Source of the DNA: Alphaproteobacteria bacterium
Lineage (GTDB): Bacteria; Pseudomonadota; Alphaproteobacteria; Caulobacterales; Parvularculaceae
Assembly (NCBI GenBank): GCA_016125455.1
Contig: WGLS01000026.1
Coordinates: forward strand, 1-64,000
DNA length: 64,000 bases
Direction of reading: 5' to 3'
How positions within the stretch are numbered: the first letter of the stretch is position 1; each line of letters starts with the position of its first letter. The translations under genes were made by a program, and so were the position numbers. Of this stretch, positions 1 to 64,000 are shown piece by piece. The notes beneath the pieces were generated by a model. That model saw only the letters and a program-made list of their open reading frames with translations, made no database searches and was not told where the DNA came from.

Positions 1-67
1 CGCCCGTCGCAATCACGAAGGGTTCGAAGAATTTCCACTCCTTGTCCGTCATCAACCCGCGAACCAT
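1..67 (-). CDS. IS5-family transposase, N-terminal fragment (runs off left edge)
   Basis: The first 22 codons on the minus strand start at ATG 67 and contain GLMTDKEWKFFEPFV. This matches the conserved opening of IS5-family DDE transposases, which usually reads like GLMTDEEWAFFEPFV. The catalytic residues would lie outside the window, so it cannot be said whether the gene is intact. It sits inside the proposed IS element whose outer end is near 136. The family call is from remembered motif similarity only. Confidence 0.7.
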   Translation of the reverse strand, partial: MVRGLMTDKEWKFFEPFVIATG

Positions 68-136
68 CGCCGTCTCCCAAAAGACAGCGTTGAATCAGCG
101 TTCGCGACCGTTGGGAATCCACTTTGTCAACAGCTC
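1..136 (-). mobile_element. IS5-family insertion sequence, 5' end only
   Basis: The sequence to the left of about position 136 reads, on the minus strand, as the start of an insertion sequence: a probable terminal segment beginning GAGCTGTTGACAAAG, a leader of about 70 bp, then the transposase start codon. The four bases outside the proposed end (137-140) are CTAG, which fits the YTAR target favoured by many IS5-group elements. The other end is outside the window, so neither terminal repeats nor a target duplication can be confirmed. The exact boundary is inferred. Confidence 0.55.
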
Positions 137-210
137 CTAGTCGCTTCATTTCGAATTGTCGCCAGCGTCTTCTCCGCAATTTCAAAGGATTCATGCGGCA
201 AACTTGTCAT
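127..210 (-). pseudogene. 5' remnant of an unknown gene cut by the IS element
   Basis: A 27-codon frame starts at ATG 210 with a good ribosome binding site (GGGGA seven bases upstream). It reads MTSLPHESFEIAEKTLATIR and continues until it meets the proposed IS end at 136-137, where it closes at a stop inside the IS. The good start and abrupt end suggest the N-terminus of a real gene interrupted by the IS. It has the same orientation as fliM, 140 bp downstream of it. The product is not recognised; it could equally be a chance short frame. Confidence 0.35.
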
Positions 211-349
211 TTCAGGTCCCCTGCGCAGGCGCCTAGCGCCAGACTCTCCGACATTGAACAATAGGAAGAAATGATTTCCGCAACATATACAGGATGCTCC
301 CACTCCCCTTCTGCTGAAAACACATCGAATAAGTCTATGCTGAGTCGGT

Positions 350-1297
350 TCAGCCGGCCGGAGAGCGCCGGGATGCCGCTACGATCGCGGTTAGACGAGA
401 CTTTGGTCGGTCATCAAGTTTAATTGCCTTTGCGCGATTGTGCAGCCCGAGTCGACCAGTTGCCAGTTCCCTAACGCCTTTGTTTGTCTCTGCACAGAGG
501 GTTACCTTGCTTAGGTTCTCGGCTGAAAGGAATATATGTTTGCCCGGGGCAAGTCGCGCAATTTCATCAACGCTCATCTTGGTCCGCTCAAGAACCGCAA
601 TGATTTTGAGAGGCAAGTCAAGCACTTCGCCACGCATGTGCTTGGTCCAAACACCGGTATTCGGCGCGTCGTCGCGGACCTGGGGTTTGGCTGATAGCAT
701 GACTTCCTCGATGATCGAGAGAGGCAGCACGATCCGACAGCAGCCGACAACGACTTCGTCGTGTCTTGAGAAGCCATACTTCAGAACCACTACTTTGGTC
801 GAATCGTCCGTAAAGTGAACATTGTCAACGAGGCGCTCTAGGCTCATTGCGTCTTCATATTCGGTTTCGGCGACCCGGTACCGTTTAGGCAGATCCTTTT
901 GTAGAGACGTCATAAGACATTCAAAGAATGGGCGGCTAAGCGACGCGTCGATTGCCGATGGCGCATATCGCTCACTGACTCGATCGGCCAGGACCGCTTC
1001 ACCACTGAGGCCCATTTCGATCCAAGTATATGTGAGTTCGTTGTCGAGGTGGAATAAGATATCTCTGCTGTAGCAGTAGAGGGATTTCGGCGGCGTTGAC
1101 GTTAGGAATGCCTTAAAGCTTAGAACTTCAGCGTCGACGAATTCAGGGTGCAAGGTAAATTTTGGCTCCAGCAGGAGCGCCTCCGCGATCTGCCCGGTCA
1201 GGTTCTCCGCAAATATCATGACCGTGGCATCGGGCTTTCGCCCTTCTGCTGCGCGGATCTTACGTCTGATCACAGCTCCGCCGCCCATGACGCTCAT
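350..1297 (-). CDS. fliM: Flagellar motor switch protein FliM-like (short form)
   Basis: FliM forms part of the C-ring at the base of the flagellum, where it binds FliG and FliN and normally receives CheY-P. The C-terminal third (about residues 215-300) has the look of a SpoA/surface-presentation domain shared by FliM and FliN. The middle part is strongly diverged. At 315 residues it is shorter than usual, and it lacks the N-terminal LSQxEIDALL-type CheY-binding peptide. The start at 1297 has a GAGG ribosome site and an in-frame TAG at 1307-1309, so it cannot extend upstream without a frameshift. It is divergent from motB. The other motor switch genes lie in the fliF-fliG operon, which supports the call. 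Confidence 0.68.
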   Translation of the reverse strand: MSVMGGGAVIRRKIRAAEGRKPDATVMIFAENLTGQIAEALLLEPKFTLHPEFVDAEVLSFKAFLTSTPPKSLYCYSRDILFHLDNELTYTWIEMGLSGEAVLADRVSERYAPSAIDASLSRPFFECLMTSLQKDLPKRYRVAETEYEDAMSLERLVDNVHFTDDSTKVVVLKYGFSRHDEVVVGCCRIVLPLSIIEEVMLSAKPQVRDDAPNTGVWTKHMRGEVLDLPLKIIAVLERTKMSVDEIARLAPGKHIFLSAENLSKVTLCAETNKGVRELATGRLGLHNRAKAIKLDDRPKSRLTAIVAASRRSPAG

Positions 1298-1462
1298 ACC
1301 ACCTCTCTAAACTGGGATGCCAATGGCCCAGCCATAGCCGAAAAATGAGTTACGAACTCTTAAAGTAATACGAGAAACTTACGACTGCGTCGGCAACCAA
1401 ATCACAGCGCCAAAGCGCTATGCCGTCCGTTTTGGGCCGCTGTATTCGACGGCGTAGAGAGT

Positions 1463-2389
1463 ATGACCGGCGTAACTATCATCAAGCGCAAGAAGATCAT
1501 TGCCGCCGGCGGGCATCACGGCGGCGCATGGAAGGTTGCGTACGCTGATTTCGTGACCGCGATGATGGCGTTTTTCCTCCTGATGTGGTTGCTGAATGCT
1601 ACGACCGAAGATCAGCGAAAGGGCATCGCGGACTACTTTGATCCTGCAATCCCGATCAGTCGGATATCTGGCGGCGGCACGGACGTGCTGTCCGGGTCGT
1701 CAATTTTTGCGGAAGACAAAGATCAAGCTGAAGATGGCGTCGGGGGGGGCAAGGGCGTGCGAGGACAATCGTCTTTGAAGGTTACCGGACCTGAAGCCGA
1801 TGCCAGAGGCGGCGCTCCGGAAGCTGATCTCCAGTCAATGGCGGGACCTGAATCGCATGCTAGTGCGATCGGGCAGGACGCACTCGCTGGAGCGAACAAT
1901 CAAGACGTTGCGCGCGACGCAGTGCTGGCGGCGGGCGAGGCCGAGGCGAAGAGGAAGATTGAGGAGGCAATTGCCGCTGGGGAAGGTGGCGAGCTTTCCC
2001 AGCATCTCTTCATGAGGCAAACGCCCGAAGGACTTGTTATTGAGATTGTTGATCAGGCCGACAAGCCATTGTTTGCGGTTGGATCGGCCGCGCCCTCCGA
2101 AAGTCTTAAGGAACTATTGGTGATCGTGGCCGAAGTTGTCGGTCAGGTCGTCAACGATATTTCAATTGTGGGACATACCGATGCATTGGCGTTTCAGAAG
2201 CGGAACGCCTATACAAACTGGGAGCTCTCCAGCGATCGCGCATTGGCCGCGAGACGAATTCTTGTCGAAGCTGGCGCGGCGGAATCACAAATTGTCGAAG
2301 TGGCCGGGAAAGCGGCTTCAGAGCCGCTTGTCGACGATCCGTACGCGCCGCAGAACCGTCGCATCTCAATCACGTTGCTTCGAAATTGA
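1463..2389 (+). CDS. motB: Flagellar stator protein MotB
   Basis: MotB pairs with MotA as the proton-driven stator and anchors it to peptidoglycan. The N-terminus has the conserved stretch GGAWKVAYADFVTAMMAFFL, with the proton-carrying aspartate at residue 29 inside the single membrane helix. A low-complexity Ala/Glu-rich linker (about 75-180) follows, then an OmpA-like domain with VGHTDA near residue 234 and NRRISITLL at the end. The length (308) is normal. motA is not adjacent but lies at 14108, so the two stator genes are split between operons. flgE follows after 92 bp. Confidence 0.95.
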   Translation: MTGVTIIKRKKIIAAGGHHGGAWKVAYADFVTAMMAFFLLMWLLNATTEDQRKGIADYFDPAIPISRISGGGTDVLSGSSIFAEDKDQAEDGVGGGKGVRGQSSLKVTGPEADARGGAPEADLQSMAGPESHASAIGQDALAGANNQDVARDAVLAAGEAEAKRKIEEAIAAGEGGELSQHLFMRQTPEGLVIEIVDQADKPLFAVGSAAPSESLKELLVIVAEVVGQVVNDISIVGHTDALAFQKRNAYTNWELSSDRALAARRILVEAGAAESQIVEVAGKAASEPLVDDPYAPQNRRISITLLRN

Positions 2390-2481
2390 TGCTGATTGAG
2401 CCTTTTTTGTTTAGCGGCTTTTTAAGTATTTGAAGATTATGAAACTACCTCGGACTTATCCGATAGGTCGTGAGGTGGAAA

Positions 2482-3825
2482 ATGGGTATTTCGTCATCGC
2501 TCAATGCAGGCGTCATGGGGTTGTCTGTCAACGCTACCAAGCTTGCCACAATCTCCGAGAATATCGCAAACTCGGCAACTCCGGGCTACAAGCGTGTCGA
2601 TACGGAATTTAATTCGATGGTGCTTCAGTCCGGCGCAGGCACCTTCACGGCCGGCGGCGTCCGTGCAACCACCCAGAGATTTGTCACAGAGGATGGACCG
2701 CTCCAGTCGACGGGCAACTCGACCGATATCTCGGTTTCCGGCGCAGGCTTCTTGCCGGTCACTAACCTCAATGGACTGAGTGCGGCGCCAGGCGCACGTG
2801 ACCTCCTTTTGGTTACAACAGGATCGTTCCGGCCGGACGAAAGCGGCAACCTCAGAACCTCGTCGGGCCAATTCCTGATGGGATGGCCGATCGACGGCGA
2901 TGGCAATGTCATTCGAGCCGCGCGAGATAGCGCGGCGGGCCTGCAGCCTATCAATGTTCGAACAACGCAGCTTTCGTCGACACCAACCACGAACATAGAT
3001 CTCGGCGTGAACCTCCCGGCTACATCAGCGCAGCCGGGCGCACAAAGCGCGTCGTTCGAAGCGCCAATTGAATACTTTGACAACCTTGGCAGATCACAGG
3101 TCCTGACCGTTTCTTTCTCGCCAACAATTCCGGGCGGCGGCAATCCAAATGAGTGGACCGTTGAGGTCTACGATGGTGCGAGCAATACGCCGACCACGCC
3201 ATTAGGCTCATTTACCGTTGCGTTTAGTGACACGCTGCCAGACCCAGGCACGATCACTTCAGTCACAAACGCCTCTCCGCCTTCGGCATCCGATCCGATC
3301 TATGACCCGGCGACCGGCCTCGTTACTGTTCCCGGGTCCTCTGCGGTTGCTGGCCTAGCCCGTGGGCCAATCACGCTGAACATTGGGTTGACCGATGGCA
3401 CATCCAAGATAACGCAGATAGCCGCCGATTTTTCGCCGATCGGCATTACCAAGAACGGCGCGTCCGTGGGCAATCTTACCGATGTCGAGATTGGGCCTGA
3501 CGGCATTCTTGAGGCCGTATTCGATAACGGCTTCCGACAGCCAATCTTCCAGGTCCCGGTAGCGGATGTTCCAAATGCGGACGGACTTGCCGCTGCTGAT
3601 GGCCAAGCCTATCGAGTTTCCCAGAACTCGGGCAGCGTCTTTTTCTATGACGCCGGTACTGGCCCGGTCGGCACAACGGCCGGCTTTGCTCTTGAAGGTT
3701 CAAGCACGGACATCGCAGCGGAACTGACGGACCTTATCGAAACGCAGCGCGCTTACTCCTCGAACGCGCGGATTATCCAAACGGTCGACGAAGTTCTGGA
3801 AGAGACTGCAAACCTGAAGCGATAG
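2482..3825 (+). CDS. flgE: Flagellar hook protein FlgE
   Basis: FlgE is exported to build the curved hook that joins rod and filament. The N-terminus (GVMGLSVNATKLATISENIA) is the rod/hook signature helix followed by NSATPGYKR. The C-terminus has the paired motif IETQRAYSSNARIIQTVDEV. ATG 2482 is chosen because GAGGTGG lies just before it; an in-frame GTG at 2470 is weaker. This gives 447 residues. A variable middle domain (about 150-330) is typical of hook proteins. It is the first of a plus-strand series of hook, junction and P-ring genes (flgE-flgK-flgL-flgI). Confidence 0.93.
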   Translation: MGISSSLNAGVMGLSVNATKLATISENIANSATPGYKRVDTEFNSMVLQSGAGTFTAGGVRATTQRFVTEDGPLQSTGNSTDISVSGAGFLPVTNLNGLSAAPGARDLLLVTTGSFRPDESGNLRTSSGQFLMGWPIDGDGNVIRAARDSAAGLQPINVRTTQLSSTPTTNIDLGVNLPATSAQPGAQSASFEAPIEYFDNLGRSQVLTVSFSPTIPGGGNPNEWTVEVYDGASNTPTTPLGSFTVAFSDTLPDPGTITSVTNASPPSASDPIYDPATGLVTVPGSSAVAGLARGPITLNIGLTDGTSKITQIAADFSPIGITKNGASVGNLTDVEIGPDGILEAVFDNGFRQPIFQVPVADVPNADGLAAADGQAYRVSQNSGSVFFYDAGTGPVGTTAGFALEGSSTDIAAELTDLIETQRAYSSNARIIQTVDEVLEETANLKR

Positions 3826-3859
3826 GAGACGCGCGGTAGAATCTCGCGCTACGTAGAAA

Positions 3860-5320
3860 ATGAGTATCTCGCAGGCGTTATCTACGGCTGGCAGCGGACT
3901 TGGTGCGACGTCAAAGCGGGCGAGCGTTGTCGCTGGCAATGTTTCCAACGCGCTTACGCCAGGTTACGTTCGCCGCGAAGTCTCGACAGTCGAACGCATT
4001 GTCGGCGGGCAGGGCGCTGGCGTCGACATCTCCGGCGTAACCAGGTCTCAAAATGCAGCATTGACTGCATCGCGCCGCGCTTCGGAGGCAGACAGCGTAA
4101 AGGATCAAGAGATTGCAACTGCCGAAGCCCAACTCTCGCGAGCTTTGGGCGGCCCGGACGATGAGTATGCATTCTTCAAATCCATCAGCAATCTGGAGAA
4201 TGCATTCTCAGCGCTCCGCGAAACGCCCGAGTCCGCTACGCTCCAGCGAAACGTACTTGAAGCAGCAAAGGAACTAACGTCCGACTTCCATCAACTTTCG
4301 ACTGAAGCAAACAACCTTCGTCTCCGTGCTGATGAAAAGATTGAACGGCAGGTGAAGGAAGTCAACGACGCGCTCCAGTCGATCGACTCGCTTAATGCGG
4401 AGATCAGATCCGGCCAGGCGTCCGGGCGCGACGTGACGGCGCTTGAAGATCAACGACAACGCCTCATCGATCGGGTCTCGGGGATCATTCCGATCCGCGA
4501 AGTTCCATCGGGCGATGGCGAAGTAAATCTGATTACGCAGGAAGGGGTTTTCCTCCTATCCGGCAGGCCCATCGAATTATCCTTCGACCGAGCGACGACG
4601 ATTGGTCCGGAATCGACACTGCTGAATGGCGATGTATCCGGCCTACGGGTCGGCGATGTTGACATAACGCCTGGATCGAATGCGCAACTGGCCTTACGCG
4701 GAGGTTCGCTGGCCGCACAGTTCGCCATCCGGGATCGAATTGCTCCTGAGTTCTCGTCGCAGCTGGATGCGCTCGCCGAGGATCTAATAAGGCGCTTCTC
4801 GGATCCGGCGGTCGACCCAAGCCTTTCGGGTGGCGCGCCCGGCCTGTTCACCGACGGCGGCGCTGCGATTGCCGTCGTTCCGCCGGCTGGCGTCGCAAGT
4901 CGCATCGCGGTCAATGCAGCTGTGGACCCAGATAGCGGGGGCGCTCTCTCAAGATTTCGCGACGGCGTTGGCGCGACGAGCGAAGGGCCTGCGGGCAGCG
5001 CGACAATTGTCGACTCTCTTCTGGCGGGGCTTCGGGAGCGCCGTCCAATTACCGGCGCCGGATTTTCCGGCCTCGTTTCGGCCGTCGACGCGGGCGCTGA
5101 CTTTTCATCACTACGTGCGACCGCATCGCTATCAGCCGAGCGGATTGCGACGACTTCGGCTGCGCGAACAAAAGGACTGATCGAAGCCGAACAGGAAATT
5201 TCCGCTGTCGATACCGATTTTGAACTTCAGAACTTGCTCCAGATTGAGCAGGCGTATCAGGCGAATGCGCGTGTTATCCAGATCGTCGATCAGATGCTCA
5301 GCCGTCTCTTGGAGATCTAA
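3860..5320 (+). CDS. flgK: Hook-filament junction protein FlgK (HAP1)
   Basis: FlgK forms the first junction zone between hook and filament. The N-terminus has the expected helical rod signature (SNALTPGYVRREV near residue 30). The central region is rich in coiled-coil heptads (about 140-215). The C-terminus ends in the family motif LLQIEQAYQANARVIQIVDQML. The length of 486 is within the family range. It follows flgE by 34 bp and precedes flgL by 3 bp, so it is clearly co-transcribed with its junction partner. Confidence 0.93.
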   Translation: MSISQALSTAGSGLGATSKRASVVAGNVSNALTPGYVRREVSTVERIVGGQGAGVDISGVTRSQNAALTASRRASEADSVKDQEIATAEAQLSRALGGPDDEYAFFKSISNLENAFSALRETPESATLQRNVLEAAKELTSDFHQLSTEANNLRLRADEKIERQVKEVNDALQSIDSLNAEIRSGQASGRDVTALEDQRQRLIDRVSGIIPIREVPSGDGEVNLITQEGVFLLSGRPIELSFDRATTIGPESTLLNGDVSGLRVGDVDITPGSNAQLALRGGSLAAQFAIRDRIAPEFSSQLDALAEDLIRRFSDPAVDPSLSGGAPGLFTDGGAAIAVVPPAGVASRIAVNAAVDPDSGGALSRFRDGVGATSEGPAGSATIVDSLLAGLRERRPITGAGFSGLVSAVDAGADFSSLRATASLSAERIATTSAARTKGLIEAEQEISAVDTDFELQNLLQIEQAYQANARVIQIVDQMLSRLLEI

Positions 5321-5323
5321 CGG

Positions 5324-6331
5324 ATGCAGGTATCTTCATTCCCTGATGTTCGGAAATTCAGCGCACTTCGCGAACGCGGTGCGGAGCTCAAGCGCGAAGT
5401 ATCGAATGCATTTCGTGAGTTGACGACTGGGCGGCTTACAACCGAAGATTCGATCCGGAATTTGAATGGTAAGATCGGCGATGCGCACCTCATGCGTCGA
5501 GAACTGGACAAGGTCGAGATTCGAAAGGGATCGTTTTCGTTTGCATTGACGCGGGCGTCGATCGTTCAGAATAGTCTTGACCTTGTCGTAAGTTCGATTG
5601 GGTCGCTGCCGGAAGAAATCAGATCCGCAATCGGCCGCCAGGATCAAAAGTCACTTGAGATTAGCGAGCAGACGGCGCGAAGCGCCCTCGATCAGGTCGT
5701 CTCGGCGCTCAATGTCCGGCATGGTTCCAGATACCTGTTCAGCGGCGATGGCGTTGACGCGGCACCAATTGCGAGCGCCGAGACAATAATCAATTCCGTC
5801 CGAACGGCCTCGGCAAGCGCAACCACCGCTGCCGACCTCAATGTAGCGCTTGACGCATTATTTGGACCTGGCGGCGAATTCGAATCAACGCTCTATCGCG
5901 GTGGATCTGGTGAACTGCCGCCCGTTGAGATTGCCGAAGGCGACCGCGTGTCATTGTCGACGAAGGCGGACGATCAGTCGGTGCGGGACGTTATACGCGG
6001 CCTTGTCACCGCGATTGTAACGGACGACCTTGGTCTTGCCGTTTCAGAACGCGATGAAGTCCTGCGCGGATCAGGCGACTTGATGGTCAAAGGAATCGAT
6101 GGCGTATCCAGGAACATTGCATCAATCGGATTGGCGGAGCAACGACTCGATACCGCCCGTATGCGTCTCATTGCAGAAGAATCGGTCCTCAATGATGCCT
6201 ACAACGCAATGACCGGCAGAGATCCCTTTGATGCCGCCAGTCGCGCGCAAGAACTCGAAGCGTTGCTGCAGACGACGTACACGGTCACTGCAAGACTTGC
6301 AGCGCTCAGCTTCAACAACTTTATCCGATGA
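5324..6331 (+). CDS. flgL: Hook-filament junction protein FlgL (HAP3)
   Basis: FlgL is the second junction protein and is flagellin-like at both ends. The N-terminal segment has a flagellin-type helical repeat with RELTTGRLTTED near residue 30. The C-terminal helix contains TARMRLIAEESVLNDAYNAM and ends near LAALSFNNFIR. The length of 335 is typical. Similarity to classical FlgL is weaker than for FlgK, but the position directly behind flgK and the four-base overlap with flgI (ATGA at 6328) support the assignment. Confidence 0.86.
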   Translation: MQVSSFPDVRKFSALRERGAELKREVSNAFRELTTGRLTTEDSIRNLNGKIGDAHLMRRELDKVEIRKGSFSFALTRASIVQNSLDLVVSSIGSLPEEIRSAIGRQDQKSLEISEQTARSALDQVVSALNVRHGSRYLFSGDGVDAAPIASAETIINSVRTASASATTAADLNVALDALFGPGGEFESTLYRGGSGELPPVEIAEGDRVSLSTKADDQSVRDVIRGLVTAIVTDDLGLAVSERDEVLRGSGDLMVKGIDGVSRNIASIGLAEQRLDTARMRLIAEESVLNDAYNAMTGRDPFDAASRAQELEALLQTTYTVTARLAALSFNNFIR

Positions 6332-7473
6332 CTATGCGCCATCCCGGAAAACAACGCCGCACCGCAATCATTGGCGCGCTACTCAGCGCCGCTTGCCTTA
6401 CGGCATTCTGCGGCGAAGCTTTGGCTCAGTCAGGGGTTCGCGTAAAGGACCTCGTAGACATCGAGGGCGTGCGAGGAAATGATCTCGTCGGTTATGGTCT
6501 TGTCGTCGGGCTCGAAGGCACCGGTGATGGCGTTCGAAATTCACCTTATACAGAGCAAGCGCTGTCAAGTCTTCTCGAACGATTGGGCGTAAACGTTCAA
6601 GGCGAGGATTTTCGTCCCAGCAATGTCGCTGCGGTGATCGTGACTGCTACCTTGCCGGCATTCGCGCGAAGCGGCTCGTCCATCGACGTTACTGTTTCAG
6701 CAATTGGGGACGCGAGCAGTTTATCGGGCGGCACGCTTATCATGACTCCGCTCAACGCGGCGGACGGCGAAATTTATGCAGTCGCACAAGGGCCGGTGCT
6801 GGCAAGCGGCTTCGAAGCCGGCGGAGACGCCGCCTCTGTCTCGAGTGGCGTGCCGACGGTTGGCGTTGTTCCATCTGGAGCGCGTGTCGAACGCGAACTT
6901 GGTTACGATTTTCAAGCGCAACAATCACTTAAGTTGGCGCTACGTGCCCCTGACTTTACGACCGCGGCGCGCATGGAACTCGCAGTCAATAAGGCGCTTG
7001 GCGGTTCGATCGCGAAGCTCCTCGATGCCGGCACAATCGAACTAGATCTCTCGCAGTCTGAGCGCTCGCCCGCTCATCTTGTGAGTCTTGTAGAAAACGT
7101 AACCGTCGATCCCGCACAGCGTGCGAAAGTAGTAGTTGACCAGCGTTCTGGCACAATTGTACTCGGCGCCGATGTTCGCGTGGCTCGCGTGGCTATTGCG
7201 CAGGGCAATCTATCGATCAGTATCGTGGAAAGGCCGGCAGTTTCCCAACCCAATCCATTCTCGCCTGGCGGTGAAACTATTGTCGTACCGAGGACAGAAG
7301 TGTCCGTTGACCAGAGCCGCGACGCGCGTCTTGCGGTCGTCGAGCCAAACGTAACCCTTTCGGAGCTTGTCTCTGGGTTGAATGCATTGGGCGTCAGCCC
7401 ACGCGAAATGATCGACATTCTGAAGACAATAAAGGCCGCTGGAGCGCTCCATGCGGAGCTTGTTGTCCAGTAA
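6328..7473 (+). CDS. flgI: Flagellar P-ring protein FlgI
   Basis: FlgI assembles in the periplasm as the P-ring around the rod, in the peptidoglycan layer. A Sec signal peptide spans about residues 1-35 (hydrophobic core then ALA-QS). The mature start has the near-invariant sequence RVKDLVDIEGVRGNDLVGYG and then GLEGTGDG. The end matches the family (EMIDILKTIKAAGALHAELVV). The 381 residues agree with the family. The gene starts inside the end of flgL through ATGA. It is the last gene of this plus-strand operon and converges on fliG. Confidence 0.96.
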   Translation: MTMRHPGKQRRTAIIGALLSAACLTAFCGEALAQSGVRVKDLVDIEGVRGNDLVGYGLVVGLEGTGDGVRNSPYTEQALSSLLERLGVNVQGEDFRPSNVAAVIVTATLPAFARSGSSIDVTVSAIGDASSLSGGTLIMTPLNAADGEIYAVAQGPVLASGFEAGGDAASVSSGVPTVGVVPSGARVERELGYDFQAQQSLKLALRAPDFTTAARMELAVNKALGGSIAKLLDAGTIELDLSQSERSPAHLVSLVENVTVDPAQRAKVVVDQRSGTIVLGADVRVARVAIAQGNLSISIVERPAVSQPNPFSPGGETIVVPRTEVSVDQSRDARLAVVEPNVTLSELVSGLNALGVSPREMIDILKTIKAAGALHAELVVQ

Positions 7474-7590
7474 GGCCTGGCTACGGCCATCTTGCTCGAA
7501 GATCAAGGTACGGCATTACCGGATCGCAAGCCTCGCTTGCATGGTCATCTAGTCTGAAACCCGAGCGGCCGAAAGATAACGCCGTCCGTT

Positions 7591-7608
7591 AAGGACGATA
7601 GTGTCCTT
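7591..7608. terminator. Hairpin between convergent flgI and fliG
   Basis: AAGGAC (7591-7596) and GTCCTT (7603-7608) form a perfect six-base stem with a six-base loop, placed between the ends of two convergent operons. A bidirectional terminator would be expected there. No long T-run follows on either side, so intrinsic termination would be weak. The assignment is by position and symmetry. Confidence 0.4.
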
Positions 7609-7610
7609 GC

Positions 7611-8687
7611 CTATAGATATTCTTCGTTTTCTTCAGTCTCGAGTTCAAGAAGCTCGATCTCGCCACTGTCAACAAGCTTGCGAACTACCTCAATGATGGC
7701 GTTCTGTGCGGATTCTGCGTCCTTCATCTTAATTGACTTGAGCTTCTCAAGATCCTCTTCGAGTTGTTGTCCCATCCTTTTCGAGATGTTTTCAAAGAAA
7801 AACTCAACGGTCTTCGTCGCATTCTGACGTCCATACTTAATGGCTTGCAGGAGCAGCGCCCGGTCGGCAACCCTCACAATCGCCGCGACCGCCGACTGCG
7901 GCAGGCGATGATGAAGGTCCTGGAATGTAAGCAAAGACTGTCGGACTTCATCCGCCAATGCCGGCTCTGCACGTTCAATAAACTCCAGTACGCTAACCCG
8001 CTTGTCTTGTGGCAGGAAGTTAATCACGGTACTGAGTACGTCGCTTGGTTTCCTTGACAGGGATCTGCGACGAAGCGGTTTAAGAAATTCCTTGTTCACG
8101 GTCTTGGCGATCGAGCTGACAAAGCGTTGGTCAACCGTAGAAAGGCGCGCCATTCTCAATAGAACCGATTGAGTCATCTCTTCATCAAGCTGATCAACGA
8201 TCTTGGCTGACATCTCCGCGCCAAGCCTTCCGAGTACGACGGCAACTACCTGAGGGTGTTGAGTCTTGAGATACTCAGCCAGGTCAACTTCATTCGCCTC
8301 ATCAAGTTTTTCCCAAATAGACTTACCGCCTGGCGCCTCAATATCGTCAAGAACTCTGACGAGTGCATCGGAAGCAATGAAGTGCGAGAGAAGTCGCTGT
8401 GTCTCCTTGAATCCACCACGAATCTCGTCTTGCGGTCGATCCACGTCAGAAAGGAATTCATCAATGACCTGGTCAATTGCAGCACGGGGTATCGTTCTGA
8501 GTTGGGAGAATGCCCGAGCAAACGCTCGTAGGTGCTTGTCGCCAATACGTTCTACAATCGGCGCGGCCACATCAGGGCCCATAGCGGCAATCAATACCGC
8601 CGCCTTTTGAGGACTGCTCAAACGACCAGAGTTGTGGACGACTTCCACCGGCAATTCGGGTTCATCAATGGTTATAAGATCATTCAT
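7611..8687 (-). CDS. fliG: Flagellar motor switch protein FliG
   Basis: FliG is the C-ring protein that contacts MotA and converts ion flow into torque. The sequence has the N-terminal FliF-binding domain (SSPQKAAVLIAAMGPDVAAP), the middle domain with TQHPQVVAVVLGRL near residue 136, and a C-terminal armadillo-type domain. The start at 8687 is set by an ATGA overlap with the end of fliP; an upstream frame extension to 8729 is a shadow. This gives 358 residues. It is the last gene of the operon fliF-fliH-fliN-fliP-fliG, whereas it is normally directly behind fliF. Confidence 0.93.
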   Translation of the reverse strand: MNDLITIDEPELPVEVVHNSGRLSSPQKAAVLIAAMGPDVAAPIVERIGDKHLRAFARAFSQLRTIPRAAIDQVIDEFLSDVDRPQDEIRGGFKETQRLLSHFIASDALVRVLDDIEAPGGKSIWEKLDEANEVDLAEYLKTQHPQVVAVVLGRLGAEMSAKIVDQLDEEMTQSVLLRMARLSTVDQRFVSSIAKTVNKEFLKPLRRRSLSRKPSDVLSTVINFLPQDKRVSVLEFIERAEPALADEVRQSLLTFQDLHHRLPQSAVAAIVRVADRALLLQAIKYGRQNATKTVEFFFENISKRMGQQLEEDLEKLKSIKMKDAESAQNAIIEVVRKLVDSGEIELLELETEENEEYL

Positions 8688-9496
8688 GACGTATACCCAC
8701 GTACAAGTGCGGCGGCCACGACGGCCCATCCGTTAGAAAGGACGAAGAAGATCAACTTGAAAGGCAGTGAGATAACCGCAGGCGGCACCATCATCATGCC
8801 CATTGCCATCAGGATTGACGCGACTATCAGGTCAATGAGGACGAACGGCAGGAAGACAAGAAAACCGACTTCGAAAGCGTGTTGAATTTCCGACAGCATG
8901 AAGGCCGGGATCAACAGACGATAGGGGGCGGCAGTCGCATTTCCATCCGAAGGCGCGATTGAGATCGCGCCAGCATCAGCAAGTGTTGAAAGCACGTCCG
9001 AGGCGACGCGGCCTTCCATGAAAACCCGAAAAGGCTGCAACGTTCGGTCGATAGCCTGTTCCTCGGTAATGACGTTGTCGACGTAGGGCATCACACCGAG
9101 CGTCCACGCATCCTTAAAGACAGGTTCCATCACAAATAGCGTCAGGAACATGGCGAGGGAAATGATCATCATGTTCGGCGGCGCTTGCTGCAAGCCAATG
9201 GCTTGCCGAAGAATACTCAAGACCACCACCATAAACGGTAGGCAAGTGATCATCATTGCAATACCTGGCGCCAGGCTCAGGACGGTGATAACAACGAATG
9301 TCTGAACAACACGCGTTGAAAGCGGGCTGCTTCCGTTCTGATCACTGTCCGCAGGCACTACATCGGGAAATTGATCCGTAGGAGGGTCCTGAGCAAATGC
9401 TGGCGTTGCCACGAAGCAGGCAAGCGTGATCGAGACGACGGCGAAAACCATCGTCAAATGCGCTATGATCGGCGATCTTTGCGCCTCAAGCCGCAT
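8684..9496 (-). CDS. fliP: Flagellar export gate protein FliP
   Basis: FliP is a core membrane protein of the flagellar type III export gate and assembles with FliQ and FliR. The N-terminus carries a cleavable-type signal (ending near ATPAFAQ, residue 36). The remainder has the family hallmarks: LSLAPGIAMMITCLPFMVVV, GLQQAPPNMMIISLAMFLT and a C-terminal block with IDLIVASILMAMGMMMVPP. The 270 residues are as expected. It begins at TAATG shared with fliN and ends in ATGA shared with fliG, so translation is probably coupled. fliQ and fliR lie at 29-32 kb. Confidence 0.96.
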   Translation of the reverse strand: MRLEAQRSPIIAHLTMVFAVVSITLACFVATPAFAQDPPTDQFPDVVPADSDQNGSSPLSTRVVQTFVVITVLSLAPGIAMMITCLPFMVVVLSILRQAIGLQQAPPNMMIISLAMFLTLFVMEPVFKDAWTLGVMPYVDNVITEEQAIDRTLQPFRVFMEGRVASDVLSTLADAGAISIAPSDGNATAAPYRLLIPAFMLSEIQHAFEVGFLVFLPFVLIDLIVASILMAMGMMMVPPAVISLPFKLIFFVLSNGWAVVAAALVRGYTS

Positions 9497-9867
9497 TAAT
9501 CGTCACCACGCGTCACAATCTCTGTGAGTCGAACGGCAAGAACGCCCTCTTGGTCAGGCACTTCCTGCAGCTCGCCACGTGCAATGGTCCGCCCTGCAAC
9601 GCGAATTTCGACCGGATCATCGATTTTGCTATCGAGGACAAGCAAGGAGTCGCGTGTCATCGCGAGAAAATCCCTGACAAGTGGCGTCGCCTTGCCGACC
9701 GACACGACGACCTCAATTGGTACGCTCATTATGCCGTCGACTGTATAGGTGTCTGGAATATCGGCTACCGAGTCCGCTATTTCAGCAGGTATATTCATGT
9801 CTGTATCATTATTCACCACTACTGCCTCAATGTCATCGAATACGCCAGTGTCTTGTTCATTTTTCAT
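9496..9867 (-). CDS. fliN: Flagellar motor switch protein FliN
   Basis: FliN forms the lower C-ring and docks the FliH-FliI export complex. The C-terminal part (about residues 45-120) is a SpoA domain, with IMSVPIEVVVSVGKA, then DDPVEIRVAGRTIARGELQ. The acidic N-terminal 40 residues are low-complexity, as usual. ATG 9867 is preferred over GTG 9876 because GAAGG lies eight bases before it. This gives 123 residues. The gene overlaps the end of fliH and shares TAATG with fliP. Confidence 0.93.
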   Translation of the reverse strand: MKNEQDTGVFDDIEAVVVNNDTDMNIPAEIADSVADIPDTYTVDGIMSVPIEVVVSVGKATPLVRDFLAMTRDSLLVLDSKIDDPVEIRVAGRTIARGELQEVPDQEGVLAVRLTEIVTRGDD

Positions 9868-10486
9868 CGCGGGCACCTTCGTTTTGCGCCGTTATTTCTT
9901 GTCGTAGCGCCGCCAGGACGGAGCTCACCACGCCATTGAGATCAAGACTCGCTCCGCCTTGATCCCAGCCAATTTCGACTTCGCCTGTCGCCAGGGAAGG
10001 GTCGGGAAACAGGCCGACATGACCGGCAGCGCCGGCGTCGTCGATCAGCTCCGATAGTTCATTGATTGCATCTTCCGGAGCCCGAACGCGAAGTATGCAA
10101 GGATCTCCACCGCCAGTAGCGATTTCTGAAACTAGGCGTTCAATAAGATGCGCTGCTTCGGTTGGAAATGCCGAAGTCGCCATCGATGGTAGAAGGCTGC
10201 TAAGAACTTGTTCAAGATATTGCAGACGCTGCGTTTCCATCAAGCTGATTGCTTGATTCAGCTCCAGTGAGATGGCGGTCAGCTTGGTTGCCGCTTCTTC
10301 AAGAGCGATCGCGGCGCGCTCTGCTTCAGCGTCCGACCGTCCTTTTTCGACGCCGCGCGCGAAAGCATCCCTTTCGATTGCCTCGACGTCTATCTCGTTG
10401 GCGTCGCTTTCTTTAGCGCCATACTCCGAAAAGCGGAGCCCTCGCGATCCGACGAAATTCTCGAGTCTGATAGGGGAGGTTCTCAT
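9857..10486 (-). CDS. fliH: Flagellar assembly protein FliH-like
   Basis: FliH is the stator-like regulator of the FliI ATPase and links it to FliN. The sequence is short on hard motifs. It has an alanine/glutamate-rich coiled coil (about residues 40-110, with FARGVEKGRSDAEAERAA) and a C-terminal globular part with SLATGEVEIGWDQGGASLD, like the GDxxVEWxxGG element of FliH and Caulobacter FlbE. The ATG at 10486 overlaps the fliF stop (ATGA), giving 209 residues. Position between fliF and fliN supports the call. Confidence 0.8.
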   Translation of the reverse strand: MRTSPIRLENFVGSRGLRFSEYGAKESDANEIDVEAIERDAFARGVEKGRSDAEAERAAIALEEAATKLTAISLELNQAISLMETQRLQYLEQVLSSLLPSMATSAFPTEAAHLIERLVSEIATGGGDPCILRVRAPEDAINELSELIDDAGAAGHVGLFPDPSLATGEVEIGWDQGGASLDLNGVVSSVLAALRQEITAQNEGARDEK

Positions 10487-12039
10487 GCCGGTTCCTCGGC
10501 GCGATCCAGCCAAGACTTGAGCAGAGACGCTGTCTCTTCCTGCTTCGCGGCGGCAATCTCTTTCAGTTTGTCCATTGAATCCTGAGGCGCTTCGATCTCT
10601 GGAGTCGCCTCCGCCGCCGGGGCGTAGCTAATGCTTGCCGTAGGCAGCGCATCTGTCTTTGCGAGTTCGGCTGGTCGCGGTGCTGCTCCTTGGCTTAGAA
10701 CGGGCTTGATTACAAAAAGCCCGATCAGCAGAGTCACGAGTGAAGGGATCAACACCTTGATCACGCCTGCTGCATTGTTTGCTAGGAATTGATTGATTGG
10801 CGAAGCCGTGACTAGAGGACCTGAGTCGACCGGCGCCTGGAACTCCAATGTTTCGACCGTGACGACATCACCTCGCGCTTCATTGAACCCGATTGCCGAT
10901 TCAACGAGCAGCCGAAGTGACTCAATTTCCTCTTCAGATCGAGCTGTCGTGGAAACTACGCCATCCGGGTCGGTTTCACGAACCGCATCGACCAACACGG
11001 CAACTGACAGTCGCTTGACTGCGCCTGGGCGCTTCTCCCGTTCGCGCCTGACTTCTGAAAACTCGTAGTCAATCCGTTCGCGCGCCTCGTTGCGTTGACT
11101 CGAAGATCTTTGATCGGAACCAGCGTCGCCGTCAGGCAGATTGCTTGCAACGGTCACGGCGCCAACAGTTCCAGAGGAATTCTGCGTGATGTCAGTTGTT
11201 TCACGGCCGGTTGTAACTCGGCTTTCTGGGTCGAGGATGCGTTCTGACAATGCCTCCCTCTCCATGTCGAGTTCGAGAGCAACGCTGACGCGTGCAGATC
11301 CTGCGCCGACACGCGCTTCGATAAGTGACGTGAGCCGGGCTTCAAGTTCGCGTTCGCGTTCCGCCGCCATGCTCAAAGCTTCAGCTTCGGGCGCGCCGTC
11401 GCCGGGCCTTAGAACGACACCCCGCTCGGCGTCTATAACCGCAACTTTTTCTTCAGGGAGCCCAGCGACCGCCAAGGATACCAGGTAGCGAACCGCCAAT
11501 GCTTGCTGCTTGGTTAATGGGCCACGGGCCATGCTGACAGTCACAACTGCCGAGTTTGCATCTTTATTGGCGTCGAATGACGTCCGCTTTGCCGCACCAA
11601 TATGAACTCGTGCGCTCCGCACACCCGGAACCGAGAGAATGGTTCTTGCCAGTTCTCCCTCTTTGGCGCGCCAATAGGCTGCGTCAAACATCTCGGACGT
11701 AGTGGAAAATCCACTCAGTTCGTCAAGAAGTTCGTATCCCGCCTGGTTCTTTGCGGGAAGACCTTCGCGAGCTAGGGAAAGTCGGACGCTGTCTCGTTTG
11801 GATGTTGGCACGAAGATGGCGTCGCCTCGCGCCTCCGACGTGACGTCCAGTCGTTCAAGCGCCATGAGCACCTCCCCGCTGGTTTGAGGATCGAGCCCTG
11901 CATAGAGTAGCGACATCTGCGGGTTTCGGGCGGAAAACATCGAAACGCCAAATGCCGTCATCGTCGCCGCAATGGCGCCTAACAAAAGCGCCCTGCGGCT
12001 AGCGGACAGATTCGACCAAATAGTTAAAAAATTTTCCAT
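10483..12039 (-). CDS. fliF: Flagellar MS-ring protein FliF
   Basis: FliF builds the MS-ring in the inner membrane, the base on which switch and export gate assemble. It has two membrane helices (about 17-37 and 430-455) around a periplasmic ring-building region with SLLYAGLDPQTSGEVLMAL and VRSARVHIG. The C-terminus (residues 490-518, ending KSWLDRAEEPA) is the FliG-binding tail. The 518 residues fit the family. It is the first gene of the minus-strand operon and is divergent from fliL across 220 bp. Confidence 0.95.
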   Translation of the reverse strand: MENFLTIWSNLSASRRALLLGAIAATMTAFGVSMFSARNPQMSLLYAGLDPQTSGEVLMALERLDVTSEARGDAIFVPTSKRDSVRLSLAREGLPAKNQAGYELLDELSGFSTTSEMFDAAYWRAKEGELARTILSVPGVRSARVHIGAAKRTSFDANKDANSAVVTVSMARGPLTKQQALAVRYLVSLAVAGLPEEKVAVIDAERGVVLRPGDGAPEAEALSMAAERERELEARLTSLIEARVGAGSARVSVALELDMEREALSERILDPESRVTTGRETTDITQNSSGTVGAVTVASNLPDGDAGSDQRSSSQRNEARERIDYEFSEVRREREKRPGAVKRLSVAVLVDAVRETDPDGVVSTTARSEEEIESLRLLVESAIGFNEARGDVVTVETLEFQAPVDSGPLVTASPINQFLANNAAGVIKVLIPSLVTLLIGLFVIKPVLSQGAAPRPAELAKTDALPTASISYAPAAEATPEIEAPQDSMDKLKEIAAAKQEETASLLKSWLDRAEEPA

Positions 12040-12166
12040 ACTGACGAAGTTGTCCAGACTGCTGTTGCCACCAAAGATGAGGAAAAGCTGCCGCCCTGAT
12101 CCGCTACCCGCACGGAACGCGAATCCACGCCGCGTTACGCCTGAATGGCAATTTGAGCAGACAGCC

Positions 12167-12181
12167 TTAACATTAGGTTTA
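12167..12181. promoter_or_regulatory. CtrA-like box upstream of fliL / fliF
   Basis: TTAACATTAGGTTTA matches the CtrA consensus TTAA-N7-TTAA with one mismatch. It lies in the 220-bp divergent region between fliF (minus) and fliL (plus), 79 bp before the fliL start. CtrA control of flagellar genes is established in Caulobacter. Its use here is inferred from the motif only. Confidence 0.4.
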
Positions 12182-12259
12182 GGAAACGTTGCCTATACCA
12201 TGGACATTCGCGGTGGCGCGCCAACGCAATCTTTATCTTGAAAGAGTGCCCACGAAATC

Positions 12260-12808
12260 ATGTCGACTAATGATGAAGGCAAAAAAAAGGGACTGAACCC
12301 GATGGTCGCAATGGCCGCTGCGGCCGCGATCGCCGTCGCCTCAGGCGTTGCAGCGTTTGCCTTGTCGCCTGTTGGGGGCGGGGCGGCGGAGCACGAGCCT
12401 ACGTCGAATGCCGACCATAAGGAACATGAATCGCATGGCGGCGCGAAAAGCTCTTCAAGCAGCGACGGTCATGGCAAGAAGAAGAAGCGCAAAGCCACGC
12501 ATGGCGCTGAACTGGTCTACGTACCCATTGAGCCGCTGATCGTATCGCTCGGGCCGGAGGCGGCAGCAAAGCGACTCAAGATCACGATCGTTATCGAAGG
12601 CGACGCTGCATTCGAAGATGAACTGAAGGGGCTCGTCCCTAAGTTCAGGGATGTTCTGAATACCTATCTGAGAGCTGCAGATGCGCGAGATTTTGAATCT
12701 CCCGCCGCGATGTCGCGCGTTCGCGCGCACATAGCCAGGCGATTGAAAATCGTCGCTCCCGATGAGTCGATCGAGGGTGTTCTTGTCACCGACTTTATTC
12801 TGGATTGA
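12260..12808 (+). CDS. fliL: Flagellar basal-body-associated protein FliL (copy 1)
   Basis: FliL is a single-pass inner-membrane protein that rings the stator and supports its function. It has one membrane helix (about residues 15-36) and then an unusual His/Ser/Lys-rich linker (about 45-78). The conserved C-terminal domain (80-182) has YVPIEPLIVSLGP and ends VLVTDFILD, close to the family ending LFTxFVVQ. The 182 residues are normal. A second, more diverged FliL is encoded at 20015. It heads a plus-strand operon of motor genes. Confidence 0.88.
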   Translation: MSTNDEGKKKGLNPMVAMAAAAAIAVASGVAAFALSPVGGGAAEHEPTSNADHKEHESHGGAKSSSSSDGHGKKKKRKATHGAELVYVPIEPLIVSLGPEAAAKRLKITIVIEGDAAFEDELKGLVPKFRDVLNTYLRAADARDFESPAAMSRVRAHIARRLKIVAPDESIEGVLVTDFILD

Positions 12809-12816
12809 AGGCCGTC

Positions 12817-13422
12817 ATGGAAATTATCGCAGACTTTCTTCTTTTGGCGGCATCGGCGTCCGCTTGTTTTTATTGCTATGTGCTTGGTGACAAGCTTAAG
12901 AAATTCAAGGGTACAAGGAATGGGATCGCTGCAAGCTTAGCATCGCTGACGAAGTCAGTTGATGATGCGCAAACGACAATTGCGCATGCTCATCTTGCTG
13001 CGGAACAGTCTGTTGAAAAGCTTGGACCGTTACTTGAAAATGCTAAAGTGTATGAAGAAAAACTTCGTCAGGAGCTCACTGCTGTTGAGGCGGCGCTTGA
13101 TGCTATTCTGGCCGCAAGAAGCGACGCAATTCGGGCCTTGATTATCGACAATGCGAATCTCACAGAGACTCTTGCAGGAGTTGATGCGACATCTGAATAC
13201 GAAGACACCGCCGATAACCAACTAAATGCCGGTACGGAAGAGGAGGCCCCCGCCAAGGACTTGGGTGAAGCGGCAAGGCAAGAGCAGATTAGCGCCGCAA
13301 AGCCGACGGCATCAGAATTTGACGTCGATCTCGACGATGAAGATTTCGAGATTGAATGGAACGGATCGCAAGAGGGTAAGCCCGAGCGCGACATTATTTC
13401 GATTGCCGGAGATGTTGCATGA
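12817..13422 (+). CDS. DUF6468-like flagellar-locus protein
   Basis: The protein has an N-terminal membrane helix (about residues 5-25) followed by a cytoplasmic or periplasmic coiled-coil region (30-115) and an acidic C-terminal tail with DVDLDDEDFEIEW. This architecture resembles DUF6468 proteins found next to fliL and motA in alphaproteobacterial flagellar clusters; the link is remembered, not computed. ATG 12817 is chosen because GAAGG precedes it; a TTG at 12805 is in frame. It starts just after fliL and ends in an ATGA overlap with the MotE-like gene. Its exact function is unknown. Confidence 0.6.
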   Translation: MEIIADFLLLAASASACFYCYVLGDKLKKFKGTRNGIAASLASLTKSVDDAQTTIAHAHLAAEQSVEKLGPLLENAKVYEEKLRQELTAVEAALDAILAARSDAIRALIIDNANLTETLAGVDATSEYEDTADNQLNAGTEEEAPAKDLGEAARQEQISAAKPTASEFDVDLDDEDFEIEWNGSQEGKPERDIISIAGDVA

Positions 13423-14012
13423 GACCCGGCGCGCTCCTCATCATCTCAATGGTCTTCACGCTAGCTTTCGTGACGCGAGCAATCGGTACGGTGTCCGACG
13501 TTCGAGATGGCGCGACGGCCGAAATTTCAGGCGGTAACGCCAGTCATGGAAGCGATCCCCTACCTGTGAGATCAGACGATTTCGAGCCGCCGGAGCACCC
13601 AGACGGAAATGATGCGGATTTTGTGTCACTCGCAGGAATGATCAAAGAACGCACCAATGAAATACAACGCCGAATTGATGAGTTAAATGAACGTGAGAAT
13701 TTGCTTGCCGCTATCGAGTCCCGGGTTGATGAAAAACTCCAGCAACTCGCAGCGGCTCAGAGTGCGTTGGCTGAAACCGCTGCGCGGGTCGATGCGGCGT
13801 CTGAGAGAGATATCATGGCCCTGGCCGATATGTACGCCAACATGAAACCGCAACAAGCTGGCGCAATCTTCAATGCGATGGAACCAAGTTTCGCCGCAGG
13901 TTTTCTGACGTCAATGCGGCCAGAGACGGCCGCGGCGATACTAGCGGGTATGGAGCCACAGAAGGCATACGCCGTCAGCGTAATTATCGCCGGTCGCAAC
14001 ATGAATAACTAA
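13419..14012 (+). CDS. MotE-like flagellar periplasmic chaperone/motor protein
   Basis: The N-terminus is a signal or anchor helix (about residues 5-22). A coiled coil follows (about 75-125, with INELNERENLL-like heptads), and then an MgtE-N/FliG-type helical domain (130-190) with ALADMYANMKPQQAGAIFNAM and two later repeats of METAA-ILxGMEP type. This is the domain plan of MotE, which helps fold the periplasmic partner MotC in rhizobia. ATGA overlap with the gene upstream shows operon structure. motA follows 95 bp later. The MotE call is by architecture. Confidence 0.7.
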   Translation: MRPGALLIISMVFTLAFVTRAIGTVSDVRDGATAEISGGNASHGSDPLPVRSDDFEPPEHPDGNDADFVSLAGMIKERTNEIQRRIDELNERENLLAAIESRVDEKLQQLAAAQSALAETAARVDAASERDIMALADMYANMKPQQAGAIFNAMEPSFAAGFLTSMRPETAAAILAGMEPQKAYAVSVIIAGRNMNN

Positions 14013-14067
14013 TTTCATCAATTGTCAGCAGAAAATTAACCCGACCTGACTAAATGATTGTTTCCAG

Positions 14068-14082
14068 GTAAAGCGCAGTTAA
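14068..14082. promoter_or_regulatory. CtrA-like box upstream of motA
   Basis: GTAAAGCGCAGTTAA matches TTAA-N7-TTAA with one mismatch, and lies 26 bp before the motA start in the only sizeable gap (95 bp) of this operon. It may mark an internal promoter. The evidence is motif plus position. Confidence 0.33.
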
Positions 14083-14107
14083 TTTTTGCACGAATTGAGT
14101 CCGGTTC

Positions 14108-14974
14108 ATGAGCGCGATAGTCGGAATAGTCGTCGTTCTTGCTATGGTCTTTGGTGGGTACATCATGGCCGGCGGCAAAATGGAGATTATTCTTCACTCC
14201 TTGCCATATGAAATGATGATCATTGGCGGCGCCGCGGTCGGAGCATTCATCGTTGCAAATGACTTCGCCACGATTAAGCATACTGGCGGTGATCTCGCTC
14301 AAATGCTTGCGGGTCCGAAGTGGAAAAAATCGGACTACCGGGATTTGATTTGCCTCTTGTATGAGCTTGTCGTTGTTGCGCGCCAGAGTCCGGTCGCCAT
14401 CGAAGAGCACATTGAAAATCCAGAAAGCTCAAGTGTGTTCGGTAAGTATCCGAAGATTGCGAAAGACCATGTTTCCATAGATCTTATCTGCGATACGATA
14501 CGAAGTATTATGATGAATTTCGATAATCCACACCAAGTAGAAGAACTCTTCGACAAGCAGCTGGATGCGCTTGCTGAGGAAAGTCAGCACGGAGCCCATG
14601 CGCTGCAGAATATGGCCGATGCGCTTCCGGCGCTCGGCATCGTCGCCGCCGTGCTCGGTGTCATCAAGACAATGGCGTCAATCGACAAGCCGCCGGAAGT
14701 GCTTGGTCAGATGATCGGCGGAGCGCTGGTTGGCACGTTCCTAGGCGTGTTCCTCGCGTACGGTGTTGTCGGGCCTTTCGCGACCAAAGTGGGGGCCATG
14801 CGAAAGAGCGAGCAACAATTCTATCGGCTTATCAAGGAGACGCTCGTTACCAGCCTTCAGAAGCATGCCCCGGCGATCTGCGCTGAGGTTGCAAGGCGCA
14901 ATGCACCGCACCACTACCGTCCGTCATTTTCAGAGCTTGAGGATGCATTGCGGGAAATTGGGACATCGTCATGA
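14108..14974 (+). CDS. motA: Flagellar stator protein MotA
   Basis: MotA forms the ion channel ring around MotB and contacts FliG. The sequence has the four-helix plan, with an opening VGIVVVLAMVFGGYIMAGG, and conserved prolines at residues 174 (ADALPALGIVAAVLG) and 223 (LAYGVVGPFA). The large cytoplasmic loop (about 70-165) has charged residues for FliG contact. The 288 residues are typical. It overlaps the start of the following 731-residue gene by ATGA, so the two products are probably made together. motB is in another operon. Confidence 0.96.
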   Translation: MSAIVGIVVVLAMVFGGYIMAGGKMEIILHSLPYEMMIIGGAAVGAFIVANDFATIKHTGGDLAQMLAGPKWKKSDYRDLICLLYELVVVARQSPVAIEEHIENPESSSVFGKYPKIAKDHVSIDLICDTIRSIMMNFDNPHQVEELFDKQLDALAEESQHGAHALQNMADALPALGIVAAVLGVIKTMASIDKPPEVLGQMIGGALVGTFLGVFLAYGVVGPFATKVGAMRKSEQQFYRLIKETLVTSLQKHAPAICAEVARRNAPHHYRPSFSELEDALREIGTSS

Positions 14975-17166
14975 TGCGTTGCATTGCAGTCGTTCTTGCT
15001 TCGTCGTCTCTGGCATGGGGCGTTCCCAATGCCGGCGCAACCGAACGCGTTGGCGTCGCTGGCGGCGAGCATGATAAATACTCAAGGGTCGTCATTGATG
15101 CCGATAGTCGACCCTTCCGGATTGAATATGATCGGCGTCGTGCCTCGATCATTTTCCCTGGCGCTGACCTGGAGTTCGTTGTTGACCGGATTAACGCAAG
15201 TCAATCCGCTCATCGTGTCTTGAAGGCGAGGTCAGTGAAAGTTCCCGACGGCGCGAGGCTTGACTTGGAGCTGACATGCGATTGCGGCGCCAAGTTTGAG
15301 TATGCGCGTTCCGGCCGTTTGGTTGTAGACATTGCCGAAAGCTTTTCGCGCATCGATGGACTCGGTGCGCCGCGTCCGCTTGATGTCGCTTCGCGCGGTG
15401 CAGCCGATACAGCTCGAACAGAAGCTGCGCTTCCGGTGCAGGCTGTTGCGGACGAGATTCAGTCATCAACGATCGTCTCCAATGATGACAAACTAAATCG
15501 AGCGCGATCGAAGATGCTTGAGATGCTATCGCAAGCGGCAACTGAAGGGATCGTGGAATTTCGAAAGGATGCGGAACCCGACGGCCAGACAGACAGGAAT
15601 TTCTCGATCGATCCGCTCCTCGTTGAGACCGAGGCGCCGGACGCGCACATTGCCAAGCCCACGCCGGAGCCGGTGACTGAAGATAGCTTCGAGACTGAGC
15701 CGCTCTCATTGAGGGCGCAGTTGCGAAGTGACTGCCGTCCGGATGACTGGTTCTTCGGTGGGGTTGAAGATGACCTGGCCAATCCAATACAGGCGGTTGA
15801 GCGGCTTCAAACTGAACTTGTTGGAGAGTTCGATGTTGTTGATATCGAAGTCCTTCGAAAACTTTACTGGAGCTACATCGTGATCGGTTTTGGAGATGAG
15901 GCGCGAGCACTCGTCAACACGTTTCCAATTTTGTCTAATGATGTGCCGTTGATGGAGGACATTGCGAGAATTATTGCCGAGCGGCCCGTCGAGTTAGATC
16001 GAAATCGAGGCGGGTTGCTCGCTGGGGATTCCTGCACAGGGTTCCATGGGTTATTTCAGGCTCTTGCCTTGGCGGAGAGTACGCCCGAAGGCCCAATCGA
16101 GTTTGCAAACCATAGCGTAGACGCAGTTTCGGCCATACCCGCCACCATGACGGCGGATGTCGCGACTAGACTTGGCCTGGCGGCCGTGAGGGCAGGCGAT
16201 TGGTCGCTTGCGGGGCACTTAAAGCGAGTCGCTGAACTCGCCGGAGCGGAGTCGGGGTCGTTCCAGTTTTTGGCCGCTCACATCGACAAACATCGTGGAC
16301 GCGAAGATAAAGCGCGCGCAAGGCTTCAAATGCTGGCCGAAGGTCAAACAGAACGGCAAGTTGATGCTTTGTTTGAGTTGGCGGACGCCTTCACCGAAAA
16401 TGGCGAGGCGCCGCCGGAGGGGTTTGCTGAAGATATGGGCATGGTTTCCGCTATTGCTGACGATCCGTTTATTCGTCAGCGCGCGACATTGCTGGAAGCG
16501 CGTACCCTCATGAGTGAAGGTGAATTCTCATCAGCATTTAGACAGATAATCCGGACCTATCGTGAAACGCCCGGCGCGAGGCGCGGCCTTGCGGTCGCAG
16601 GTCGAGAGTTGCTTCTGAACGCAATGGACAGTGGCACCGAGGAGGCGAAACTGGCCGGATTGGATGCGTACATTGACTTTCAAGAGTTTATCGACAGCTC
16701 TGACTTGGGTTCAGATACGGAAGAATTGCATTTGGTGGCAGCAAATGTCGCGCTCGAATATGAACTGCCAAATGTTGCGAAGTATGCGCTCGAACGCGGG
16801 CGCTTGAGTGGGGAGATTGCGGAGAATGTTCGAGGGCAAATTGATAAATTGGCGAGCGTGACCTCGAGAGATCTTTCGACAATTGCGGAGGAAACCCGTG
16901 CAAGTTGGACGGAGGAGATGCAGAACATCGCGCTATCCGTCGACTCAAAGTCTGCCGAAGAAAGGGCGATCGCTGCATATCTCATGCGGCGCGATGAACT
17001 ACCTACAGGAACATTGGAAGAGTTGGAAAGTACAGGCTCGGATCTAGCGACGCTCTTTTCGAACGGCAATCCAACGAAGGTAAAATCTGCAGCGGATGCG
17101 ATGGTGGTCGCCAATCGCGTCGGTATCGAGCTGAAGCTTTTGCAGGGAGCGGCAGATGGCAGATAA
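14971..17166 (+). CDS. Large periplasmic protein of unknown function in the motor operon
   Basis: I do not recognise this 731-residue product. It has a signal peptide (about residues 1-24, cleavage near NAGA-TE). A small beta-rich domain (about 28-115) follows, with KYSRVVIDADSRPFRIEY and a paired Cys in LTCDCGAKF; it resembles AMIN-type cell-wall-targeting domains. Next is a low-complexity linker (120-235) and a long all-helical region (240-731) that looks like TPR/Sel1-type repeats. It is translationally coupled to motA upstream and overlaps flgF by 11 bp, so a role at the stator or rod in the periplasm is likely (inference). It may be a counterpart of rhizobial MotC, but it is much longer. 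Confidence 0.75.
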   Translation: MMRCIAVVLASSSLAWGVPNAGATERVGVAGGEHDKYSRVVIDADSRPFRIEYDRRRASIIFPGADLEFVVDRINASQSAHRVLKARSVKVPDGARLDLELTCDCGAKFEYARSGRLVVDIAESFSRIDGLGAPRPLDVASRGAADTARTEAALPVQAVADEIQSSTIVSNDDKLNRARSKMLEMLSQAATEGIVEFRKDAEPDGQTDRNFSIDPLLVETEAPDAHIAKPTPEPVTEDSFETEPLSLRAQLRSDCRPDDWFFGGVEDDLANPIQAVERLQTELVGEFDVVDIEVLRKLYWSYIVIGFGDEARALVNTFPILSNDVPLMEDIARIIAERPVELDRNRGGLLAGDSCTGFHGLFQALALAESTPEGPIEFANHSVDAVSAIPATMTADVATRLGLAAVRAGDWSLAGHLKRVAELAGAESGSFQFLAAHIDKHRGREDKARARLQMLAEGQTERQVDALFELADAFTENGEAPPEGFAEDMGMVSAIADDPFIRQRATLLEARTLMSEGEFSSAFRQIIRTYRETPGARRGLAVAGRELLLNAMDSGTEEAKLAGLDAYIDFQEFIDSSDLGSDTEELHLVAANVALEYELPNVAKYALERGRLSGEIAENVRGQIDKLASVTSRDLSTIAEETRASWTEEMQNIALSVDSKSAEERAIAAYLMRRDELPTGTLEELESTGSDLATLFSNGNPTKVKSAADAMVVANRVGIELKLLQGAADGR

Positions 17167-17875
17167 CATGATCAGTGCGGCTCTATCACGCCAGGCTGGA
17201 CTGCAAAAGGAGTTGCTTGCGGTTGCCAACAACATCGCAAACGCAAACACGACCGGCTATCGAGCGGAAGGCGTCATCTTTAGCGAATATGTGAAGGCGC
17301 TTGACGGCGCCGACAGCATCTCAATGACGCGCGCGAATGCGCATTCGATTGACCTGACCCAAGGCGAAATAATCGCAACCAAAGGGCAATTCGATATTGC
17401 AATTGCCGGCGAAGGTTTCTTCCTCTTGGAGGGCAATGACGGGCCGCGCCTGACGCGCGCCGGGGTATTCGCGTTGAACGAGCAAAGTGAGCTTGTCGAC
17501 CCGGAAGGGCGAAAGGTTCTCAATGAGGGGGAAGGGGCAATCGCAATACCGCAAGGCGCCAAGTCGGTGACTTTCTCGCCGACAGGCGAAGTCAGCGTGG
17601 ACGGGCAGGTCCTCGGTCGCTTAGCGGTCGTTGTCGCGCCGCCTGAGGGCCTGGTCCGCGAAGGCGACAATCTCTTCCGCTCCGACGCTGAATACGAACC
17701 TGCCGAGGACTATGCCATTATCCAGGGCGCCGTTGAGGGGTCGAACGTGAATTCAATGAACGAATTCGTGCGCCTGATTGAGGTGCAACGTGCATACGAG
17801 GGCACAAAAGGCTTCCTCGACAAGGAGGCTGAGAGGCTTCGAAACCTCGTTCAGACACTTGGCCGTGCGGAATAA
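17156..17875 (+). CDS. flgF: Flagellar proximal rod protein FlgF
   Basis: FlgF is a proximal rod subunit. It has the N-terminal signature LLAVANNIANANTTGYRAEG, the middle block GQFDIAIAGEGFFLL, and the C-terminal motif VNSMNEFVRLIEVQRAYEG. The 239 residues match FlgF. The start lies inside the end of the preceding gene (11-bp overlap, GGAGCGGCAG as ribosome site), and flgG follows 30 bp later, the usual flgF-flgG pair. Confidence 0.94.
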   Translation: MADNMISAALSRQAGLQKELLAVANNIANANTTGYRAEGVIFSEYVKALDGADSISMTRANAHSIDLTQGEIIATKGQFDIAIAGEGFFLLEGNDGPRLTRAGVFALNEQSELVDPEGRKVLNEGEGAIAIPQGAKSVTFSPTGEVSVDGQVLGRLAVVVAPPEGLVREGDNLFRSDAEYEPAEDYAIIQGAVEGSNVNSMNEFVRLIEVQRAYEGTKGFLDKEAERLRNLVQTLGRAE

Positions 17876-17905
17876 ATTCACGAATAGCCAATCGGAGGCG
17901 TTGAC

Positions 17906-18691
17906 ATGCGTGCATTGAGAATAGCAGCGACCGGAATGGACGCGCAACAAACGCGCGTCGAAGTCATTTCGAACAATATTGCAAATATGAATACAACGGC
18001 ATTCGCTACACGCCGCGCCGAGTTCGCAGATTTGCTGTATCAACAAGAACGTCAGGTGGGATCAATTTCTTCCGTAACGGGTACGATTCTGCCGACCGGC
18101 GTGCAGATGGGGCTAGGCGTTCGCTCCGCTACGGTTTCCGCCGAATTTTCTCAAGGAGCGCTTCGTGAGTCGAAAGGCGATCTCGATATCGCTATTGAAG
18201 GGCCCGGCTTCATTCAATTCAACCTTCCAAGTGGCGAGGTTGCCTATACTCGCGATGGCGCACTCAAACGCTCCGCAGAGGGTCTTATTGTAAACTCCGA
18301 AGGCTACGAGTTGAGCGACGGGGTCACAATTCCAGACGACGCGCAAAGGATCGCCATCAATGCAAATGGAGAAGTCTACGCATTCTTCGAGACAGAACCG
18401 GATGCGCAGTTACTTGGCAACATTACACTCGCGACCTTTGCAAATCAAAAAGGCCTCCGTGCAATCGGCGGCAATCTCTTTATGGAGACCGCTGCTTCTG
18501 GTGCGCCGAACATTGGAATTGCGGGGGAAGATGGGCGAGGGACTATGCGGCAAGGATTTCTTGAGGAATCGACTGTTGATGTCGTGACTCAAATCGCCGA
18601 CCTGATTGAAGCGCAGCGGGGCTATGAGCTGAATTCAAAAGTGATTTCTGCTGTCGACCAAATGTTCTCGGCGACGGTTCAGGTGAGATAA
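17906..18691 (+). CDS. flgG: Flagellar distal rod protein FlgG
   Basis: FlgG forms the distal rod that passes through the P and L rings. The sequence begins MRALRIAATGMDAQQTRVEV and continues ISNNIANMNTTAF. It has GDLDIAIEGPGFIQF near residue 85 and ends with IADLIEAQRGYELNSKVIS. The length of 261 is exactly as expected. CGGAGG precedes the ATG. Its stop overlaps the start of flgA as TAATG. Confidence 0.97.
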   Translation: MRALRIAATGMDAQQTRVEVISNNIANMNTTAFATRRAEFADLLYQQERQVGSISSVTGTILPTGVQMGLGVRSATVSAEFSQGALRESKGDLDIAIEGPGFIQFNLPSGEVAYTRDGALKRSAEGLIVNSEGYELSDGVTIPDDAQRIAINANGEVYAFFETEPDAQLLGNITLATFANQKGLRAIGGNLFMETAASGAPNIGIAGEDGRGTMRQGFLEESTVDVVTQIADLIEAQRGYELNSKVISAVDQMFSATVQVR

Positions 18692-19257
18692 TGTTGAAGC
18701 AGATCGCATTGCTGGTGATACTTGCCTCGTCAAGTCCAAAAGCCGCTTTGGCAGCATTGTTAGGTGATGGTTTGTCGCCGGCTGAAATCAACTCAGCCGA
18801 GGATGCAAGGAATTCAGAGATTTCAGCAGAAGCGCCGATGCCCAACAGTCAGGAAGCCCAGCAACTGGATGACCAGCGAGTTGCTCCCGAAACTGCAACT
18901 ACGCCAAAGGTCGTGGCGACGCGGAGTCTTCAGGCAGGCGACATTATCGCCGATGGAGACTTGGCGCCCGCTGACGGATACGGCGTCCCGTCGGAGGATT
19001 TTTATGGCCTCCAGGTAAGGAGGAACATCTATCAGGGAAGTATCGTGAACCGATTGGCGTTGCAGGAGCCGATCATGGTCCGCCGCAACGCAATCGTTGA
19101 GATGCTCTATCGCCGTGGTGAACTCATCATCAAAACGGAAGGTCGCGCTCTTGATGAAGGTGCGACTGGCGAGCGCGTACGTGTAATGAACATTGAGTCC
19201 AGACAAACGGTCACAGCGTTCGTCATTGGCGCGGGCCAAGTGGAGGTAGGTGGATGA
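18691..19257 (+). CDS. flgA: Flagellar P-ring assembly chaperone FlgA
   Basis: FlgA is a periplasmic chaperone needed for P-ring (FlgI) assembly. There is a signal peptide (about residues 1-22), a diverged low-complexity stretch to residue 70, then an SAF-type domain (about 72-135, VVATRSLQAGDIIADGDL and VRRNIYQGSIV), and a C-terminal block with ATGERVRVMN and TAFVIGAGQVEV. The length is 188. It shares TAATG with flgG and ATGA with flgH, in the classical flgF-flgG-flgA-flgH order of alphaproteobacteria. Confidence 0.91.
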   Translation: MLKQIALLVILASSSPKAALAALLGDGLSPAEINSAEDARNSEISAEAPMPNSQEAQQLDDQRVAPETATTPKVVATRSLQAGDIIADGDLAPADGYGVPSEDFYGLQVRRNIYQGSIVNRLALQEPIMVRRNAIVEMLYRRGELIIKTEGRALDEGATGERVRVMNIESRQTVTAFVIGAGQVEVGG

Positions 19258-20006
19258 AGGCGTCGCGAAAAGCCCTCATGTGTATGCTGATGGTTGCCGC
19301 TACTGGTGGATGCTCAACTCGGTTGGACCACCTTGGCAAAGCGCCGACCATGACGCCATCGGGAGCGCCGCGTGAGGCTATGCCAAGAGAGCAGGTCGCT
19401 TACGCCGCCATGAACGCCGCTCCAACTTACGAAGACGAAGTATCTGGCGTGGGTTCACTATGGCGATCTGGGCCAAAATCGCTCTTTGGCGATCGACGCG
19501 CCCGGACCATCGGCGACATTCTTACCGTGTTGATCGAGATCAATGACGAAGCTGAAATCCGAAATAGAACAAATCGGACGCGAGCCGGCGGCGAGAATTT
19601 GAACATTCCTGCCTTGTTTGGGTTGCCCGGCCTTGCCGCTGACGCGCTGCCTGGCGGCGGCACCTTGGCGCCCGCAATGGACATCCAGTCGACATCGAAT
19701 TCAACCGGTGACGGCCTAATTCAACGTGAAGAGCGCATAACGTTGCGTGTGGCCGCAACTGTCGCCCGCGTATTGCCGAATGGACACCTGTTGATCGTCG
19801 GCGATCAGGAAATTAGAGTAAATAACGAACTTCGCGATCTCCAAGTAACTGGCGTCATACGGCCAGAGGATATTTCGCGACAGAATGTTATCACCTACGA
19901 CAAGATAGCGGGGGCAAGGATCGAATACGGCGGCCGTGGACAATTGATGGATCTGCAGCAGCCGCGGCTAGGTCAGCAGGTCGTCGATATTGTTTCTCCA
20001 TTCTGA
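19254..20006 (+). CDS. flgH: Flagellar L-ring lipoprotein FlgH
   Basis: FlgH forms the L-ring in the outer membrane. A lipoprotein signal ends at Cys20 (AATGGC). The mature part contains SLWRSGPKSLFGDRRARTIGDILTV, trimmed here to its key residues W and GDxRA, and ends LGQQVVDIVSPF, all characteristic of FlgH. The length of 250 fits. The start overlaps the flgA stop (ATGA). Its partner FlgI is encoded in another operon at 6328. Confidence 0.96.
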   Translation: MKASRKALMCMLMVAATGGCSTRLDHLGKAPTMTPSGAPREAMPREQVAYAAMNAAPTYEDEVSGVGSLWRSGPKSLFGDRRARTIGDILTVLIEINDEAEIRNRTNRTRAGGENLNIPALFGLPGLAADALPGGGTLAPAMDIQSTSNSTGDGLIQREERITLRVAATVARVLPNGHLLIVGDQEIRVNNELRDLQVTGVIRPEDISRQNVITYDKIAGARIEYGGRGQLMDLQQPRLGQQVVDIVSPF

Positions 20007-20014
20007 GGTCGTTC

Positions 20015-20572
20015 GTGCCAAAGCTCTTTGCAATCGTGTTGGTACTGATCGGCGCTATTGGCGGCGCTGCTGGAGGGTACTTCGTAAAGCAGTCGGGTGG
20101 CAGTGCGAAGGCTCACGCCGGAGAAGCAACGAATAAAAGTAGCGCCGATGCCCACTCCGATCAGGGTCACAAGCAAGCAAAACAGCCGAAGGACGACGGT
20201 CATGGTGGCAAGAGTGACGGTGAAGCGGCATCTTATGGCTTTAATAATGGTCTGAACTATTTCAAGTTTAGTCGTCAGTTTGTAGTTCCAATTATTGTAG
20301 ATGATGGCGTGAAGTCGTTGGTCCTCCTCGACCTTAATCTTGAAATGGACGCGAGCGCCGCGGAAAGCTTTTATGTGCGCGAACCAAAGCTTCGCGATGC
20401 GCTCATGAACGAACTATTGGACATTGCAAATCAGGGGCGCTTCAATGGCGTTCTCACCGATCGTCGAAATTTGGAACTGATTCGAGTAGATCTCTTGAAT
20501 ACCATGCACGATGTGGAGGGGGAGAGTGTCCACGACGTCTTGATTCTAGATATAATGCGTCAGGATCTGTAG
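20015..20572 (+). CDS. Second FliL-like protein (copy 2)
   Basis: The product has an N-terminal membrane helix (about residues 4-24) with a GxxG-rich face, a His/Lys-rich linker (about 35-70) and a C-terminal domain resembling FliL (about 85-185) with YFKFSRQFVVPIIVDD, LLDLNLEMD and VHDVLILDIMRQDL. It starts at GTG 20015, eight bases after the flgH stop. It is clearly related in plan to the FliL at 12260 but shares little sequence with it by eye. Placement behind flgH is common for a FliL paralogue in alphaproteobacteria. It probably acts in the inner membrane at the motor. Confidence 0.75.
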   Translation: MPKLFAIVLVLIGAIGGAAGGYFVKQSGGSAKAHAGEATNKSSADAHSDQGHKQAKQPKDDGHGGKSDGEAASYGFNNGLNYFKFSRQFVVPIIVDDGVKSLVLLDLNLEMDASAAESFYVREPKLRDALMNELLDIANQGRFNGVLTDRRNLELIRVDLLNTMHDVEGESVHDVLILDIMRQDL

Positions 20573-20625
20573 TAGTTGGGACGCGTCTGGCCGTCATCGG
20601 CGTAACGTTTGTGTGCAAGTAGAAA

Positions 20626-20657
20626 GTCTTTAGTTTGATTTATCTAAATGAAAAGAC
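20626..20657. terminator. Weak hairpin between convergent fliL2 and flgD
   Basis: GTCTTT (20626-20631) can pair with AAAGAC (20652-20657), with a partial inner stem TTTAG/CTAAA, in the 105-bp gap between two convergent genes. The stem is A+T-rich and interrupted, so it is only a candidate terminator. Confidence 0.25.
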
Positions 20658-20677
20658 CGACGCATCCACTTGACCGC

Positions 20678-21400
20678 TTATTTGCCAACCGTCATTTGAT
20701 TTGGCAGAATGGCCGTCACGTTGGCGACACTTACCAGTCCGCCATCTGACAACTTCAAGCGCCATCCGTCCGCCGTAAGGCGCGCCTCTTCAACCAAGCC
20801 ATTCTGTGACGCGACCGCCGATTGAACGACATCTCCGTCGCGGCGGTACTCAAGTTCGATCGTGTAGTCGCCATTGAGTACGCGTCCGCCATTGCCGTCT
20901 TCGCCTCGCCACGAATGAGTCGCGTCATTCTTTTCGAGATCAATGCGTCCAACTACGTTGCCCTCTACATTCTTTATTGCGGCGGTTACGCTATCGTAAA
21001 CCGACGAGTTGGGCGCGGAAAACGAAATCGGCTCTCCTGAGAAGCGAATTTGGTCGGCGCGAGTTTCAACAGTCTTGCCAACCCATTGCGCAATTGAATT
21101 CAGATCGCCTTGACCGAGGGCGCTGGCTATTGCGTCGAGTTTAGTATTTGTTTGAATCTGTTGCTCAACTGATGAAAATGAAGCAAGTTGCTCTACAAAC
21201 TGTGTCGATTCAACAGGGCTCAGTGGATCCTGCGCTTTTAGCTGCGTTGTCAGCAAGGTTAGAAAATTGTTGAAATCTGCGGCGAGTGATCCGGCCGCCG
21301 ACTTGGTCGGCGGATTCAGACTGTTTGCATTATTGGATCCGGAGGTTGCGCCGCGACTTGTCGAGTTTGCAGCATTTTGGGCAGTAGACAGAGCGTCCAT
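20678..21400 (-). CDS. flgD: Flagellar hook cap protein FlgD
   Basis: FlgD caps the growing hook and is released when the hook is complete. The N-terminal half has the key motif FLTLLTTQLKAQDPLSPVES followed by QFVEQLASFSSVEQQ. The C-terminal half (about 125-240) carries the beta-rich FlgD tudor/FnIII-like region. ATG 21400 is chosen because AGGA precedes it; the frame can be opened to a TTG at 21424 that overlaps the fliK stop. This gives 240 residues. It pairs with fliK upstream, as is usual. Confidence 0.94.
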   Translation of the reverse strand: MDALSTAQNAANSTSRGATSGSNNANSLNPPTKSAAGSLAADFNNFLTLLTTQLKAQDPLSPVESTQFVEQLASFSSVEQQIQTNTKLDAIASALGQGDLNSIAQWVGKTVETRADQIRFSGEPISFSAPNSSVYDSVTAAIKNVEGNVVGRIDLEKNDATHSWRGEDGNGGRVLNGDYTIELEYRRDGDVVQSAVASQNGLVEEARLTADGWRLKLSDGGLVSVANVTAILPNQMTVGK

Positions 21401-21420
21401 GTTGAAGGTCCTATCGTGTT

Positions 21421-22857
21421 TCAAGCGCGTATATCGACGCCCGACTGATCGGTGAATATTGTAACAGTCTTGCGCCTGGCGAGAGGCGGAGAATTAAGGC
21501 TATGCACATCGGATCCTGCCGCAATCGCGATGTGCTCAGAAACTGGCGCGGAGCCTTCCCCCGTTTGAGCGTCACGTCGTCCGCCATTGGAATACTCCAA
21601 TTGCGCATCTGGAAATCCAGCATCTGCTAGTGCAGCGCGGAGATCAGCATCGTTGGCCTTCATTAGTTGACGTGTCGTGTCGTTGTCGAAGGACAGCTGC
21701 GCGACCAAGGCTCCATTCTCGCCAAAAGTCATTCGGATGTGGAGAGCGCCCAACTCCGGTGGGTCAAGATTTATTTGAACTTCATCGCGGTTCGCATTTG
21801 TTGAAATAGTTGCGGCAACCTGAGCGGCGGCGGTGCCAATGATCGACGATTGTCTTGGGGCGGGCGTCGAATCAATGTTTCGTGAAATCGAAAATAATTC
21901 TGTGGCTGCCTCGCGAGTCAATGATGAAAAATCTAGTTGTGGCTCGTATCTCTCTACGACTGGTTCAAAATCCGAAAATGAGCCCGACTTTCCCTGTGAA
22001 GTCTGAACAAATTGAATAGAGTTGGACGCGCTACTGAACGTTGCTGGGTCGATGGCTGGCCCCGCCTTTGCGGTAGACAGAGGGTTCGGCACATCCAATT
22101 CTGATGCGACATCCTCCGCGTCTATTCTGGCGTCGCCACAATAAATTACTTGCGAGTCAATTGCGACATTTAGGCGTACCGGATCCAAGTATTGGGTAGA
22201 ATTTGACAGAGACGTTCCCCGAAGAGGCGGTGCGATGTCATGATGACTATTGAGGAAGGCTATTTGGCCGTCTAGCACGCGATTCGGCTGCTCAGATGTC
22301 GGTCCATTATTGCTTGGAGCGAGATCGAGGGCGCTCAATAAGAGGAAGGGATGATTGTCGCTGCCTGGTGTGCCGGAATCGATTGTGATGTCTGACGTCT
22401 GAACATTTGGCTGAGTGTAAGCGCCGAAGGTGTTACTTTCATTTGAAAAAGTTCTTAAACCGAGGGAGCTGGCATTTCCCTCCGCTGTACTTGATTGAGT
22501 GCGAACAAGTAGTGGACCTTGATAAATGTCGGTCGCGAACTGTTGGTTCTGGATTTGGTTCGCTACGGCGAATGCGTCGGGCGACCCTTCGTCTAGTCGA
22601 GCGGCTCTCAAATGAAACCTGCCAGGACGCTCTCGGGCAATCCCAGCGTTCTCGCCCATCGCTTCGTCGTTTAGGTCCTGATTGTCACTAGTGAAGGGTT
22701 CGCGAACCGTGTCGTCCGATTTGCGTGATCCTTGCGCGAAATGTTCGGCTTTCATCTGTCTGCTGAAGTCAGAGTCGCCGCTGTCCGCTTTCTCAAGATT
22801 GGATCGGGGACGTACATCGGGCGTAGAACGCGGTTCTGGCAGCACGGCGACTAACAT
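21421..22857 (-). CDS. fliK: Flagellar hook-length control protein FliK
   Basis: FliK is exported to measure hook length and switches the export gate through FlhB. The first 320 residues are poorly conserved and Ser/Asp/Gln-rich, as in all FliK proteins. The C-terminal Flg_hook domain (about 345-430) shows NLDPPELGALHIRMTFGENG and a following MKANDADLRAALADAG. The length of 478 is within range. It is immediately upstream of flgD and divergent from the flgJ-like gene. Confidence 0.88.
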   Translation of the reverse strand: MLVAVLPEPRSTPDVRPRSNLEKADSGDSDFSRQMKAEHFAQGSRKSDDTVREPFTSDNQDLNDEAMGENAGIARERPGRFHLRAARLDEGSPDAFAVANQIQNQQFATDIYQGPLLVRTQSSTAEGNASSLGLRTFSNESNTFGAYTQPNVQTSDITIDSGTPGSDNHPFLLLSALDLAPSNNGPTSEQPNRVLDGQIAFLNSHHDIAPPLRGTSLSNSTQYLDPVRLNVAIDSQVIYCGDARIDAEDVASELDVPNPLSTAKAGPAIDPATFSSASNSIQFVQTSQGKSGSFSDFEPVVERYEPQLDFSSLTREAATELFSISRNIDSTPAPRQSSIIGTAAAQVAATISTNANRDEVQINLDPPELGALHIRMTFGENGALVAQLSFDNDTTRQLMKANDADLRAALADAGFPDAQLEYSNGGRRDAQTGEGSAPVSEHIAIAAGSDVHSLNSPPLARRKTVTIFTDQSGVDIRA

Positions 22858-22962
22858 TCGGATTCCTTTAACTCCGCGACAACGATCATTTTATACAAAA
22901 GCATTACTTTGCAGTTACGCGATGAAGAGAATCATCTCGGATCGGTGTCGGAAGGCCAACGC

Positions 22963-23292
22963 ATGCCAATCGTTAAAGTACTTGCTCATCAAACAGCCGT
23001 TGTCGAGACGGCAAAGTCGCCGGTGGCGTCCAAGGCGGAACGCAGTGTGCCTGAGGACGAACGCTTGCGGATGAAAGCGGCTTCGCAGGAGTTCGAATCG
23101 GTATTCGTTTCGCAAATGTTAAAGCATGCGGGATTTGACAAGGCATTCGGTTCAGAGGCGCAGGAGTTCTCGCAATTCATGCTCGACGAGATTGGCGGCG
23201 AGATGGCCGTTGGGATGGAGCTTGGGTTTGCGGAGAAGGCCTATGAGCACATGATTTCTAGGTATAACGCTGGAGATGCAGACGATGGATAG
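22963..23292 (+). CDS. flgJ: Rod-binding protein, FlgJ N-terminal-domain type
   Basis: The product resembles the N-terminal rod-cap domain of FlgJ: the segment EFESVFVSQMLKHAGFDKAF, then SQFMLDEIGGEMAVGMELG and AEKAYEHM. The muramidase domain of enterobacterial FlgJ is missing, which is normal for alphaproteobacteria. ATG 22963 is preferred because GGAAGG precedes it; the frame is open to a TTG at 22909. This gives 109 residues. It overlaps the following flgN-like gene by eight bases. Confidence 0.8.
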   Translation: MPIVKVLAHQTAVVETAKSPVASKAERSVPEDERLRMKAASQEFESVFVSQMLKHAGFDKAFGSEAQEFSQFMLDEIGGEMAVGMELGFAEKAYEHMISRYNAGDADDG

Positions 23293-23671
23293 TTTTCGGA
23301 TCGCCGCTGTTGAACTTTCAGAAGCACTTGATGCAGAGTCTGACGTACTAGCCCTTGGCGATTTTGAAACTGCAGCCACTTACGTGGACCGAAAGCGCGG
23401 GCTTGTGGATCGCTTCGAGGCTATTGCCAAGCACGCAAGTGTGGAGGCGGTTTTCGCAGACCGAGATATACAGGGCGTCCTCCGCCGCCTATCAAGAGCT
23501 AGCCACAGGAACGAGCGGCTACTTGCCGCTGCGCGCGAGGGATTTTCCCAAGCGGAGAGGCGTGTAGCCAATTTTGCCCGTCAAGTGGGTGAGGTCGGCG
23601 TATACGGGGAAGATGGCGTTAAAGTTCAGTTTACTGAACCTCGGCCCGATAGGCGTGGGCGCGAAGCTTAG
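23285..23671 (+). CDS. FlgN-like flagellar chaperone
   Basis: FlgN-type chaperones bind FlgK and FlgL before export. This helical protein has the characteristic pattern of acidic and Arg/Lys-rich heptads, with LALGDFETAATYVDRKRGLVD near residue 25 (compare GDFEAAxxLxxRK in FlgN-like proteins) and a Leu/Arg-rich middle. The start ATG 23285 is favoured because GGAG is nine bases upstream; ATG 23276 is in the same frame. The length is 128. Its overlap with flgJ supports a flagellar role. Confidence 0.65.
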   Translation: MDSFRIAAVELSEALDAESDVLALGDFETAATYVDRKRGLVDRFEAIAKHASVEAVFADRDIQGVLRRLSRASHRNERLLAAAREGFSQAERRVANFARQVGEVGVYGEDGVKVQFTEPRPDRRGREA

Positions 23672-23719
23672 GGCGCGCCTGCGAACGATCGTACGGGTCA
23701 CTATCGCGAGCGTCGCGGA

Positions 23720-23734
23720 TTAACCGGCCATTAG
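23720..23734. promoter_or_regulatory. CtrA-like box upstream of the flagellin gene
   Basis: TTAACCGGCCATTAG matches TTAA-N7-TTAA with one mismatch. It lies 184 bp before the flagellin start codon, in a 246-bp gap. It fits the alphaproteobacterial pattern in which CtrA reaches late flagellar genes. The binding is inferred. Confidence 0.4.
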
Positions 23735-23891
23735 TTCGAACCTCCTAAGAGATGCGAGCGGCTGAAGCCGCGCGGTGATGCCAAAACGGCTCCCGACGCG
23801 CCGAAAATGCGCGCTCTCGACGAAATGTCGGCGTCTTTCGCTGCGCGACCGCGCAGACGAAGACACTTCCCTCAACACAGACGGTCGAATG

Positions 23892-23903
23892 CCGTTAGTT
23901 TCA
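23892..23903 (+). promoter_or_regulatory. Leader motif shared with flaF (flagellin 5' UTR)
   Basis: CCGTTAGTTTCA lies 14 bases before the flagellin start. The same 12 bases occur before flaF at 25524-25535. Here the first bases can pair with ACGG at 23881-23884 to make a small hairpin. In Caulobacter FlbT binds the flagellin mRNA leader, so a shared FlbT or FlaF-linked RNA site is a reasonable inference. Confidence 0.45.
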
Positions 23904-23917
23904 AGGAACGTACTCAA

Positions 23918-25474
23918 ATGGGTAGCCTTCTCACCAATACTTCGTCGATGATCGCGCTGTCGACTCTGCGCGGGATCAACCAGAGCCTCGCCGACGTCCA
24001 GCAGCAGATTTCGACGGGCAAGCGCGTTGCGAACGCCCGCGACAACGCGGCCGTTTATGCGATTACATCGGTCATGAACTCCGACGTTAAAGGCTTCGAA
24101 GCTATCACGTCGTCCCTCAGCCTCGGTTCGTCTTCTGTCGCCGTTGCGCGGGGCGCTGCGGAGCAGGTGAATGAGCTTCTGCAGGAAATCAAAGGCTCGA
24201 TCGTCGCTGCGCAGGAAGACAACGTCGACCGTTCGAAGATTCAGGAAGACGTTTCGCGTCTTCGTGATCAGATCAAGTCGATCGTTGGTTCGGCGCAGTT
24301 CAATGGCCAGAATCTTCTGCGCGGTTTCGACGCGATCGACATCCTCGCGTCGCTCGACCGTGATGCGAACCAGAATGTCTCGGCTTCTGACATCTCGGTC
24401 AATCGATTTGACCTCACGACGACCGCCGCGACCTGGAATGCCGCGGTCGGCTCTGACATTGCAGCTGAGGCCGTCTCAGGTCCAGCGACAGGTACGTTGA
24501 ACGATACGTCGCGCAATGCAGTCTTCACCGTTGGTACGGCGGAGAACACCACCGACTACACGATTGAGATTAATGGCACTGACTATACGTACACTTCTGA
24601 TGCATCCGTTGACGCTGACGAAATCATCGCTGGCCTTCGTGCGGAAGTTGAAGGCGCCGGAATCGAAGGCATCACCGTCAGCATTGATGCAGGCGCGGAC
24701 ACGATCACGATCGAAAATAACTCTGCTTTCACAGATTTCCAGATCCGTGGGAAAACTTCAAGCGCAACGAAGGCTAACTTTACCTTCAATGTTGATGGCG
24801 GCGGCGCCACCAACGCCGACGAGGCTGTCCAAACCCTTGAGCAACGTGCTGAGGAAATCAACATTACCTCGAGGTCGGTGCAAAGCGGCGAAGGTTATCG
24901 ATTCACTGTCAACGGCTACGAAGTTCTTTACGTGGCCAAGTCCGGCGACAATGTTAATGATGTTGCCGCTGGCCTGAAAGCCGAGATTGATCGCCTGTCC
25001 CAGGCTCAGTCAGGTCTCGCAGACGTAACCGTGAACATCGTCAATTCCGGCGATCCATTGACGGTTGATGCCGTGCTGCAAATTGACAACAATAGCAGCT
25101 CCGATGTCACCCTCGCCAACGTCGCCGCGCGCGATGGCCAAGGCTCATCTGGCGGCCTTCGGGCTCTCGACTCCATCAATGTTTCAACGTCCTCCGGCGC
25201 GCAACGCGCACTTGAGAATATCGAAGGATTGATCCAGACCTCGGTCGATGCGGCCGCCACCTTCGGTTCGGCGCAGCGCCGTATCGACATTCAGTCCGAC
25301 TTTATCAAGGATCTGACGGACTCGCTCAAATCTGGTATCGGCGCGCTTGTCGATGCGGATCTTGAAGCGGCGTCAGCGCAGCTGCAGTCGCTGCAGGTTC
25401 AGCAGCAGCTCGGCATTCAGGCCTTGTCAATCGCCAACCAGAACCCGCAGACGCTTCTGTCGCTGTTCCGGTAA
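23918..25474 (+). CDS. Flagellin (long form)
   Basis: This is the filament subunit. The N-terminal D0/D1 part has NTSSMIALSTLRGINQSLAD, then QQQISTGKRVANARDNAAVY. The C-terminal D1/D0 part (about 410-518) ends AQLQSLQVQQQLGIQALSIA and NQNPQTLLSLFR. ATG 23918 is chosen because AAGGAA precedes it and because the family begins near there. The protein has 518 residues, well above the 270-300 of many alphaproteobacterial flagellins. The extra length is a central region (about 150-400) with acidic and Thr/Asp-rich beta-type sequence, probably an outer filament domain. It is the only flagellin gene in the window. Confidence 0.94.
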   Translation: MGSLLTNTSSMIALSTLRGINQSLADVQQQISTGKRVANARDNAAVYAITSVMNSDVKGFEAITSSLSLGSSSVAVARGAAEQVNELLQEIKGSIVAAQEDNVDRSKIQEDVSRLRDQIKSIVGSAQFNGQNLLRGFDAIDILASLDRDANQNVSASDISVNRFDLTTTAATWNAAVGSDIAAEAVSGPATGTLNDTSRNAVFTVGTAENTTDYTIEINGTDYTYTSDASVDADEIIAGLRAEVEGAGIEGITVSIDAGADTITIENNSAFTDFQIRGKTSSATKANFTFNVDGGGATNADEAVQTLEQRAEEINITSRSVQSGEGYRFTVNGYEVLYVAKSGDNVNDVAAGLKAEIDRLSQAQSGLADVTVNIVNSGDPLTVDAVLQIDNNSSSDVTLANVAARDGQGSSGGLRALDSINVSTSSGAQRALENIEGLIQTSVDAAATFGSAQRRIDIQSDFIKDLTDSLKSGIGALVDADLEAASAQLQSLQVQQQLGIQALSIANQNPQTLLSLFR

Positions 25475-25486
25475 TCGAAAGCTAAC

Positions 25487-25517
25487 GTCCACGCCTGATT
25501 ATCGATCGGGCGTGGAC
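25487..25517 (+). terminator. Hairpin after the flagellin gene
   Basis: GTCCACGCC (25487-25495) pairs perfectly with GGCGTGGAC (25509-25517), with inner pairing possible (GAT/ATC). It begins 12 bases after the flagellin stop. There is no T-run, so it may slow or process the transcript between flagellin and flaF rather than fully stop it, and it could stabilise flagellin mRNA. Confidence 0.55.
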
Positions 25518-25523
25518 GCCTTA

Positions 25524-25535
25524 CCGTTAGTTTCA
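25524..25535 (+). promoter_or_regulatory. Leader motif shared with the flagellin gene (flaF 5' UTR)
   Basis: This is the second copy of CCGTTAGTTTCA, 23 bases before the flaF start and directly after the flagellin hairpin. The first copy is in the flagellin leader at 23892. A perfect 12-base match in two adjacent leaders is unlikely to be chance, and suggests a common regulator acting on both messages. Confidence 0.45.
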
Positions 25536-25558
25536 GGCGAGTTCAGACGGGTTTTCAA

Positions 25559-25975
25559 ATGTACGATAGTAGTTCCGGTTTTCACGGGCTTGATCCGCAT
25601 TCGGGATATGCGATGGCCACTGGCGCAACCGCGTCGGGCCGCGATGCTGAAGCTAAGATTTTCGCGCGCGTCATCGCCAGCCTGAATTCGGCGGTTCCCA
25701 AGTTTGCAAAGGGCGACATAAAGGCGATGGCGGAGGCAATTCATCTCAATGATCGGCTCTGGCTCGCTCTTTCAGTCGACCTGTTGAGCGAGGGCAATCA
25801 GCTGCCAAATGAAATAAAGTCCAATCTGCTGAATCTATCAGTCTATTCCCAAAGAATTGGACGCAAGGTGTTGCTTGGGGAAGCGGATCCGCAAGAACTG
25901 ATTGACGTGAATACGTCCGTAATGCGTGGACTTCGCGGCAAGACCGGAGCTGATAAAGAGGAAGTCGCGGCGTGA
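25559..25975 (+). CDS. flaF: Flagellar biosynthesis regulator FlaF
   Basis: FlaF is an alphaproteobacterial protein needed for flagellin secretion and synthesis. It opposes FlbT in Caulobacter. The sequence shows LNDRLWLALSVDLLSEGNQLP and then LLNLSVYSQRIGRKVL, which are the conserved core (about residues 55-110). The length is 138. The start at 25559 is set by the TTTTCAA leader and family length. It overlaps flbT (GTGA at 25972). Co-operon placement behind the flagellin gene is the usual arrangement. Confidence 0.93.
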   Translation: MYDSSSGFHGLDPHSGYAMATGATASGRDAEAKIFARVIASLNSAVPKFAKGDIKAMAEAIHLNDRLWLALSVDLLSEGNQLPNEIKSNLLNLSVYSQRIGRKVLLGEADPQELIDVNTSVMRGLRGKTGADKEEVAA

Positions 25976-26445
25976 GTGGGTTGGTCCTGAAGTTGCAGCC
26001 AGGCGAACAGATACTCGTCAATGGCGTTGTCATGCAGAATGGCGATCGACGGGCGCAACTCCGGATCAAGACAAAGAATGCTCATATCCTTCGGCTGCGC
26101 GATGCTATTCACCCAGATGATGCAGACACGCCAGTGAAGCGCGTCTATTACGCAGCCCAGCTGGTTGTTGCAGGTGAGGGCGACCCCGAGGCGGTTGGCG
26201 CGCTCCTTGAAAAAGACGTCGACACTTTGAGCGAGATTTTTCGCGATAGGGAAAGCAAGTCAGCGCTCTGCGCGGCAAAAGCCTATATCGTCGAAAGAAA
26301 CTTTTATCACGCCATGCGTGAGCTCAAGCGGGTAATCCCGATAGAGGGAACCTTGCTTTCCGTTGCAGCGTCGAATGGCGCGAGCGACGACGTTGCTGTG
26401 GATCGCATCAAATCTGAATGCTCGGCCCAAACGTCCGCTGGCTAG
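25972..26445 (+). CDS. flbT: Flagellin mRNA repressor FlbT
   Basis: FlbT is a post-transcriptional regulator that binds the flagellin mRNA leader and promotes its decay. The N-terminus MSGLVLKLQPGEQILVNGVV and the segments RLRDAIHPDDADTPVKRVYY and AKAYIVERNFYHAMRELK agree with the family. The GTG start at 25972 overlaps the flaF stop. The length is 157. Its end overlaps by four bases the end of convergent fliI. Confidence 0.94.
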   Translation: MSGLVLKLQPGEQILVNGVVMQNGDRRAQLRIKTKNAHILRLRDAIHPDDADTPVKRVYYAAQLVVAGEGDPEAVGALLEKDVDTLSEIFRDRESKSALCAAKAYIVERNFYHAMRELKRVIPIEGTLLSVAASNGASDDVAVDRIKSECSAQTSAG

Positions 26446-27806
26446 GATACTTTAGCCATTGGCGCGGCGCCGACATTGGCCTCGCGCAATATGTCCGACA
26501 AGGTCGCAAACGCTTCCTCGATTGATCCGCTTTTGCCTGCCAGAAATCCGTCTAGATCAGCGTGAATGCTTAAGGCGGCATCCAGTGTTGGATCGGCTCC
26601 CCGATCGTAAAGCCCGGCCTTGACCATTATTTCGCCGTCGCGATACGCGCCTAGAAGCTTTCGCGCGTAAAGAAGCGTATGGTTTTCCGCGTCGGTAGCC
26701 GCTTCTGGCAACGATCTTGAAGCACTCTTCAACACGTCGATTGCCGGAAAACGACCACGTTCCGCTATCGTCCGTTCAAGCACAAAGTGACCATCGAGGA
26801 ATCCGCGTATCGCGTCGGGCACGGGCGCGTCCATATCTCCAGCTGCCGCAAGTACGGTAAAGACGCCAGTAATGTCGCCTTTGTTGTGCGCAGCGCCTGG
26901 ACCGGCCCGTTCGACCAGCGATGACAAGGCTTGAAACGTGGAGGGCGGATAGGCGCGGATCGATGGCGGTTCGCCCGAAGCGAGGGCGATCTCTCGGTGG
27001 GCATCGGCAAACCGGGTGAGGGAATCAAACAGAAATAATACGTGCTTGCCATCGTCGCGAAAGTGTTCGGCAGCAGTCATGGCAAGTTGCGCCGCCCGCT
27101 TTTTTAGAGGCGCCGGTTGGTCAGAGGTTGCCGCAAAAACGACGGTTCGAGCGCGCACGTCTTCCGTCAGAGCTTTGTCGAAGAATGCTCTTACTTCTCG
27201 GCCTCGCTCGCCGATAAGCGCAACAACGACGACGTCCGCCTCGGCGCGCGTAGCTAGGCTGGCGACGAGAGAGGATTTGCCGACGCCAGGCGCCGCGAAC
27301 AGGCCGACCCGCTGTCCGCGGCAGATTGGAAGGAATGTATCGAATACGTTAAGTCCGCAGGCCATTCGTTCACCGAATCCACGGCGCAGTCCGGCGGCTG
27401 GAGGCGCCGAATCCAGTCGGCGCGGCTTGTCGCCGACCGGAGCCTTTGTGCCGTGCATGTCGTAGCCGAGCGGGTCGATAAGTTCGCCAAGCCACCTGGC
27501 GCTTGGAGCAACGACATCAATGTCGAGCAGTCGCGCGCGGTCACCGATCTTGACGCCGCGAACCTTGTTGTAGGCGTAAACGACCATTTCCGTCTGGTTC
27601 ATGGCGATGATCTCACCAAGAAGCGCCGCGGATTCTCCATCAGTGGAAATGGCGTCAATTTCGACTGCTTGGCCGGCCCTCGCGATGGCGTTCAGGCCGA
27701 CAACCCTGATCACCGACTGGTCTACAGCCGAGACACGCCCCCAGATAGAAGCACCACGAATCGAAGCGGCGTCGCGGGTCAGTCGTTCTGTTGACGATCT
27801 GGTCAT
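26442..27806 (-). CDS. fliI: Flagellum-specific ATPase FliI
   Basis: FliI is the type III export ATPase. The Walker A loop is GLFAAPGVGKSSL (residues about 168-180), with ALIGERGREVRAFF downstream and the Walker B region FLFDSLTRFADAHREIAL near 250-270. DPLG and GKSS place it in the FliI/YscN group of F1-beta-like ATPases. The length of 454 is normal. It is alone on the minus strand, divergent from flgB, and not next to fliH or fliJ. Its 3' end overlaps flbT. Confidence 0.96.
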   Translation of the reverse strand: MTRSSTERLTRDAASIRGASIWGRVSAVDQSVIRVVGLNAIARAGQAVEIDAISTDGESAALLGEIIAMNQTEMVVYAYNKVRGVKIGDRARLLDIDVVAPSARWLGELIDPLGYDMHGTKAPVGDKPRRLDSAPPAAGLRRGFGERMACGLNVFDTFLPICRGQRVGLFAAPGVGKSSLVASLATRAEADVVVVALIGERGREVRAFFDKALTEDVRARTVVFAATSDQPAPLKKRAAQLAMTAAEHFRDDGKHVLFLFDSLTRFADAHREIALASGEPPSIRAYPPSTFQALSSLVERAGPGAAHNKGDITGVFTVLAAAGDMDAPVPDAIRGFLDGHFVLERTIAERGRFPAIDVLKSASRSLPEAATDAENHTLLYARKLLGAYRDGEIMVKAGLYDRGADPTLDAALSIHADLDGFLAGKSGSIEEAFATLSDILREANVGAAPMAKVS

Positions 27807-27839
27807 CTCTATGGAGCCTTCATTCAGAAAGGTGATCGA

Positions 27840-27891
27840 TTAAGGTTTATTTCAAATTTGAATTGCATGGTCGGCGTGAGTTTAACGTTAA
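27840..27891. promoter_or_regulatory. Divergent fliI-flgB control region with CtrA-like box and palindrome
   Basis: TTAAGGTTTATTTCA (27840-27854) matches TTAA-N7-TTAA with one mismatch. A perfect ten-base palindrome TTAACGTTAA follows at 27882-27891. Both lie in the 102-bp gap between the fliI and flgB starts. The region may serve both genes. Motif and position are the only evidence. Confidence 0.35.
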
Positions 27892-27908
27892 CGCACGGGC
27901 CAAAGGCC

Positions 27909-28256
27909 ATGTTTGAAGACCTCAAGATCCTTACGGATGCTTCCGCCCTCGCGAGGTATGCGGCGAAGCGTCAGGAAGTCATCGCCGAAAACATCGCGAA
28001 CGTGAATACGCCAGGATACGTCGCAAGGGACCTGGAAGCATTCGACCATGTCTTTGAAACAAGCGATCCGTACAAGGCAATTACTGAAATGCGACCAATA
28101 GAGTCTCCAAGCGCTTCGGAGCCTTCGCCGAATGGCAATACCGTATCGCTTCAGTCGGAGTTGATGCGTGGGGCGCAAAATGAAGCGCAACACGAAACCG
28201 CCGTCGCAATTTACCGCAAGGCCATGGACATACTGAAAATGTCCCTAGGCCGATAA
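27909..28256 (+). CDS. flgB: Flagellar proximal rod protein FlgB
   Basis: FlgB is the most proximal rod subunit. The rod signature reads AKRQEVIAENIANVNTPGYV, and the C-terminal part has HETAVAIYRKAMDILKMSLG. ATG 27909 is chosen because AAAGG precedes it and because it gives the family length (115); the frame opens further to 27858 without motif support. It begins the plus operon flgB-flgC-fliE-fliQ-flhA-fliR-flhB. Confidence 0.94.
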   Translation: MFEDLKILTDASALARYAAKRQEVIAENIANVNTPGYVARDLEAFDHVFETSDPYKAITEMRPIESPSASEPSPNGNTVSLQSELMRGAQNEAQHETAVAIYRKAMDILKMSLGR

Positions 28257-28288
28257 ATAGGCTAACGGCCTAGCTGAAAGGCGATCAG

Positions 28289-28687
28289 ATGAATGTATTT
28301 GAAAAAACGTTCGCTCTTTCCGCCAGCGGAATGGACGCGCAGACCGCCCGGCTGCGCACCGTTGGTGAGAATATCGCTAACTCGGACACGCCAGGCTACC
28401 GGCGCAAGCTTGTCACGTTCCAGACCGCCTATGCACCGATGTCGCCGGACGATCCTCAACTCGTCAAGAAGGGGTCGACCATTGTTTCATCCAAACCCCT
28501 CGATGAAAGATATGATCCGTATCATCCCCTAGCTGATGAAAAAGGCGTGGTTCAGGGTTCGAATGTCAGCCTCATGACTGAGCTTGCCGATGCGAGTGAA
28601 GCGGGCAGAACGTATGAGGCGAACCTCAACATGTTCCAGACCGCCCGTCGTATGTATTCGTCGATCCTTGATCTCATCAGAAGGTAG
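28289..28687 (+). CDS. flgC: Flagellar proximal rod protein FlgC
   Basis: FlgC is a proximal rod subunit. The sequence starts with TFALSASGMDAQTARLRTVG and continues ENIANSDTPGYRRK, then has the C-terminal GSNVSLMTELADASEAGRTY. The length of 132 fits. The start follows the flgB stop by 32 bp. The order flgB-flgC-fliE is the classical rod set. Confidence 0.96.
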   Translation: MNVFEKTFALSASGMDAQTARLRTVGENIANSDTPGYRRKLVTFQTAYAPMSPDDPQLVKKGSTIVSSKPLDERYDPYHPLADEKGVVQGSNVSLMTELADASEAGRTYEANLNMFQTARRMYSSILDLIRR

Positions 28688-28698
28688 GGCATTGAAAC

Positions 28699-29025
28699 AT
28701 GGCGATCGATACGCTCGGCGTCTCCCAAGCATACGCGGCAACCAAGAGGCTAAATGCGCCGGAAGGAAGCGATCCGGCGTCTGTACGCTCAGGATCTCGC
28801 CCGGATGCAACGACTGGCGCAAATGGGTTTGCGAACGCGGCAAGCAGCGTCGCGCTGGCTGTCTCGGAAGGCGAACGCGCTGCGAGCAAGCTTGTTGTCG
28901 GACAGGCAGACCCGCATTCCGTCATTGAGGCTCTGGCTGTCGCCGAGCTTGCGGTCGAAACCGCAGTGACTGTTCGTGACAAGGTCGTGGAAGCGTACCA
29001 AGAAATTCTTCGTATGCCGGTTTGA
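28699..29025 (+). CDS. fliE: Flagellar MS-ring/rod adaptor FliE
   Basis: FliE joins the MS-ring to the rod and is the first exported axial protein. The C-terminal half shows the conserved DPHSVIEALAVAELAVETAV, then VRDKVVEAYQEILRMPV. The N-terminal 40 residues are variable and Ala/Ser-rich. The length of 108 is typical. It lies 11 bp after flgC and just before fliQ. Confidence 0.93.
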   Translation: MAIDTLGVSQAYAATKRLNAPEGSDPASVRSGSRPDATTGANGFANAASSVALAVSEGERAASKLVVGQADPHSVIEALAVAELAVETAVTVRDKVVEAYQEILRMPV

Positions 29026-29031
29026 TTGCGG

Positions 29032-29298
29032 ATGGCGATGCAAGGCGAAATTCTCGACATTTTGCGCGAGGCACTCTGGGCCGCGGCGATGATTTCGCTG
29101 CCTATGCTTGCGACGGCTCTCATCGTCGGGATCGTCATCGGCCTTTTTCAGGCGCTGACTTCCATCCAGGAAATGACACTTACATTCGTGCCGAAACTGC
29201 TTGCGATGATCTTCACGTTCTGGTTGTGCGCAGACTACATGCTGAAGACGCTAACAGGTCTGTTCATCGACCGCATCATTCCGATGGTTGCAAGCTGA
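29032..29298 (+). CDS. fliQ: Flagellar export gate protein FliQ
   Basis: FliQ is a small two-helix export gate subunit. The core reads LREALWAAAMISLPMLATAL and then GIVIGLFQALTSIQEMTLTF, which is the family hallmark. Two membrane helices lie at about residues 12-35 and 50-70. ATG 29032 is chosen; ATG 29038 or TTG 29026 are possible. The length is 88. It continues the operon directly after fliE. Confidence 0.95.
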   Translation: MAMQGEILDILREALWAAAMISLPMLATALIVGIVIGLFQALTSIQEMTLTFVPKLLAMIFTFWLCADYMLKTLTGLFIDRIIPMVAS

Positions 29299-29348
29299 GA
29301 CTGGGTCGCTGGCTCTGCCGGCATAATTCGTGATTGGAACCTGCGGTC

Positions 29349-31427
29349 GTGCCGAAGTTCAGCTTGCATAGTGTATTTCAACCGACAGTGTTGATGGCTA
29401 TCGCGTTGATGTCGGTGATCATCATGATGATCTTGCCGATTCCGCCCTTCCTGCTTGACCTTGGGCTGACGATCTCGTTTTCACTCGCAATCCTGCTCTT
29501 CACGACGACTCTATTTATCGATCGCCCGCTCGATTTTTCTTCGTTCCCCACTGTATTGCTTGCGTCGTTGCTGCTTCGTCTTGCGCTGAACATTTCATCA
29601 ACGAAGCTAATAATCGGGGAAGGTCACACAGGACCGGAGGCGGCCGGCGAAGTCATAAATGGCTTCGCGATGTTCATCATGGGCGGGAACATCTTTCTGG
29701 GCCTAGTGATTTTCTGCGTGCTCCTGATCGTGAATTTTATGGTCATAACCAAGGGTGCAGGGAGAATGGCCGAGGTCGGCGCTCGATTTGCGCTCGATGG
29801 CATGCCCGGCAAGCAGCTCGCAATAGATTCCGATGTTGCAGCCGGCGCCATCACTCATGAAGAGGCAACGCGGCGGCGGAAACTTGAACAAGAGGAAACG
29901 ACATTCTTCGGATCGCTCGACGGCGCGTCAAAATTTGTGAAGGGCGACGCTATCGCAGGACTTTTGATCACGATGCTGAACCTCGTAATGGGTCTTGCCA
30001 TGGGCGTCGCGGTTCACGACCTCAGTTTCGCCCAGGCCGTCGAAACCTATTCAATCCTGACTGTTGGAGACGGTCTTGTCTCGCAAATTCCCTCGGTAAT
30101 TACGTCGATTGCGGCCGGTATTCTCCTTTCAAAAGGTGGCGTCACCGGATCCGTTGACCGCGCGCTCGTCGCGCAGCTCGGCGCTCACCCAGCGGCGCTG
30201 GGGACTGTGTCGGGAGCGTCACTGCTTCTAGCGCTGATGCCCGGGCTTCCTTTCATTCCTTTCATGGGCATGGCTCTCGCGTTGGGCGCGGCGGCCTTTC
30301 TGCAATGGAAAGCGCAAGCCGCCGTGAAGGACGCGCCAGATGACGCAACGCCCACAGAAGCTTCGGATCAACCAACGCTTGGCGATCTCCTTGACCTCGA
30401 CGAAATTCATGTCGAGTTCTCGCCGAGCCTTATTGGCGCATTGCTCCAGGGCGATGAAGGCCTCGATATTCGTATCGAGAAGATACGGCGTCATGTTGCA
30501 ACCGCATTTGGATTCATCTTGCCTGGCGTTAGGCTTACGGACAATCCGGCATTGGAACAGGGCGCCTACGCGGTCAAAATCCACGGGGTCAAGGTTGCAA
30601 GCGACCGACTGAAGGCCAAGAGCGTTCTTGTCCTGCTCCGCGATGAAGCCCCCTGCAGTATCCCCGGCCAGGATGTAAAGGAGCCGGTCTATGGCGCGCC
30701 GGCAAGATGGATCGACGCGTCTCGCGCGGAGGAGGCTACGCTATCGGGCGCAACCGTCATCACCCCTGTCGAGGTTCTCGCGACTCATCTGCTCGAGACC
30801 GTCAAGGCGAACTTCGGCAGGTTGCTAACGCGCCGCGCACTCCGACGCATACTTGATGCGGTTGGTGGCGCTTCGGACAAGGCGCGCGCCGACGAGAACC
30901 GCCGGATCATTGACGAATTCGTGCCAGAGAAAGTGCCGTTGGATCTGTTGCAATCAGTGCTACGTCTTCTGCTGGAGGAACGGGTCTCCATCAGGAATCT
31001 TCCATTGATACTCGAAGGCATCGCTGATGGCCGGGATCGAACAAGCACTGCAGACCAAATTGCTGAACATGTCCGACAGAGGCTTGGCTTTCAGATCACC
31101 GAGAGCCTCAAGGACCTGTCCGGTAGCCTCCCATTGATTCAGCTCAAGCCTGAATGGGAAGAAGTTTTTACGGAGTATGAAACGGTTACGGACGATGGCC
31201 GGTCAACTATCGCTCTCCCACCGTCAGAGTTCAATCGGCTGGCAAGTTCGGTGAAGGAGCGTCTGAATGAAGCCGCCGCCAAGGGCAAGTATCCGGCGAT
31301 CGTCATCGGATCGGCGCGACGACGTTTCCTTCAGACAATCCTTAGTTCCAAGGGCGTTCGAAATCCGGTCTTGTCGTTTGAGGAACTAGGACCCGACACA
31401 CGGCCAACACTACTCGGCGCGGCTTGA
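29349..31427 (+). CDS. flhA: Flagellar export gate protein FlhA
   Basis: FlhA is the large export gate subunit, with an N-terminal membrane domain of about eight helices and a C-terminal cytoplasmic ring that docks chaperones. Recognisable blocks are FPTVLLASLLLRLALNISST, GEVINGFAMFIMGGN and GAGRMAEVGARFALDGMPGK, and the C-terminal RRALRRIL and RFLQTILSSKG. The start is uncertain: GTG 29349 gives 692 residues, and TTG 29334 gives 697. It lies between fliQ and fliR. Confidence 0.96.
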   Translation: MPKFSLHSVFQPTVLMAIALMSVIIMMILPIPPFLLDLGLTISFSLAILLFTTTLFIDRPLDFSSFPTVLLASLLLRLALNISSTKLIIGEGHTGPEAAGEVINGFAMFIMGGNIFLGLVIFCVLLIVNFMVITKGAGRMAEVGARFALDGMPGKQLAIDSDVAAGAITHEEATRRRKLEQEETTFFGSLDGASKFVKGDAIAGLLITMLNLVMGLAMGVAVHDLSFAQAVETYSILTVGDGLVSQIPSVITSIAAGILLSKGGVTGSVDRALVAQLGAHPAALGTVSGASLLLALMPGLPFIPFMGMALALGAAAFLQWKAQAAVKDAPDDATPTEASDQPTLGDLLDLDEIHVEFSPSLIGALLQGDEGLDIRIEKIRRHVATAFGFILPGVRLTDNPALEQGAYAVKIHGVKVASDRLKAKSVLVLLRDEAPCSIPGQDVKEPVYGAPARWIDASRAEEATLSGATVITPVEVLATHLLETVKANFGRLLTRRALRRILDAVGGASDKARADENRRIIDEFVPEKVPLDLLQSVLRLLLEERVSIRNLPLILEGIADGRDRTSTADQIAEHVRQRLGFQITESLKDLSGSLPLIQLKPEWEEVFTEYETVTDDGRSTIALPPSEFNRLASSVKERLNEAAAKGKYPAIVIGSARRRFLQTILSSKGVRNPVLSFEELGPDTRPTLLGAA

Positions 31428-31431
31428 TACT

Positions 31432-32211
31432 ATGGACACGCTCCTTGCCGCGTTCGCGCCGCTCTTCGGAATTGCATCTAGCGAAGTTGCATCTGTCGTC
31501 GCGGTCTTTGCGCGCATTTCGGGTCTTGCCTTCCTCATTCCGGGAATTGGCGAACAGACTGTGTCGATGCGTGTGCGCCTCGCTGTCGCAATCGCGATGA
31601 CGCTGGTGGTCTATCCGGCCGTCCGCCCGGTGTCGTCGCCGAGTTGGTCTACGGCGGAGCTTTTCGGCGTCTATGGGCGCGAAGCTATCATAGGGCTGGC
31701 GATTGGAATTTCGTTCCGCTTAATGATTTTTACGCTACAGCTGGCGGGGTCGATGATTGCCCAGAATACCTCCATTGCCCAGCTTTTCGGGCAGAGCGTC
31801 GCGAGCGATACCCAGACGCCGATCTCTGCGCTTCTGACCCTCGCAGGCATAACGATTGCGTTGTCTTTGGGCGTTCATGTCGACGCCGTGCGCACCATCA
31901 TCGGTTCCTATGACATGTTGGCGCTCGGCCATGGCTTGCCCGTCAAAGCCTTCGGAATTTGGTTGTCGGAATCTGGCGGAGACGTATTTCGAGTGGCTCT
32001 GTCGCTGTCCGCGCCGTTCATCGCTCTTGGCATGGCCTACAATCTCATTATTGGTGCGGCGAACCGCGCAATGCCTCAGCTAATGGTCGCATTTGTTGGT
32101 GCGCCAGCGATCACCGGCGCCGGTATCCTGTTATTGGCGCTCAGCATTGGCTTTATCCTCGAAAGGTGGCGTGCGGCGACCATCGATTTTTCTTCCTTCT
32201 TCGGCTACTGA
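31432..32211 (+). CDS. fliR: Flagellar export gate protein FliR
   Basis: FliR completes the FliP-FliQ-FliR gate. It has six predicted membrane helices, an opening AVFARISGLAFLIPGIGEQT, and internal blocks REAIIGLAIGISFRLMIFTL and MIAQNTSIAQLFGQS. The length of 259 is as expected. It begins four bases after the flhA stop and is followed by flhB after 16 bp. The order flhA-fliR-flhB is common in alphaproteobacteria. Confidence 0.95.
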   Translation: MDTLLAAFAPLFGIASSEVASVVAVFARISGLAFLIPGIGEQTVSMRVRLAVAIAMTLVVYPAVRPVSSPSWSTAELFGVYGREAIIGLAIGISFRLMIFTLQLAGSMIAQNTSIAQLFGQSVASDTQTPISALLTLAGITIALSLGVHVDAVRTIIGSYDMLALGHGLPVKAFGIWLSESGGDVFRVALSLSAPFIALGMAYNLIIGAANRAMPQLMVAFVGAPAITGAGILLLALSIGFILERWRAATIDFSSFFGY

Positions 32212-32227
32212 CGACTGAGGCGGGACA

Positions 32228-33319
32228 ATGGCTGACGAACAGTCAGACGACCAGGAACGATCGCACGAAGCAACGCCGCAGAAAATCCAGAAGGCGCGAG
32301 AGAAGGGCGATGTGCCCGTCTCGACGGAGGCGCACACCGCGGCAGCATATCTCGGTCTTCTTATCGGGCTATCCGTCGTCGGCGCTGGGACGGTGGAGCT
32401 TGCTGGCGCGAGGTTGAAGTCGTTCATGTCGAGGCCCGAAAGCTTTCTCGACTCCTCATTGTCCGGCGCAGCAATTTTCCGCGCGGCGACCGATATTGGC
32501 GCCGCAATACTGCCTCTCTTGCTTTTTCCGATGGCCGCTGTACTTGCGTCCTTGTTCGCCCAGAACGCATTTGCATTCGCGCCGTCAAAGCTCGAGCCGA
32601 AATTCAGCCGGATTTCGATCCCATCGAACGCGAAGCAGAAGTTTGGCCCCAAAGGCATCGCGGAATTCACCCGCAGCCTGCTTAAGCTGACTTTCGTCAT
32701 TGCGGTCGCTGGCTTTGCTGCGCTTGGCGCATTCACAACGCTGCCGGGCTTCGTCCATCTCGATGCCGGTCCACTGAGCGGCGCTCTATACAAGCAGGAG
32801 CTGTCGCTTCTCGCCCTGTTTTTTGTGGCGTCTGCAACCATCGCCGCAATCGATTTGCCATGGCGGCGCTTCGAACACGCGAAGCGAAACCGCATGTCTT
32901 TTGAAGATATCAAGAAGGAAAATAAAGACTCCGAGGGCGACCCCTACATAAAATCCGCGCGGCGGGATCGAGCGCGTGCCGCTGCGCAGCGCAATCAGAT
33001 GCTGGAAGTTCCGAAAGCTGATGTTATTCTGGTCAATCCAACGCACTACGCTGTCGCGCTCAAATGGGATCGGCAAAAGGGAGGTGCGCCGACCTGTGTC
33101 GCGAAGGGCGTTGATGAAGTCGCGCGCCGGATCCGCGAGGTTGCTGCGGAAGCTGGCGTGCCAATCAGACGCGATCCACCGACAACACGGTCAATTTACG
33201 AACTCGTGGAAGTCGGCGACGAAATTCGTCGGGAGCATTATGCCGCCGTGGCGGCGGCCATCCATTTTGCGGAGCGCATGCGCACACGCGCGAGAGGCTA
33301 TGACTGGTCACAAAGATGA
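32228..33319 (+). CDS. flhB: Flagellar export switch protein FlhB
   Basis: FlhB is the substrate-specificity switch of the export gate. It starts with the conserved signature RSHEATPQKIQKAREKGDVP. Four membrane helices follow (about 35-215). The cytoplasmic domain carries the self-cleavage site NPTH near residue 270 (DVILVNPTHYAVAL). The length of 363 is normal. It ends in an ATGA overlap with a small FliJ-like gene. Confidence 0.97.
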   Translation: MADEQSDDQERSHEATPQKIQKAREKGDVPVSTEAHTAAAYLGLLIGLSVVGAGTVELAGARLKSFMSRPESFLDSSLSGAAIFRAATDIGAAILPLLLFPMAAVLASLFAQNAFAFAPSKLEPKFSRISIPSNAKQKFGPKGIAEFTRSLLKLTFVIAVAGFAALGAFTTLPGFVHLDAGPLSGALYKQELSLLALFFVASATIAAIDLPWRRFEHAKRNRMSFEDIKKENKDSEGDPYIKSARRDRARAAAQRNQMLEVPKADVILVNPTHYAVALKWDRQKGGAPTCVAKGVDEVARRIREVAAEAGVPIRRDPPTTRSIYELVEVGDEIRREHYAAVAAAIHFAERMRTRARGYDWSQR

Positions 33320-33696
33320 CGCCGAAACAACTTGAACAACTATCGGTCGCATCTGAGCTGGCATATCAGCGAAGCCTTCGCGATCTTGCACCGATTGAGG
33401 CCGAGAGACGTCGGCTTGAAACTCTGAGGAGCAAGGCGATGGCTGACGCGCGGGCCATGTTCGCCGCGAGAATCGAGACTCCTCTCGCGGCGGCTGATCT
33501 TGCCGCTGAGGCGGCATCGCAGCATGAAGCCAGGCAGCGCGCTGCAAGAATAGACAAGGCGCTTGCGATCCTTGCGCCAAGAATAGTTGGCGCCCGTGAA
33601 GGCGTGCATCGGGCGCTTGCAAGGTGCGAGGTAGTGTCAAAGCTGAAGGAACGCGCGACGGCGGAAATCGATCGCGAGCCCGACGAGGCAACTTAA
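33316..33696 (+). CDS. FliJ-like coiled-coil protein behind flhB
   Basis: This 126-residue product is almost wholly helical, Arg/Ala/Glu-rich coiled coil (two long heptad stretches about 5-60 and 65-120), with no membrane segment. The size and plan fit FliJ, the stalk protein of the FliI ATPase, and no other fliJ is visible. It starts inside the flhB stop (ATGA). The sequence lacks a diagnostic motif, so FliJ is an inference from architecture, context and absence. Confidence 0.45.
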   Translation: MTPKQLEQLSVASELAYQRSLRDLAPIEAERRRLETLRSKAMADARAMFAARIETPLAAADLAAEAASQHEARQRAARIDKALAILAPRIVGAREGVHRALARCEVVSKLKERATAEIDREPDEAT

Positions 33697-33777
33697 CGAC
33701 CTGTTAACCATGACATTCGAGCATCAGTGCGTCGGAGACGTCAACGAGAATCGTGACAACCGGCGCATGACTAGCCC

Positions 33778-35307
33778 TCATTGAGCGGGCGGCTGTTCGG
33801 ACGTTTCCCCAAGGCGTCCGCTGCGGCCGCCCGCTTTTTCAAGCAAGTCAAAGGTTGAGAAATCCTCGAGAGTGAAGCGGGCTATCCGACCAAATCCTAT
33901 CGCATTCACAAGCAACGCAAATGCCATGCATGCGACAAGCGTTGCAAGCATCATGTGGATGTAGTGGACCGGATTAAAATAGAAAGAGACAATTCCGTAG
34001 CCAACGCAACCAATGACCACCGCCAGCGCCACCGCCCACGGCGACACGTTCCTGAAGAAAATAGCGACGAAGAAAGCCGACAGGATCGGCATTGACAGCA
34101 GGCCATTGAGCTGCTGGACGAGATTGATGATTGAGTCCGCGCCCGAATAGGCCGGCACCAGCGCTACTGCTAGGGCGACAAATGAAATTGTCATGATTGT
34201 CGCGACGGAACGAACGCTTGGCGCAAACTCAAACTGCCGCTGGAAGAATGGCGCAACGTAGGCATCATGAATATCGCATACGTAGAGAGCTGCGGCCGAG
34301 TTCAATGCGCTGTTGAAGCTCGTGAGGACCGCCGCCGCCATCATCGCCGCAAAGGCGCCGGTAAGCCATGCTGGCAACACGTCGCCGACAATCCGTCCGT
34401 AGGCGGCATCGCCTATATCCCCGTACAACTTGTAAGAAACGACGCCAGGGATTGCGATAATTGCAGGGACAATCATGAGGCGGATCCCCGCGGCCGCGAA
34501 CACCCCCTTCTGAGCTTCGCGAATGGATGGCGCAGCCATCGCCCGCTGCGTGATCGTTTGATTGAAGCTCCAGTAGAAAATTTGAATGAACAGCATTCCT
34601 GTGAAGAGCGTGGCAAAAGGGATTGGCGAATCCGGTCCACCGATCAACGTCAATCTTTCAGCGGGGATGCCAGAGAAATCGAAATCTATGGCCTGCAGCG
34701 CGAGGTAGACCACCAGAAGGCCGAAACCAAGGAGGCCGACGCCGCTATATGTGTCAGAGACAGCGACAGCTCTCAGGCCGCCGAAGAGGGCATAGGCGGC
34801 GCCGAGGACGGCAAATGCCGATGCAATAAATATGAGCGGCGCTTCAATATCGAACAATGACTGCATGAAGAGCGAGCCGGTGTAGAGCATGATTGGGAGA
34901 TAGATGAATAGTCCGCCAAGAAGGAACAAGACCGAGATTAGGGCGCGAAGGGCCTTGCCGCCGAGCCGTTTCTCAAGCAACTCCGTCGTTGTTGTGCAAT
35001 CATGCTTGTAGTAGAGTGGAAGGAAAACCGTCGCGAGTATAACGAGTCCCATGACTGCTGCAAATTCCCACCACGCTATTAATAAAAGTTGGTTCCCATT
35101 CATGCCGACAAGCTGGTCCGTTGAGAGGTTTGTCAGGGTTATTGAGCCGGCAATGTAAGCCCATGAAAGCGTGCCGCCTGCCAGGAAGAGGTCTTTCTCC
35201 TGGTCCGCCAAGTGCGATCTGGGTTCACGGCACTTTAGGTAGGTCAGCAGGCCGATAAGCGCCGTTATTCCGAAGAAGATGGCGATTTGTAGTAGGTCGA
35301 TTTGCAT
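33778..35307 (-). CDS. Sodium/solute symporter (SSS family, sugar type)
   Basis: The product is a 509-residue integral membrane protein with about 13-14 helices of the sodium:solute symporter fold. Family features include FLAGGTLSWAYIAGSITLTN near residue 42 and the GLRAVAVSDTYSGVGLLGFG block near 177. The SFNQTITQRAMAAPSIREAQ segment lies near 250. Within the family it resembles the SglT-like sugar carriers. It lies 45 bp behind the beta-galactosidase gene, so galactose or galactoside uptake with Na+ is the likely job (inference). Confidence 0.88.
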   Translation of the reverse strand: MQIDLLQIAIFFGITALIGLLTYLKCREPRSHLADQEKDLFLAGGTLSWAYIAGSITLTNLSTDQLVGMNGNQLLLIAWWEFAAVMGLVILATVFLPLYYKHDCTTTTELLEKRLGGKALRALISVLFLLGGLFIYLPIMLYTGSLFMQSLFDIEAPLIFIASAFAVLGAAYALFGGLRAVAVSDTYSGVGLLGFGLLVVYLALQAIDFDFSGIPAERLTLIGGPDSPIPFATLFTGMLFIQIFYWSFNQTITQRAMAAPSIREAQKGVFAAAGIRLMIVPAIIAIPGVVSYKLYGDIGDAAYGRIVGDVLPAWLTGAFAAMMAAAVLTSFNSALNSAAALYVCDIHDAYVAPFFQRQFEFAPSVRSVATIMTISFVALAVALVPAYSGADSIINLVQQLNGLLSMPILSAFFVAIFFRNVSPWAVALAVVIGCVGYGIVSFYFNPVHYIHMMLATLVACMAFALLVNAIGFGRIARFTLEDFSTFDLLEKAGGRSGRLGETSEQPPAQ

Positions 35308-35352
35308 GCCGTTGATGCCGTCAATTTGAGGTTTCAGCGATCAGTTCGGCGT

Positions 35353-37305
35353 CTATCGCCAGATGGAAAATGATGCTGGCGACAGGGTTTGGCCGCCCGA
35401 TATGAACTCGGGGTCGTGAGCGAAGAGCTCCGCAGGCAACGTGACGTCATTCGGGCCGTAGTTAAAGGCGAACGTCAATTCCCCACTACGTCTCACCCGG
35501 ACGTCTTCTGGTAACTCGACGGTCCGAAGTCCTGCCTTGGAGACAAGGCGCCCGATCAGGCTAGCGAGAAATGCTGGCTCGGGCGCGCCTGCCAGATAGT
35601 GAACGCGTCCATGCTCGTATAGAAGGCCAACCCCATCAGCTGTCTGAGCGATTGGCTTGATCTCGGACTCTACATGATCGAGCCAGATGCGACAGCCCAC
35701 GTCCTGACCTTCCCATTGCCCTGTTGCAACATAGTATTCAGGAAAACTTTCGCATCGAACGACACGGATCGGAATTAGATCCTGAAGGGGACCTGGCGGC
35801 ATTTCGTCAGGGATGTGGAAGACACTTGTTTTTGCGCCAGTACGGGGCCCGAAAAGCAATGCGGCGGTCGTTGCCGCGAATGCGCCAATTGCGTCCTCTG
35901 AAATGATTGGCAACGATGGACAGAGCACAACCGAATATTTTGAGAGGTCGTCGCCCGGGGCTACGATATCGATATCGACGGCGAGCCGCCTCGCCGCATT
36001 GTACCACTCGAGCAGCAGCGCAGGATAGCTCCAGCCTGCGCTCTGTCGCTCGGCCTCGAACACCCAATGCGCTTCATACGAATGAACAAGCGCCACCTTC
36101 GCCTCGACAGCCCTCGCCTCGATTGACGCAAAGTCAGCGGCGGCGCAACGCGCTTCGCCAAATCCAGGCGCCGGTTCGTTGGCTGGCGTCAGTAGTCCGG
36201 CATGCATTTGCTCCTGTCCGAATGGAACTTGGCGCCAACGGAAATAGCTGACTGCTTCGGCCGCGTGCGCCGCGGCCTCGACGCCCCAAAGGCGAACCAT
36301 TCCGGGCAATGGCGCCGGGTTATGTGGCGCCCAATTCACCGGCCCGGGCTGTTGTTCAGATACCCGCCAGCGGCCTCGACCGCAGCGTCGGTAGAGGTCA
36401 TGGTGAAATCCGGCGAAATCCGGATGTCCTTGGCGCATATAACGCCTCTTGATGTGGGTGGGCAGTTCAGCAAGATCAAGAAAGCCGAGTGGATAACTGT
36501 CCCAGCCAATCGCATCGAGGTCCAGGCCCAACTGGTAGTGGTCGAACTCGAAATAGAACCCCATTGCATTGTGAACAATCGGCCGTCCCGGCGAGAGTCG
36601 TCTCAATATGTCCGCCTGAAGACGATTGAAGGAAATAACTTGATCTGACGAAAACCGATAAAAATCAAGCAGGTGCGACGGATTCGCCTCAGTTACGAGG
36701 AGGTTTGGCAGGTCGACTTCCGTAAAACTCCGGTACGATTGACTCCAGAACGTCGTACCCCACGCCTCGTTCAGGGCGGACGCCGTGCCGTATCGATTGG
36801 ATAGCCAGTCCCGGAATGCGGTCGCCGCGGCCGGCGAATAGCTTCGGGTGGTATTGTGGCAGCCGTATTCGTTATCGGTTTGCCATGCCGTGATAGCGTC
36901 AAGCTGGCCATATCTTTCAGCAATGGCCGTGACAATTCGAACGGTCTCGTTGCGATAGCGAGGCGACGAAAAACAATAGTGCCGTCGTGAGCCGAAGCGG
37001 CGCGGACGGCCATGCCTGTCCCAGGCGAGGATTTCCGGCGCCTCGTCGACCAGCCATTTAGGCGGCGTTGCCGTCGGCGTGCAGAGCATCACCCTGAGGC
37101 TTGCGGATGTTAGCGTGTCGATCGCGCGGTCAAGCCAGTCCCATTGAAACTCGCCACGTGAAGGCTCGATCCGCGCCCATGAAAATTCGGCAATCCGCAC
37201 TTCGCGGACGCCAATCTCCGCCATGCGTCTGGCATCATCGCGCCACTGGCTTTCCGGCCATTGCTCCGGGTAGTAACATATGCCGAGGTATGGCGCGGCG
37301 GTCAT
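35353..37305 (-). CDS. Beta-galactosidase, glycoside hydrolase family 42
   Basis: The enzyme hydrolyses terminal beta-galactosides. It starts with GICYYPEQWPESQWRDDARR, typical of GH42. The acid/base Glu146 lies in AWQTDNEYGCH, and the nucleophile Glu317 in VSEQQPGPVNW. ATG 37305 has a GGAGAG site and overlaps the stop of the alpha-galactosidase (ATGA); a longer frame to 37452 is a shadow. The length of 650 is normal. No signal peptide is seen, so it is cytoplasmic and depends on an importer such as the symporter next door. Confidence 0.93.
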   Translation of the reverse strand: MTAAPYLGICYYPEQWPESQWRDDARRMAEIGVREVRIAEFSWARIEPSRGEFQWDWLDRAIDTLTSASLRVMLCTPTATPPKWLVDEAPEILAWDRHGRPRRFGSRRHYCFSSPRYRNETVRIVTAIAERYGQLDAITAWQTDNEYGCHNTTRSYSPAAATAFRDWLSNRYGTASALNEAWGTTFWSQSYRSFTEVDLPNLLVTEANPSHLLDFYRFSSDQVISFNRLQADILRRLSPGRPIVHNAMGFYFEFDHYQLGLDLDAIGWDSYPLGFLDLAELPTHIKRRYMRQGHPDFAGFHHDLYRRCGRGRWRVSEQQPGPVNWAPHNPAPLPGMVRLWGVEAAAHAAEAVSYFRWRQVPFGQEQMHAGLLTPANEPAPGFGEARCAAADFASIEARAVEAKVALVHSYEAHWVFEAERQSAGWSYPALLLEWYNAARRLAVDIDIVAPGDDLSKYSVVLCPSLPIISEDAIGAFAATTAALLFGPRTGAKTSVFHIPDEMPPGPLQDLIPIRVVRCESFPEYYVATGQWEGQDVGCRIWLDHVESEIKPIAQTADGVGLLYEHGRVHYLAGAPEPAFLASLIGRLVSKAGLRTVELPEDVRVRRSGELTFAFNYGPNDVTLPAELFAHDPEFISGGQTLSPASFSIWR

Positions 37306-39374
37306 TCGGTTCTCTCCAAGAGTAAAATCAGGGCCTCGCCGGCATGGCGTGGAGGATGGCTGACGCCTTGGCTCGCAAGTTCGTCGCTGGTCGCCTCGCC
37401 TCGCTCGCGTCGCTGTACGGGCGTTGTGAAGTCCAGTTCGATCACCCGCCACCGGATCCCCGCGGGAAGGTCCAGCGGCGCGGTGCGCAGCAGGATTGCT
37501 GACGTCGGTTCAGCAATACGAATGATCCGAACGAGCGCCCGCTCGCGTTTGGCGGCGACGACGACATCAATCTTCAATCCAGGATCTGCGCTATCGACGA
37601 TATGGTACTCGCCTTCGACCAGCAGTTGCCGACATTCCTTCCATGCGACGACCGCTCGCTTGAGTACGTCACGCTCTTCCAGCGGCAGCGCGGAAGGATC
37701 AAGCTCAATTCCGAAATGGCCAAAGAACGCAACGGCGCATCTGAACGCCATGGTTGTCACTCGCCGGGTCCAGTGATTGGGACTCGGGCCGACGTGGGCC
37801 CCAAGCATCTCCAGTGGCACAAATTCCGACGCCGCAAGCTGAATCCGGATGCGCTCGAACGGGTCAGTCGCGTCCGACGTCCAGAAACGATCGGCGAAAC
37901 CAAGGACGCCAAAGTCGATTCGTCCACCGCCGGATGCACAGGATTCGATCGCAACCTCTGGCCACTTTGTTCGAATTCGCAACAGCAATTCATATAGTCC
38001 GGTCATGGATGCTGATGCGGCTGGACGCCCCCGCGAGACCGATGGATACGACTCGCGATTGCAGTCCCACTTCAAGTACCGAATGGGTTGATCAGTCAGG
38101 AGACGATCAATCGCATTGAAGAGATAGTCGCGTACCTCGAGTTGCGATAGATCAAGAACCAGTTGATTGCGGCCCGTCGGCATGGGCAGGCCCTCCGCCT
38201 GCAGTATCCAATCGGGGCGGGCTCGAAACAGATCGCTGTCCTCGTTCACCATTTCCGGTTCAACCCAAAGGCCAAACTCCATGCCGAGCGATTCGACATG
38301 CGCCGCTAACGGACCAAGGCCGTTTGGGAATTTTTCCGGATCGGGCGTCCAGTCGCCCAGGCTCGATACCGGTCCGGCGCGCCCCTTGAACCAGCCGTCG
38401 TCGAGAACAAATCTTTCCGCGCCGACATCTGCGGCCGCGTCGGCGAGGCGCATCGCCGTGGTTTCGCCGACATTGAAATAGGCGGCTTCCCAGGTGTTGG
38501 CGTGAACCGGTCGCCGCGTGCGGGTGGGCGGTGCAATCGACCTGGCAAGGGCGTGCAGGCGCCGCGAAAGATCATTCCGTCCACGGTCCGTGACGAACAG
38601 GAAGGCCGGCGGGGACCGGTAGGTTTCGTCTTTCTCCAGAATGATTTCCCCGGGCGCCAGCCATTCCGCAAGCGAAAGTCGTTTCTCGCCGTCGCCGGTT
38701 GTTTCCACGCTTGCTTCGCTATTTCCAGACCAGGCAAGAACGGCCGCAATTGCAGGTCCTTCCGTCGCCGTCGTTCGAGCCGAAACGATCCGCAGTCTTG
38801 GCCCGCCATCGAAGCCAGGCCGCCCGCCGCGCCCGACCTTGGACCAGCGCCCCGAGACAATCTCCGCTGCGTCTCGATGTCCTTCTGCGCTCCAGGCGCC
38901 GAAAGTCGCTTCGCGATGGGTCGCCCAGTCCGGCAGAGGAAGAGAAAGCGCGGCGAGGCGCATAACCCGCATGGCCGCGTCAACGCTGTTGGAAATCGAG
39001 GTCGATGCGGAGAAACCACCCGCCGTCAGTGCGCGAATTGAGATCGCCGCCTCGCATCCGCCTCTTGTGTCGCGATACTTCAGCTCCGCATGGGAAACAT
39101 CGGCGGAGACTTCGACGCACTCGAAGTCGTAGATGCCATCGCCGCCGTCGTGTTGGGCGAGGAGAGCGGGCTCTCCGAAGAATCCGAGGCCGTAGGTAGG
39201 AAACAGGCTGGATACGCTTCGGCGGTCTGGCCCGCCGGGCAACGCCGGCGGCGTCGGGACGACCCAGCCGTCGGCCGGCGCAAAGGCGCGTCCGAAATAG
39301 ACAAGCTTCGGTCCGCCGTCGCTGGCGGCGATAACGAGCGTGATGTCTTCGGACGTGAGTTCAATGACTGACAT
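37302..39374 (-). CDS. Alpha-galactosidase, glycoside hydrolase family 36
   Basis: The enzyme releases galactose from alpha-galactosides such as melibiose or raffinose. GH36 features are ERFVLDDGWFKGR, GLWVEPEMVNEDSDL, the nucleophile Asp in RYLKWDCNR (residue 437) and the acid/base Asp in FWTSDATDPFERI (residue 501). ATG 39374 gives 690 residues; GTG 39416 would add 14 and would overlap the inverted repeat at 39407-39431. There is no clear signal peptide. It is coupled to the GH42 gene by ATGA and divergent from ilvD. Confidence 0.92.
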   Translation of the reverse strand: MSVIELTSEDITLVIAASDGGPKLVYFGRAFAPADGWVVPTPPALPGGPDRRSVSSLFPTYGLGFFGEPALLAQHDGGDGIYDFECVEVSADVSHAELKYRDTRGGCEAAISIRALTAGGFSASTSISNSVDAAMRVMRLAALSLPLPDWATHREATFGAWSAEGHRDAAEIVSGRWSKVGRGGRPGFDGGPRLRIVSARTTATEGPAIAAVLAWSGNSEASVETTGDGEKRLSLAEWLAPGEIILEKDETYRSPPAFLFVTDRGRNDLSRRLHALARSIAPPTRTRRPVHANTWEAAYFNVGETTAMRLADAAADVGAERFVLDDGWFKGRAGPVSSLGDWTPDPEKFPNGLGPLAAHVESLGMEFGLWVEPEMVNEDSDLFRARPDWILQAEGLPMPTGRNQLVLDLSQLEVRDYLFNAIDRLLTDQPIRYLKWDCNRESYPSVSRGRPAASASMTGLYELLLRIRTKWPEVAIESCASGGGRIDFGVLGFADRFWTSDATDPFERIRIQLAASEFVPLEMLGAHVGPSPNHWTRRVTTMAFRCAVAFFGHFGIELDPSALPLEERDVLKRAVVAWKECRQLLVEGEYHIVDSADPGLKIDVVVAAKRERALVRIIRIAEPTSAILLRTAPLDLPAGIRWRVIELDFTTPVQRRERGEATSDELASQGVSHPPRHAGEALILLLERTE

Positions 39375-39406
39375 TGATCGGGTGGTGATTCCTGCGGCGG
39401 TAGGAG

Positions 39407-39431
39407 AAACCGACACGCTTCCGCTCGGTTT
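39407..39431. promoter_or_regulatory. Inverted repeat at the head of the galactoside operon
   Basis: AAACCGA (39407-39413) and TCGGTTT (39425-39431) form perfect seven-base arms 11 bases apart, 33 bp before the GH36 start. The arms resemble half-sites of LacI-type repressors (AAACCG/CGGTTT), though the spacing is wider than usual. It is a candidate operator for the operon, or for divergent ilvD. Confidence 0.35.
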
Positions 39432-39508
39432 GTCGAGATGTCGACTGGTCGGCGTGGCGCGCGGTCGATCTCTCGTCTAGGTTTGCGCCGAAAACAACAG
39501 AGGAAGCG

Positions 39509-41221
39509 ATGTTCGACAAGACGAAACTGCCGTCACGACATGTCTCCATGGGGGCGTCAAAGGCCCCACAGCGGTCCTATTACTACGCGATGGGCCTCGA
39601 CCAGTCGGACATCGACAAGCCGTTTGTGGGGGTCGCCTCATGCTGGAATGAAGCGGCGCCCTGCAATATCTCGCTCATGCGACAGGCGCGGTCAGTGAAA
39701 GAGGGAGTCAGGGCCGGCGGCGGCACGCCTTTCGAATTCTGCACAATTACGGTCACCGATGGCATCGCCATGGGGCATGAGGGCATGCGGTCGTCGCTCG
39801 TCAGCCGGGAAGTCATCGCCGACAGCGTCGAACTGACAATGCGCGGCCATTGCTATGACGCGCTCGTCGGCTTGGCCGGCTGCGACAAGTCGCTGCCTGG
39901 CATGATGATGGCGATGCTCCGCCTAAACGTCCCAAGCGTTTTCTTTTACGGCGGTTCTATCCTTCCAGGCTGCTGGAAGGGACGGGACGTGACCGTGCAG
40001 GATGTCTTCGAGATTGTCGGCGAACACGCCGCAGGCAGGGCAAGCGACGATGACGTGCGCGACCTCGAGCGCGTGGCATGCCCGAGCGCCGGGGCCTGCG
40101 GCGGTCAATACACTGCGAACACCATGGCGTGCGTCGCGGAGGCGATCGGCCTCGCCCTGCCATTTTCCGGCGCCTTGCCGGCCCCCGACGAAGGCCGCGA
40201 CGCCTACGCCCGGGCAGCGGGGGATGCAGTGATGAGACTGCTCGCGAGCGGCTTGAGGCCGCGCGACATCTGCACCCGCGAGGCGTTCGAGAACGCCGCG
40301 GCGGTCGTCGCCGCGACAGGCGGATCAACAAACGCGGGACTGCACCTGCCGGCGATGGCGAACGAGGCGGGGATCGAGTTCACGCTTCAGGACGTCGCCG
40401 AGATCTTCCGCAAGACGCCTTATCTCGCTGACCTGAAGCCCGGCGGCCAATACGTCGCCCGTGACATGGCCGAGGCGGGCGGCATGCCCGTCTTGATGCG
40501 GACGATGCTCGATGGCGGCTATATTCACGGCCACTGCCTGACCGTGACGGGCAAGACCATCGCAGAAAATCTGGAAGGCGTCGCATTCCGGACCGACCAG
40601 AAAGTCATTCATCCAGTAACGAAACCCCTGTCGCCCACCGGCGGCGTCGTTGGCCTTGTGGGATCGCTCGCGCCTGAAGGCGCGATCGTCAAGGTCGCCG
40701 GCATGAAGAACCTGAAGTTCCGCGGCCCGGCCCGCGTCTTCGACAGCGAGGAGGCGGCGTTCAAGGCCGTCACCGAGCGTCAGTACAAGGACGGCGAGGT
40801 GCTGGTCATCCGCTACGAAGGGCCGAAGGGCGGCCCCGGCATGCGGGAAATGCTGGCGACGACGGCCGCCCTCTACGGCCAGGGCGCTGGCGACAAGGTG
40901 GCGCTCATCACCGACGGTCGGTTTTCCGGCGCGACGCGCGGGTTCTGCGTCGGACATATCGGGCCCGAAGCCGCGGACGGAGGGCCGATCGGCCTCCTCA
41001 ACGACGGCGATATTGTCGCGATCGACGCCGAAGCCGGGACAATCGAGGTTGAATTGTCGCCCGATGAACTTGCCCGCCGGCGCGCCGCCTTCGCGCCGCG
41101 CGACAACAAATACGCCACGGGCGCGCTCTACAAATTTGCGCAGACTGTGGGCCCGGTTCGCCTCGGCGCCTGCACCCACCCGGGGGCGCGCGCGGAACGG
41201 CACATGTATGCGGATATCTGA
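39509..41221 (+). CDS. ilvD: Dihydroxy-acid dehydratase
   Basis: The enzyme dehydrates 2,3-dihydroxy-3-methyl acids in valine, leucine and isoleucine synthesis. Iron-sulfur cluster and metal-site motifs are SCWNEAAPCN (Cys45/Cys52), AGCDKSLPG (Cys125) and CPSAGACGGQYTANTMA (Cys197). This cysteine set fits the 2Fe-2S type. ITDGRFSGATRGFCVGHIGPE near residue 470 is also conserved. The length of 570 is typical. Members of this superfamily that act on sugar acids exist and the neighbour is a galactoside operon, but the motif set matches IlvD best. Confidence 0.9.
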   Translation: MFDKTKLPSRHVSMGASKAPQRSYYYAMGLDQSDIDKPFVGVASCWNEAAPCNISLMRQARSVKEGVRAGGGTPFEFCTITVTDGIAMGHEGMRSSLVSREVIADSVELTMRGHCYDALVGLAGCDKSLPGMMMAMLRLNVPSVFFYGGSILPGCWKGRDVTVQDVFEIVGEHAAGRASDDDVRDLERVACPSAGACGGQYTANTMACVAEAIGLALPFSGALPAPDEGRDAYARAAGDAVMRLLASGLRPRDICTREAFENAAAVVAATGGSTNAGLHLPAMANEAGIEFTLQDVAEIFRKTPYLADLKPGGQYVARDMAEAGGMPVLMRTMLDGGYIHGHCLTVTGKTIAENLEGVAFRTDQKVIHPVTKPLSPTGGVVGLVGSLAPEGAIVKVAGMKNLKFRGPARVFDSEEAAFKAVTERQYKDGEVLVIRYEGPKGGPGMREMLATTAALYGQGAGDKVALITDGRFSGATRGFCVGHIGPEAADGGPIGLLNDGDIVAIDAEAGTIEVELSPDELARRRAAFAPRDNKYATGALYKFAQTVGPVRLGACTHPGARAERHMYADI

Positions 41222-41241
41222 ACCCTTGCGTGGAAGGGTTG

Positions 41242-42729
41242 CTATCGAAACGCGTCCTTGCACCGTTCTCGGAGGATTTCCTTCCCTACCTTGCCCATGG
41301 CGTTGCGCGGCAACTCGTCGAGCCAGATGAACCGGCGCGGGCGCTTGAACTTTGCGAGCGGCGCGATGATGGCGGCGAGTTCGTCGTCATCGGGGCGTTC
41401 CGCGCCTGCGCCGACGAGGAAGGCGACAACGCCTTCCCCCATGTCCGCGTGCGGCGCGCCGACGACGGCGCTTTCCGCGATGGCGGCCGCGGCGTCGAGG
41501 ATTTCCTCGATCTCCTTTGCGTAGACATTGTAGCCGCCGACGATGATGAGGTCTTTCGCCCGGCCTACGAGAGACAGCCGCCCGCTGTCATCAATCGCGC
41601 CAATGTCGCCTGTGCGAAACCATCCATCATCCGTGAACGCTTCCGCAGTCCTGGCCCCGTTGCGCCAGTAGCCTGCGAAGACCCCGTCGCCGGCGACCTC
41701 GACTTCGCCGGTGGCGTCGCCGTCGGCTATGCGGATCCGCACCCCGGGCAGAGGGAAGCCGACTGTACCGGCGACCCGGTCTCCGGTCAGCGGGTTGGAC
41801 GTGATTATGCCGGCTTCAGACATGCCGTAGCGTTCGAGGATGCGCTGGCCGGTTCGTTCTTCGAATGCGGTGAATGTCTCGCTCGTCAACGGCGCGGACC
41901 CGGAAATGAATATTCGCACCGCGCGTGCGGCGACAGCGTCGAACGTCGGCTCTCGGAGTAACCGGGCATAGAACGTTGGCACGCCCATCATGACCGTAGC
42001 CTGCGCCAGATCGCGGGCGACCGCCGCGGGATCGAAGGCGCGGTGAAACAGAACTCGCGTTCCAGCGAGCATCGCTGCGTTCAGGGCGACGAACAGGCCA
42101 TGAATGTGAAATATCGGCAAAGCGTGCAGAAGCGTATCGCTGTCGCTCATGTCCCAGGCCGCGACGAGCGCCTCGGCGTTGGTGCGCAGATTGTCGTTCG
42201 TCAGCATCGCGCCTTTCGACCGGCCAGTTGTGCCCGATGTGTACAGGATGGCTGCGAGATCGTCGCCGCGCCGGGCGACAGGCGGCAGGGTCGCCACCAT
42301 CCTGGCGGCGTCAATCAATGATCCCGTTCCGTCCCTCGAAAGGGTCAAAAACGCGAAGTCCGCAGGCGCTGCTCGCGCCGGATCGCCGACATATAGCGCC
42401 GGATCGGCGTCGTTGAGGAAAAAGGCGCGTTCTTCGTCCGTGTAGGCAGTGTTCAGGGGCGTATAGACCGCGCCGCTGCGCAGCGCTGCCAGATAGAGCG
42501 CGACGTTCTCGGGCGATTTTTCGACCTGAGCGACGATCCGGTCGCCGGGCGAGACCCCTGCGGCGGCAAGCGCGCCGGCGATCCGCCCTGAGAGGCCGTC
42601 AATGTCGCGAAACGACCACGTCCGCGCTCGGTCGATCAGAAACGGCGCGTCGGGTCGTTCAGCAAGAGCGGCTGTCAGGCGGGCGTGAAAATCCCCTAGG
42701 GTCGCGACGTCATCCATGGAGTCCAGCAT
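41242..42729 (-). CDS. matB: Malonyl-CoA synthetase (MatB-type acyl-CoA ligase)
   Basis: This AMP-forming ligase would make malonyl-CoA or methylmalonyl-CoA from the free acid. The AMP-binding motif is LYTSGTTGRSKGAML. MatB-like sequence runs through VAQVEKSPENVALYLAALRS and GAVYTPLNTAYTDEE. The C-terminal lysine motif is GKVGKEIL. ATG 42729 is chosen by its GGAGAA site; the frame opens to 42873, but that reaches into the divergent cyclase gene. This gives 495 residues. Other short-chain acyl-CoA ligases are possible. Confidence 0.78.
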   Translation of the reverse strand: MLDSMDDVATLGDFHARLTAALAERPDAPFLIDRARTWSFRDIDGLSGRIAGALAAAGVSPGDRIVAQVEKSPENVALYLAALRSGAVYTPLNTAYTDEERAFFLNDADPALYVGDPARAAPADFAFLTLSRDGTGSLIDAARMVATLPPVARRGDDLAAILYTSGTTGRSKGAMLTNDNLRTNAEALVAAWDMSDSDTLLHALPIFHIHGLFVALNAAMLAGTRVLFHRAFDPAAVARDLAQATVMMGVPTFYARLLREPTFDAVAARAVRIFISGSAPLTSETFTAFEERTGQRILERYGMSEAGIITSNPLTGDRVAGTVGFPLPGVRIRIADGDATGEVEVAGDGVFAGYWRNGARTAEAFTDDGWFRTGDIGAIDDSGRLSLVGRAKDLIIVGGYNVYAKEIEEILDAAAAIAESAVVGAPHADMGEGVVAFLVGAGAERPDDDELAAIIAPLAKFKRPRRFIWLDELPRNAMGKVGKEILRERCKDAFR

Positions 42730-42814
42730 AACGAGTTTCTCCGACTTGTGCGCGCGCATCGCGCCGGACATAAAGGCGGTTATGTGACGCCAAGCTGAGG
42801 CGACGGAGACGCCG

Positions 42815-44920
42815 ATGTTCGAAGACCCGACCGATGGCCCGGCAAGAGGCGAGCGCGGCCGCGCGCGGAGCAATCTCGACGCCCAGATTGCCGGCGCGAT
42901 TGACCAGGCGACCGGCTGGCTCGTCGAGCGCCAGAAGCCCGAAGGCTACTGGGTCGGACGGCTCGAGACGAACGGGTGCATGGAAGCAGAATGGGTCCTG
43001 TTCCTTTGGTTCATGGGCCTCGACGACCATCACCTGCGCCCGCGGCTCGCGGCGGCGCTCCGGCGGATGCAGGCCGAAGACGGATCCTGGCGGATCTATC
43101 ATGGGGCGCCGTCGGGAGACATTAATACGACCGTCGAAGCGTACGCCGCCCTGAGATCGGTCGGCGATGACCCGGCGGCGCCGCACATGGCGCGCGCGCG
43201 CGAGTGGATCGCATCGAAAGGGGGGCTACGGAACATCCGCGTCTTCACCCGCTACTGGCTGGCGCTGATAGGCGAATGGCCGTGGGAGAGAACGCCGAAC
43301 GTTCCGCCGGAAGTGGTGCGGTTTCCGAACTGGTTCCCGTTCTCGATCTACAACTTCGCCCAGTGGGCGCGCGCGACGCTGATGCCGATCACGCTCCTGT
43401 CGGCGCGAAGGCCGTCGCGTCCATTGCCCGCCGATCGTCGCCTCGACGAGCTGTTCCCGGGCGGTCGCGAGGCATTCGACTATTCCTTGCCGAAAAAAGC
43501 CGGCGCGGACGCGTGGGACAGGTTCTTCCGCGGCGCGGACCGGGCGCTCCACGCCTTGCAGGGACTTGGCGCGAGCGCCGGCGTCAGCCTGATGCGCGAG
43601 GGCTCGGCGAAACTCGTCCGTGAATGGATCATCCAGCATCAGGACGCCGACGGCGTGTGGGGCGGCATCCAGCCGCCTTGGATCTATTCCCTGATGGCGC
43701 TGAGGAGCGAGGGCTATCCGCTCGAGCATGCCGTCCTCGAACGGGGGATCAAGGCGCTGGACGACCCGCGCTGGCGGCTCGATATCGACGACGCGACCTG
43801 GATACAGGCGTCGACGAGCCCCGTCTGGGATACGGTTCTGACGCTGCTCGCGTTTGAAGACACCCATGAGGACGGCCATGAAGGCGGCGAGGCGACCAAG
43901 CCTGAGACGGCGAACCAGCGGGCGATCGACCGGGCGATCGACTGGGTCCTCGACCAGCAGGTGCTCGTCCCCGGCGACTGGAAAGTGAAGGCGCCGAAGC
44001 TGGAGCCCGGCGGATGGGCCTTTGAATACGCGAATAATTTCTATCCCGATACCGATGATACGGCGGTTGCGCTCATTGCGCTTGCGCCCCTGCGCGACGA
44101 GAGGGGGGCGCGCGGCGAGCGGATTGACCGGGCGATCAGGCTCGGCGTCGGCTGGCTCCTCGGCATGCAGAGCAAGACTGGCGGCTGGGGCGCATTCGAC
44201 AAGGACAACAACAAGCAGATCCTGACGAAGATACCGTTCTGTGATTTCGGCGAGGCGCTTGATCCGCCGAGCGTCGACGTGACCGCGCACATAGTCGAAG
44301 CGCTGGGCAAGCTCGGCTACACGCCGCGGCACCCGGCGGTCGAGCGGGCGCTGAATTATCTGAAAGCGGAGCAAGAGCCGAACGGCGCGTGGTTCGGCCG
44401 ATGGGGCGTCAATTATGTCTATGGAACTGGCGCCGTGCTGCCAGCGCTCGAGGCGATTGGCGAAGACATGTCGCAGCCCTATGTCAAGCGCGCATCGGAT
44501 TGGCTCGTCTCGGTACAGAATGATGACGGCGGCTGGGGCGAAACGTGCGCGTCTTATATGGACCCCGACCTCATCGGCAAGGGCGTCTCGACGGCCTCGC
44601 AGACAGCGTGGGCGCTGATGGGTCTCGTCGCGGCCGGCCGGCCGGAGGACGAAAAGCCGATCATTGACGGCCTGCAGTTCCTGATCGACCGCCAGAATGC
44701 GGACGGAACGTGGGACGAGCCGCACTACACCGGAACTGGCTTCCCCGGCTATGGCGTCGGCCAGACCATCAAGCTGACCGATCCGATGCTGAAGGAGCGC
44801 CTGCAGCAAGGGGCGGAGCTATCGCGCGCATTCATGATCAATTATCATCTGTACCGCCACTATTTCCCAATGATGGCGTTCGGCCGGGCGCGGAAACTGC
44901 TTGCGAAGTTCGCCGGCTGA
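42815..44920 (+). CDS. shc: Squalene-hopene cyclase
   Basis: The enzyme folds squalene into hopene or hopanol, the core of hopanoid membrane lipids. It is a membrane-associated class II terpene cyclase. The catalytic motif DTDDTA lies at about residues 411-416 (FYPDTDDTAVAL). Several QW-type repeats are present, including WLVERQKPEGYWVGRLE at the N-terminus, QNDDGGWGETCASY and QNADGTWDEPHYTGTGFP. The length of 701 is a little above average. No other hopanoid gene (hpn) is seen nearby. Confidence 0.95.
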   Translation: MFEDPTDGPARGERGRARSNLDAQIAGAIDQATGWLVERQKPEGYWVGRLETNGCMEAEWVLFLWFMGLDDHHLRPRLAAALRRMQAEDGSWRIYHGAPSGDINTTVEAYAALRSVGDDPAAPHMARAREWIASKGGLRNIRVFTRYWLALIGEWPWERTPNVPPEVVRFPNWFPFSIYNFAQWARATLMPITLLSARRPSRPLPADRRLDELFPGGREAFDYSLPKKAGADAWDRFFRGADRALHALQGLGASAGVSLMREGSAKLVREWIIQHQDADGVWGGIQPPWIYSLMALRSEGYPLEHAVLERGIKALDDPRWRLDIDDATWIQASTSPVWDTVLTLLAFEDTHEDGHEGGEATKPETANQRAIDRAIDWVLDQQVLVPGDWKVKAPKLEPGGWAFEYANNFYPDTDDTAVALIALAPLRDERGARGERIDRAIRLGVGWLLGMQSKTGGWGAFDKDNNKQILTKIPFCDFGEALDPPSVDVTAHIVEALGKLGYTPRHPAVERALNYLKAEQEPNGAWFGRWGVNYVYGTGAVLPALEAIGEDMSQPYVKRASDWLVSVQNDDGGWGETCASYMDPDLIGKGVSTASQTAWALMGLVAAGRPEDEKPIIDGLQFLIDRQNADGTWDEPHYTGTGFPGYGVGQTIKLTDPMLKERLQQGAELSRAFMINYHLYRHYFPMMAFGRARKLLAKFAG

Positions 44921-45011
44921 CGGCTGGCGTCCATCGATTGCGACGCGCGTGCGCGCTGCTCGAGACGAAGATGGTTTTGGCGGCTGCTCCAAGCGCGCCC
45001 AAGTCGCGCTC

Positions 45012-45680
45012 TTACGCCGCGGCCATTGCGCCGACGAGGCCTTCAAAGAAACGCCGGCCGTCGACGCCGCCAAGCACTTGCGAGATCGCGCGCTCCGGGT
45101 GCGGCATAAGGCCGAGCACGTTGCCGGCTTCGTTCACGACGCCGGCGATGTCGTTCGCCGAGCCGTTCGGGTTGGCGACATAGCGGAACGCGACGCGGCC
45201 TTCGGCTTCGAGCCGGTCAAGCACGTCCTTTTCCGCCGTGTAGTTGCCGTCATGGTGAGCGATCGGGAACGTGACGTACTCGCCCGCGGTCAACGATGGC
45301 GCAAACCGCGCCGCTGCGGCTTCAACCCTCATGGCAACCGGTCCGCACACGAACTCAAGTCCGGCATTGCGCAGCAGCGCCCCCGGCAGCAGCCCGCGCT
45401 CGGTGAGGATCTGAAACCCGTTGCAGATGCCTATGACGCGCACGCCCTTCGCCGCGCGGTCCGCGACGGTCTCCATCATCGGCGAGCGCGCGGCCATCGC
45501 GCCTGAGCGAAGATAGTCGCCGTACGAAAAGCCCCCAGGGAGGACGATAAGGTCGACGTCCGGCAGGTCGCGGTCGCCATGCCACGCCATGACCGGCTGG
45601 TTGCCGGTGGCGTCGCGCAGGGCCACCGCAGCGTCGCGATCGCAGTTAGAGGCCGGGAAGACGATAACTGCGGATTTCAT
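45012..45680 (-). CDS. purQ: Phosphoribosylformylglycinamidine synthase, glutaminase subunit PurQ
   Basis: PurQ supplies ammonia from glutamine to PurL in the fourth step of purine synthesis. The class I amidotransferase triad is Cys86 ([15 protein letters not shown]), His194 and Glu196 (GLMPHPERA). The glycine-rich oxyanion segment [14 protein letters not shown] is also present. The length of 222 is right for the stand-alone form. It follows purS by 49 bp on the same strand. purL is not in the window. Confidence 0.97.
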
Positions 45681-45729
45681 CCGTATACGTTCCTTATTGG
45701 GCTGTGCGGCGCCGGTCGGCGCAGACGGG

Positions 45730-45972
45730 TCATGCGCTGATCGCGATCGAGTAATTCTCCATCACCGGATTTGCGAGCAGCTTCCGGCACATTTCCTCGG
45801 CGCGGTCCCTAGCGGCGGCTTCGTCGACGGCGTCGATTTCAAACTCGATGACCTTGCCCTGGCGCACGTTCGAGGCCTCTTGGAAGCCGAGGCCGGAGAG
45901 GGCCCCCTCGATCGCCTTGCCTTGCGGGTCGAGAACGCCATTTTTTAACGTTATTTCGATTTTCGCCTTCAT
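45730..45972 (-). CDS. purS: Phosphoribosylformylglycinamidine synthase subunit PurS
   Basis: PurS is the small bridging subunit that lets PurQ and PurL interact. The sequence begins [20 protein letters not shown] and contains [11 protein letters not shown] and [13 protein letters not shown], all characteristic. ATG 45972 gives 80 residues; the longer frame seen upstream is a shadow. It sits between a reversed GNAT gene and purQ. Confidence 0.96.
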
Positions 45973-46108
45973 CATGCGGGCCGCCATTCTCGTCGTTGTC
46001 GCATATTCGCAAACTTTACGAACCGGGTGATAGAGGGGGATACCGCCGGCCGCAATCTCGGCCGGGCAGGATTCCGATAGCATGGAACGGCAGGAGACGA
46101 CGGGAGAG

Positions 46109-46600
46109 ATGGCGATCAAGGTGCGCGCGGCCGCGCCCGCGGACGTCAAGGCGGTTTGCGCGATGGTCCGCGCCCACAATGAAGAGGCCGGCCAATCGGC
46201 GTCCAGACCAGACCCGAGGACCTTCCGGGCCCTCGCCTTCGGCAAGAACGCCTTCGTCATGTGCGAGGTGGCGGAGGTGACGGACGAGGAGGGGGCGGTG
46301 TCGGTCATCGGCCACGCCATCTGGCACGACTGTTTTTCCACGGACGACGGCACGCGGGGCGGCTATCTCGTCGACCTGTTCGTCGAGCCCGCCTGGCGGC
46401 GGGAAGGCGTAGGGACGATGCTGATGCGGGCAACCTGCCGCCGGGTGAAGGCGCGAGGCGGGTCCCACCTGTGGTGGGCGACCATGCCGAAGAACCAAGC
46501 GGGCCGTCGATTTTACGTGCAGTTCAACGCCACTGACGACCCGGCGCACGCGCACGCGGTCTATGGCGCAAATTTCCTGAAACTGGCGACCGGCCGTTAG
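46109..46600 (+). CDS. GNAT-family N-acetyltransferase
   Basis: The product has the GNAT fold: an N-terminal VRAAAPADVKAVCAMVRAHN, and the acetyl-CoA binding turn in DLFVEPAWRREGVGTMLM near residue 100, with RxxGxG. Near the C-terminus WATMPKNQAGRRFYVQF resembles motif B. The substrate is unknown. ATG 46109 is chosen because GGAGACGACGGGAGAG lies before it; ATG 46082 lacks a ribosome site. The length is 163. It is transcribed against the purine genes on both sides, which suggests an insertion into a purC-purS-purQ series. Confidence 0.85.
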   Translation: MAIKVRAAAPADVKAVCAMVRAHNEEAGQSASRPDPRTFRALAFGKNAFVMCEVAEVTDEEGAVSVIGHAIWHDCFSTDDGTRGGYLVDLFVEPAWRREGVGTMLMRATCRRVKARGGSHLWWATMPKNQAGRRFYVQFNATDDPAHAHAVYGANFLKLATGR

Positions 46601-46629
46601 GGCGGCCGGGCCAGGATGAACTGCGTGGC

Positions 46630-47415
46630 CTATTTCGCGATCGGGTCGTTGTCGGTGACTAGCACCGGCCCCTTGGCCCCCGGCGCGCCATTGTCCTTCA
46701 GGATGCCGAGCCGGCGGGCGACGTCCTGATAGGCTTCGGTGACCCCGCCGAGGCCCTGGCGGAACCGGTCCTTGTCGAGGATGAACCCCGTTTCGGCGTC
46801 CCACAGGCGGCAGCTGTCGGGGCTGATCTCGTCGGCGACGATCAGGCGCACCATGTCCCCCTCGTAGAGCCGGCCGAATTCGACCTTGAAGTCCACGAGC
46901 TTGATCCCAACCCCGGCGAACAGGCCGGACAGGAAGTCGTTGATCCTCAGCGCGAGCGACATCATGTCGTCGATTTCCTGCGGACTCGCCCAGTTGAACG
47001 CCGTGATGTGCTCCTCGGAGACCAGCGGGTCGCCGAGATCGTCGTTCTTGAAATAGAATTCGATGACAGATCGCGGCAACGCAGCGCCGGTCTCGAGGCC
47101 AAGCCGCTTGGCGAGCGATCCCGCCGCGACGTTGCGCACGACAACCTCGAGCGGCACGATTTCCACGTGACGGACAAGCTGCTCGCGCATGTTCAGTCGC
47201 TTGATGAAGTGAGTCGGGATGCCGACCCGCTCCAGGCCCTGCATCACGAACTCCGAGATGCGGTTGTTGAGGACGCCCTTGCCCTCGATCACCTCGTGCT
47301 TCTGATTGTTGAAGGCGGTCGTGTCGTCCTTGAAATACTGGATCAGCGTGCCGGGTTCCGGCCCCTCGAACAGTATTTTCGCCTTGCCTTCGTAGATTTG
47401 CTTGCGGCGTGCCAT
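46630..47415 (-). CDS. purC: SAICAR synthetase PurC
   Basis: PurC joins aspartate to CAIR using ATP in purine synthesis. It starts [20 protein letters not shown], contains [19 protein letters not shown] and [13 protein letters not shown], and ends with the [19 protein letters not shown] region. The start at 47415 is set by family length (261 residues); a long open frame to 47814 is a shadow of the DUF1476 gene. It is upstream of purS and purQ on the same strand, separated by a reversed GNAT gene. Confidence 0.97.
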
Positions 47416-47532
47416 GGCGGTCGGCGTCTTTCTGTCTGGGGCCTTTGTCGGCGTCGCGGGCGACGGCGTCGGCGCCGCGTAAGCGGTGCGCGCCGCCTGG
47501 TTCGAAAAGCGGCGACGCGTCGGCTGAGCGGC

Positions 47533-47588
47533 GGCGTATACGCCTTCGACCGGAGCCTGAAAAGCCCCTGCGGCGCTTGACGCCGCAG
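47533..47588. promoter_or_regulatory. Palindrome and inverted repeat between purC and the DUF1476 gene
   Basis: A perfect 12-base palindrome, GGCGTATACGCC, lies at 47533-47544. A second perfect repeat, CTGCGGCG-CTTGA-CGCCGCAG, lies at 47568-47588. Both are in the 259-bp gap that separates the divergent purC and DUF1476 starts. They could be operators or RNA hairpins. High G+C makes chance repeats more likely than usual. Confidence 0.35.
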
Positions 47589-47674
47589 TGCGGCGGCGCG
47601 CATTGCCGGGCCTTGCGGCGAGGGCTACGGTCCGACTTCCCCGCTTGGTTGATTGCTGGAACGGAACAGGAACA

Positions 47675-47998
47675 ATGACGACCTTCGATGATCGCAAGGA
47701 CAAGTTCGAGAACAAATTCGCCCACGATGCGGAGTTGCGCTTCAGGGCGGAGGCCCGCCGCAACAAGATGCTGGGGCGCTGGGCCGCCGAGCGCCTTGGG
47801 CTCTCCGGCGACAAGGCGGAGGATTACGCGACCTCGGTCATCATGGCGGATCTTGAGGAGCCTGGCGACGAAGACGTCTTCCGCAAGGTCCGGGGCGATT
47901 TCGACAAGGCGGGCGTCGCGATCGACGATGAGACCATTCGCCGCCGCATGTCGGAGCTGCTGCAACTGGCGGCCGAGGAGATCCAGAAGTCTGGCTGA
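47675..47998 (+). CDS. DUF1476 protein (ATP synthase zeta-type inhibitor)
   Basis: DUF1476 proteins include the zeta subunit that blocks reverse rotation of the alphaproteobacterial F1-ATPase. This 107-residue product has the typical start [17 protein letters not shown], then [19 protein letters not shown] and the C-terminal [23 protein letters not shown] 47675 is favoured by AACAGGAACA upstream; the frame extends to 47588 without support. It is divergent from purC. The inhibitor role is known for Paracoccus and inferred here. Confidence 0.88.
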
Positions 47999-48170
47999 CC
48001 GGCGGCTTGCGGCGGGGCGATTGCCCGGCCTTCGGCAACTTGGTTGTTAGAAATATGGCCTCCCGTAATGTCGCCCCCCACGATATGGCCGAGGGCCAGT
48101 TGGCCGCCCGCCTCTTGACCGGGGCAATCAGGCCGGGGGCCTGCAAAGACGCCTGACAATACGGGCGAAG

Positions 48171-48211
48171 CCCTGTCCCGCAGGGACGTCAACCGGCCGC
48201 CGTCAGGCGGC
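48171..48211 (+). promoter_or_regulatory. Two adjacent hairpins in the leader of the SDR gene
   Basis: CCCTG-tcccg-CAGGG (48171-48185) and GCCGCC-gtca-GGCGGC (48196-48211) lie back to back, ending 23 bases before the SDR start. They may be leader structures or a terminator for the DUF1476 transcript. No known riboswitch class is recognised. Confidence 0.25.
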
Positions 48212-48234
48212 GATCCAAACGGCAAGGAAACATC

Positions 48235-49008
48235 ATGGGACGGCTCGACGGCAAAATGGCCCTCATCACGGGCGGCGCGCAGGGCCTTGGGGCCTGTTTT
48301 GCGAGGATGTTCGCTGACGAAGGAGCGAAAGTCGCCGTTTCCGACGTGAATGGCGACGGGGCCGAAGCAACGGCCGCGGCGGTGAACGAGCGGCATCCGG
48401 GAAAGGCCTTCGCGTTCCGCCATGACGTGACCTCGACGGCCGACTGGGAGGCGGCGCTTGACGGCGCGGCGGCGGCGATGGGCGGCATCAACGTCCTTGT
48501 CAACAATGCCGGCATCGGCGTCTTCGGCAATATCGAAACGGAGACAATGGAAAGCTGGCGCAAGTGCCAGGAAGTCGACGTCGATTCGATCTTCATCGGC
48601 ACGCAGCTCGCGATGCCATACCTGAAGGAGGCTGCGCCCGCATCGATCGTCAACATTTCGTCCGTGGCCGGGCTCATCGCCGACGGCAACATGCTTTCCT
48701 ATAATGTGGCCAAGGCGAGCGTCTGGATGATGTCGAAGTCGATCGCGCTCCATTGCGCCAGGGCGGGCTATGACATCCGCTGCAATTCCGTGCACCCCGT
48801 ATTCACGCGCACGCCGATCATCGATCCGCTTGTCGCGCTCGGCGGCGGCGGGGAGGACGGCGAGTGCAAGTTGACCCGCCAGATCCCGTTGCGCCGGCTT
48901 GGCGAGCCAGAGGATGTCGGCTACGCAGTGCTTTATCTCGCGTCGGATGAATCGCGCTTCGTGACGGCCGCCGAGATCAAGGTCGACGGCGGCATAACCG
49001 CCCAGTAG
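48235..49008 (+). CDS. Short-chain dehydrogenase/reductase (SDR)
   Basis: The protein is a classical NAD(P)-dependent SDR of 257 residues. The cofactor motif is TGGAQGLG (residues 12-19), NNAGIG near 88 follows the family, and the catalytic set is Ser near 141 (NISSVAG) with YNVAK at about 156-160. The acidic residue after the second strand (SDVN) suggests NAD preference. C-terminal SDESRFVTAAEIKVDGG is typical of the FabG-like group. The substrate is unknown. It has AAGGAA before ATG. Confidence 0.9.
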   Translation: MGRLDGKMALITGGAQGLGACFARMFADEGAKVAVSDVNGDGAEATAAAVNERHPGKAFAFRHDVTSTADWEAALDGAAAAMGGINVLVNNAGIGVFGNIETETMESWRKCQEVDVDSIFIGTQLAMPYLKEAAPASIVNISSVAGLIADGNMLSYNVAKASVWMMSKSIALHCARAGYDIRCNSVHPVFTRTPIIDPLVALGGGGEDGECKLTRQIPLRRLGEPEDVGYAVLYLASDESRFVTAAEIKVDGGITAQ

Positions 49009-49046
49009 TCGCTGGCGCGGGCCCCCGTCGACGGCGGCGGCGGTCG

Positions 49047-50390
49047 TCATTCTGCCCCGCTGAAGCTCCAGCCTTCCCGGAAACGGGTGAAGATCGCCGT
49101 GTTCCAGCCGCGCGGCGTCAGCGCCACGAGACAGCTGTTGAGGTCGACGCAGTCGGCTTCGAGGTCTGGCTTGTAGGAGCAGCGGTACTTCCACGCCTGC
49201 AGTTTCTCGCAGCCGGACTTCTGAACGCCCCTGATCCTGAACATGTTAGCCCCCACCTTGGCGCCCCAGTGAGAGCGCATGGCCGCCAGCATCTCCGCCT
49301 CCGTCGGCGCGCGGTCGATGATCGCGGCTGTCTTTGGCTGCGCCGGAGGCGCAGCAGGCGTCTTGGGCGCCGATTGCGATTTTTGTTGAACCGCCTTGTA
49401 GTTCTCGAGCGCTTCCGTCAGACCCTTCCGGGCTTCCATGCTTCGACGCGACCGCTCCATGTTCGCCGCAAAGCAAGCATCCTTATCGCCGCCAGGGACG
49501 CAGGGGTCGTTTGCGGGCCGGCCAGCGCCGAGCGACATGTCGCCTATATTGATCGACGGCGTCTTTTTCGCGCCGCCTTCCGTCAGGTGTTGCTGCCAGC
49601 GCGCCTGCAACGCCGCCGCCCGCGCTTCAGCGCGCTTGACGTTTTCGAGGTTCGTCTTGTCGATCAAACTGATATGACCGTGCCCGATCCCCTGCGACGC
49701 CTTCATGTCGACTGTCGCGCCTCTGAACGTCTCATTGAAATAGTCGATGTACGGACGGATGTCGTTGGCTGACGCGCGCTTTTCGCCGTCCCCGGACCGG
49801 CCTATCGAAAGACCGTTAGACATCCGGTAGAAGGTGGACTTGTCGGATGCCCATGCATCAAAGCTTTTTGAAAAGTTGGAATCGTTGAGCGGTTTCAAGC
49901 GGGTCTGGTCGACCATGAGAAACCCGATGTCGTGGGACGCCCGCTTGCCTTTTGCGAGGCAAGTTTTCCCTGTGCTGGTCAGCAAGACGCCTTTCCTGAC
50001 CTCGACCGTCCGGGCGTACGCGGCCTCGACGCGCGGGTTTGTCGGGTCCTTCATTCGATAGCACTTCGTCGTATTGTTGAACTCCAGCTCAAGCATCGGC
50101 TGTTTGAGAGCGTACTCGTTCTGAAGGATGCCGTATTCGCCAGGCCCCATGTGCGTTTGAAGATGGCTCAGCTCGTCTGTTGCGGTGAAGCTGTATATCG
50201 TCGTCATGAAGCCAAGGCGCGGACGGGACTCTTCGGCGCTGATGATCTGGCGATCGTTCTTGTGGATCTCGTTGCAGCCTGCGGCTGCTCCGAGGACGAC
50301 CAGCAATAATGCGCCTCGCGCAAGCGCGGCGAGCTTGCCGCCGGGTCTCCGCAGTCGCCCTTTTCCGGTGGTTGTCATTTGATCAGTCAT
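49047..50390 (-). CDS. Predicted lipoprotein of unknown function
   Basis: I do not recognise this 447-residue protein. It has a long basic N-terminus (residues 1-26), a hydrophobic helix (27-36) and a lipobox ending GAAAGC at Cys39, so it is likely a lipoprotein. The middle (about 60-265) shows FMTTIYSFTATDELSHLQTH and a Cys pair. A helical, Gln/Pro/Lys-rich linker covers about 300-360. The C-terminal domain (365-447) has five cysteines, including KSGCEKLQAWKYRCSY and ADCVDLNSC, likely disulfides. It converges on the SDR gene and is divergent from ndh. Confidence 0.7.
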   Translation of the reverse strand: MTDQMTTTGKGRLRRPGGKLAALARGALLLVVLGAAAGCNEIHKNDRQIISAEESRPRLGFMTTIYSFTATDELSHLQTHMGPGEYGILQNEYALKQPMLELEFNNTTKCYRMKDPTNPRVEAAYARTVEVRKGVLLTSTGKTCLAKGKRASHDIGFLMVDQTRLKPLNDSNFSKSFDAWASDKSTFYRMSNGLSIGRSGDGEKRASANDIRPYIDYFNETFRGATVDMKASQGIGHGHISLIDKTNLENVKRAEARAAALQARWQQHLTEGGAKKTPSINIGDMSLGAGRPANDPCVPGGDKDACFAANMERSRRSMEARKGLTEALENYKAVQQKSQSAPKTPAAPPAQPKTAAIIDRAPTEAEMLAAMRSHWGAKVGANMFRIRGVQKSGCEKLQAWKYRCSYKPDLEADCVDLNSCLVALTPRGWNTAIFTRFREGWSFSGAE

Positions 50391-50596
50391 TCAAGCCCCC
50401 AACGAACTCCACCGACCGCGATCGGCGCCGGCCTGCGGTCTTTGTGATCCTTTACGTTCCTTAACCTTCGCAACCCCATTGTCGGGCGTTCGGGGCGAAA
50501 ATTCGACATCCGCACGACCATTTCGCCCCAAAACAGCGTATGCTTTCTTCGCGGTCGCAGCATAAGCGGCGGATTGTGATCGAGATGAGGCGCAAA

Positions 50597-52054
50597 ATGA
50601 CTGAAGAGTTCGTGACGTCCCGTCCCCCTGAACCGAAGCCCGTCGCTGAAAACTCGGCGCCGGGGGCCGACCCTTCGGCGAAACCCTCGGCCAATCCCTC
50701 TGAAGGTCCAGGCCCGACTCGCGGCCCGACTGGCGGAATGAAAGCCAAAAAAACCCAGATCGTGATCGTGGGCGGGGGTGCCGGGGGGCTCGAACTGGCG
50801 GCCCGGCTTGGCAAGAAACTTGGCCGCGAGGCCTATGACGTTATCCTTCTGGAAAAAAACCCGACCCACATCTGGAAGCCGCTGCTGCACGAGGTCGCGG
50901 CGGGCTCCCTTGACGCCAACCTCGACGAGGTCGGTTATCGCGGCCACGGCCACCAGAACGGCTACCGTTTCTTTCTCGGCGCGATGCAGGACATCGACCG
51001 CGAGCGCGGCCAGGTGGTCGTCGCGCCGCTGCTCGACGAGAACGGCGCGGAAATCATGGGCGAGCATCGCATCCGCTATGATTATCTCGTGGTCGCGGTC
51101 GGCTCGGTCTCGAACGACTTCGGGGTCAAGGGCGTCCAGGAGCATTGCATGTTCCTGGAAAGCCGGGCGGAGGCCGACCGTTTCCGGCAAAAGCTCCTGA
51201 ACCAGTGCCTCAGGGTGTCGCGCGCAATGGCGCTTTATTCCCACGCGGATGAGTACGTGAAGATCACGATTGTCGGCGGCGGCGCGACCGGCGTTGAGCT
51301 CGCGGCCGAACTCTACAACGCCGCCGGCGGCCTCAAGCACTATGGACTCGAAGTGTTCGACGAAAGCCGGCTTAAAGTGACTCTGCTCGAAGCAGGGCCG
51401 CGCATCCTGCCGGCCTTGCCGGAGGAGCTTTCCGAAGCGGCGACCGAGGAACTGCGCGCGCTCGGCGTCGACGTCAGGACGAACGCCCAGGTGGTCGAGG
51501 TCACCTCCCGCGCGATGAAGCTGAAGTCCGGCGAGACCATCCCCGGCGACTTGCGGGTATGGGCGGCCGGCGTAAAGGCGCCGCCGTTCCTGAAAGAAAT
51601 TGCGGGCCTTGAGACGACGCGCAGCGACCAGCTCATCGTGCGGCCGACGCTCCAGACGACGCGCGACGACCGCATCTTCGCGATTGGCGACTGCGCGCAC
51701 TACAAGCCCGAAGGGGCCGAGCGCCCGATCCCGCCGCGCGCACAATCCGCGCATCAGATGGCTGACGCCGTCTATGACAACATCCTTGCGATGATCCACA
51801 AACGGCCGCTCAGGGAGTTTCGGTACAAGGATTATGGGTCGCTTGTCTCGCTGTCGCAGTTTTCGACCGTCGGCAGCCTGATGGGCAATCTCGTCGGCGG
51901 CCGAATGGCGGTCGAGGGGCGGGCGGCGCGATTCATGTACGTCTCGCTTTATCGCATGCATCTACTGGCCATCCATGGCTGGCTCCGCGGCCTGTTCATG
52001 ATCCTCGTCGGCCACGTCAATCAGGTGGTCCGGCCGAAGCTGAAGCTGCACTGA
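50597..52054 (+). CDS. ndh: Type II NADH:quinone oxidoreductase (NDH-2)
   Basis: NDH-2 oxidises NADH and reduces quinone without pumping protons. FAD-binding IVIVGGGAGGLELAARLGKK and NAD-binding IVGGGATGVELAAEL are both present, as is the late FAD motif DDRIFAIGDCAHY. The C-terminal part carries the amphipathic membrane-binding region. A Pro/Ser/Ala-rich N-terminal extension of about 45 residues lies before the core. ATG 50597 is chosen by GAGGCG; ATG 50540 and a start just before the core are also possible. The length is 485. Confidence 0.9.
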   Translation: MTEEFVTSRPPEPKPVAENSAPGADPSAKPSANPSEGPGPTRGPTGGMKAKKTQIVIVGGGAGGLELAARLGKKLGREAYDVILLEKNPTHIWKPLLHEVAAGSLDANLDEVGYRGHGHQNGYRFFLGAMQDIDRERGQVVVAPLLDENGAEIMGEHRIRYDYLVVAVGSVSNDFGVKGVQEHCMFLESRAEADRFRQKLLNQCLRVSRAMALYSHADEYVKITIVGGGATGVELAAELYNAAGGLKHYGLEVFDESRLKVTLLEAGPRILPALPEELSEAATEELRALGVDVRTNAQVVEVTSRAMKLKSGETIPGDLRVWAAGVKAPPFLKEIAGLETTRSDQLIVRPTLQTTRDDRIFAIGDCAHYKPEGAERPIPPRAQSAHQMADAVYDNILAMIHKRPLREFRYKDYGSLVSLSQFSTVGSLMGNLVGGRMAVEGRAARFMYVSLYRMHLLAIHGWLRGLFMILVGHVNQVVRPKLKLH

Positions 52055-52299
52055 CGCGCCGGCCCTGTTGGGTTGATCCGGCGGCGACGCGCGCGAAGGG
52101 CGCGTTCGGCTGCGCCGGCGCATCGGTCATGCTCCACCGCCAGAGCCTAATGCGGCCGAAGCCCTGTTCGATCGCAAGGGCGCGATTCGGCACTAAACTG
52201 TTGATTCAAAACAGACAATTTGTTCGATAGATATTTTCCGCGACGCATCGCCGCACAAGGGCGCCCCCGCCAGAAACCTGCTCCGGGCAGGCTGCACCT

Positions 52300-52351
52300 G
52301 ACGGGCAGCGCCGGACGGGCAGCGCCGGATGGGCAGCACCGGGCGGGGCAG
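52300..52351. repeat. 14-bp tandem repeat in the ndh-lipid kinase gap
   Basis: The unit GACGGGCAGCGCCG occurs twice exactly (52300-52313, 52314-52327), a third time with two changes (52328-52341) and a partial fourth time. It ends just before the lipid kinase stop. The rest of the 300-bp gap (52055-52354) holds an A+T-rich stretch near 52190-52235 and no convincing gene. Confidence 0.75.
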
Positions 52352-52354
52352 GGT

Positions 52355-53299
52355 TCAGCCGTCGCGGTTCGGCATCCTGACCTTGAGGGCGCCCGGGCGG
52401 ATTTCCATCGCGACATCATCGGCCGCTTCGAGCGGGTCGCCATCTATGGCGTAGGCGAACTTTTGTCCGGCGCAACCGATTCGGCACGAAGTCGAAGTCC
52501 GCACCGTCAGTCCCTCCGCCGCCTCGGTCATGCCATACAGGAAGCGCGCCAGCAGCATGGCGAACGCGCCGCCATTGCGGGATTCCGCCAGGTAGACGCT
52601 GAGGCGTCCGTCGTCGAGACGCGCCCGCAAGGGGGCAAGGTCGCGCGCGTGGGTGATCTCGTTGTTCGATACGAGAACAAGATTCGTAGAAAGAACAACC
52701 TGATCGCCGTCGGCGTTGACGTGGAAGTCTTGCGGTTCGGCGTGGAACAGCGCGTGCGCGGCGGCGACGATTGCGCCCTGCGCATCTTCGATCGTTTCCG
52801 GCTGACGCAGCGCCTCGCGGGCTTCGGCGAGGTCGGCATAGGCGCCGAACGCGATGTTGTTCAGAAAGGCGCGTTCCGCTGCATCCGGCGGCTTGACCAC
52901 GCCGATGTCGACCCGGGCAACTGGCGCGGCAAGCCCGACGGAGAGCGCCTCGTCGATATCGAGGGGCAGGCCAAGGTCGCGGCAGAACAGGTTCGCCGTG
53001 CCGCATGGCAGGGGCAGGAGACAGGCGTCGCGCCCGTCCCCGGCATTGGCGCCGGAACTGGCGCCCGCCCTGGCTACAGCGCTGGCGATCGCAGCCTGGG
53101 TGCCGTCGCCGCCGGCGCAGATGACAAGGCCCTCATGCGCCTTTGCGCGCTCGATGAGGGCCGGCGCTTCGCCGGCGACGCACTCGAGGCTGACGCCCTC
53201 TCGCGCTGCGGCCTTCTCAACGGACGCGCGGATCTCTTCGACGCCGACAGCGAGAACGCCGCCGGCCTGGTCGTTGATGAGAAGGAGCGCCGTCGTCAT
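52355..53299 (-). CDS. Diacylglycerol/lipid kinase family protein
   Basis: The product has the DAGK catalytic domain: VICAGGDGTQAAIASAV near residue 66 (GGDGT) and LPLPCGTANLFCRDLGLP near 97 (normally GTxNxFAR). A beta-sandwich C-terminal domain follows (about 130-314). Such proteins phosphorylate diacylglycerol or sphingoid-type lipids. ATG 53299 overlaps the metallophosphoesterase stop (ATGA), so the two are coupled. The substrate is not known. The length is 314. Confidence 0.85.
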   Translation of the reverse strand: MTTALLLINDQAGGVLAVGVEEIRASVEKAAAREGVSLECVAGEAPALIERAKAHEGLVICAGGDGTQAAIASAVARAGASSGANAGDGRDACLLPLPCGTANLFCRDLGLPLDIDEALSVGLAAPVARVDIGVVKPPDAAERAFLNNIAFGAYADLAEAREALRQPETIEDAQGAIVAAAHALFHAEPQDFHVNADGDQVVLSTNLVLVSNNEITHARDLAPLRARLDDGRLSVYLAESRNGGAFAMLLARFLYGMTEAAEGLTVRTSTSCRIGCAGQKFAYAIDGDPLEAADDVAMEIRPGALKVRMPNRDG

Positions 53300-54114
53300 G
53301 CCGTCTTCTCGCGCCATGCGCCGCGCCGGCGGCTGAAGGATCGTTGCCGGTGAGATATCGCGCCAGCCTCTTCGAACAGCGCAACGCGCAGGTCAAGCCG
53401 TTCATTGTCCGGGTCCCAATTGATGAAATTGCACGACGGCGGCTCGCCGCGCTGGCGAGTGGATGCGGCGGTGCCGGCGGCAATGTTGATGACCGCGCCC
53501 GATGCCGTCTCGATGAGGCGCGCGCCGGCGATATGCACATGTCCCGTCAGAACAAGGTCGGCGCCGGCCGCAGCGAAGCGCTGTAACGCGCGCTCGCGGT
53601 GAGGTATCACCGCGCCGCCCGCCGGTCCCGGCGTCGGCACGACGGGATGGTGCAGCGCGACGACTTTCAGGCCTGCCGCCGGGCTCGTTTTGGCCTTGAG
53701 CCCCTCCGCGGCGAACCTGATCTGGCGGTCGGACAGGCGTCCGAGCGACCAGTCGAGGCCGAACCTCGCCGGCCGCGCCGAGTTGAGGCCGATCATCCGT
53801 ACGCCATCCACATCGAGAATGGCGTCTGTCTGCGGCGCCACATGCTCCCGAAAGCGGGCCCACGGCGCAAGGAACCGCGTCAACAGGGAATAGACAGGGA
53901 CGTCATGATTGCCCGGTATCGCCAGGGCGGGCGCGTCAAACCCCTTCAGATAGTCTCCAACGGCGGCGAATTCGCGCTGGCGCCCGGCCTGGGTCAGGTC
54001 GCCGGAGACGACGACCGCGTCGACCGCGGCGGCGGCTATGCAGTCCTTCACGCGTTCAGCCACGGCGCGGTCTATGGCGCCGAAGTGCAGGTCGGATAGG
54101 TGGGCGATGCGGAT
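53296..54114 (-). CDS. Calcineurin-like metallophosphoesterase
   Basis: The metal-binding motifs are all present: DLHFG, SGDLTQAG, IPGNHDVP, ALHHPVV and TGHVHIAGA. This places it in the class III cyclic nucleotide phosphodiesterase/CpdA-like group. The conserved core begins at IRIAHLSDLHFG, but there is no ATG, GTG or TTG close to it. GGGGA lies nine bases before an ATC at 54114, used here as the conservative start. The next canonical start upstream is ATG 54255, inside the previous gene. It is placed between a flavoprotein and a lipid kinase. The substrate is unknown. Confidence 0.85.
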   Translation of the reverse strand: MRIAHLSDLHFGAIDRAVAERVKDCIAAAAVDAVVVSGDLTQAGRQREFAAVGDYLKGFDAPALAIPGNHDVPVYSLLTRFLAPWARFREHVAPQTDAILDVDGVRMIGLNSARPARFGLDWSLGRLSDRQIRFAAEGLKAKTSPAAGLKVVALHHPVVPTPGPAGGAVIPHRERALQRFAAAGADLVLTGHVHIAGARLIETASGAVINIAAGTAASTRQRGEPPSCNFINWDPDNERLDLRVALFEEAGAISHRQRSFSRRRGAWREKTA

Positions 54115-54119
54115 TGCGA

Positions 54120-55778
54120 CTAGTCCCCTTGCTGAGCGATTTCGGCGAGCGCCGCATGCAGCGCCTGGATGACGATTGAGCCTTCGCCGACGCTCGACGC
54201 GACCCGCTTGACCGAGCCTGATCGCACGTCGCCAACGGCGTAAACCCGCGGCCATGCGGTCTCGTACCGGGTCGGCATCCGGTCGAGCGACCAGCCGGCC
54301 TTCACGAGGTCGATGTTCGCGATCTCCGGTCCGGTCTTGATGAACCCTTTTGCATCGCGAGCGATCGCGGCGTCCAGCCAGTCCCCGCATGGCGCGGCAC
54401 CAATGAACAGGAATGCGAACGACGCGTCCAGTTCCGCCTCGCCGTCGGGACCATTTATCGCAATCTTCCGCAGGCGGTCTTCGCAGCCCAGCAGGCGCGA
54501 AATCTCCGATCCCGGGTGCAGGTGGACGTTCGGCGTCTCCTGAAGGCGCCGGACCAGATACTCCGACATCGTTTCGCGAATGTCAGCGCGCCGATAAAGG
54601 ATGTGCACGTTCCTGGCGTACCGGGCGAGGAAGCTGGCCCCCTGGCCGGCCGAGTTGCCCGCCCCGACAATGACGACGTTCGACCCCTGGCAGATCTGCG
54701 CTTCCATGGCCGTTGCGCCGTAGTAGACGCCGCGGCCCTCGTACTTCTCCAGATCGGGGATCGGCAGGCGCCGATATTCCGCACCTGTTGCAATGATGAC
54801 GCCGCGCGATCGCAGCGTGCGGCCATCCCTCAGGGTCAGGACGTAATCGTCTCCGTCGCGAGCGAGTTCCGCAGCGCGAACCGGCGCGGCAAGCCGCGCG
54901 CCGAACTTTTGCGCCTGGACCCTGGCGCGCTCGGCGAGTTCGCGGCCGGAAATGCCCGACGGAAAGCCGAGATAGTTTTCGATCTTCGAACTCGTGCCCG
55001 CCTGGCCGCCGGGCGCGACGGCGTCGATGGCCACAACGTCGAGCCCTTCGGATGCGGCGTATACGGACGCCGCTAGGCCCGCCGGGCCGGCGCCGATCAC
55101 GACGACGTCGGCGTGCGAGGCGTCCGCGAGGAGGTCGAGGCCAAGGTGTCGGCCGACTTCCTCGATCGTCGGTCGCACGAGCCGGCGCTCGCCGGTGATG
55201 AGGATCGGCGCGTCGTCAAGAGTCAGGCCGAGGCGGTCGACGATCGTCTGGGCGGCAGGGTCCTTGTCGGCTTCTACCCACAAGTGCGGCACGTCGTGCT
55301 TGTTGAGCAGGTCACGCAGCGCGAACGAGTCGCGGTCGAGGGCGCGGCCTAGCAGGATGACGCTGCCGCGTTCGCTTAGCCGCGCCCAGGCCCGGCGCGC
55401 CGCAAAGGTCGTCACGAACGCGTCAGAGAGATCGGCGTTCTCGACAAGTAGGCGCCTGAACGCCGCGACCGGCACGTGGAGCACGTCGCCAGGAATATCC
55501 ATTTCGGCTGAGACGAGGGCGGGGTGGCCAGTGATCATCCCGACGTCGCCGGTGAACTGGCGCGGCTCCAGCCAGCCGACCCGGCGGCGCTCGCCGAGTT
55601 CGCTGAGATAGACGTTCAGCTGGCCGGATAGAACAACGAGGAGATCGACATCGCGCGCGCCTTCCTCGAACAGAACGTCGCCCTTGGCATGGGCGCGCAT
55701 TTCGCCGAATGGCGTCAGCGCGGCGAGCTGCTCCTCCGAAAGGCGGTAGTTCTTGTCTCCGATCGGCGCGTCGGTCAT
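54120..55778 (-). CDS. Cyclic-nucleotide-domain flavoprotein, thioredoxin reductase-like
   Basis: The 552-residue protein has three parts: a cNMP-binding domain (about 12-125), a glutaredoxin-like segment (about 138-215, with VILLGRALDRDSFALRDLLN) and a thioredoxin-reductase-like module (220-545) with VVVIGAGPAGLAASVYAASE, VVIVGAGNSAGQGASFLAR and RVYAVGDVRSGSVKRVA. The CxxC site expected near GVYYGATAMEAQ is missing, so disulfide reduction in the usual way is not possible. It may be an NADPH-dependent oxidoreductase with another acceptor. It is first in an operon with the phosphoesterase and lipid kinase. Confidence 0.88.
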   Translation of the reverse strand: MTDAPIGDKNYRLSEEQLAALTPFGEMRAHAKGDVLFEEGARDVDLLVVLSGQLNVYLSELGERRRVGWLEPRQFTGDVGMITGHPALVSAEMDIPGDVLHVPVAAFRRLLVENADLSDAFVTTFAARRAWARLSERGSVILLGRALDRDSFALRDLLNKHDVPHLWVEADKDPAAQTIVDRLGLTLDDAPILITGERRLVRPTIEEVGRHLGLDLLADASHADVVVIGAGPAGLAASVYAASEGLDVVAIDAVAPGGQAGTSSKIENYLGFPSGISGRELAERARVQAQKFGARLAAPVRAAELARDGDDYVLTLRDGRTLRSRGVIIATGAEYRRLPIPDLEKYEGRGVYYGATAMEAQICQGSNVVIVGAGNSAGQGASFLARYARNVHILYRRADIRETMSEYLVRRLQETPNVHLHPGSEISRLLGCEDRLRKIAINGPDGEAELDASFAFLFIGAAPCGDWLDAAIARDAKGFIKTGPEIANIDLVKAGWSLDRMPTRYETAWPRVYAVGDVRSGSVKRVASSVGEGSIVIQALHAALAEIAQQGD

Positions 55779-55896
55779 CGGCAGGCTCCTGGTCAGAAAT
55801 GGTCGTGCGGCGCGGGCGCGCGTTGCGGCGACCGCCCATGCTGCTTAACACGTCGCGGCGCAAGGCCGACGCAAAACCGGCGAACGAGGATCGAAC

Positions 55897-56790
55897 ATGT
55901 CTGATTCAAGATTGCGGCTGGCGCTGCAGAAGTCGGGACGTCTTTCCGAAGGCGCCTTCGACCTTCTGGCAAAGTGCGGCCTGACGATCTCGCGCGCCAA
56001 GGACAATCTCTATGGCCGCGCCCGCGAGTTGCCGATTGACGTCCTGCTGGTGCGCGACGACGACATTCCGGGCCTTGTGGACGACGGGGTCTGCGACCTC
56101 GGGATCGTTGGGGAGAACGTATTCGAGGAGCACCGCCTGTCGTCCGCGGCCGCCCCCAACGGTCCGGCCTCGGCGGTCATGAAGCTCGGCTTTGCGCGTT
56201 GCCGGCTGATGCTCGCCGCGCCGAAGGCGTGGGCAGGCGACGACGTTGCCGCCTATGAGGGCAAGCGGATTGCCACGTCATATCCGGCGCTGACCAAGGC
56301 GTTTCTCGACAGCGTCGGGGTGTCCGCGTCGATCGCGGAGATGAGCGGGTCGGTTGAGATCGCCCCGAAGCTGCGCATTGCCGAGGCGATCTGCGATATC
56401 GTTTCAACCGGCGCGACGCTGGAGGCCCACGGGCTCAAGCCAACCCAGACCGTGTTTACGTCAGAGGCGATCCTGGTGCGCCGGCCGGGCGAGTTCGCGC
56501 CTGAGCAGGCGGCCGCGTTCAACAGCCTGATGGTGCGCGTAAACGGCGTCATCGCGTCGCGTGACGCGAAGTACGTGATGCTGAACGCGCCGCGCTCGGC
56601 GGTCGACGCCATTATCGAGCTTTTGCCAGGGGCGGATTCGCCGACAATCCTCGAACTCGCCGGCCGCCCGGATGTCGTGGCCATCCATGCGGTGTGCGGC
56701 GAACAGGTATTCTGGTCGACGCTGGAAAAGCTGAAGGCGCTCGGCGCCACCGCCATTCTCGTCGCGCCGATCGAGAAAATGATGCCCTGA
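55897..56790 (+). CDS. hisG: ATP phosphoribosyltransferase HisG (long form)
   Basis: HisG starts histidine synthesis by joining ATP and PRPP. The sequence has RLRLALQKSGRLSEGAFDLL, the DLGIVGENV block near residue 67, and the PRPP loop in EAICDIVSTGATLEAHGL near 165-182. The C-terminal third (about 215-297) is the ACT-like regulatory domain of long-form HisG, so histidine feedback without HisZ is expected. The length of 297 fits. It ends 79 bp before tRNA-Thr. Confidence 0.95.
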   Translation: MSDSRLRLALQKSGRLSEGAFDLLAKCGLTISRAKDNLYGRARELPIDVLLVRDDDIPGLVDDGVCDLGIVGENVFEEHRLSSAAAPNGPASAVMKLGFARCRLMLAAPKAWAGDDVAAYEGKRIATSYPALTKAFLDSVGVSASIAEMSGSVEIAPKLRIAEAICDIVSTGATLEAHGLKPTQTVFTSEAILVRRPGEFAPEQAAAFNSLMVRVNGVIASRDAKYVMLNAPRSAVDAIIELLPGADSPTILELAGRPDVVAIHAVCGEQVFWSTLEKLKALGATAILVAPIEKMMP

Positions 56791-56843
56791 GGGAAGCCGC
56801 CAAAGCGGGGTTCGCGGCCGGCTTGCGCTGGAACGAAACATTG

Positions 56844-58481
56844 TTACAAGCCGCATTCTCGCTTGGATCGCTGCCGTAGCTCAGGGGTAGAGCACTCCCT
56901 TGGTAAGGGAGAGGCCGAGAGTTCAAATCTCTCCGGCAGCACCATTTGACAATTTTGACCCTGCAAACCTGCTAACACTTTGAAAGGAAAGGCCGTTTCT
57001 ATAGTTCGATAACCGCTTTCCCGCGAGTATCGAAGCGGCTCCACAAATGCCAGTCTCAGCACTGTTTGCCTAAGGGGTAGTGAGCCATTTTCATATATAT
57101 TCCAAGGACTTGAGAGAAACCGCAAGGCTAGTTCAATAGACTCTCCAAACCTGCCTGCCGGTGGGAGTGCATTCTCCGCTTTTTCGGCAAGCAGGAACTT
57201 CTCCCGTTCCAATTTTTCGACCCGTGTTTCCAGAGCACCGATCACAGACGCGCTCGACGACTCCACGATCCGGTCCAGCAGCTTGTCGATCTGGCCTTCC
57301 ACATCCCTGAGCTGGGCAACGACCGCATCTTTCGCCCGGTGCGCTTCGTCAAGCCGTGCTTCCCACGCGCGCTCGAACATGGTCCTTGCTAGGACGAAGA
57401 GCCGTTTGGTCGGCTGCATGGACTTCAGGATGTCTGAAAAACCGTCCTCGATTTTTGCGCGCGGGATGGACTTGCGCTTCGACGGGCAGCCAACCGTGTC
57501 GCACAGATAATACGGGTAATGCTTCCGGCAGCCTTTGGACCATGCTGCTGTCATTGGCTGATCGCAATCGTCGCACAGCACGAAGCCACGCAACGGGAAA
57601 TCGGAACTGAAATCCCGTCGCGCCGCAGGGCGGCCACCTTCTTTCAGGTTGCTCAGGATGCGCTCATGCGTCTCGAAACCGATCAGCGGTTCATGGTGGC
57701 CTTTGCGCAGACTGACGGCCCACGTCTCCGAATGCACGTAGCCCGCGTAGAGCGGGTTTCTGAGCATCTTCGTGATCTTCCATGCTCTGATCCCGCCGTT
57801 TGGCAGGTCCTTGGGGAACTCCGGCTTGCTTTCTAGGAAGCGCTGCACTTCGGCCTGAGAGCAGAAGCGTCCGATAGCGTAGCCTTCGAGGGCTTCCTGA
57901 ACGTGCTCCGCCAGCAGGCCGTCAGGGACGAGCAGCTTTCCATGGATTTTGTCGGCAGCGTATCTGTACCCGACGGGAGCATGAAAGACCCAGTAGCCCT
58001 TCTCAAGCCGGGCCACCATCTTCTGCTTCACCTGCCTCCGGTTCTGTTCGCGCTCAAGCTGGCCTTGCGCAGCGATCACGGTTTCGATGAAGCGGCCTTC
58101 GGGCGTGTCCTCGAACTTGAAATTCAGGCATTCCACCAGTGCTCCGCGCTCAGCAAACTCGCGGCGCAGCTTGATGTGAAACTCCGTATCGCGAGCAAAG
58201 CGTTTCAGGTCATCGAAGATGACGACATAGTTGCGGTCTTTCTGGGCGTCGAGAAACGCCAGCATCGCCCGCATGGCCGGGCGCTTCATGAAATCGCCGC
58301 CGCCGGAGATATCGTCCGGGAACACCATCTCGACGGCATATCCGCGTTCTTCCGCGTATTTGCGGCAGCGATGCTCCTGGCTCTCCAGCCCGTGACCCTT
58401 TTCCTTCTGCTGCTTGCTGGACACACGGCAGTAGATCAACGCCGGGATGGGCGTAACCTTTGCGGTCTTGTCTGGTGCCAT
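56844..58481 (-). CDS. Large serine recombinase (integrase) ending inside tRNA-Thr
   Basis: This is the integrase of the element. It has a resolvase domain (residues about 12-150) with the catalytic serine Ser21 in YCRVSSKQQ, a recombinase domain (about 175-270) with KITKMLRNPLYAGYVHSE, a zinc ribbon (about 305-345, CDDC and CDTVGC) and a coiled coil (380-440). The last 33 residues (VLPERFELSASPLPRECSTP) are the antisense of tRNA-Thr plus 26 bases beyond it, so the C-terminus comes from the host side of the junction. The start has AAGGAAGG before ATG. The length of 545 is normal for the group. Confidence 0.95.
   Translation of the reverse strand: MAPDKTAKVTPIPALIYCRVSSKQQKEKGHGLESQEHRCRKYAEERGYAVEMVFPDDISGGGDFMKRPAMRAMLAFLDAQKDRNYVVIFDDLKRFARDTEFHIKLRREFAERGALVECLNFKFEDTPEGRFIETVIAAQGQLEREQNRRQVKQKMVARLEKGYWVFHAPVGYRYAADKIHGKLLVPDGLLAEHVQEALEGYAIGRFCSQAEVQRFLESKPEFPKDLPNGGIRAWKITKMLRNPLYAGYVHSETWAVSLRKGHHEPLIGFETHERILSNLKEGGRPAARRDFSSDFPLRGFVLCDDCDQPMTAAWSKGCRKHYPYYLCDTVGCPSKRKSIPRAKIEDGFSDILKSMQPTKRLFVLARTMFERAWEARLDEAHRAKDAVVAQLRDVEGQIDKLLDRIVESSSASVIGALETRVEKLEREKFLLAEKAENALPPAGRFGESIELALRFLSSPWNIYENGSLPLRQTVLRLAFVEPLRYSRESGYRTIETAFPFKVLAGLQGQNCQMVLPERFELSASPLPRECSTPELRQRSKRECGL
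56870..56944 (+). tRNA. tRNA-Thr (anticodon GGU) with encoded CCA
   Basis: A full cloverleaf can be drawn. The acceptor GCTGCCG pairs with CGGCAGC, the D-arm is GCTC/GAGC, and the anticodon stem CTCCC/GGGAG encloses TTGGTAA (anticodon GGT). The T-arm is GAGAG/CTCTC with loop TTCAAAT, followed by discriminator A and CCA. It lies behind hisG. The serine recombinase frame of the neighbouring element runs antisense across it, which marks it as the attachment site. Confidence 0.97.
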
Positions 58482-58506
58482 GAATCCTTCCTTTCTCGTA
58501 CCGGCG

Positions 58507-58848
58507 CTATGGTTCCGGCGCGTCTTCCCGTCTGTCGAATTTTCCGATGCCCTCCCAGTCTAGCGAATCAGCGTCGGCATGGGAACTTTGATCTTGCTTT
58601 GTTCCGACCTTTCCACAGGCCTGTTGCGCCGCATGCACCCCAAACCCCAACTCGACAAAGGCCACGATGATCGACCACAGCGCTGTGATGATCTGTTCCT
58701 TTTCGGCGTCCGAAAGCTCGGGATCGTCGAACAGGTCCTGATAGTATGCAACATCGAGTTGGAGGTTGTGCCGGACGGTCTTGCCGTGCTCGCGGGACAA
58801 AGCCTCGCCCAGCTGCGGCAGATGTTCGGTTTCGAAGTCTTGTGTCAC
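58507..58848 (-). CDS. Hypothetical protein upstream of the recombinase
   Basis: I do not recognise this acidic 113-residue protein. It includes HNLQLDVAYYQDLFDDPEL, then a helical stretch with a hydrophobic segment (EQIITALWSIIVAFVELGFG) that may be a buried helix or a membrane segment. GTG 58848 is chosen because GGGGAG lies eight bases before it; the open frame reaches ATG 58881 without a ribosome site. It ends 25 bp before the recombinase and is probably co-transcribed with it. Confidence 0.6.
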   Translation of the reverse strand: MTQDFETEHLPQLGEALSREHGKTVRHNLQLDVAYYQDLFDDPELSDAEKEQIITALWSIIVAFVELGFGVHAAQQACGKVGTKQDQSSHADADSLDWEGIGKFDRREDAPEP

Positions 58849-58922
58849 GCAAATGCTCCCCGCTTCAGCAATGCACCGCATGCTGATTAAGTGAATTTTC
58901 TTATTTGATAATAGAGCATCGG

Positions 58923-58990
58923 ATCACCCATCAGGGGTGATAGTGGCGACTTTTCGCTGCAACGATGCTGCACAATCTTATATTTAGATT
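58923..58990. repeat. Two short inverted repeats in the A+T-rich gap of the element
   Basis: ATCACCC (58923-58929) pairs with GGGTGAT (58935-58941), and AATCT (58974-58978) with AGATT (58986-58990). The gap 58849-59077 is A+T-rich compared with its surroundings and separates two minus-strand gene groups. It could hold a terminator for the upstream genes and a promoter for the recombinase pair. Confidence 0.35.
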
Positions 58991-59077
58991 ATACCGCACA
59001 GAGTCGGCGCGGCGCAAATCCATGATTGCTTTATGTGGTAGAGCGCAACCTAAATACATGCGCTGTATTGCTGCGTT

Positions 59078-59359
59078 TCATCGCGATATTTCGAAACGAG
59101 CAGCGGCGTACCCGTTCAATCTTGCAAAACTATGCTGCGCTTCGAGCGCATCATGTGCGTCTCGCAGAGAGCTGCGCAGGAGCGCGATGCGGCGTTCGTT
59201 CTCTCTCAGCGATGCCTTATGCAAAACCGATGTCTCGGGACCGTTTGGGGTAAGCCGGGCATGTGTCTGCGGCGTTGCTCGCTCCCGCAGACGTTGAAGC
59301 AGCTCCGCCTTCGTTACGATGGCGGAGCTGCCTGAATGTTCGTGTACGGATCGGCTCAC
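59078..59359 (-). CDS. Small hypothetical protein of the element (93 residues)
   Basis: The product is unknown. It is Arg/Ala/Ser-rich and mostly helical, with VTKAELLQRLRERATPQTHA and then RENERRIALLRSSLRDAHDA. There is no membrane segment. The GTG start at 59359 overlaps the stop of the preceding gene (GTGA), so it is translationally coupled to it. It is the last gene of the coupling-protein operon. Confidence 0.6.
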   Translation of the reverse strand: MSRSVHEHSGSSAIVTKAELLQRLRERATPQTHARLTPNGPETSVLHKASLRENERRIALLRSSLRDAHDALEAQHSFARLNGYAAARFEISR

Positions 59360-59604
59360 CTGTCGCGTTCGCTGCGATTGCGGCGGCGGGGCTTTTCGTC
59401 CCGTTCCTCTTCCAGACGTTCCATCGGCGTGCGCAGCACGATGCGGCCATTGACCGGCACGGAATCCAGGACGACGGTATGACCTTCGCCGTCCTTGTGC
59501 GGAAAGGCTGCACCAACACGGTTGAAGTAGGATTTGTCATCCCGTCCGTCCTTCGCATGGAAGGCTTCGAAGCTGGGCATCTTCTTCTCTGAACGATCAC
59601 TCAT
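59356..59604 (-). CDS. Small conserved hypothetical protein of conjugative elements
   Basis: This 82-residue protein has the core FEAFHAKDGRDDKSYFNRVG, then AAFPHKDGEGHTVVLDSVPV and NGRIVLRTPMERLEE. I recall similar small proteins beside TraG-like genes on alphaproteobacterial plasmids. No function is known to me. GGAGAAAATC precedes the ATG. It starts 15 bp after the coupling protein gene. Confidence 0.7.
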   Translation of the reverse strand: MSDRSEKKMPSFEAFHAKDGRDDKSYFNRVGAAFPHKDGEGHTVVLDSVPVNGRIVLRTPMERLEEERDEKPRRRNRSERDR

Positions 59605-59619
59605 GATTTTCTCCGTGAA

Positions 59620-61227
59620 TTAGGAGGGTCGATAGCCCTCGATAAAGGACCAGGTGCCGGACGCATATTGCGGATAGTGTGCAAATTGCTGCGGCACTGT
59701 CCCAGTGATCACCCTCGCACGGCGTTCCCCCCGCCTTGAGGGGATAAGGACGGAATCATGCGGCGGGTGGAACGGATTGGGCAGGAAGCGGCCCGCAAAA
59801 TCCTCCCGTGTGTAGTAGGGATGTTTCTGCGCGAAGACGGGTTTGAGGTTCTTGCCCGATAAGAAGAGGATTTGCCGGTCCTCCGGCATCGCCAGAACCT
59901 CTTCGGGCATCATCAGCGCACGCGCCTGTTTGGTGCGGTTTTCTTCCGCAAAAGCGTGGAACTTCATATCGGCGTAGGCCGTGAACGGATCGCCGCCGTT
60001 CATGATGCCAAGCGCAGCATTGAGCTTCTGGCGTCTGGCATCGGCCTGCCGCAGACCGTCATCATATTCGAGGGTTTCGGTGCCGAGCATCGAGGAGACC
60101 ATTTGTGCGGTCTGGTAATCGCGCACGCCGAAGAACTGGCGCAGCGCCGCCGATCCCATGAATCCTTGCAGGGCGGGGCTTCCGAAATTGCGGACGATCT
60201 GCCCGACATCCTGAAACAGTGCCCATGTCCGCAGGCCTGCGCCGCGACCGAAGGTGAAGGCGCGCAATAGCGCTTCGAAATTGCCGAGCTGTCCGGCCTC
60301 ATCGACGATCATGTTTACAGGGGGTGCGGATGGCGCGCGCGATTTGTAGAGCATCTGCACCGTGAACATTGTGCGCAGGACCGGCGACCAGAGCCCGACA
60401 TACTCAATCGGCACATTGATCGCCCAACTCGTCGCCTGGTTTCCGTTGCACGTATCGGCAAGCGAAGCATCGGCATGATCGAGCGAGGCCAGCAACATCG
60501 GATCGTCGAGAAAATTCAAATGCGCGTATAGCTCGCCGATGATCCCGCCGAACTCCTTTTCACTTTCCTGCTGCTTGGCCAGCATCTCTCCGGCGGTGCG
60601 GCGCACGCTGTCCATCGAGGAGCCGAGCATGCATTCGAGGCAGTCGGCCCAACGCTGCGTATCGGACTCGATCCAGTTGATGACTTTGTAGAGCGAAGGG
60701 AAGCTGACACGCCCCGTGGTCTCGACCAGCATCTTGATGATGTTTTCGACCCACTCGCGGGCGCGCAGCTCGAAATACCGGCCGTTAGATGCGCCGCTTG
60801 CGGGGATCAGGCTTTCGGCGATGAATTTGCAGTCCGCATGAAAATGCGGATCGCCGAGCTTGAGGATGTCGAGCGGGTTCATCCGGTGCTGCGGCAGACC
60901 GCGCATACCTGTCGGATTCCAGCAATAGAGATGGCTGTGCGCGAAGGCGAAGTTGACCATCGTGACCGAGGCGATTTCGCCGCGCGGATCGAGAATGAAG
61001 TTGCGCTTTCCGGCATTGCGCGCGACGGCCAGCGCGAGCAGGTCACGCATCTTGCCTGAGCCCGCACCAGCAATGGTGATGATCGGCGCGTCGGTTTCTA
61101 GGCAGAGCGGCTTGTTCGAGGAGTAGCCAATTTGCAGTCCTTGCCCGCCCATCAGACCCGCGTGCTTCAGGTCGCACTCATCCGCCCAGGCTGCCGAGCC
61201 GAAACGATATTCTTCATTGCTGAACAT
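59620..61227 (-). CDS. VirD4/TraG-like type IV coupling protein
   Basis: Coupling proteins are ATPases that feed DNA or protein substrates to a type IV secretion channel. The P-loop is IAGAGSGKMRDLL (G54-K59), in which Met replaces the usual Ser/Thr. The Walker B region is NMIVDEAGQLGNFEALLRAF near residue 305. ILDPRGEIASVT and YCWNPTGMRGLPQHRMNPLD are also typical. The N-terminal membrane helices of VirD4 are absent: residue 1 lies only about 50 residues before the P-loop. The start has AAGGGG eight bases upstream. The length is 535. Confidence 0.88.
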   Translation of the reverse strand: MFSNEEYRFGSAAWADECDLKHAGLMGGQGLQIGYSSNKPLCLETDAPIITIAGAGSGKMRDLLALAVARNAGKRNFILDPRGEIASVTMVNFAFAHSHLYCWNPTGMRGLPQHRMNPLDILKLGDPHFHADCKFIAESLIPASGASNGRYFELRAREWVENIIKMLVETTGRVSFPSLYKVINWIESDTQRWADCLECMLGSSMDSVRRTAGEMLAKQQESEKEFGGIIGELYAHLNFLDDPMLLASLDHADASLADTCNGNQATSWAINVPIEYVGLWSPVLRTMFTVQMLYKSRAPSAPPVNMIVDEAGQLGNFEALLRAFTFGRGAGLRTWALFQDVGQIVRNFGSPALQGFMGSAALRQFFGVRDYQTAQMVSSMLGTETLEYDDGLRQADARRQKLNAALGIMNGGDPFTAYADMKFHAFAEENRTKQARALMMPEEVLAMPEDRQILFLSGKNLKPVFAQKHPYYTREDFAGRFLPNPFHPPHDSVLIPSRRGERRARVITGTVPQQFAHYPQYASGTWSFIEGYRPS

Positions 61228-61230
61228 GCT

Positions 61231-61515
61231 TCAGGCCCCTTTGAAAATACGGTCATGCGTGGCCATGATCTTCGTCTTTTCGGCCACGCTCAGAACATGC
61301 TCGCCCGCATCCGGGTGAAAGCTCTTGATGAAATGGGAGCGTATCTGGCGCGGTTTGACGGTCGGATGAAAGGCGTTGATCATCCGTATCCAGACGCAGA
61401 CCTTCACATCGCAGGGAATGTCCGACTTGGGCGATCCCGGCGCGAAGATGACTTTGAACCGCTCGAAAATCGGCGTCATCTCCGGCTCGACGAATTCAAT
61501 TTTCTCCGTGCTCAC
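61231..61515 (-). CDS. Hypothetical protein upstream of the coupling protein
   Basis: The 94-residue product is not recognised. It has FERFKVIFAPGSPKSDIPCD, VKVCVWIRMINAFHPTVKPR and a His-rich C-terminal part. It is soluble as far as can be seen. It ends three bases before the coupling protein start and begins three bases after the previous gene, so it is part of the same operon and perhaps of the same complex. Confidence 0.65.
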   Translation of the reverse strand: MSTEKIEFVEPEMTPIFERFKVIFAPGSPKSDIPCDVKVCVWIRMINAFHPTVKPRQIRSHFIKSFHPDAGEHVLSVAEKTKIMATHDRIFKGA

Positions 61516-61518
61516 CGG

Positions 61519-61698
61519 CTATCCTCCGAAACCCAGAAGCCAGAGCACAAATGCGACCAAGGGCAGTGACATGATGACATTGCCCGCCACATCCAGTTCC
61601 CGCTGGAAACGTGATTTCAGGTCGCGTTGAAGAGCGTCCACTGCTCTGGCGTAAGCCAGATAGGCTCTTCCCAAGTATCCTAGTATTTTACCTGCCAT
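61519..61698 (-). CDS. Small membrane protein (59 residues)
   Basis: The product begins MAGKILGYLGRAYLAYARAV, has a basic amphipathic middle (ALQRDLKSRFQREL) and a C-terminal membrane helix (VIMSLPLVAFVLWLLGFGG). ATG 61698 has GGGAGA seven bases before it; the longer open frame is not supported. Function is unknown. It is a member of the coupling-protein operon. Confidence 0.65.
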   Translation of the reverse strand: MAGKILGYLGRAYLAYARAVDALQRDLKSRFQRELDVAGNVIMSLPLVAFVLWLLGFGG

Positions 61699-61772
61699 AA
61701 GAATTCTCCCGACCGCCCAAGCCTCGCAAAAACGAGGCTCAGGCTTCTTGTCGTTACGGCGAGAGGTGCGGC

Positions 61773-61895
61773 TCAACCGACGAGCGCACCGAGGATCGCG
61801 AGAATGATGAAACCCCACATCACGGTGCCGATGACCGCACCCCAGTTGGTTTCCTTCTTGTAGATCCCGCCGACGCGGCGATGACGTGTGAACAT
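61773..61895 (-). CDS. Very small membrane protein (40 residues)
   Basis: The 40-residue product has a basic N-terminus (MFTRHRRVGGIYKKETNWG) and one membrane helix (VIGTVMWGFIILAILGALV). The AAGGAG eight bases before ATG 61895 is one of the best ribosome sites in the element and supports translation. It lies between two other small membrane protein genes. Function is unknown. Confidence 0.6.
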   Translation of the reverse strand: MFTRHRRVGGIYKKETNWGAVIGTVMWGFIILAILGALVG

Positions 61896-61915
61896 GATCA
61901 GACTCCTTTCGTGGT

Positions 61916-62212
61916 TCACAGAAACCGGGTCGCAAGTGCGATCCCGCCCATCACCAGCGCTGTCGAGATCGAGGCGCGGGAGATGAAAAAGACCAGTGCG
62001 GCGCACACGCCGCCCCAGACGATGACGGTCAGGCTTTCCACGCCGTACCCGTAGTGATGCACGACGAAGACCCGCACCCAGCCGATGGTGTTGCTGTAGA
62101 GAGGCGGCGCTCCGAGGAAGGTGATGAGCAGCGCCAGCGTGTTTGCGAGGCCCTGGATGGACGACATGAATATCGACCGGCCTGCCTCCTGGTGTTTCTT
62201 GATTGGCAACAT
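61916..62212 (-). CDS. Membrane protein of the coupling-protein operon (98 residues)
   Basis: The product has a basic start (MLPIKKHQEAGRS) and three hydrophobic segments: about residues 17-36, 51-75 and 78-97. ATG 62212 is chosen because AAAGG lies seven bases before it. It is the first gene of the minus-strand series that ends with the coupling protein. It may supply the membrane anchor that the coupling protein lacks, but this is inference. It is divergent from the gene at 62392. Confidence 0.65.
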   Translation of the reverse strand: MLPIKKHQEAGRSIFMSSIQGLANTLALLITFLGAPPLYSNTIGWVRVFVVHHYGYGVESLTVIVWGGVCAALVFFISRASISTALVMGGIALATRFL

Positions 62213-62391
62213 GCTTTGACCTTTGGTGTTTGCGTCGAACTTAAATGCCGACACTCACACCATGGCAGAGCGCACACTGCGATCCGGGGGTGTAACTCGC
62301 AGAACCTTTTGGGCAGGCCCCGAAACGGAGGCTGTCAAAGCTTGTCAGGCGCAACCTGGTTTTGCGATGATGGCAGCCGGAGGCGCGGCGT

Positions 62392-62889
62392 ATGGATATG
62401 AATATTCTGGAGAGCGAGAACGAGCGGAGCCCGCTCGATTTTGACAGCGTGAGCAAGGCCGAGCTGGAGGTGTTCGGGCTGATCCCCGAGCTGTGCCCGA
62501 CGCTCAATATCGCCTTTTCCCGTTATATGCGGATGGTCGGCTACTACTCGTGTACGGATGGGTTGGAAGAGGCCCAGAAAAAGGCGGATAAGGAAAAATT
62601 CGCACCGACGCTCAAGGACTGGCCGGGAGTCGATCCGGCCCACAATGCGAATTTATGCGCGCTGTTTATCCACAATCATTGCGGCCTCCCGTTCGACCAA
62701 GCCTATGCGTGGCATCGCCGGGTCGAGGCGCAGGAGTGGCGGCAGGGATTGAAGCGTATTCATGGCGTCACGGTATCGGACGCCTATCAGGCGCGCATGG
62801 GCGACAAAGCCAACAAGCTCACGATGGCGGCGCTGATCAGGAAGAATGGACGCACTTCCATGATCGATGCCGATGACGTGGAGTTCTGA
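62392..62889 (+). CDS. Hypothetical protein of the element (165 residues)
   Basis: Not recognised. It is an acidic, largely helical protein with FGLIPELCPTLNIAFSRYMR, then a segment with HNHCGLPFDQAYAWHRRVEA and a basic C-terminal part. No membrane helix is evident. The start follows GGAGG. It stands divergent to the coupling-protein operon across a 179-bp gap and ends two bases before the end of a convergent gene. Confidence 0.6.
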   Translation: MDMNILESENERSPLDFDSVSKAELEVFGLIPELCPTLNIAFSRYMRMVGYYSCTDGLEEAQKKADKEKFAPTLKDWPGVDPAHNANLCALFIHNHCGLPFDQAYAWHRRVEAQEWRQGLKRIHGVTVSDAYQARMGDKANKLTMAALIRKNGRTSMIDADDVEF

Positions 62890-62891
62890 GA

Positions 62892-63326
62892 TCATCTGCC
62901 TGCCGCCGGAGGTTCGTTGTCGTTTGCGGCCCGCACGCCCCACATGTCCGCCTCGAAAGGAAAGCGCGTAGTCAGGATGGTTGCCAGCACGCGGATGCGT
63001 TCGCGGGATTCTTCGCGGAGACGTGGGCGGGCTCCTTCAGACACAGGGGCGCAAGCCCAGTCCCGAAGCCACTCCTTGATGCTCGTTACCTCAAGGGCTT
63101 CAGTGTCCAGGAAGACTTCCCGTCCCTGATGGACGATACGTCCGCGATAGTCGCGGTAGGTGTCGATAAGGAAGTCCAGCCAGTGATCGGGGCTGATGTT
63201 GAGGCCGGAGGTAAAGGCCCGCAGGTCACGCAAAAAATCGGGATTCTCAAGCTTCCGGTCGGTGACGAGACCCGTAGTCTTGTTCCTGCAAAATCCATGT
63301 GCCAGACAGTTCGGGCATAGCTGCAT
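62892..63326 (-). CDS. Hypothetical protein with N-terminal Cys motif (144 residues)
   Basis: The product begins MQLCPNCLAHGFCRNKTTGL, with CPNC and a third Cys that could form part of a small metal site. The rest is helical, with YRGRIVHQGREVFLDTEALE and an Arg-rich segment. I do not recognise the family. It converges with the gene at 62392 and diverges from the XRE-type regulator across 114 bp, so it may share the operator described at 63403. Confidence 0.6.
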   Translation of the reverse strand: MQLCPNCLAHGFCRNKTTGLVTDRKLENPDFLRDLRAFTSGLNISPDHWLDFLIDTYRDYRGRIVHQGREVFLDTEALEVTSIKEWLRDWACAPVSEGARPRLREESRERIRVLATILTTRFPFEADMWGVRAANDNEPPAAGR

Positions 63327-63402
63327 GATAAGCTCCTCTATAGTCGGGACATTCTTTGGCGCTTGCGCGCTGTCTTCATGTCCCCGAGGCTATGGAGAGC
63401 TG

Positions 63403-63420
63403 CCGGAACGGGCGTTCCGG
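63403..63420. promoter_or_regulatory. Perfect 18-bp inverted repeat before the XRE regulator
   Basis: CCGGAACG-GG-CGTTCCGG is a perfect inverted repeat with eight-base arms and a two-base centre. It ends 20 bases before the start of the XRE-type gene. A regulator of this kind often binds such a palindrome in its own promoter, so an autoregulatory operator is likely. It also faces the divergent gene at 63326. Confidence 0.55.
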
Positions 63421-63440
63421 AAAGTTACGGAAAATGGCGG

Positions 63441-64000
63441 ATGAGCTTCGGCGAGATATTCGGGAACCTTGTCAAAACACGGCGCGGCATTGAGGGAATG
63501 ACCCAGCAGGCGCTTGCCGTCGCCGCTTTTGGCGATGAGAGCTTCAAGACCCGGATTTCAGAACTGGAGAATGGCAGGGTCGCCAAACCGCAGCCCAAGA
63601 CGGTTGATGCGATTGCGGTCGCGCTCGGGATCGATGACGAGACCATCAACGGGCTTTTGAACCAGCAGGCCCATCCGCTGATTTACGACGATATTTGCGA
63701 CTTCTTCCATCTCGACGGGGCGCGAAGTATGGATTTCGAGCTTGCTTTTGCGCAGGGCCACGACAAAGCCGCCTTCTTTCACGACCGGCGTATGCGAGTG
63801 GAATTGAAGCGCGCCGAATACTTCATCGAAGAAAAGGCCATGGTGTTTCTTACATCGGACGGACGCAGGCGGCCCGCAGGATTGCAACTCGACGAGCAGA
63901 TGGCGTCGCTAGCGCCGCAATGTAACAGGGTGGTCTTTGTCTATCTTCAAGAGGGCAGCCTGAAGAAGCTCGACGAGTTTGTATGTCCGCTCAAGATCAT
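63441..64000 (+). CDS. XRE-type HTH regulator with unknown C-terminal domain (runs off right edge)
   Basis: The first 186 codons are in the window. Residues 1-70 look like a lambda-repressor-type HTH: FGEIFGNLVKTRRGIEGMTQ, then the second helix area FKTRISELENGRVAKPQPKT. Beyond residue 75 the sequence is not recognised; it has MDFELAFAQGHDKAAFFHDR and RRPAGLQLDEQMASLAPQCN, a mixed alpha/beta pattern. The start is ATG 63441 with GGCGG close by. The gene has no visible stop and continues outside the window. A perfect palindrome lies just upstream. Confidence 0.75.
   Translation, partial: MSFGEIFGNLVKTRRGIEGMTQQALAVAAFGDESFKTRISELENGRVAKPQPKTVDAIAVALGIDDETINGLLNQQAHPLIYDDICDFFHLDGARSMDFELAFAQGHDKAAFFHDRRMRVELKRAEYFIEEKAMVFLTSDGRRRPAGLQLDEQMASLAPQCNRVVFVYLQEGSLKKLDEFVCPLKI

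Follow-up and report, generated by a model that had tools for sequence, protein, structure and literature searches.

Which protein is encoded by the long open reading frame, here called X, that lies between motA and flgF in a flagellar gene cluster of a Parvularculaceae bacterium? We analysed X in its setting, the 64,000 nucleotides of contig WGLS01000026.1 (assembly GCA_016125455.1) to which we refer as the window, and in related genomes. The initial annotation, made from the DNA letters alone, had presented the product as an unknown periplasmic protein. We consider it very probable that X represents the MotK family of flagellar motor proteins in Parvularculaceae; its predicted role is that of an AMIN-anchored arm that recruits or opens the stators.

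The locus starts at a divergent fliF and continues with fliL, a pflI-type gene, motE, motA, X, flgF, flgG, flgA, flgH and a second fliL-like gene, the last of which had no match in a Pfam search (Table 1). The end of motA and the start of X have ATGA in common, and the stop codon of X overlaps the start of flgF by 11 bp, in agreement with the initial annotation. Besides its Pfam match, the motE product matched the NCBIfam collar_FlbB model with an E-value of 1.5e-9, below the curated cut-off, and a simple pattern search revealed no full CtrA-type site upstream of fliL. X is a single-copy gene in its own genome. When 61 genomes (the window's own and 60 relatives) were searched with the X sequence alone, 19 matched; a contig scan with single-sequence patterns of X returned one Parvularculaceae locus. 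At all 18 other Parvularculaceae loci, motA and flgF are separated by an open reading frame of 589-821 aa, which overlaps motA by 4 bp in 15 cases and by 1 bp in three. Thus, X is not a chance reading frame, but a gene of this operon.

Table 1. Location in the window of X, of its parts and of the flagellar genes around it
Feature	Position	Strand	Basis
motB, stator partner of motA, in another part of the cluster	1463..2389	+	PF13677, E 1e-19
fliL	12260..12808	+	PF03748, E 2e-11
pflI-type gene (DUF6468-like; CP2 position)	12805..13422	+	PF20072, E 7e-6, just under cut-off; position as in PMC10954123
motE, E-ring protein of the FlgY/FlbB type and presumed partner of X	13419..14012	+	PF03448 MgtE_N, E 3e-6
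motA, stator	14108..14974	+	PF20560, E 2e-35
motK-family ORF (X), 731 aa	14971..17166	+	single uninterrupted 731-codon frame
Sec signal peptide, residues 1-24 of X	14971..15042	+	seen in the sequence (hydrophobic core; AGA precedes residue 24); conserved in alignment
AMIN-fold domain, residues 25-122, CxC motif (C103, C105)	15043..15336	+	model, pLDDT 85
Conserved linker helix, residues 172-198, core ARSKMLEMLSQAATEGIVEFR	15484..15564	+	also kept in most AMIN-less relatives
TPR-like helical superhelix, residues 245-728	15703..17154	+	model; TPR Pfam matches in relatives
C255, first cysteine of the pair that is invariant in the MotK branch	15733..15735	+	alignment
C355, second cysteine of this pair	16033..16035	+	alignment
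flgF, proximal rod	17156..17875	+	PF22692, PF06429

The domain plan that had been read by eye, a signal peptide followed by an AMIN-like domain and a long TPR-like region, was borne out in its AMIN and TPR parts. The N-terminus reads as a Sec-type signal peptide, is kept across the aligned relatives, and forms a helix at residues 2-15 in the full structure model. Pfam AMIN matched the X sequence with an E-value of 0.31 only. Modelled alone, the N-domain folds into nine strands (pLDDT 85, pTM 0.81), and its top structural matches are AmiC (4bin; Z 12.2, rmsd 2.7 over 102 residues) and the AMIN domains of PilQ (Z 10.9-11.9), the next, unrelated folds being small heat-shock proteins with Z 8.3 and below. 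The helical region resembles TPR domains with a best Z of 14.2 at about residues 353-632, and the window protein alone gave no significant TPR Pfam match. The full model is shallow, having been built from only two sequences (those of the window and of locus L021), with a mean pLDDT of 59 and much of residues 133-390 at low confidence; the linker helix appears in it at residues 172-191. C255 and C355 are among the residues that are invariant in the alignment of the Parvularculaceae proteins.

Searches of Pfam, NCBIfam and PDB sequences with X returned nothing significant; therefore, we tested family membership by gene order, profile-profile comparison and folds. The gene order fliL-pflI-motE-motA-X in the window is that of the Fla2 operon of Cereibacter sphaeroides, fliL2-pflI-motE-motA2-motK (PMC10954123; PLoS One 2024). 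MotK of this operon (RSWS8N_12065; PMC10954123) has the same plan as X, namely, a signal peptide, an AMIN-like N-domain, a low-confidence linker and TPR-like helices, and a similar size (652 aa versus 731 aa), but differs in its downstream genes, since X is followed by flgF-flgG-flgA-flgH-fliL. The latter arrangement is found in Paroceanicella profunda (Paracoccaceae), whose locus, fliF<|fliL-pflI-motE-motA-X-flgF-flgG-flgA-flgH-fliL, is identical to that of the window, and whose protein matches X in BLASTP with E-values of 2e-10 over the AMIN part and 1e-9 over the linker and helices. The link between X and C. sphaeroides MotK itself runs through position and family relatives.

Two further gene orders extend the comparison. 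In three genomes of family f27, fliL-pflI-motE-motA-X (X homologues with HMM E-values of 2e-38 to 1e-56) is followed by genes of about 260, 695, 260 and 362 aa. By gene size and order this is the arrangement of the Phaeobacter inhibens cluster fliL-CP2-CP3-motA-CP4-sltF-flhA-fliR-flhB, in which CP4 mutants are non-motile (PMC12363192). CP4 (PGA1_c35690), assigned here by gene order and not by its sequence, in all likelihood also belongs to the MotK family; it lies directly after motA as X does, but has sltF-flhA-fliR-flhB, and not flgF, downstream. The f3 genomes, order-mates that by their content are probably Caulobacteraceae, have the order fliL-orf-pflI-motE-X with an X of about 970 aa, which fits the published CC_2059-CC_2058 order. 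CC_2058/FssB of Caulobacter crescentus, an AMIN- and TPR-containing periplasmic motility protein encoded after motE (PMC7885107, PMC10954123), thus appears to be a more distant MotK-family relative of X. Unlike X, the CC_2058-type proteins of Caulobacteraceae-like genomes are about 970 aa long, have no cysteine pairs and are not encoded next to motA.

Profile-profile comparison agrees with these assignments. We used the 13 AMIN-bearing X proteins of Parvularculaceae as the hhalign query, for which ten unrelated TPR proteins served as controls and gave E-values of 0.02-0.49. The query matched the Rhodobacterales protein encoded after motA with an E-value of 6.9e-51 over residues 2-724, the f3 set with 1.7e-12 over residues 15-679, a large alphaproteobacterial AMIN-TPR set with 1.5e-23, and three sets that lack the AMIN domain, g7, f2 and f5, with 8.7e-50, 1.7e-17 and 1.7e-23, respectively. 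The N-domain alone matched the Rhodobacterales protein (1.2e-19) and the large set (4.8e-13), and more weakly the f3 set (2.9e-4). In earlier work, BLAST did not connect MotK of C. sphaeroides with the Caulobacter proteins, and the grouping relied on the structure of the N-domain (PMC10954123); our results provide profile-level sequence evidence that the MotK-position, CP4-position and CC_2058-type proteins form one family. X therefore does have a clear match to a characterised flagellar family, through the MotK family, and the label unknown was mistaken, as this family, whose members are periplasmic, wall-binding and rich in repeats, has recently been described. An apparent unknown is thereby removed from the flagellar operon, and X becomes an ordinary but fast-evolving motor part.

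The same comparisons bear on the idea, already raised in the initial annotation, that X is a distant and much enlarged MotC of the Rhizobiaceae with an added AMIN domain. MotC of Sinorhizobium meliloti is, as proposed for X, periplasmic, TPR-rich and, according to a review, a partner of MotE; the review also argues on structural grounds for a distant homology of MotC and MotK (PMC13023049); the AMIN-less forms of X, with 580-635 aa, resemble MotC in plan as well. However, MotC has no AMIN domain and shows no detectable sequence relationship to X: the X family matched MotC (S. meliloti, Sinorhizobium, Shinella and Phyllobacterium) with an E-value of 0.46, within the range of the unrelated TPR controls, and the AMIN-less X sets with 0.06-0.42. 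Only the large AMIN-TPR set touched MotC, weakly, with 2.5e-4 over 141 residues. Moreover, the NCBIfam MotC model did not match X, whereas S. meliloti MotC matches this model, its own, at 1e-212, and motC follows motB in Hyphomicrobiales while X follows motA. We thus regard an enlarged MotC as unlikely, although homology at the level of the fold, as the review proposes, may exist.

The fold also points, more loosely, to PflA of Campylobacter jejuni (9HMF, 9LEQ; PMC12222027, PMC11870540), which has a similar plan of AMIN-like sandwich, linker and TPR superhelix. The initial annotation had held that no standard flagellar gene has this plan; both MotK and PflA do (PMC10954123; PMC11870540). When the whole X model was compared with 350,542 PDB chains using Foldseek, the first-ranked chain was 9hmf_K (E 2.4e-7, TM 0.18), followed by generic TPR proteins (E 2.5e-4). 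The entry 9HMF is the periplasmic flagellar scaffold of C. jejuni (PMC12222027), and its chain K, with 773 residues, is presumably PflA, judging by length alone, the mature PflA construct comprising residues 16-788 (PMC11870540). The N-domains of X and PflA matched at background level (Z 6.2), and PflA was not among the matches of a PDB sequence search with the X family profile. Given the low TM-score of 9hmf_K and this background-level N-domain match, the link to PflA is suggestive rather than proven. PflA binds PflB through its linker.

MotK of C. sphaeroides is periplasmic, and motK mutants are flagellated but paralysed; the protein binds MotE and, more weakly, MotB2 (PMC10954123), and its polar localisation depends on MotA2/MotB2. 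In Campylobacterota, PflA is reported to act as the spoke that connects the FlgY E-ring with the stator ring (PMC12222027, PMC11870540), and its pairing with PflB is abolished when the sandwich and linker are removed. By analogy with these relatives, X would be exported through Sec to the periplasm, where its linker helix and TPR superhelix would form an elongated arm and its N-terminal AMIN domain might hold it to the peptidoglycan. This arm would dock on two partners, MotE, which makes up the E-ring that surrounds the MS-ring, and MotB, in its periplasmic portion, and X would recruit, position or open the MotAB stators; cells without it would be expected to build flagella that do not rotate. 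The gene, its operon, its signal-peptide-like N-terminus, its AMIN fold and TPR-like arm, and its homology to the family are results of this analysis; we infer the export, the contacts and the role in rotation from the characterised relatives, and with less confidence the peptidoglycan binding and the spoke geometry. Of the two functions that the initial annotation had proposed, a periplasmic scaffold for the stator is thus the better-supported reading, as the homologue MotK is periplasmic, binds MotE and MotB2 and is required for rotation (PMC10954123), while a scaffold for the rod found no support.

A role in rod or P-ring assembly, in which X would help FlgF or the rod through the wall, might be read from the 11-bp overlap with flgF and from the AMIN domains that amidases and pilus secretins also possess. 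However, flgF is a variable neighbour, since in f27 other genes follow X, and in the Caulobacter-like genomes X follows motE and flgF is divergent; the constant neighbours of X are fliL, pflI, motE and usually motA. Furthermore, motK mutants assemble filaments (PMC10954123). It is thus very improbable that X is a rod or P-ring factor that lies next to flgF by chance, and we retain its assignment as a stator-associated arm of the MotK family.

We surveyed a 200-genome sample of the order for the presence of this arm. FlgI was found in 193 genomes, a MotA_N match in 195 (191 over the cut-off) and an X profile match in 74; PF01618 proved useless as a marker of flagella, as it also catches ExbB/TolQ. 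Within Parvularculaceae, 29 of 41 genomes matched the X profile, those without a match being nine genomes of genus g3 and three others (G003, G027 and G201). As classical MotA_N is absent (E above 1e-5) in the latter three and in the weak X matcher G019, X and classical motA are missing together in these four genomes, which speaks for the MotK-family reading. Genus g3, on the other hand, lacks X but retains motA, motE and flgF: in five loci flgF follows motA directly, and no relocated copy of X was found in the eight g3 genomes searched (best E 0.02). The description of X as a fixed part of the operon was thus too strong, as g3 belongs to the same family. All 29 genomes tested possess MotE, but it is diverged in g3, where it scores 2e-12 to 1e-5 against the Parvularculaceae MotE model, compared with about 1e-42 to 1e-44 for Rhodobacterales MotE, while g3 motA scores normally. 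This pattern, a correlation in one genus, would fit a relaxed constraint on MotE after the loss of X.

The loss in g3 raises the question of whether X, though part of the operon, has become dispensable or is decaying in this lineage, the more so as it evolves about ten times faster than MotA (path from the window to locus L022 of 1.17 versus 0.11). However, every AMIN-bearing relative examined within Parvularculaceae retains the reading frame, the operon overlap, the four cysteines and the linker helix, and such invariant residues indicate continued selection. Decay is accordingly a highly unlikely account of X, and a MotK-family arm under selection is the reading that we follow below.

Some relatives have a shortened form of this arm. 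The X proteins of genus g7 and of families f2 and f5 (g19, g30) have a signal peptide and no AMIN domain. They keep the cysteine pair of the helical domain in every case, and the linker helix is kept in g7 and f5, its motif pattern having no match in f2. The CxC motif is present in 17 of 17 AMIN-bearing Parvularculaceae and Rhodobacterales proteins; it and the cysteine pair are both absent from 20 of 20 large CC_2058-type proteins. The AMIN-bearing X proteins form a supported clade (100/100), and in the MotA tree the AMIN-less lineages group with g3 (92/92), a topology compatible with a single early loss of the AMIN domain followed by a later loss of the gene. Since MotA of g7 and g3 lies apart from the other MotA of family f1, transfer of the flagellar cluster is also possible.

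As homologues in the same position have no AMIN domain, wall anchoring may be non-essential. We tentatively suggest, at rather less than even odds, that the parts of MotK/PflA-type arms are separable in nature and that it is the linker helix, and not the AMIN domain, that is indispensable for docking. This reading draws on the precedent of PflA, whose linker docks PflB. If it is true, these relatives would amount to a natural deletion series for the function of the bridge between E-ring and stator. The AMIN-less and lost versions in close relatives make the role of this bridge testable in alphaproteobacteria, and they are the sole mildly surprising part of our results; in the papers on the family that we read, we found no mention of AMIN-less orthologues, of gene loss of the g3 type, or of a cysteine pair that marks the branch. 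In several plasmid-borne clusters of Roseobacteraceae (Sulfitobacter, Loktanella, Alloyangia, Salipiger, Marinovum and Roseivivax), small unrelated genes come after motA; these clusters represent other flagellar types, so the motA-X arrangement is not universal.

The two cysteine motifs of X, the motK-family protein encoded between motA and flgF, are both strictly conserved in the MotK branch, with a spacing of about 83-102 residues in the helical-domain pair, and neither was found in the large CC_2058-type AMIN-TPR proteins. These cysteines of the MotK branch are possible disulfides.

Cysteine motifs of X in the window
Feature	Position
CxC motif in the AMIN domain	15277-15285
Cysteine pair in the helical domain	15733/16033

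X orthologues of 580-635 aa in Parvularculaceae genus g7 (L032, L033, L034, L036, L038 and L039) and in families f2 and f5 (L077-L084) are missing the AMIN domain but retain a signal peptide as well as the helical arm with its cysteine pair; at these loci, motA and motE are not adjacent. The X-like proteins of other alphaproteobacteria (L135-L146) are about 850-1300 aa long, some with several AMIN-profile matches, suggesting that domains have multiplied within the X family. Their genes follow motE and small genes, one of which is often a MotB match. In Parvularculaceae genus g3 (L071-L075), flgF directly follows motA without X between them. X seems to have been lost from an otherwise intact operon; motE, where the locus includes it, is short and strongly diverged.

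Four Parvularculaceae genomes (G003, G019, G027 and G201) have FlgI but neither a classical MotA_N nor a full X. In these four there appears to be a second flagellar system whose MotA-like protein is a different one. Several further genomes have two FlgI genes.

The window MotE (13419-14012) matches the NCBIfam model of the spirochete collar protein, collar_FlbB, with an E-value of 1.5e-9, below the curated cut-off, in agreement with the proposed MotE-FlgY-FlbB homology. A second fliL-like gene (20015-20572), which has no Pfam match, lies downstream of flgH as the last gene of the operon; it is conserved in relatives. Finally, L152 (NZ_CP021802.1, labelled S. meliloti psymB) contains motC together with a motB-like gene. 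Both genes are chromosomal in S. meliloti; this record may have a wrong plasmid label or be misassembled.
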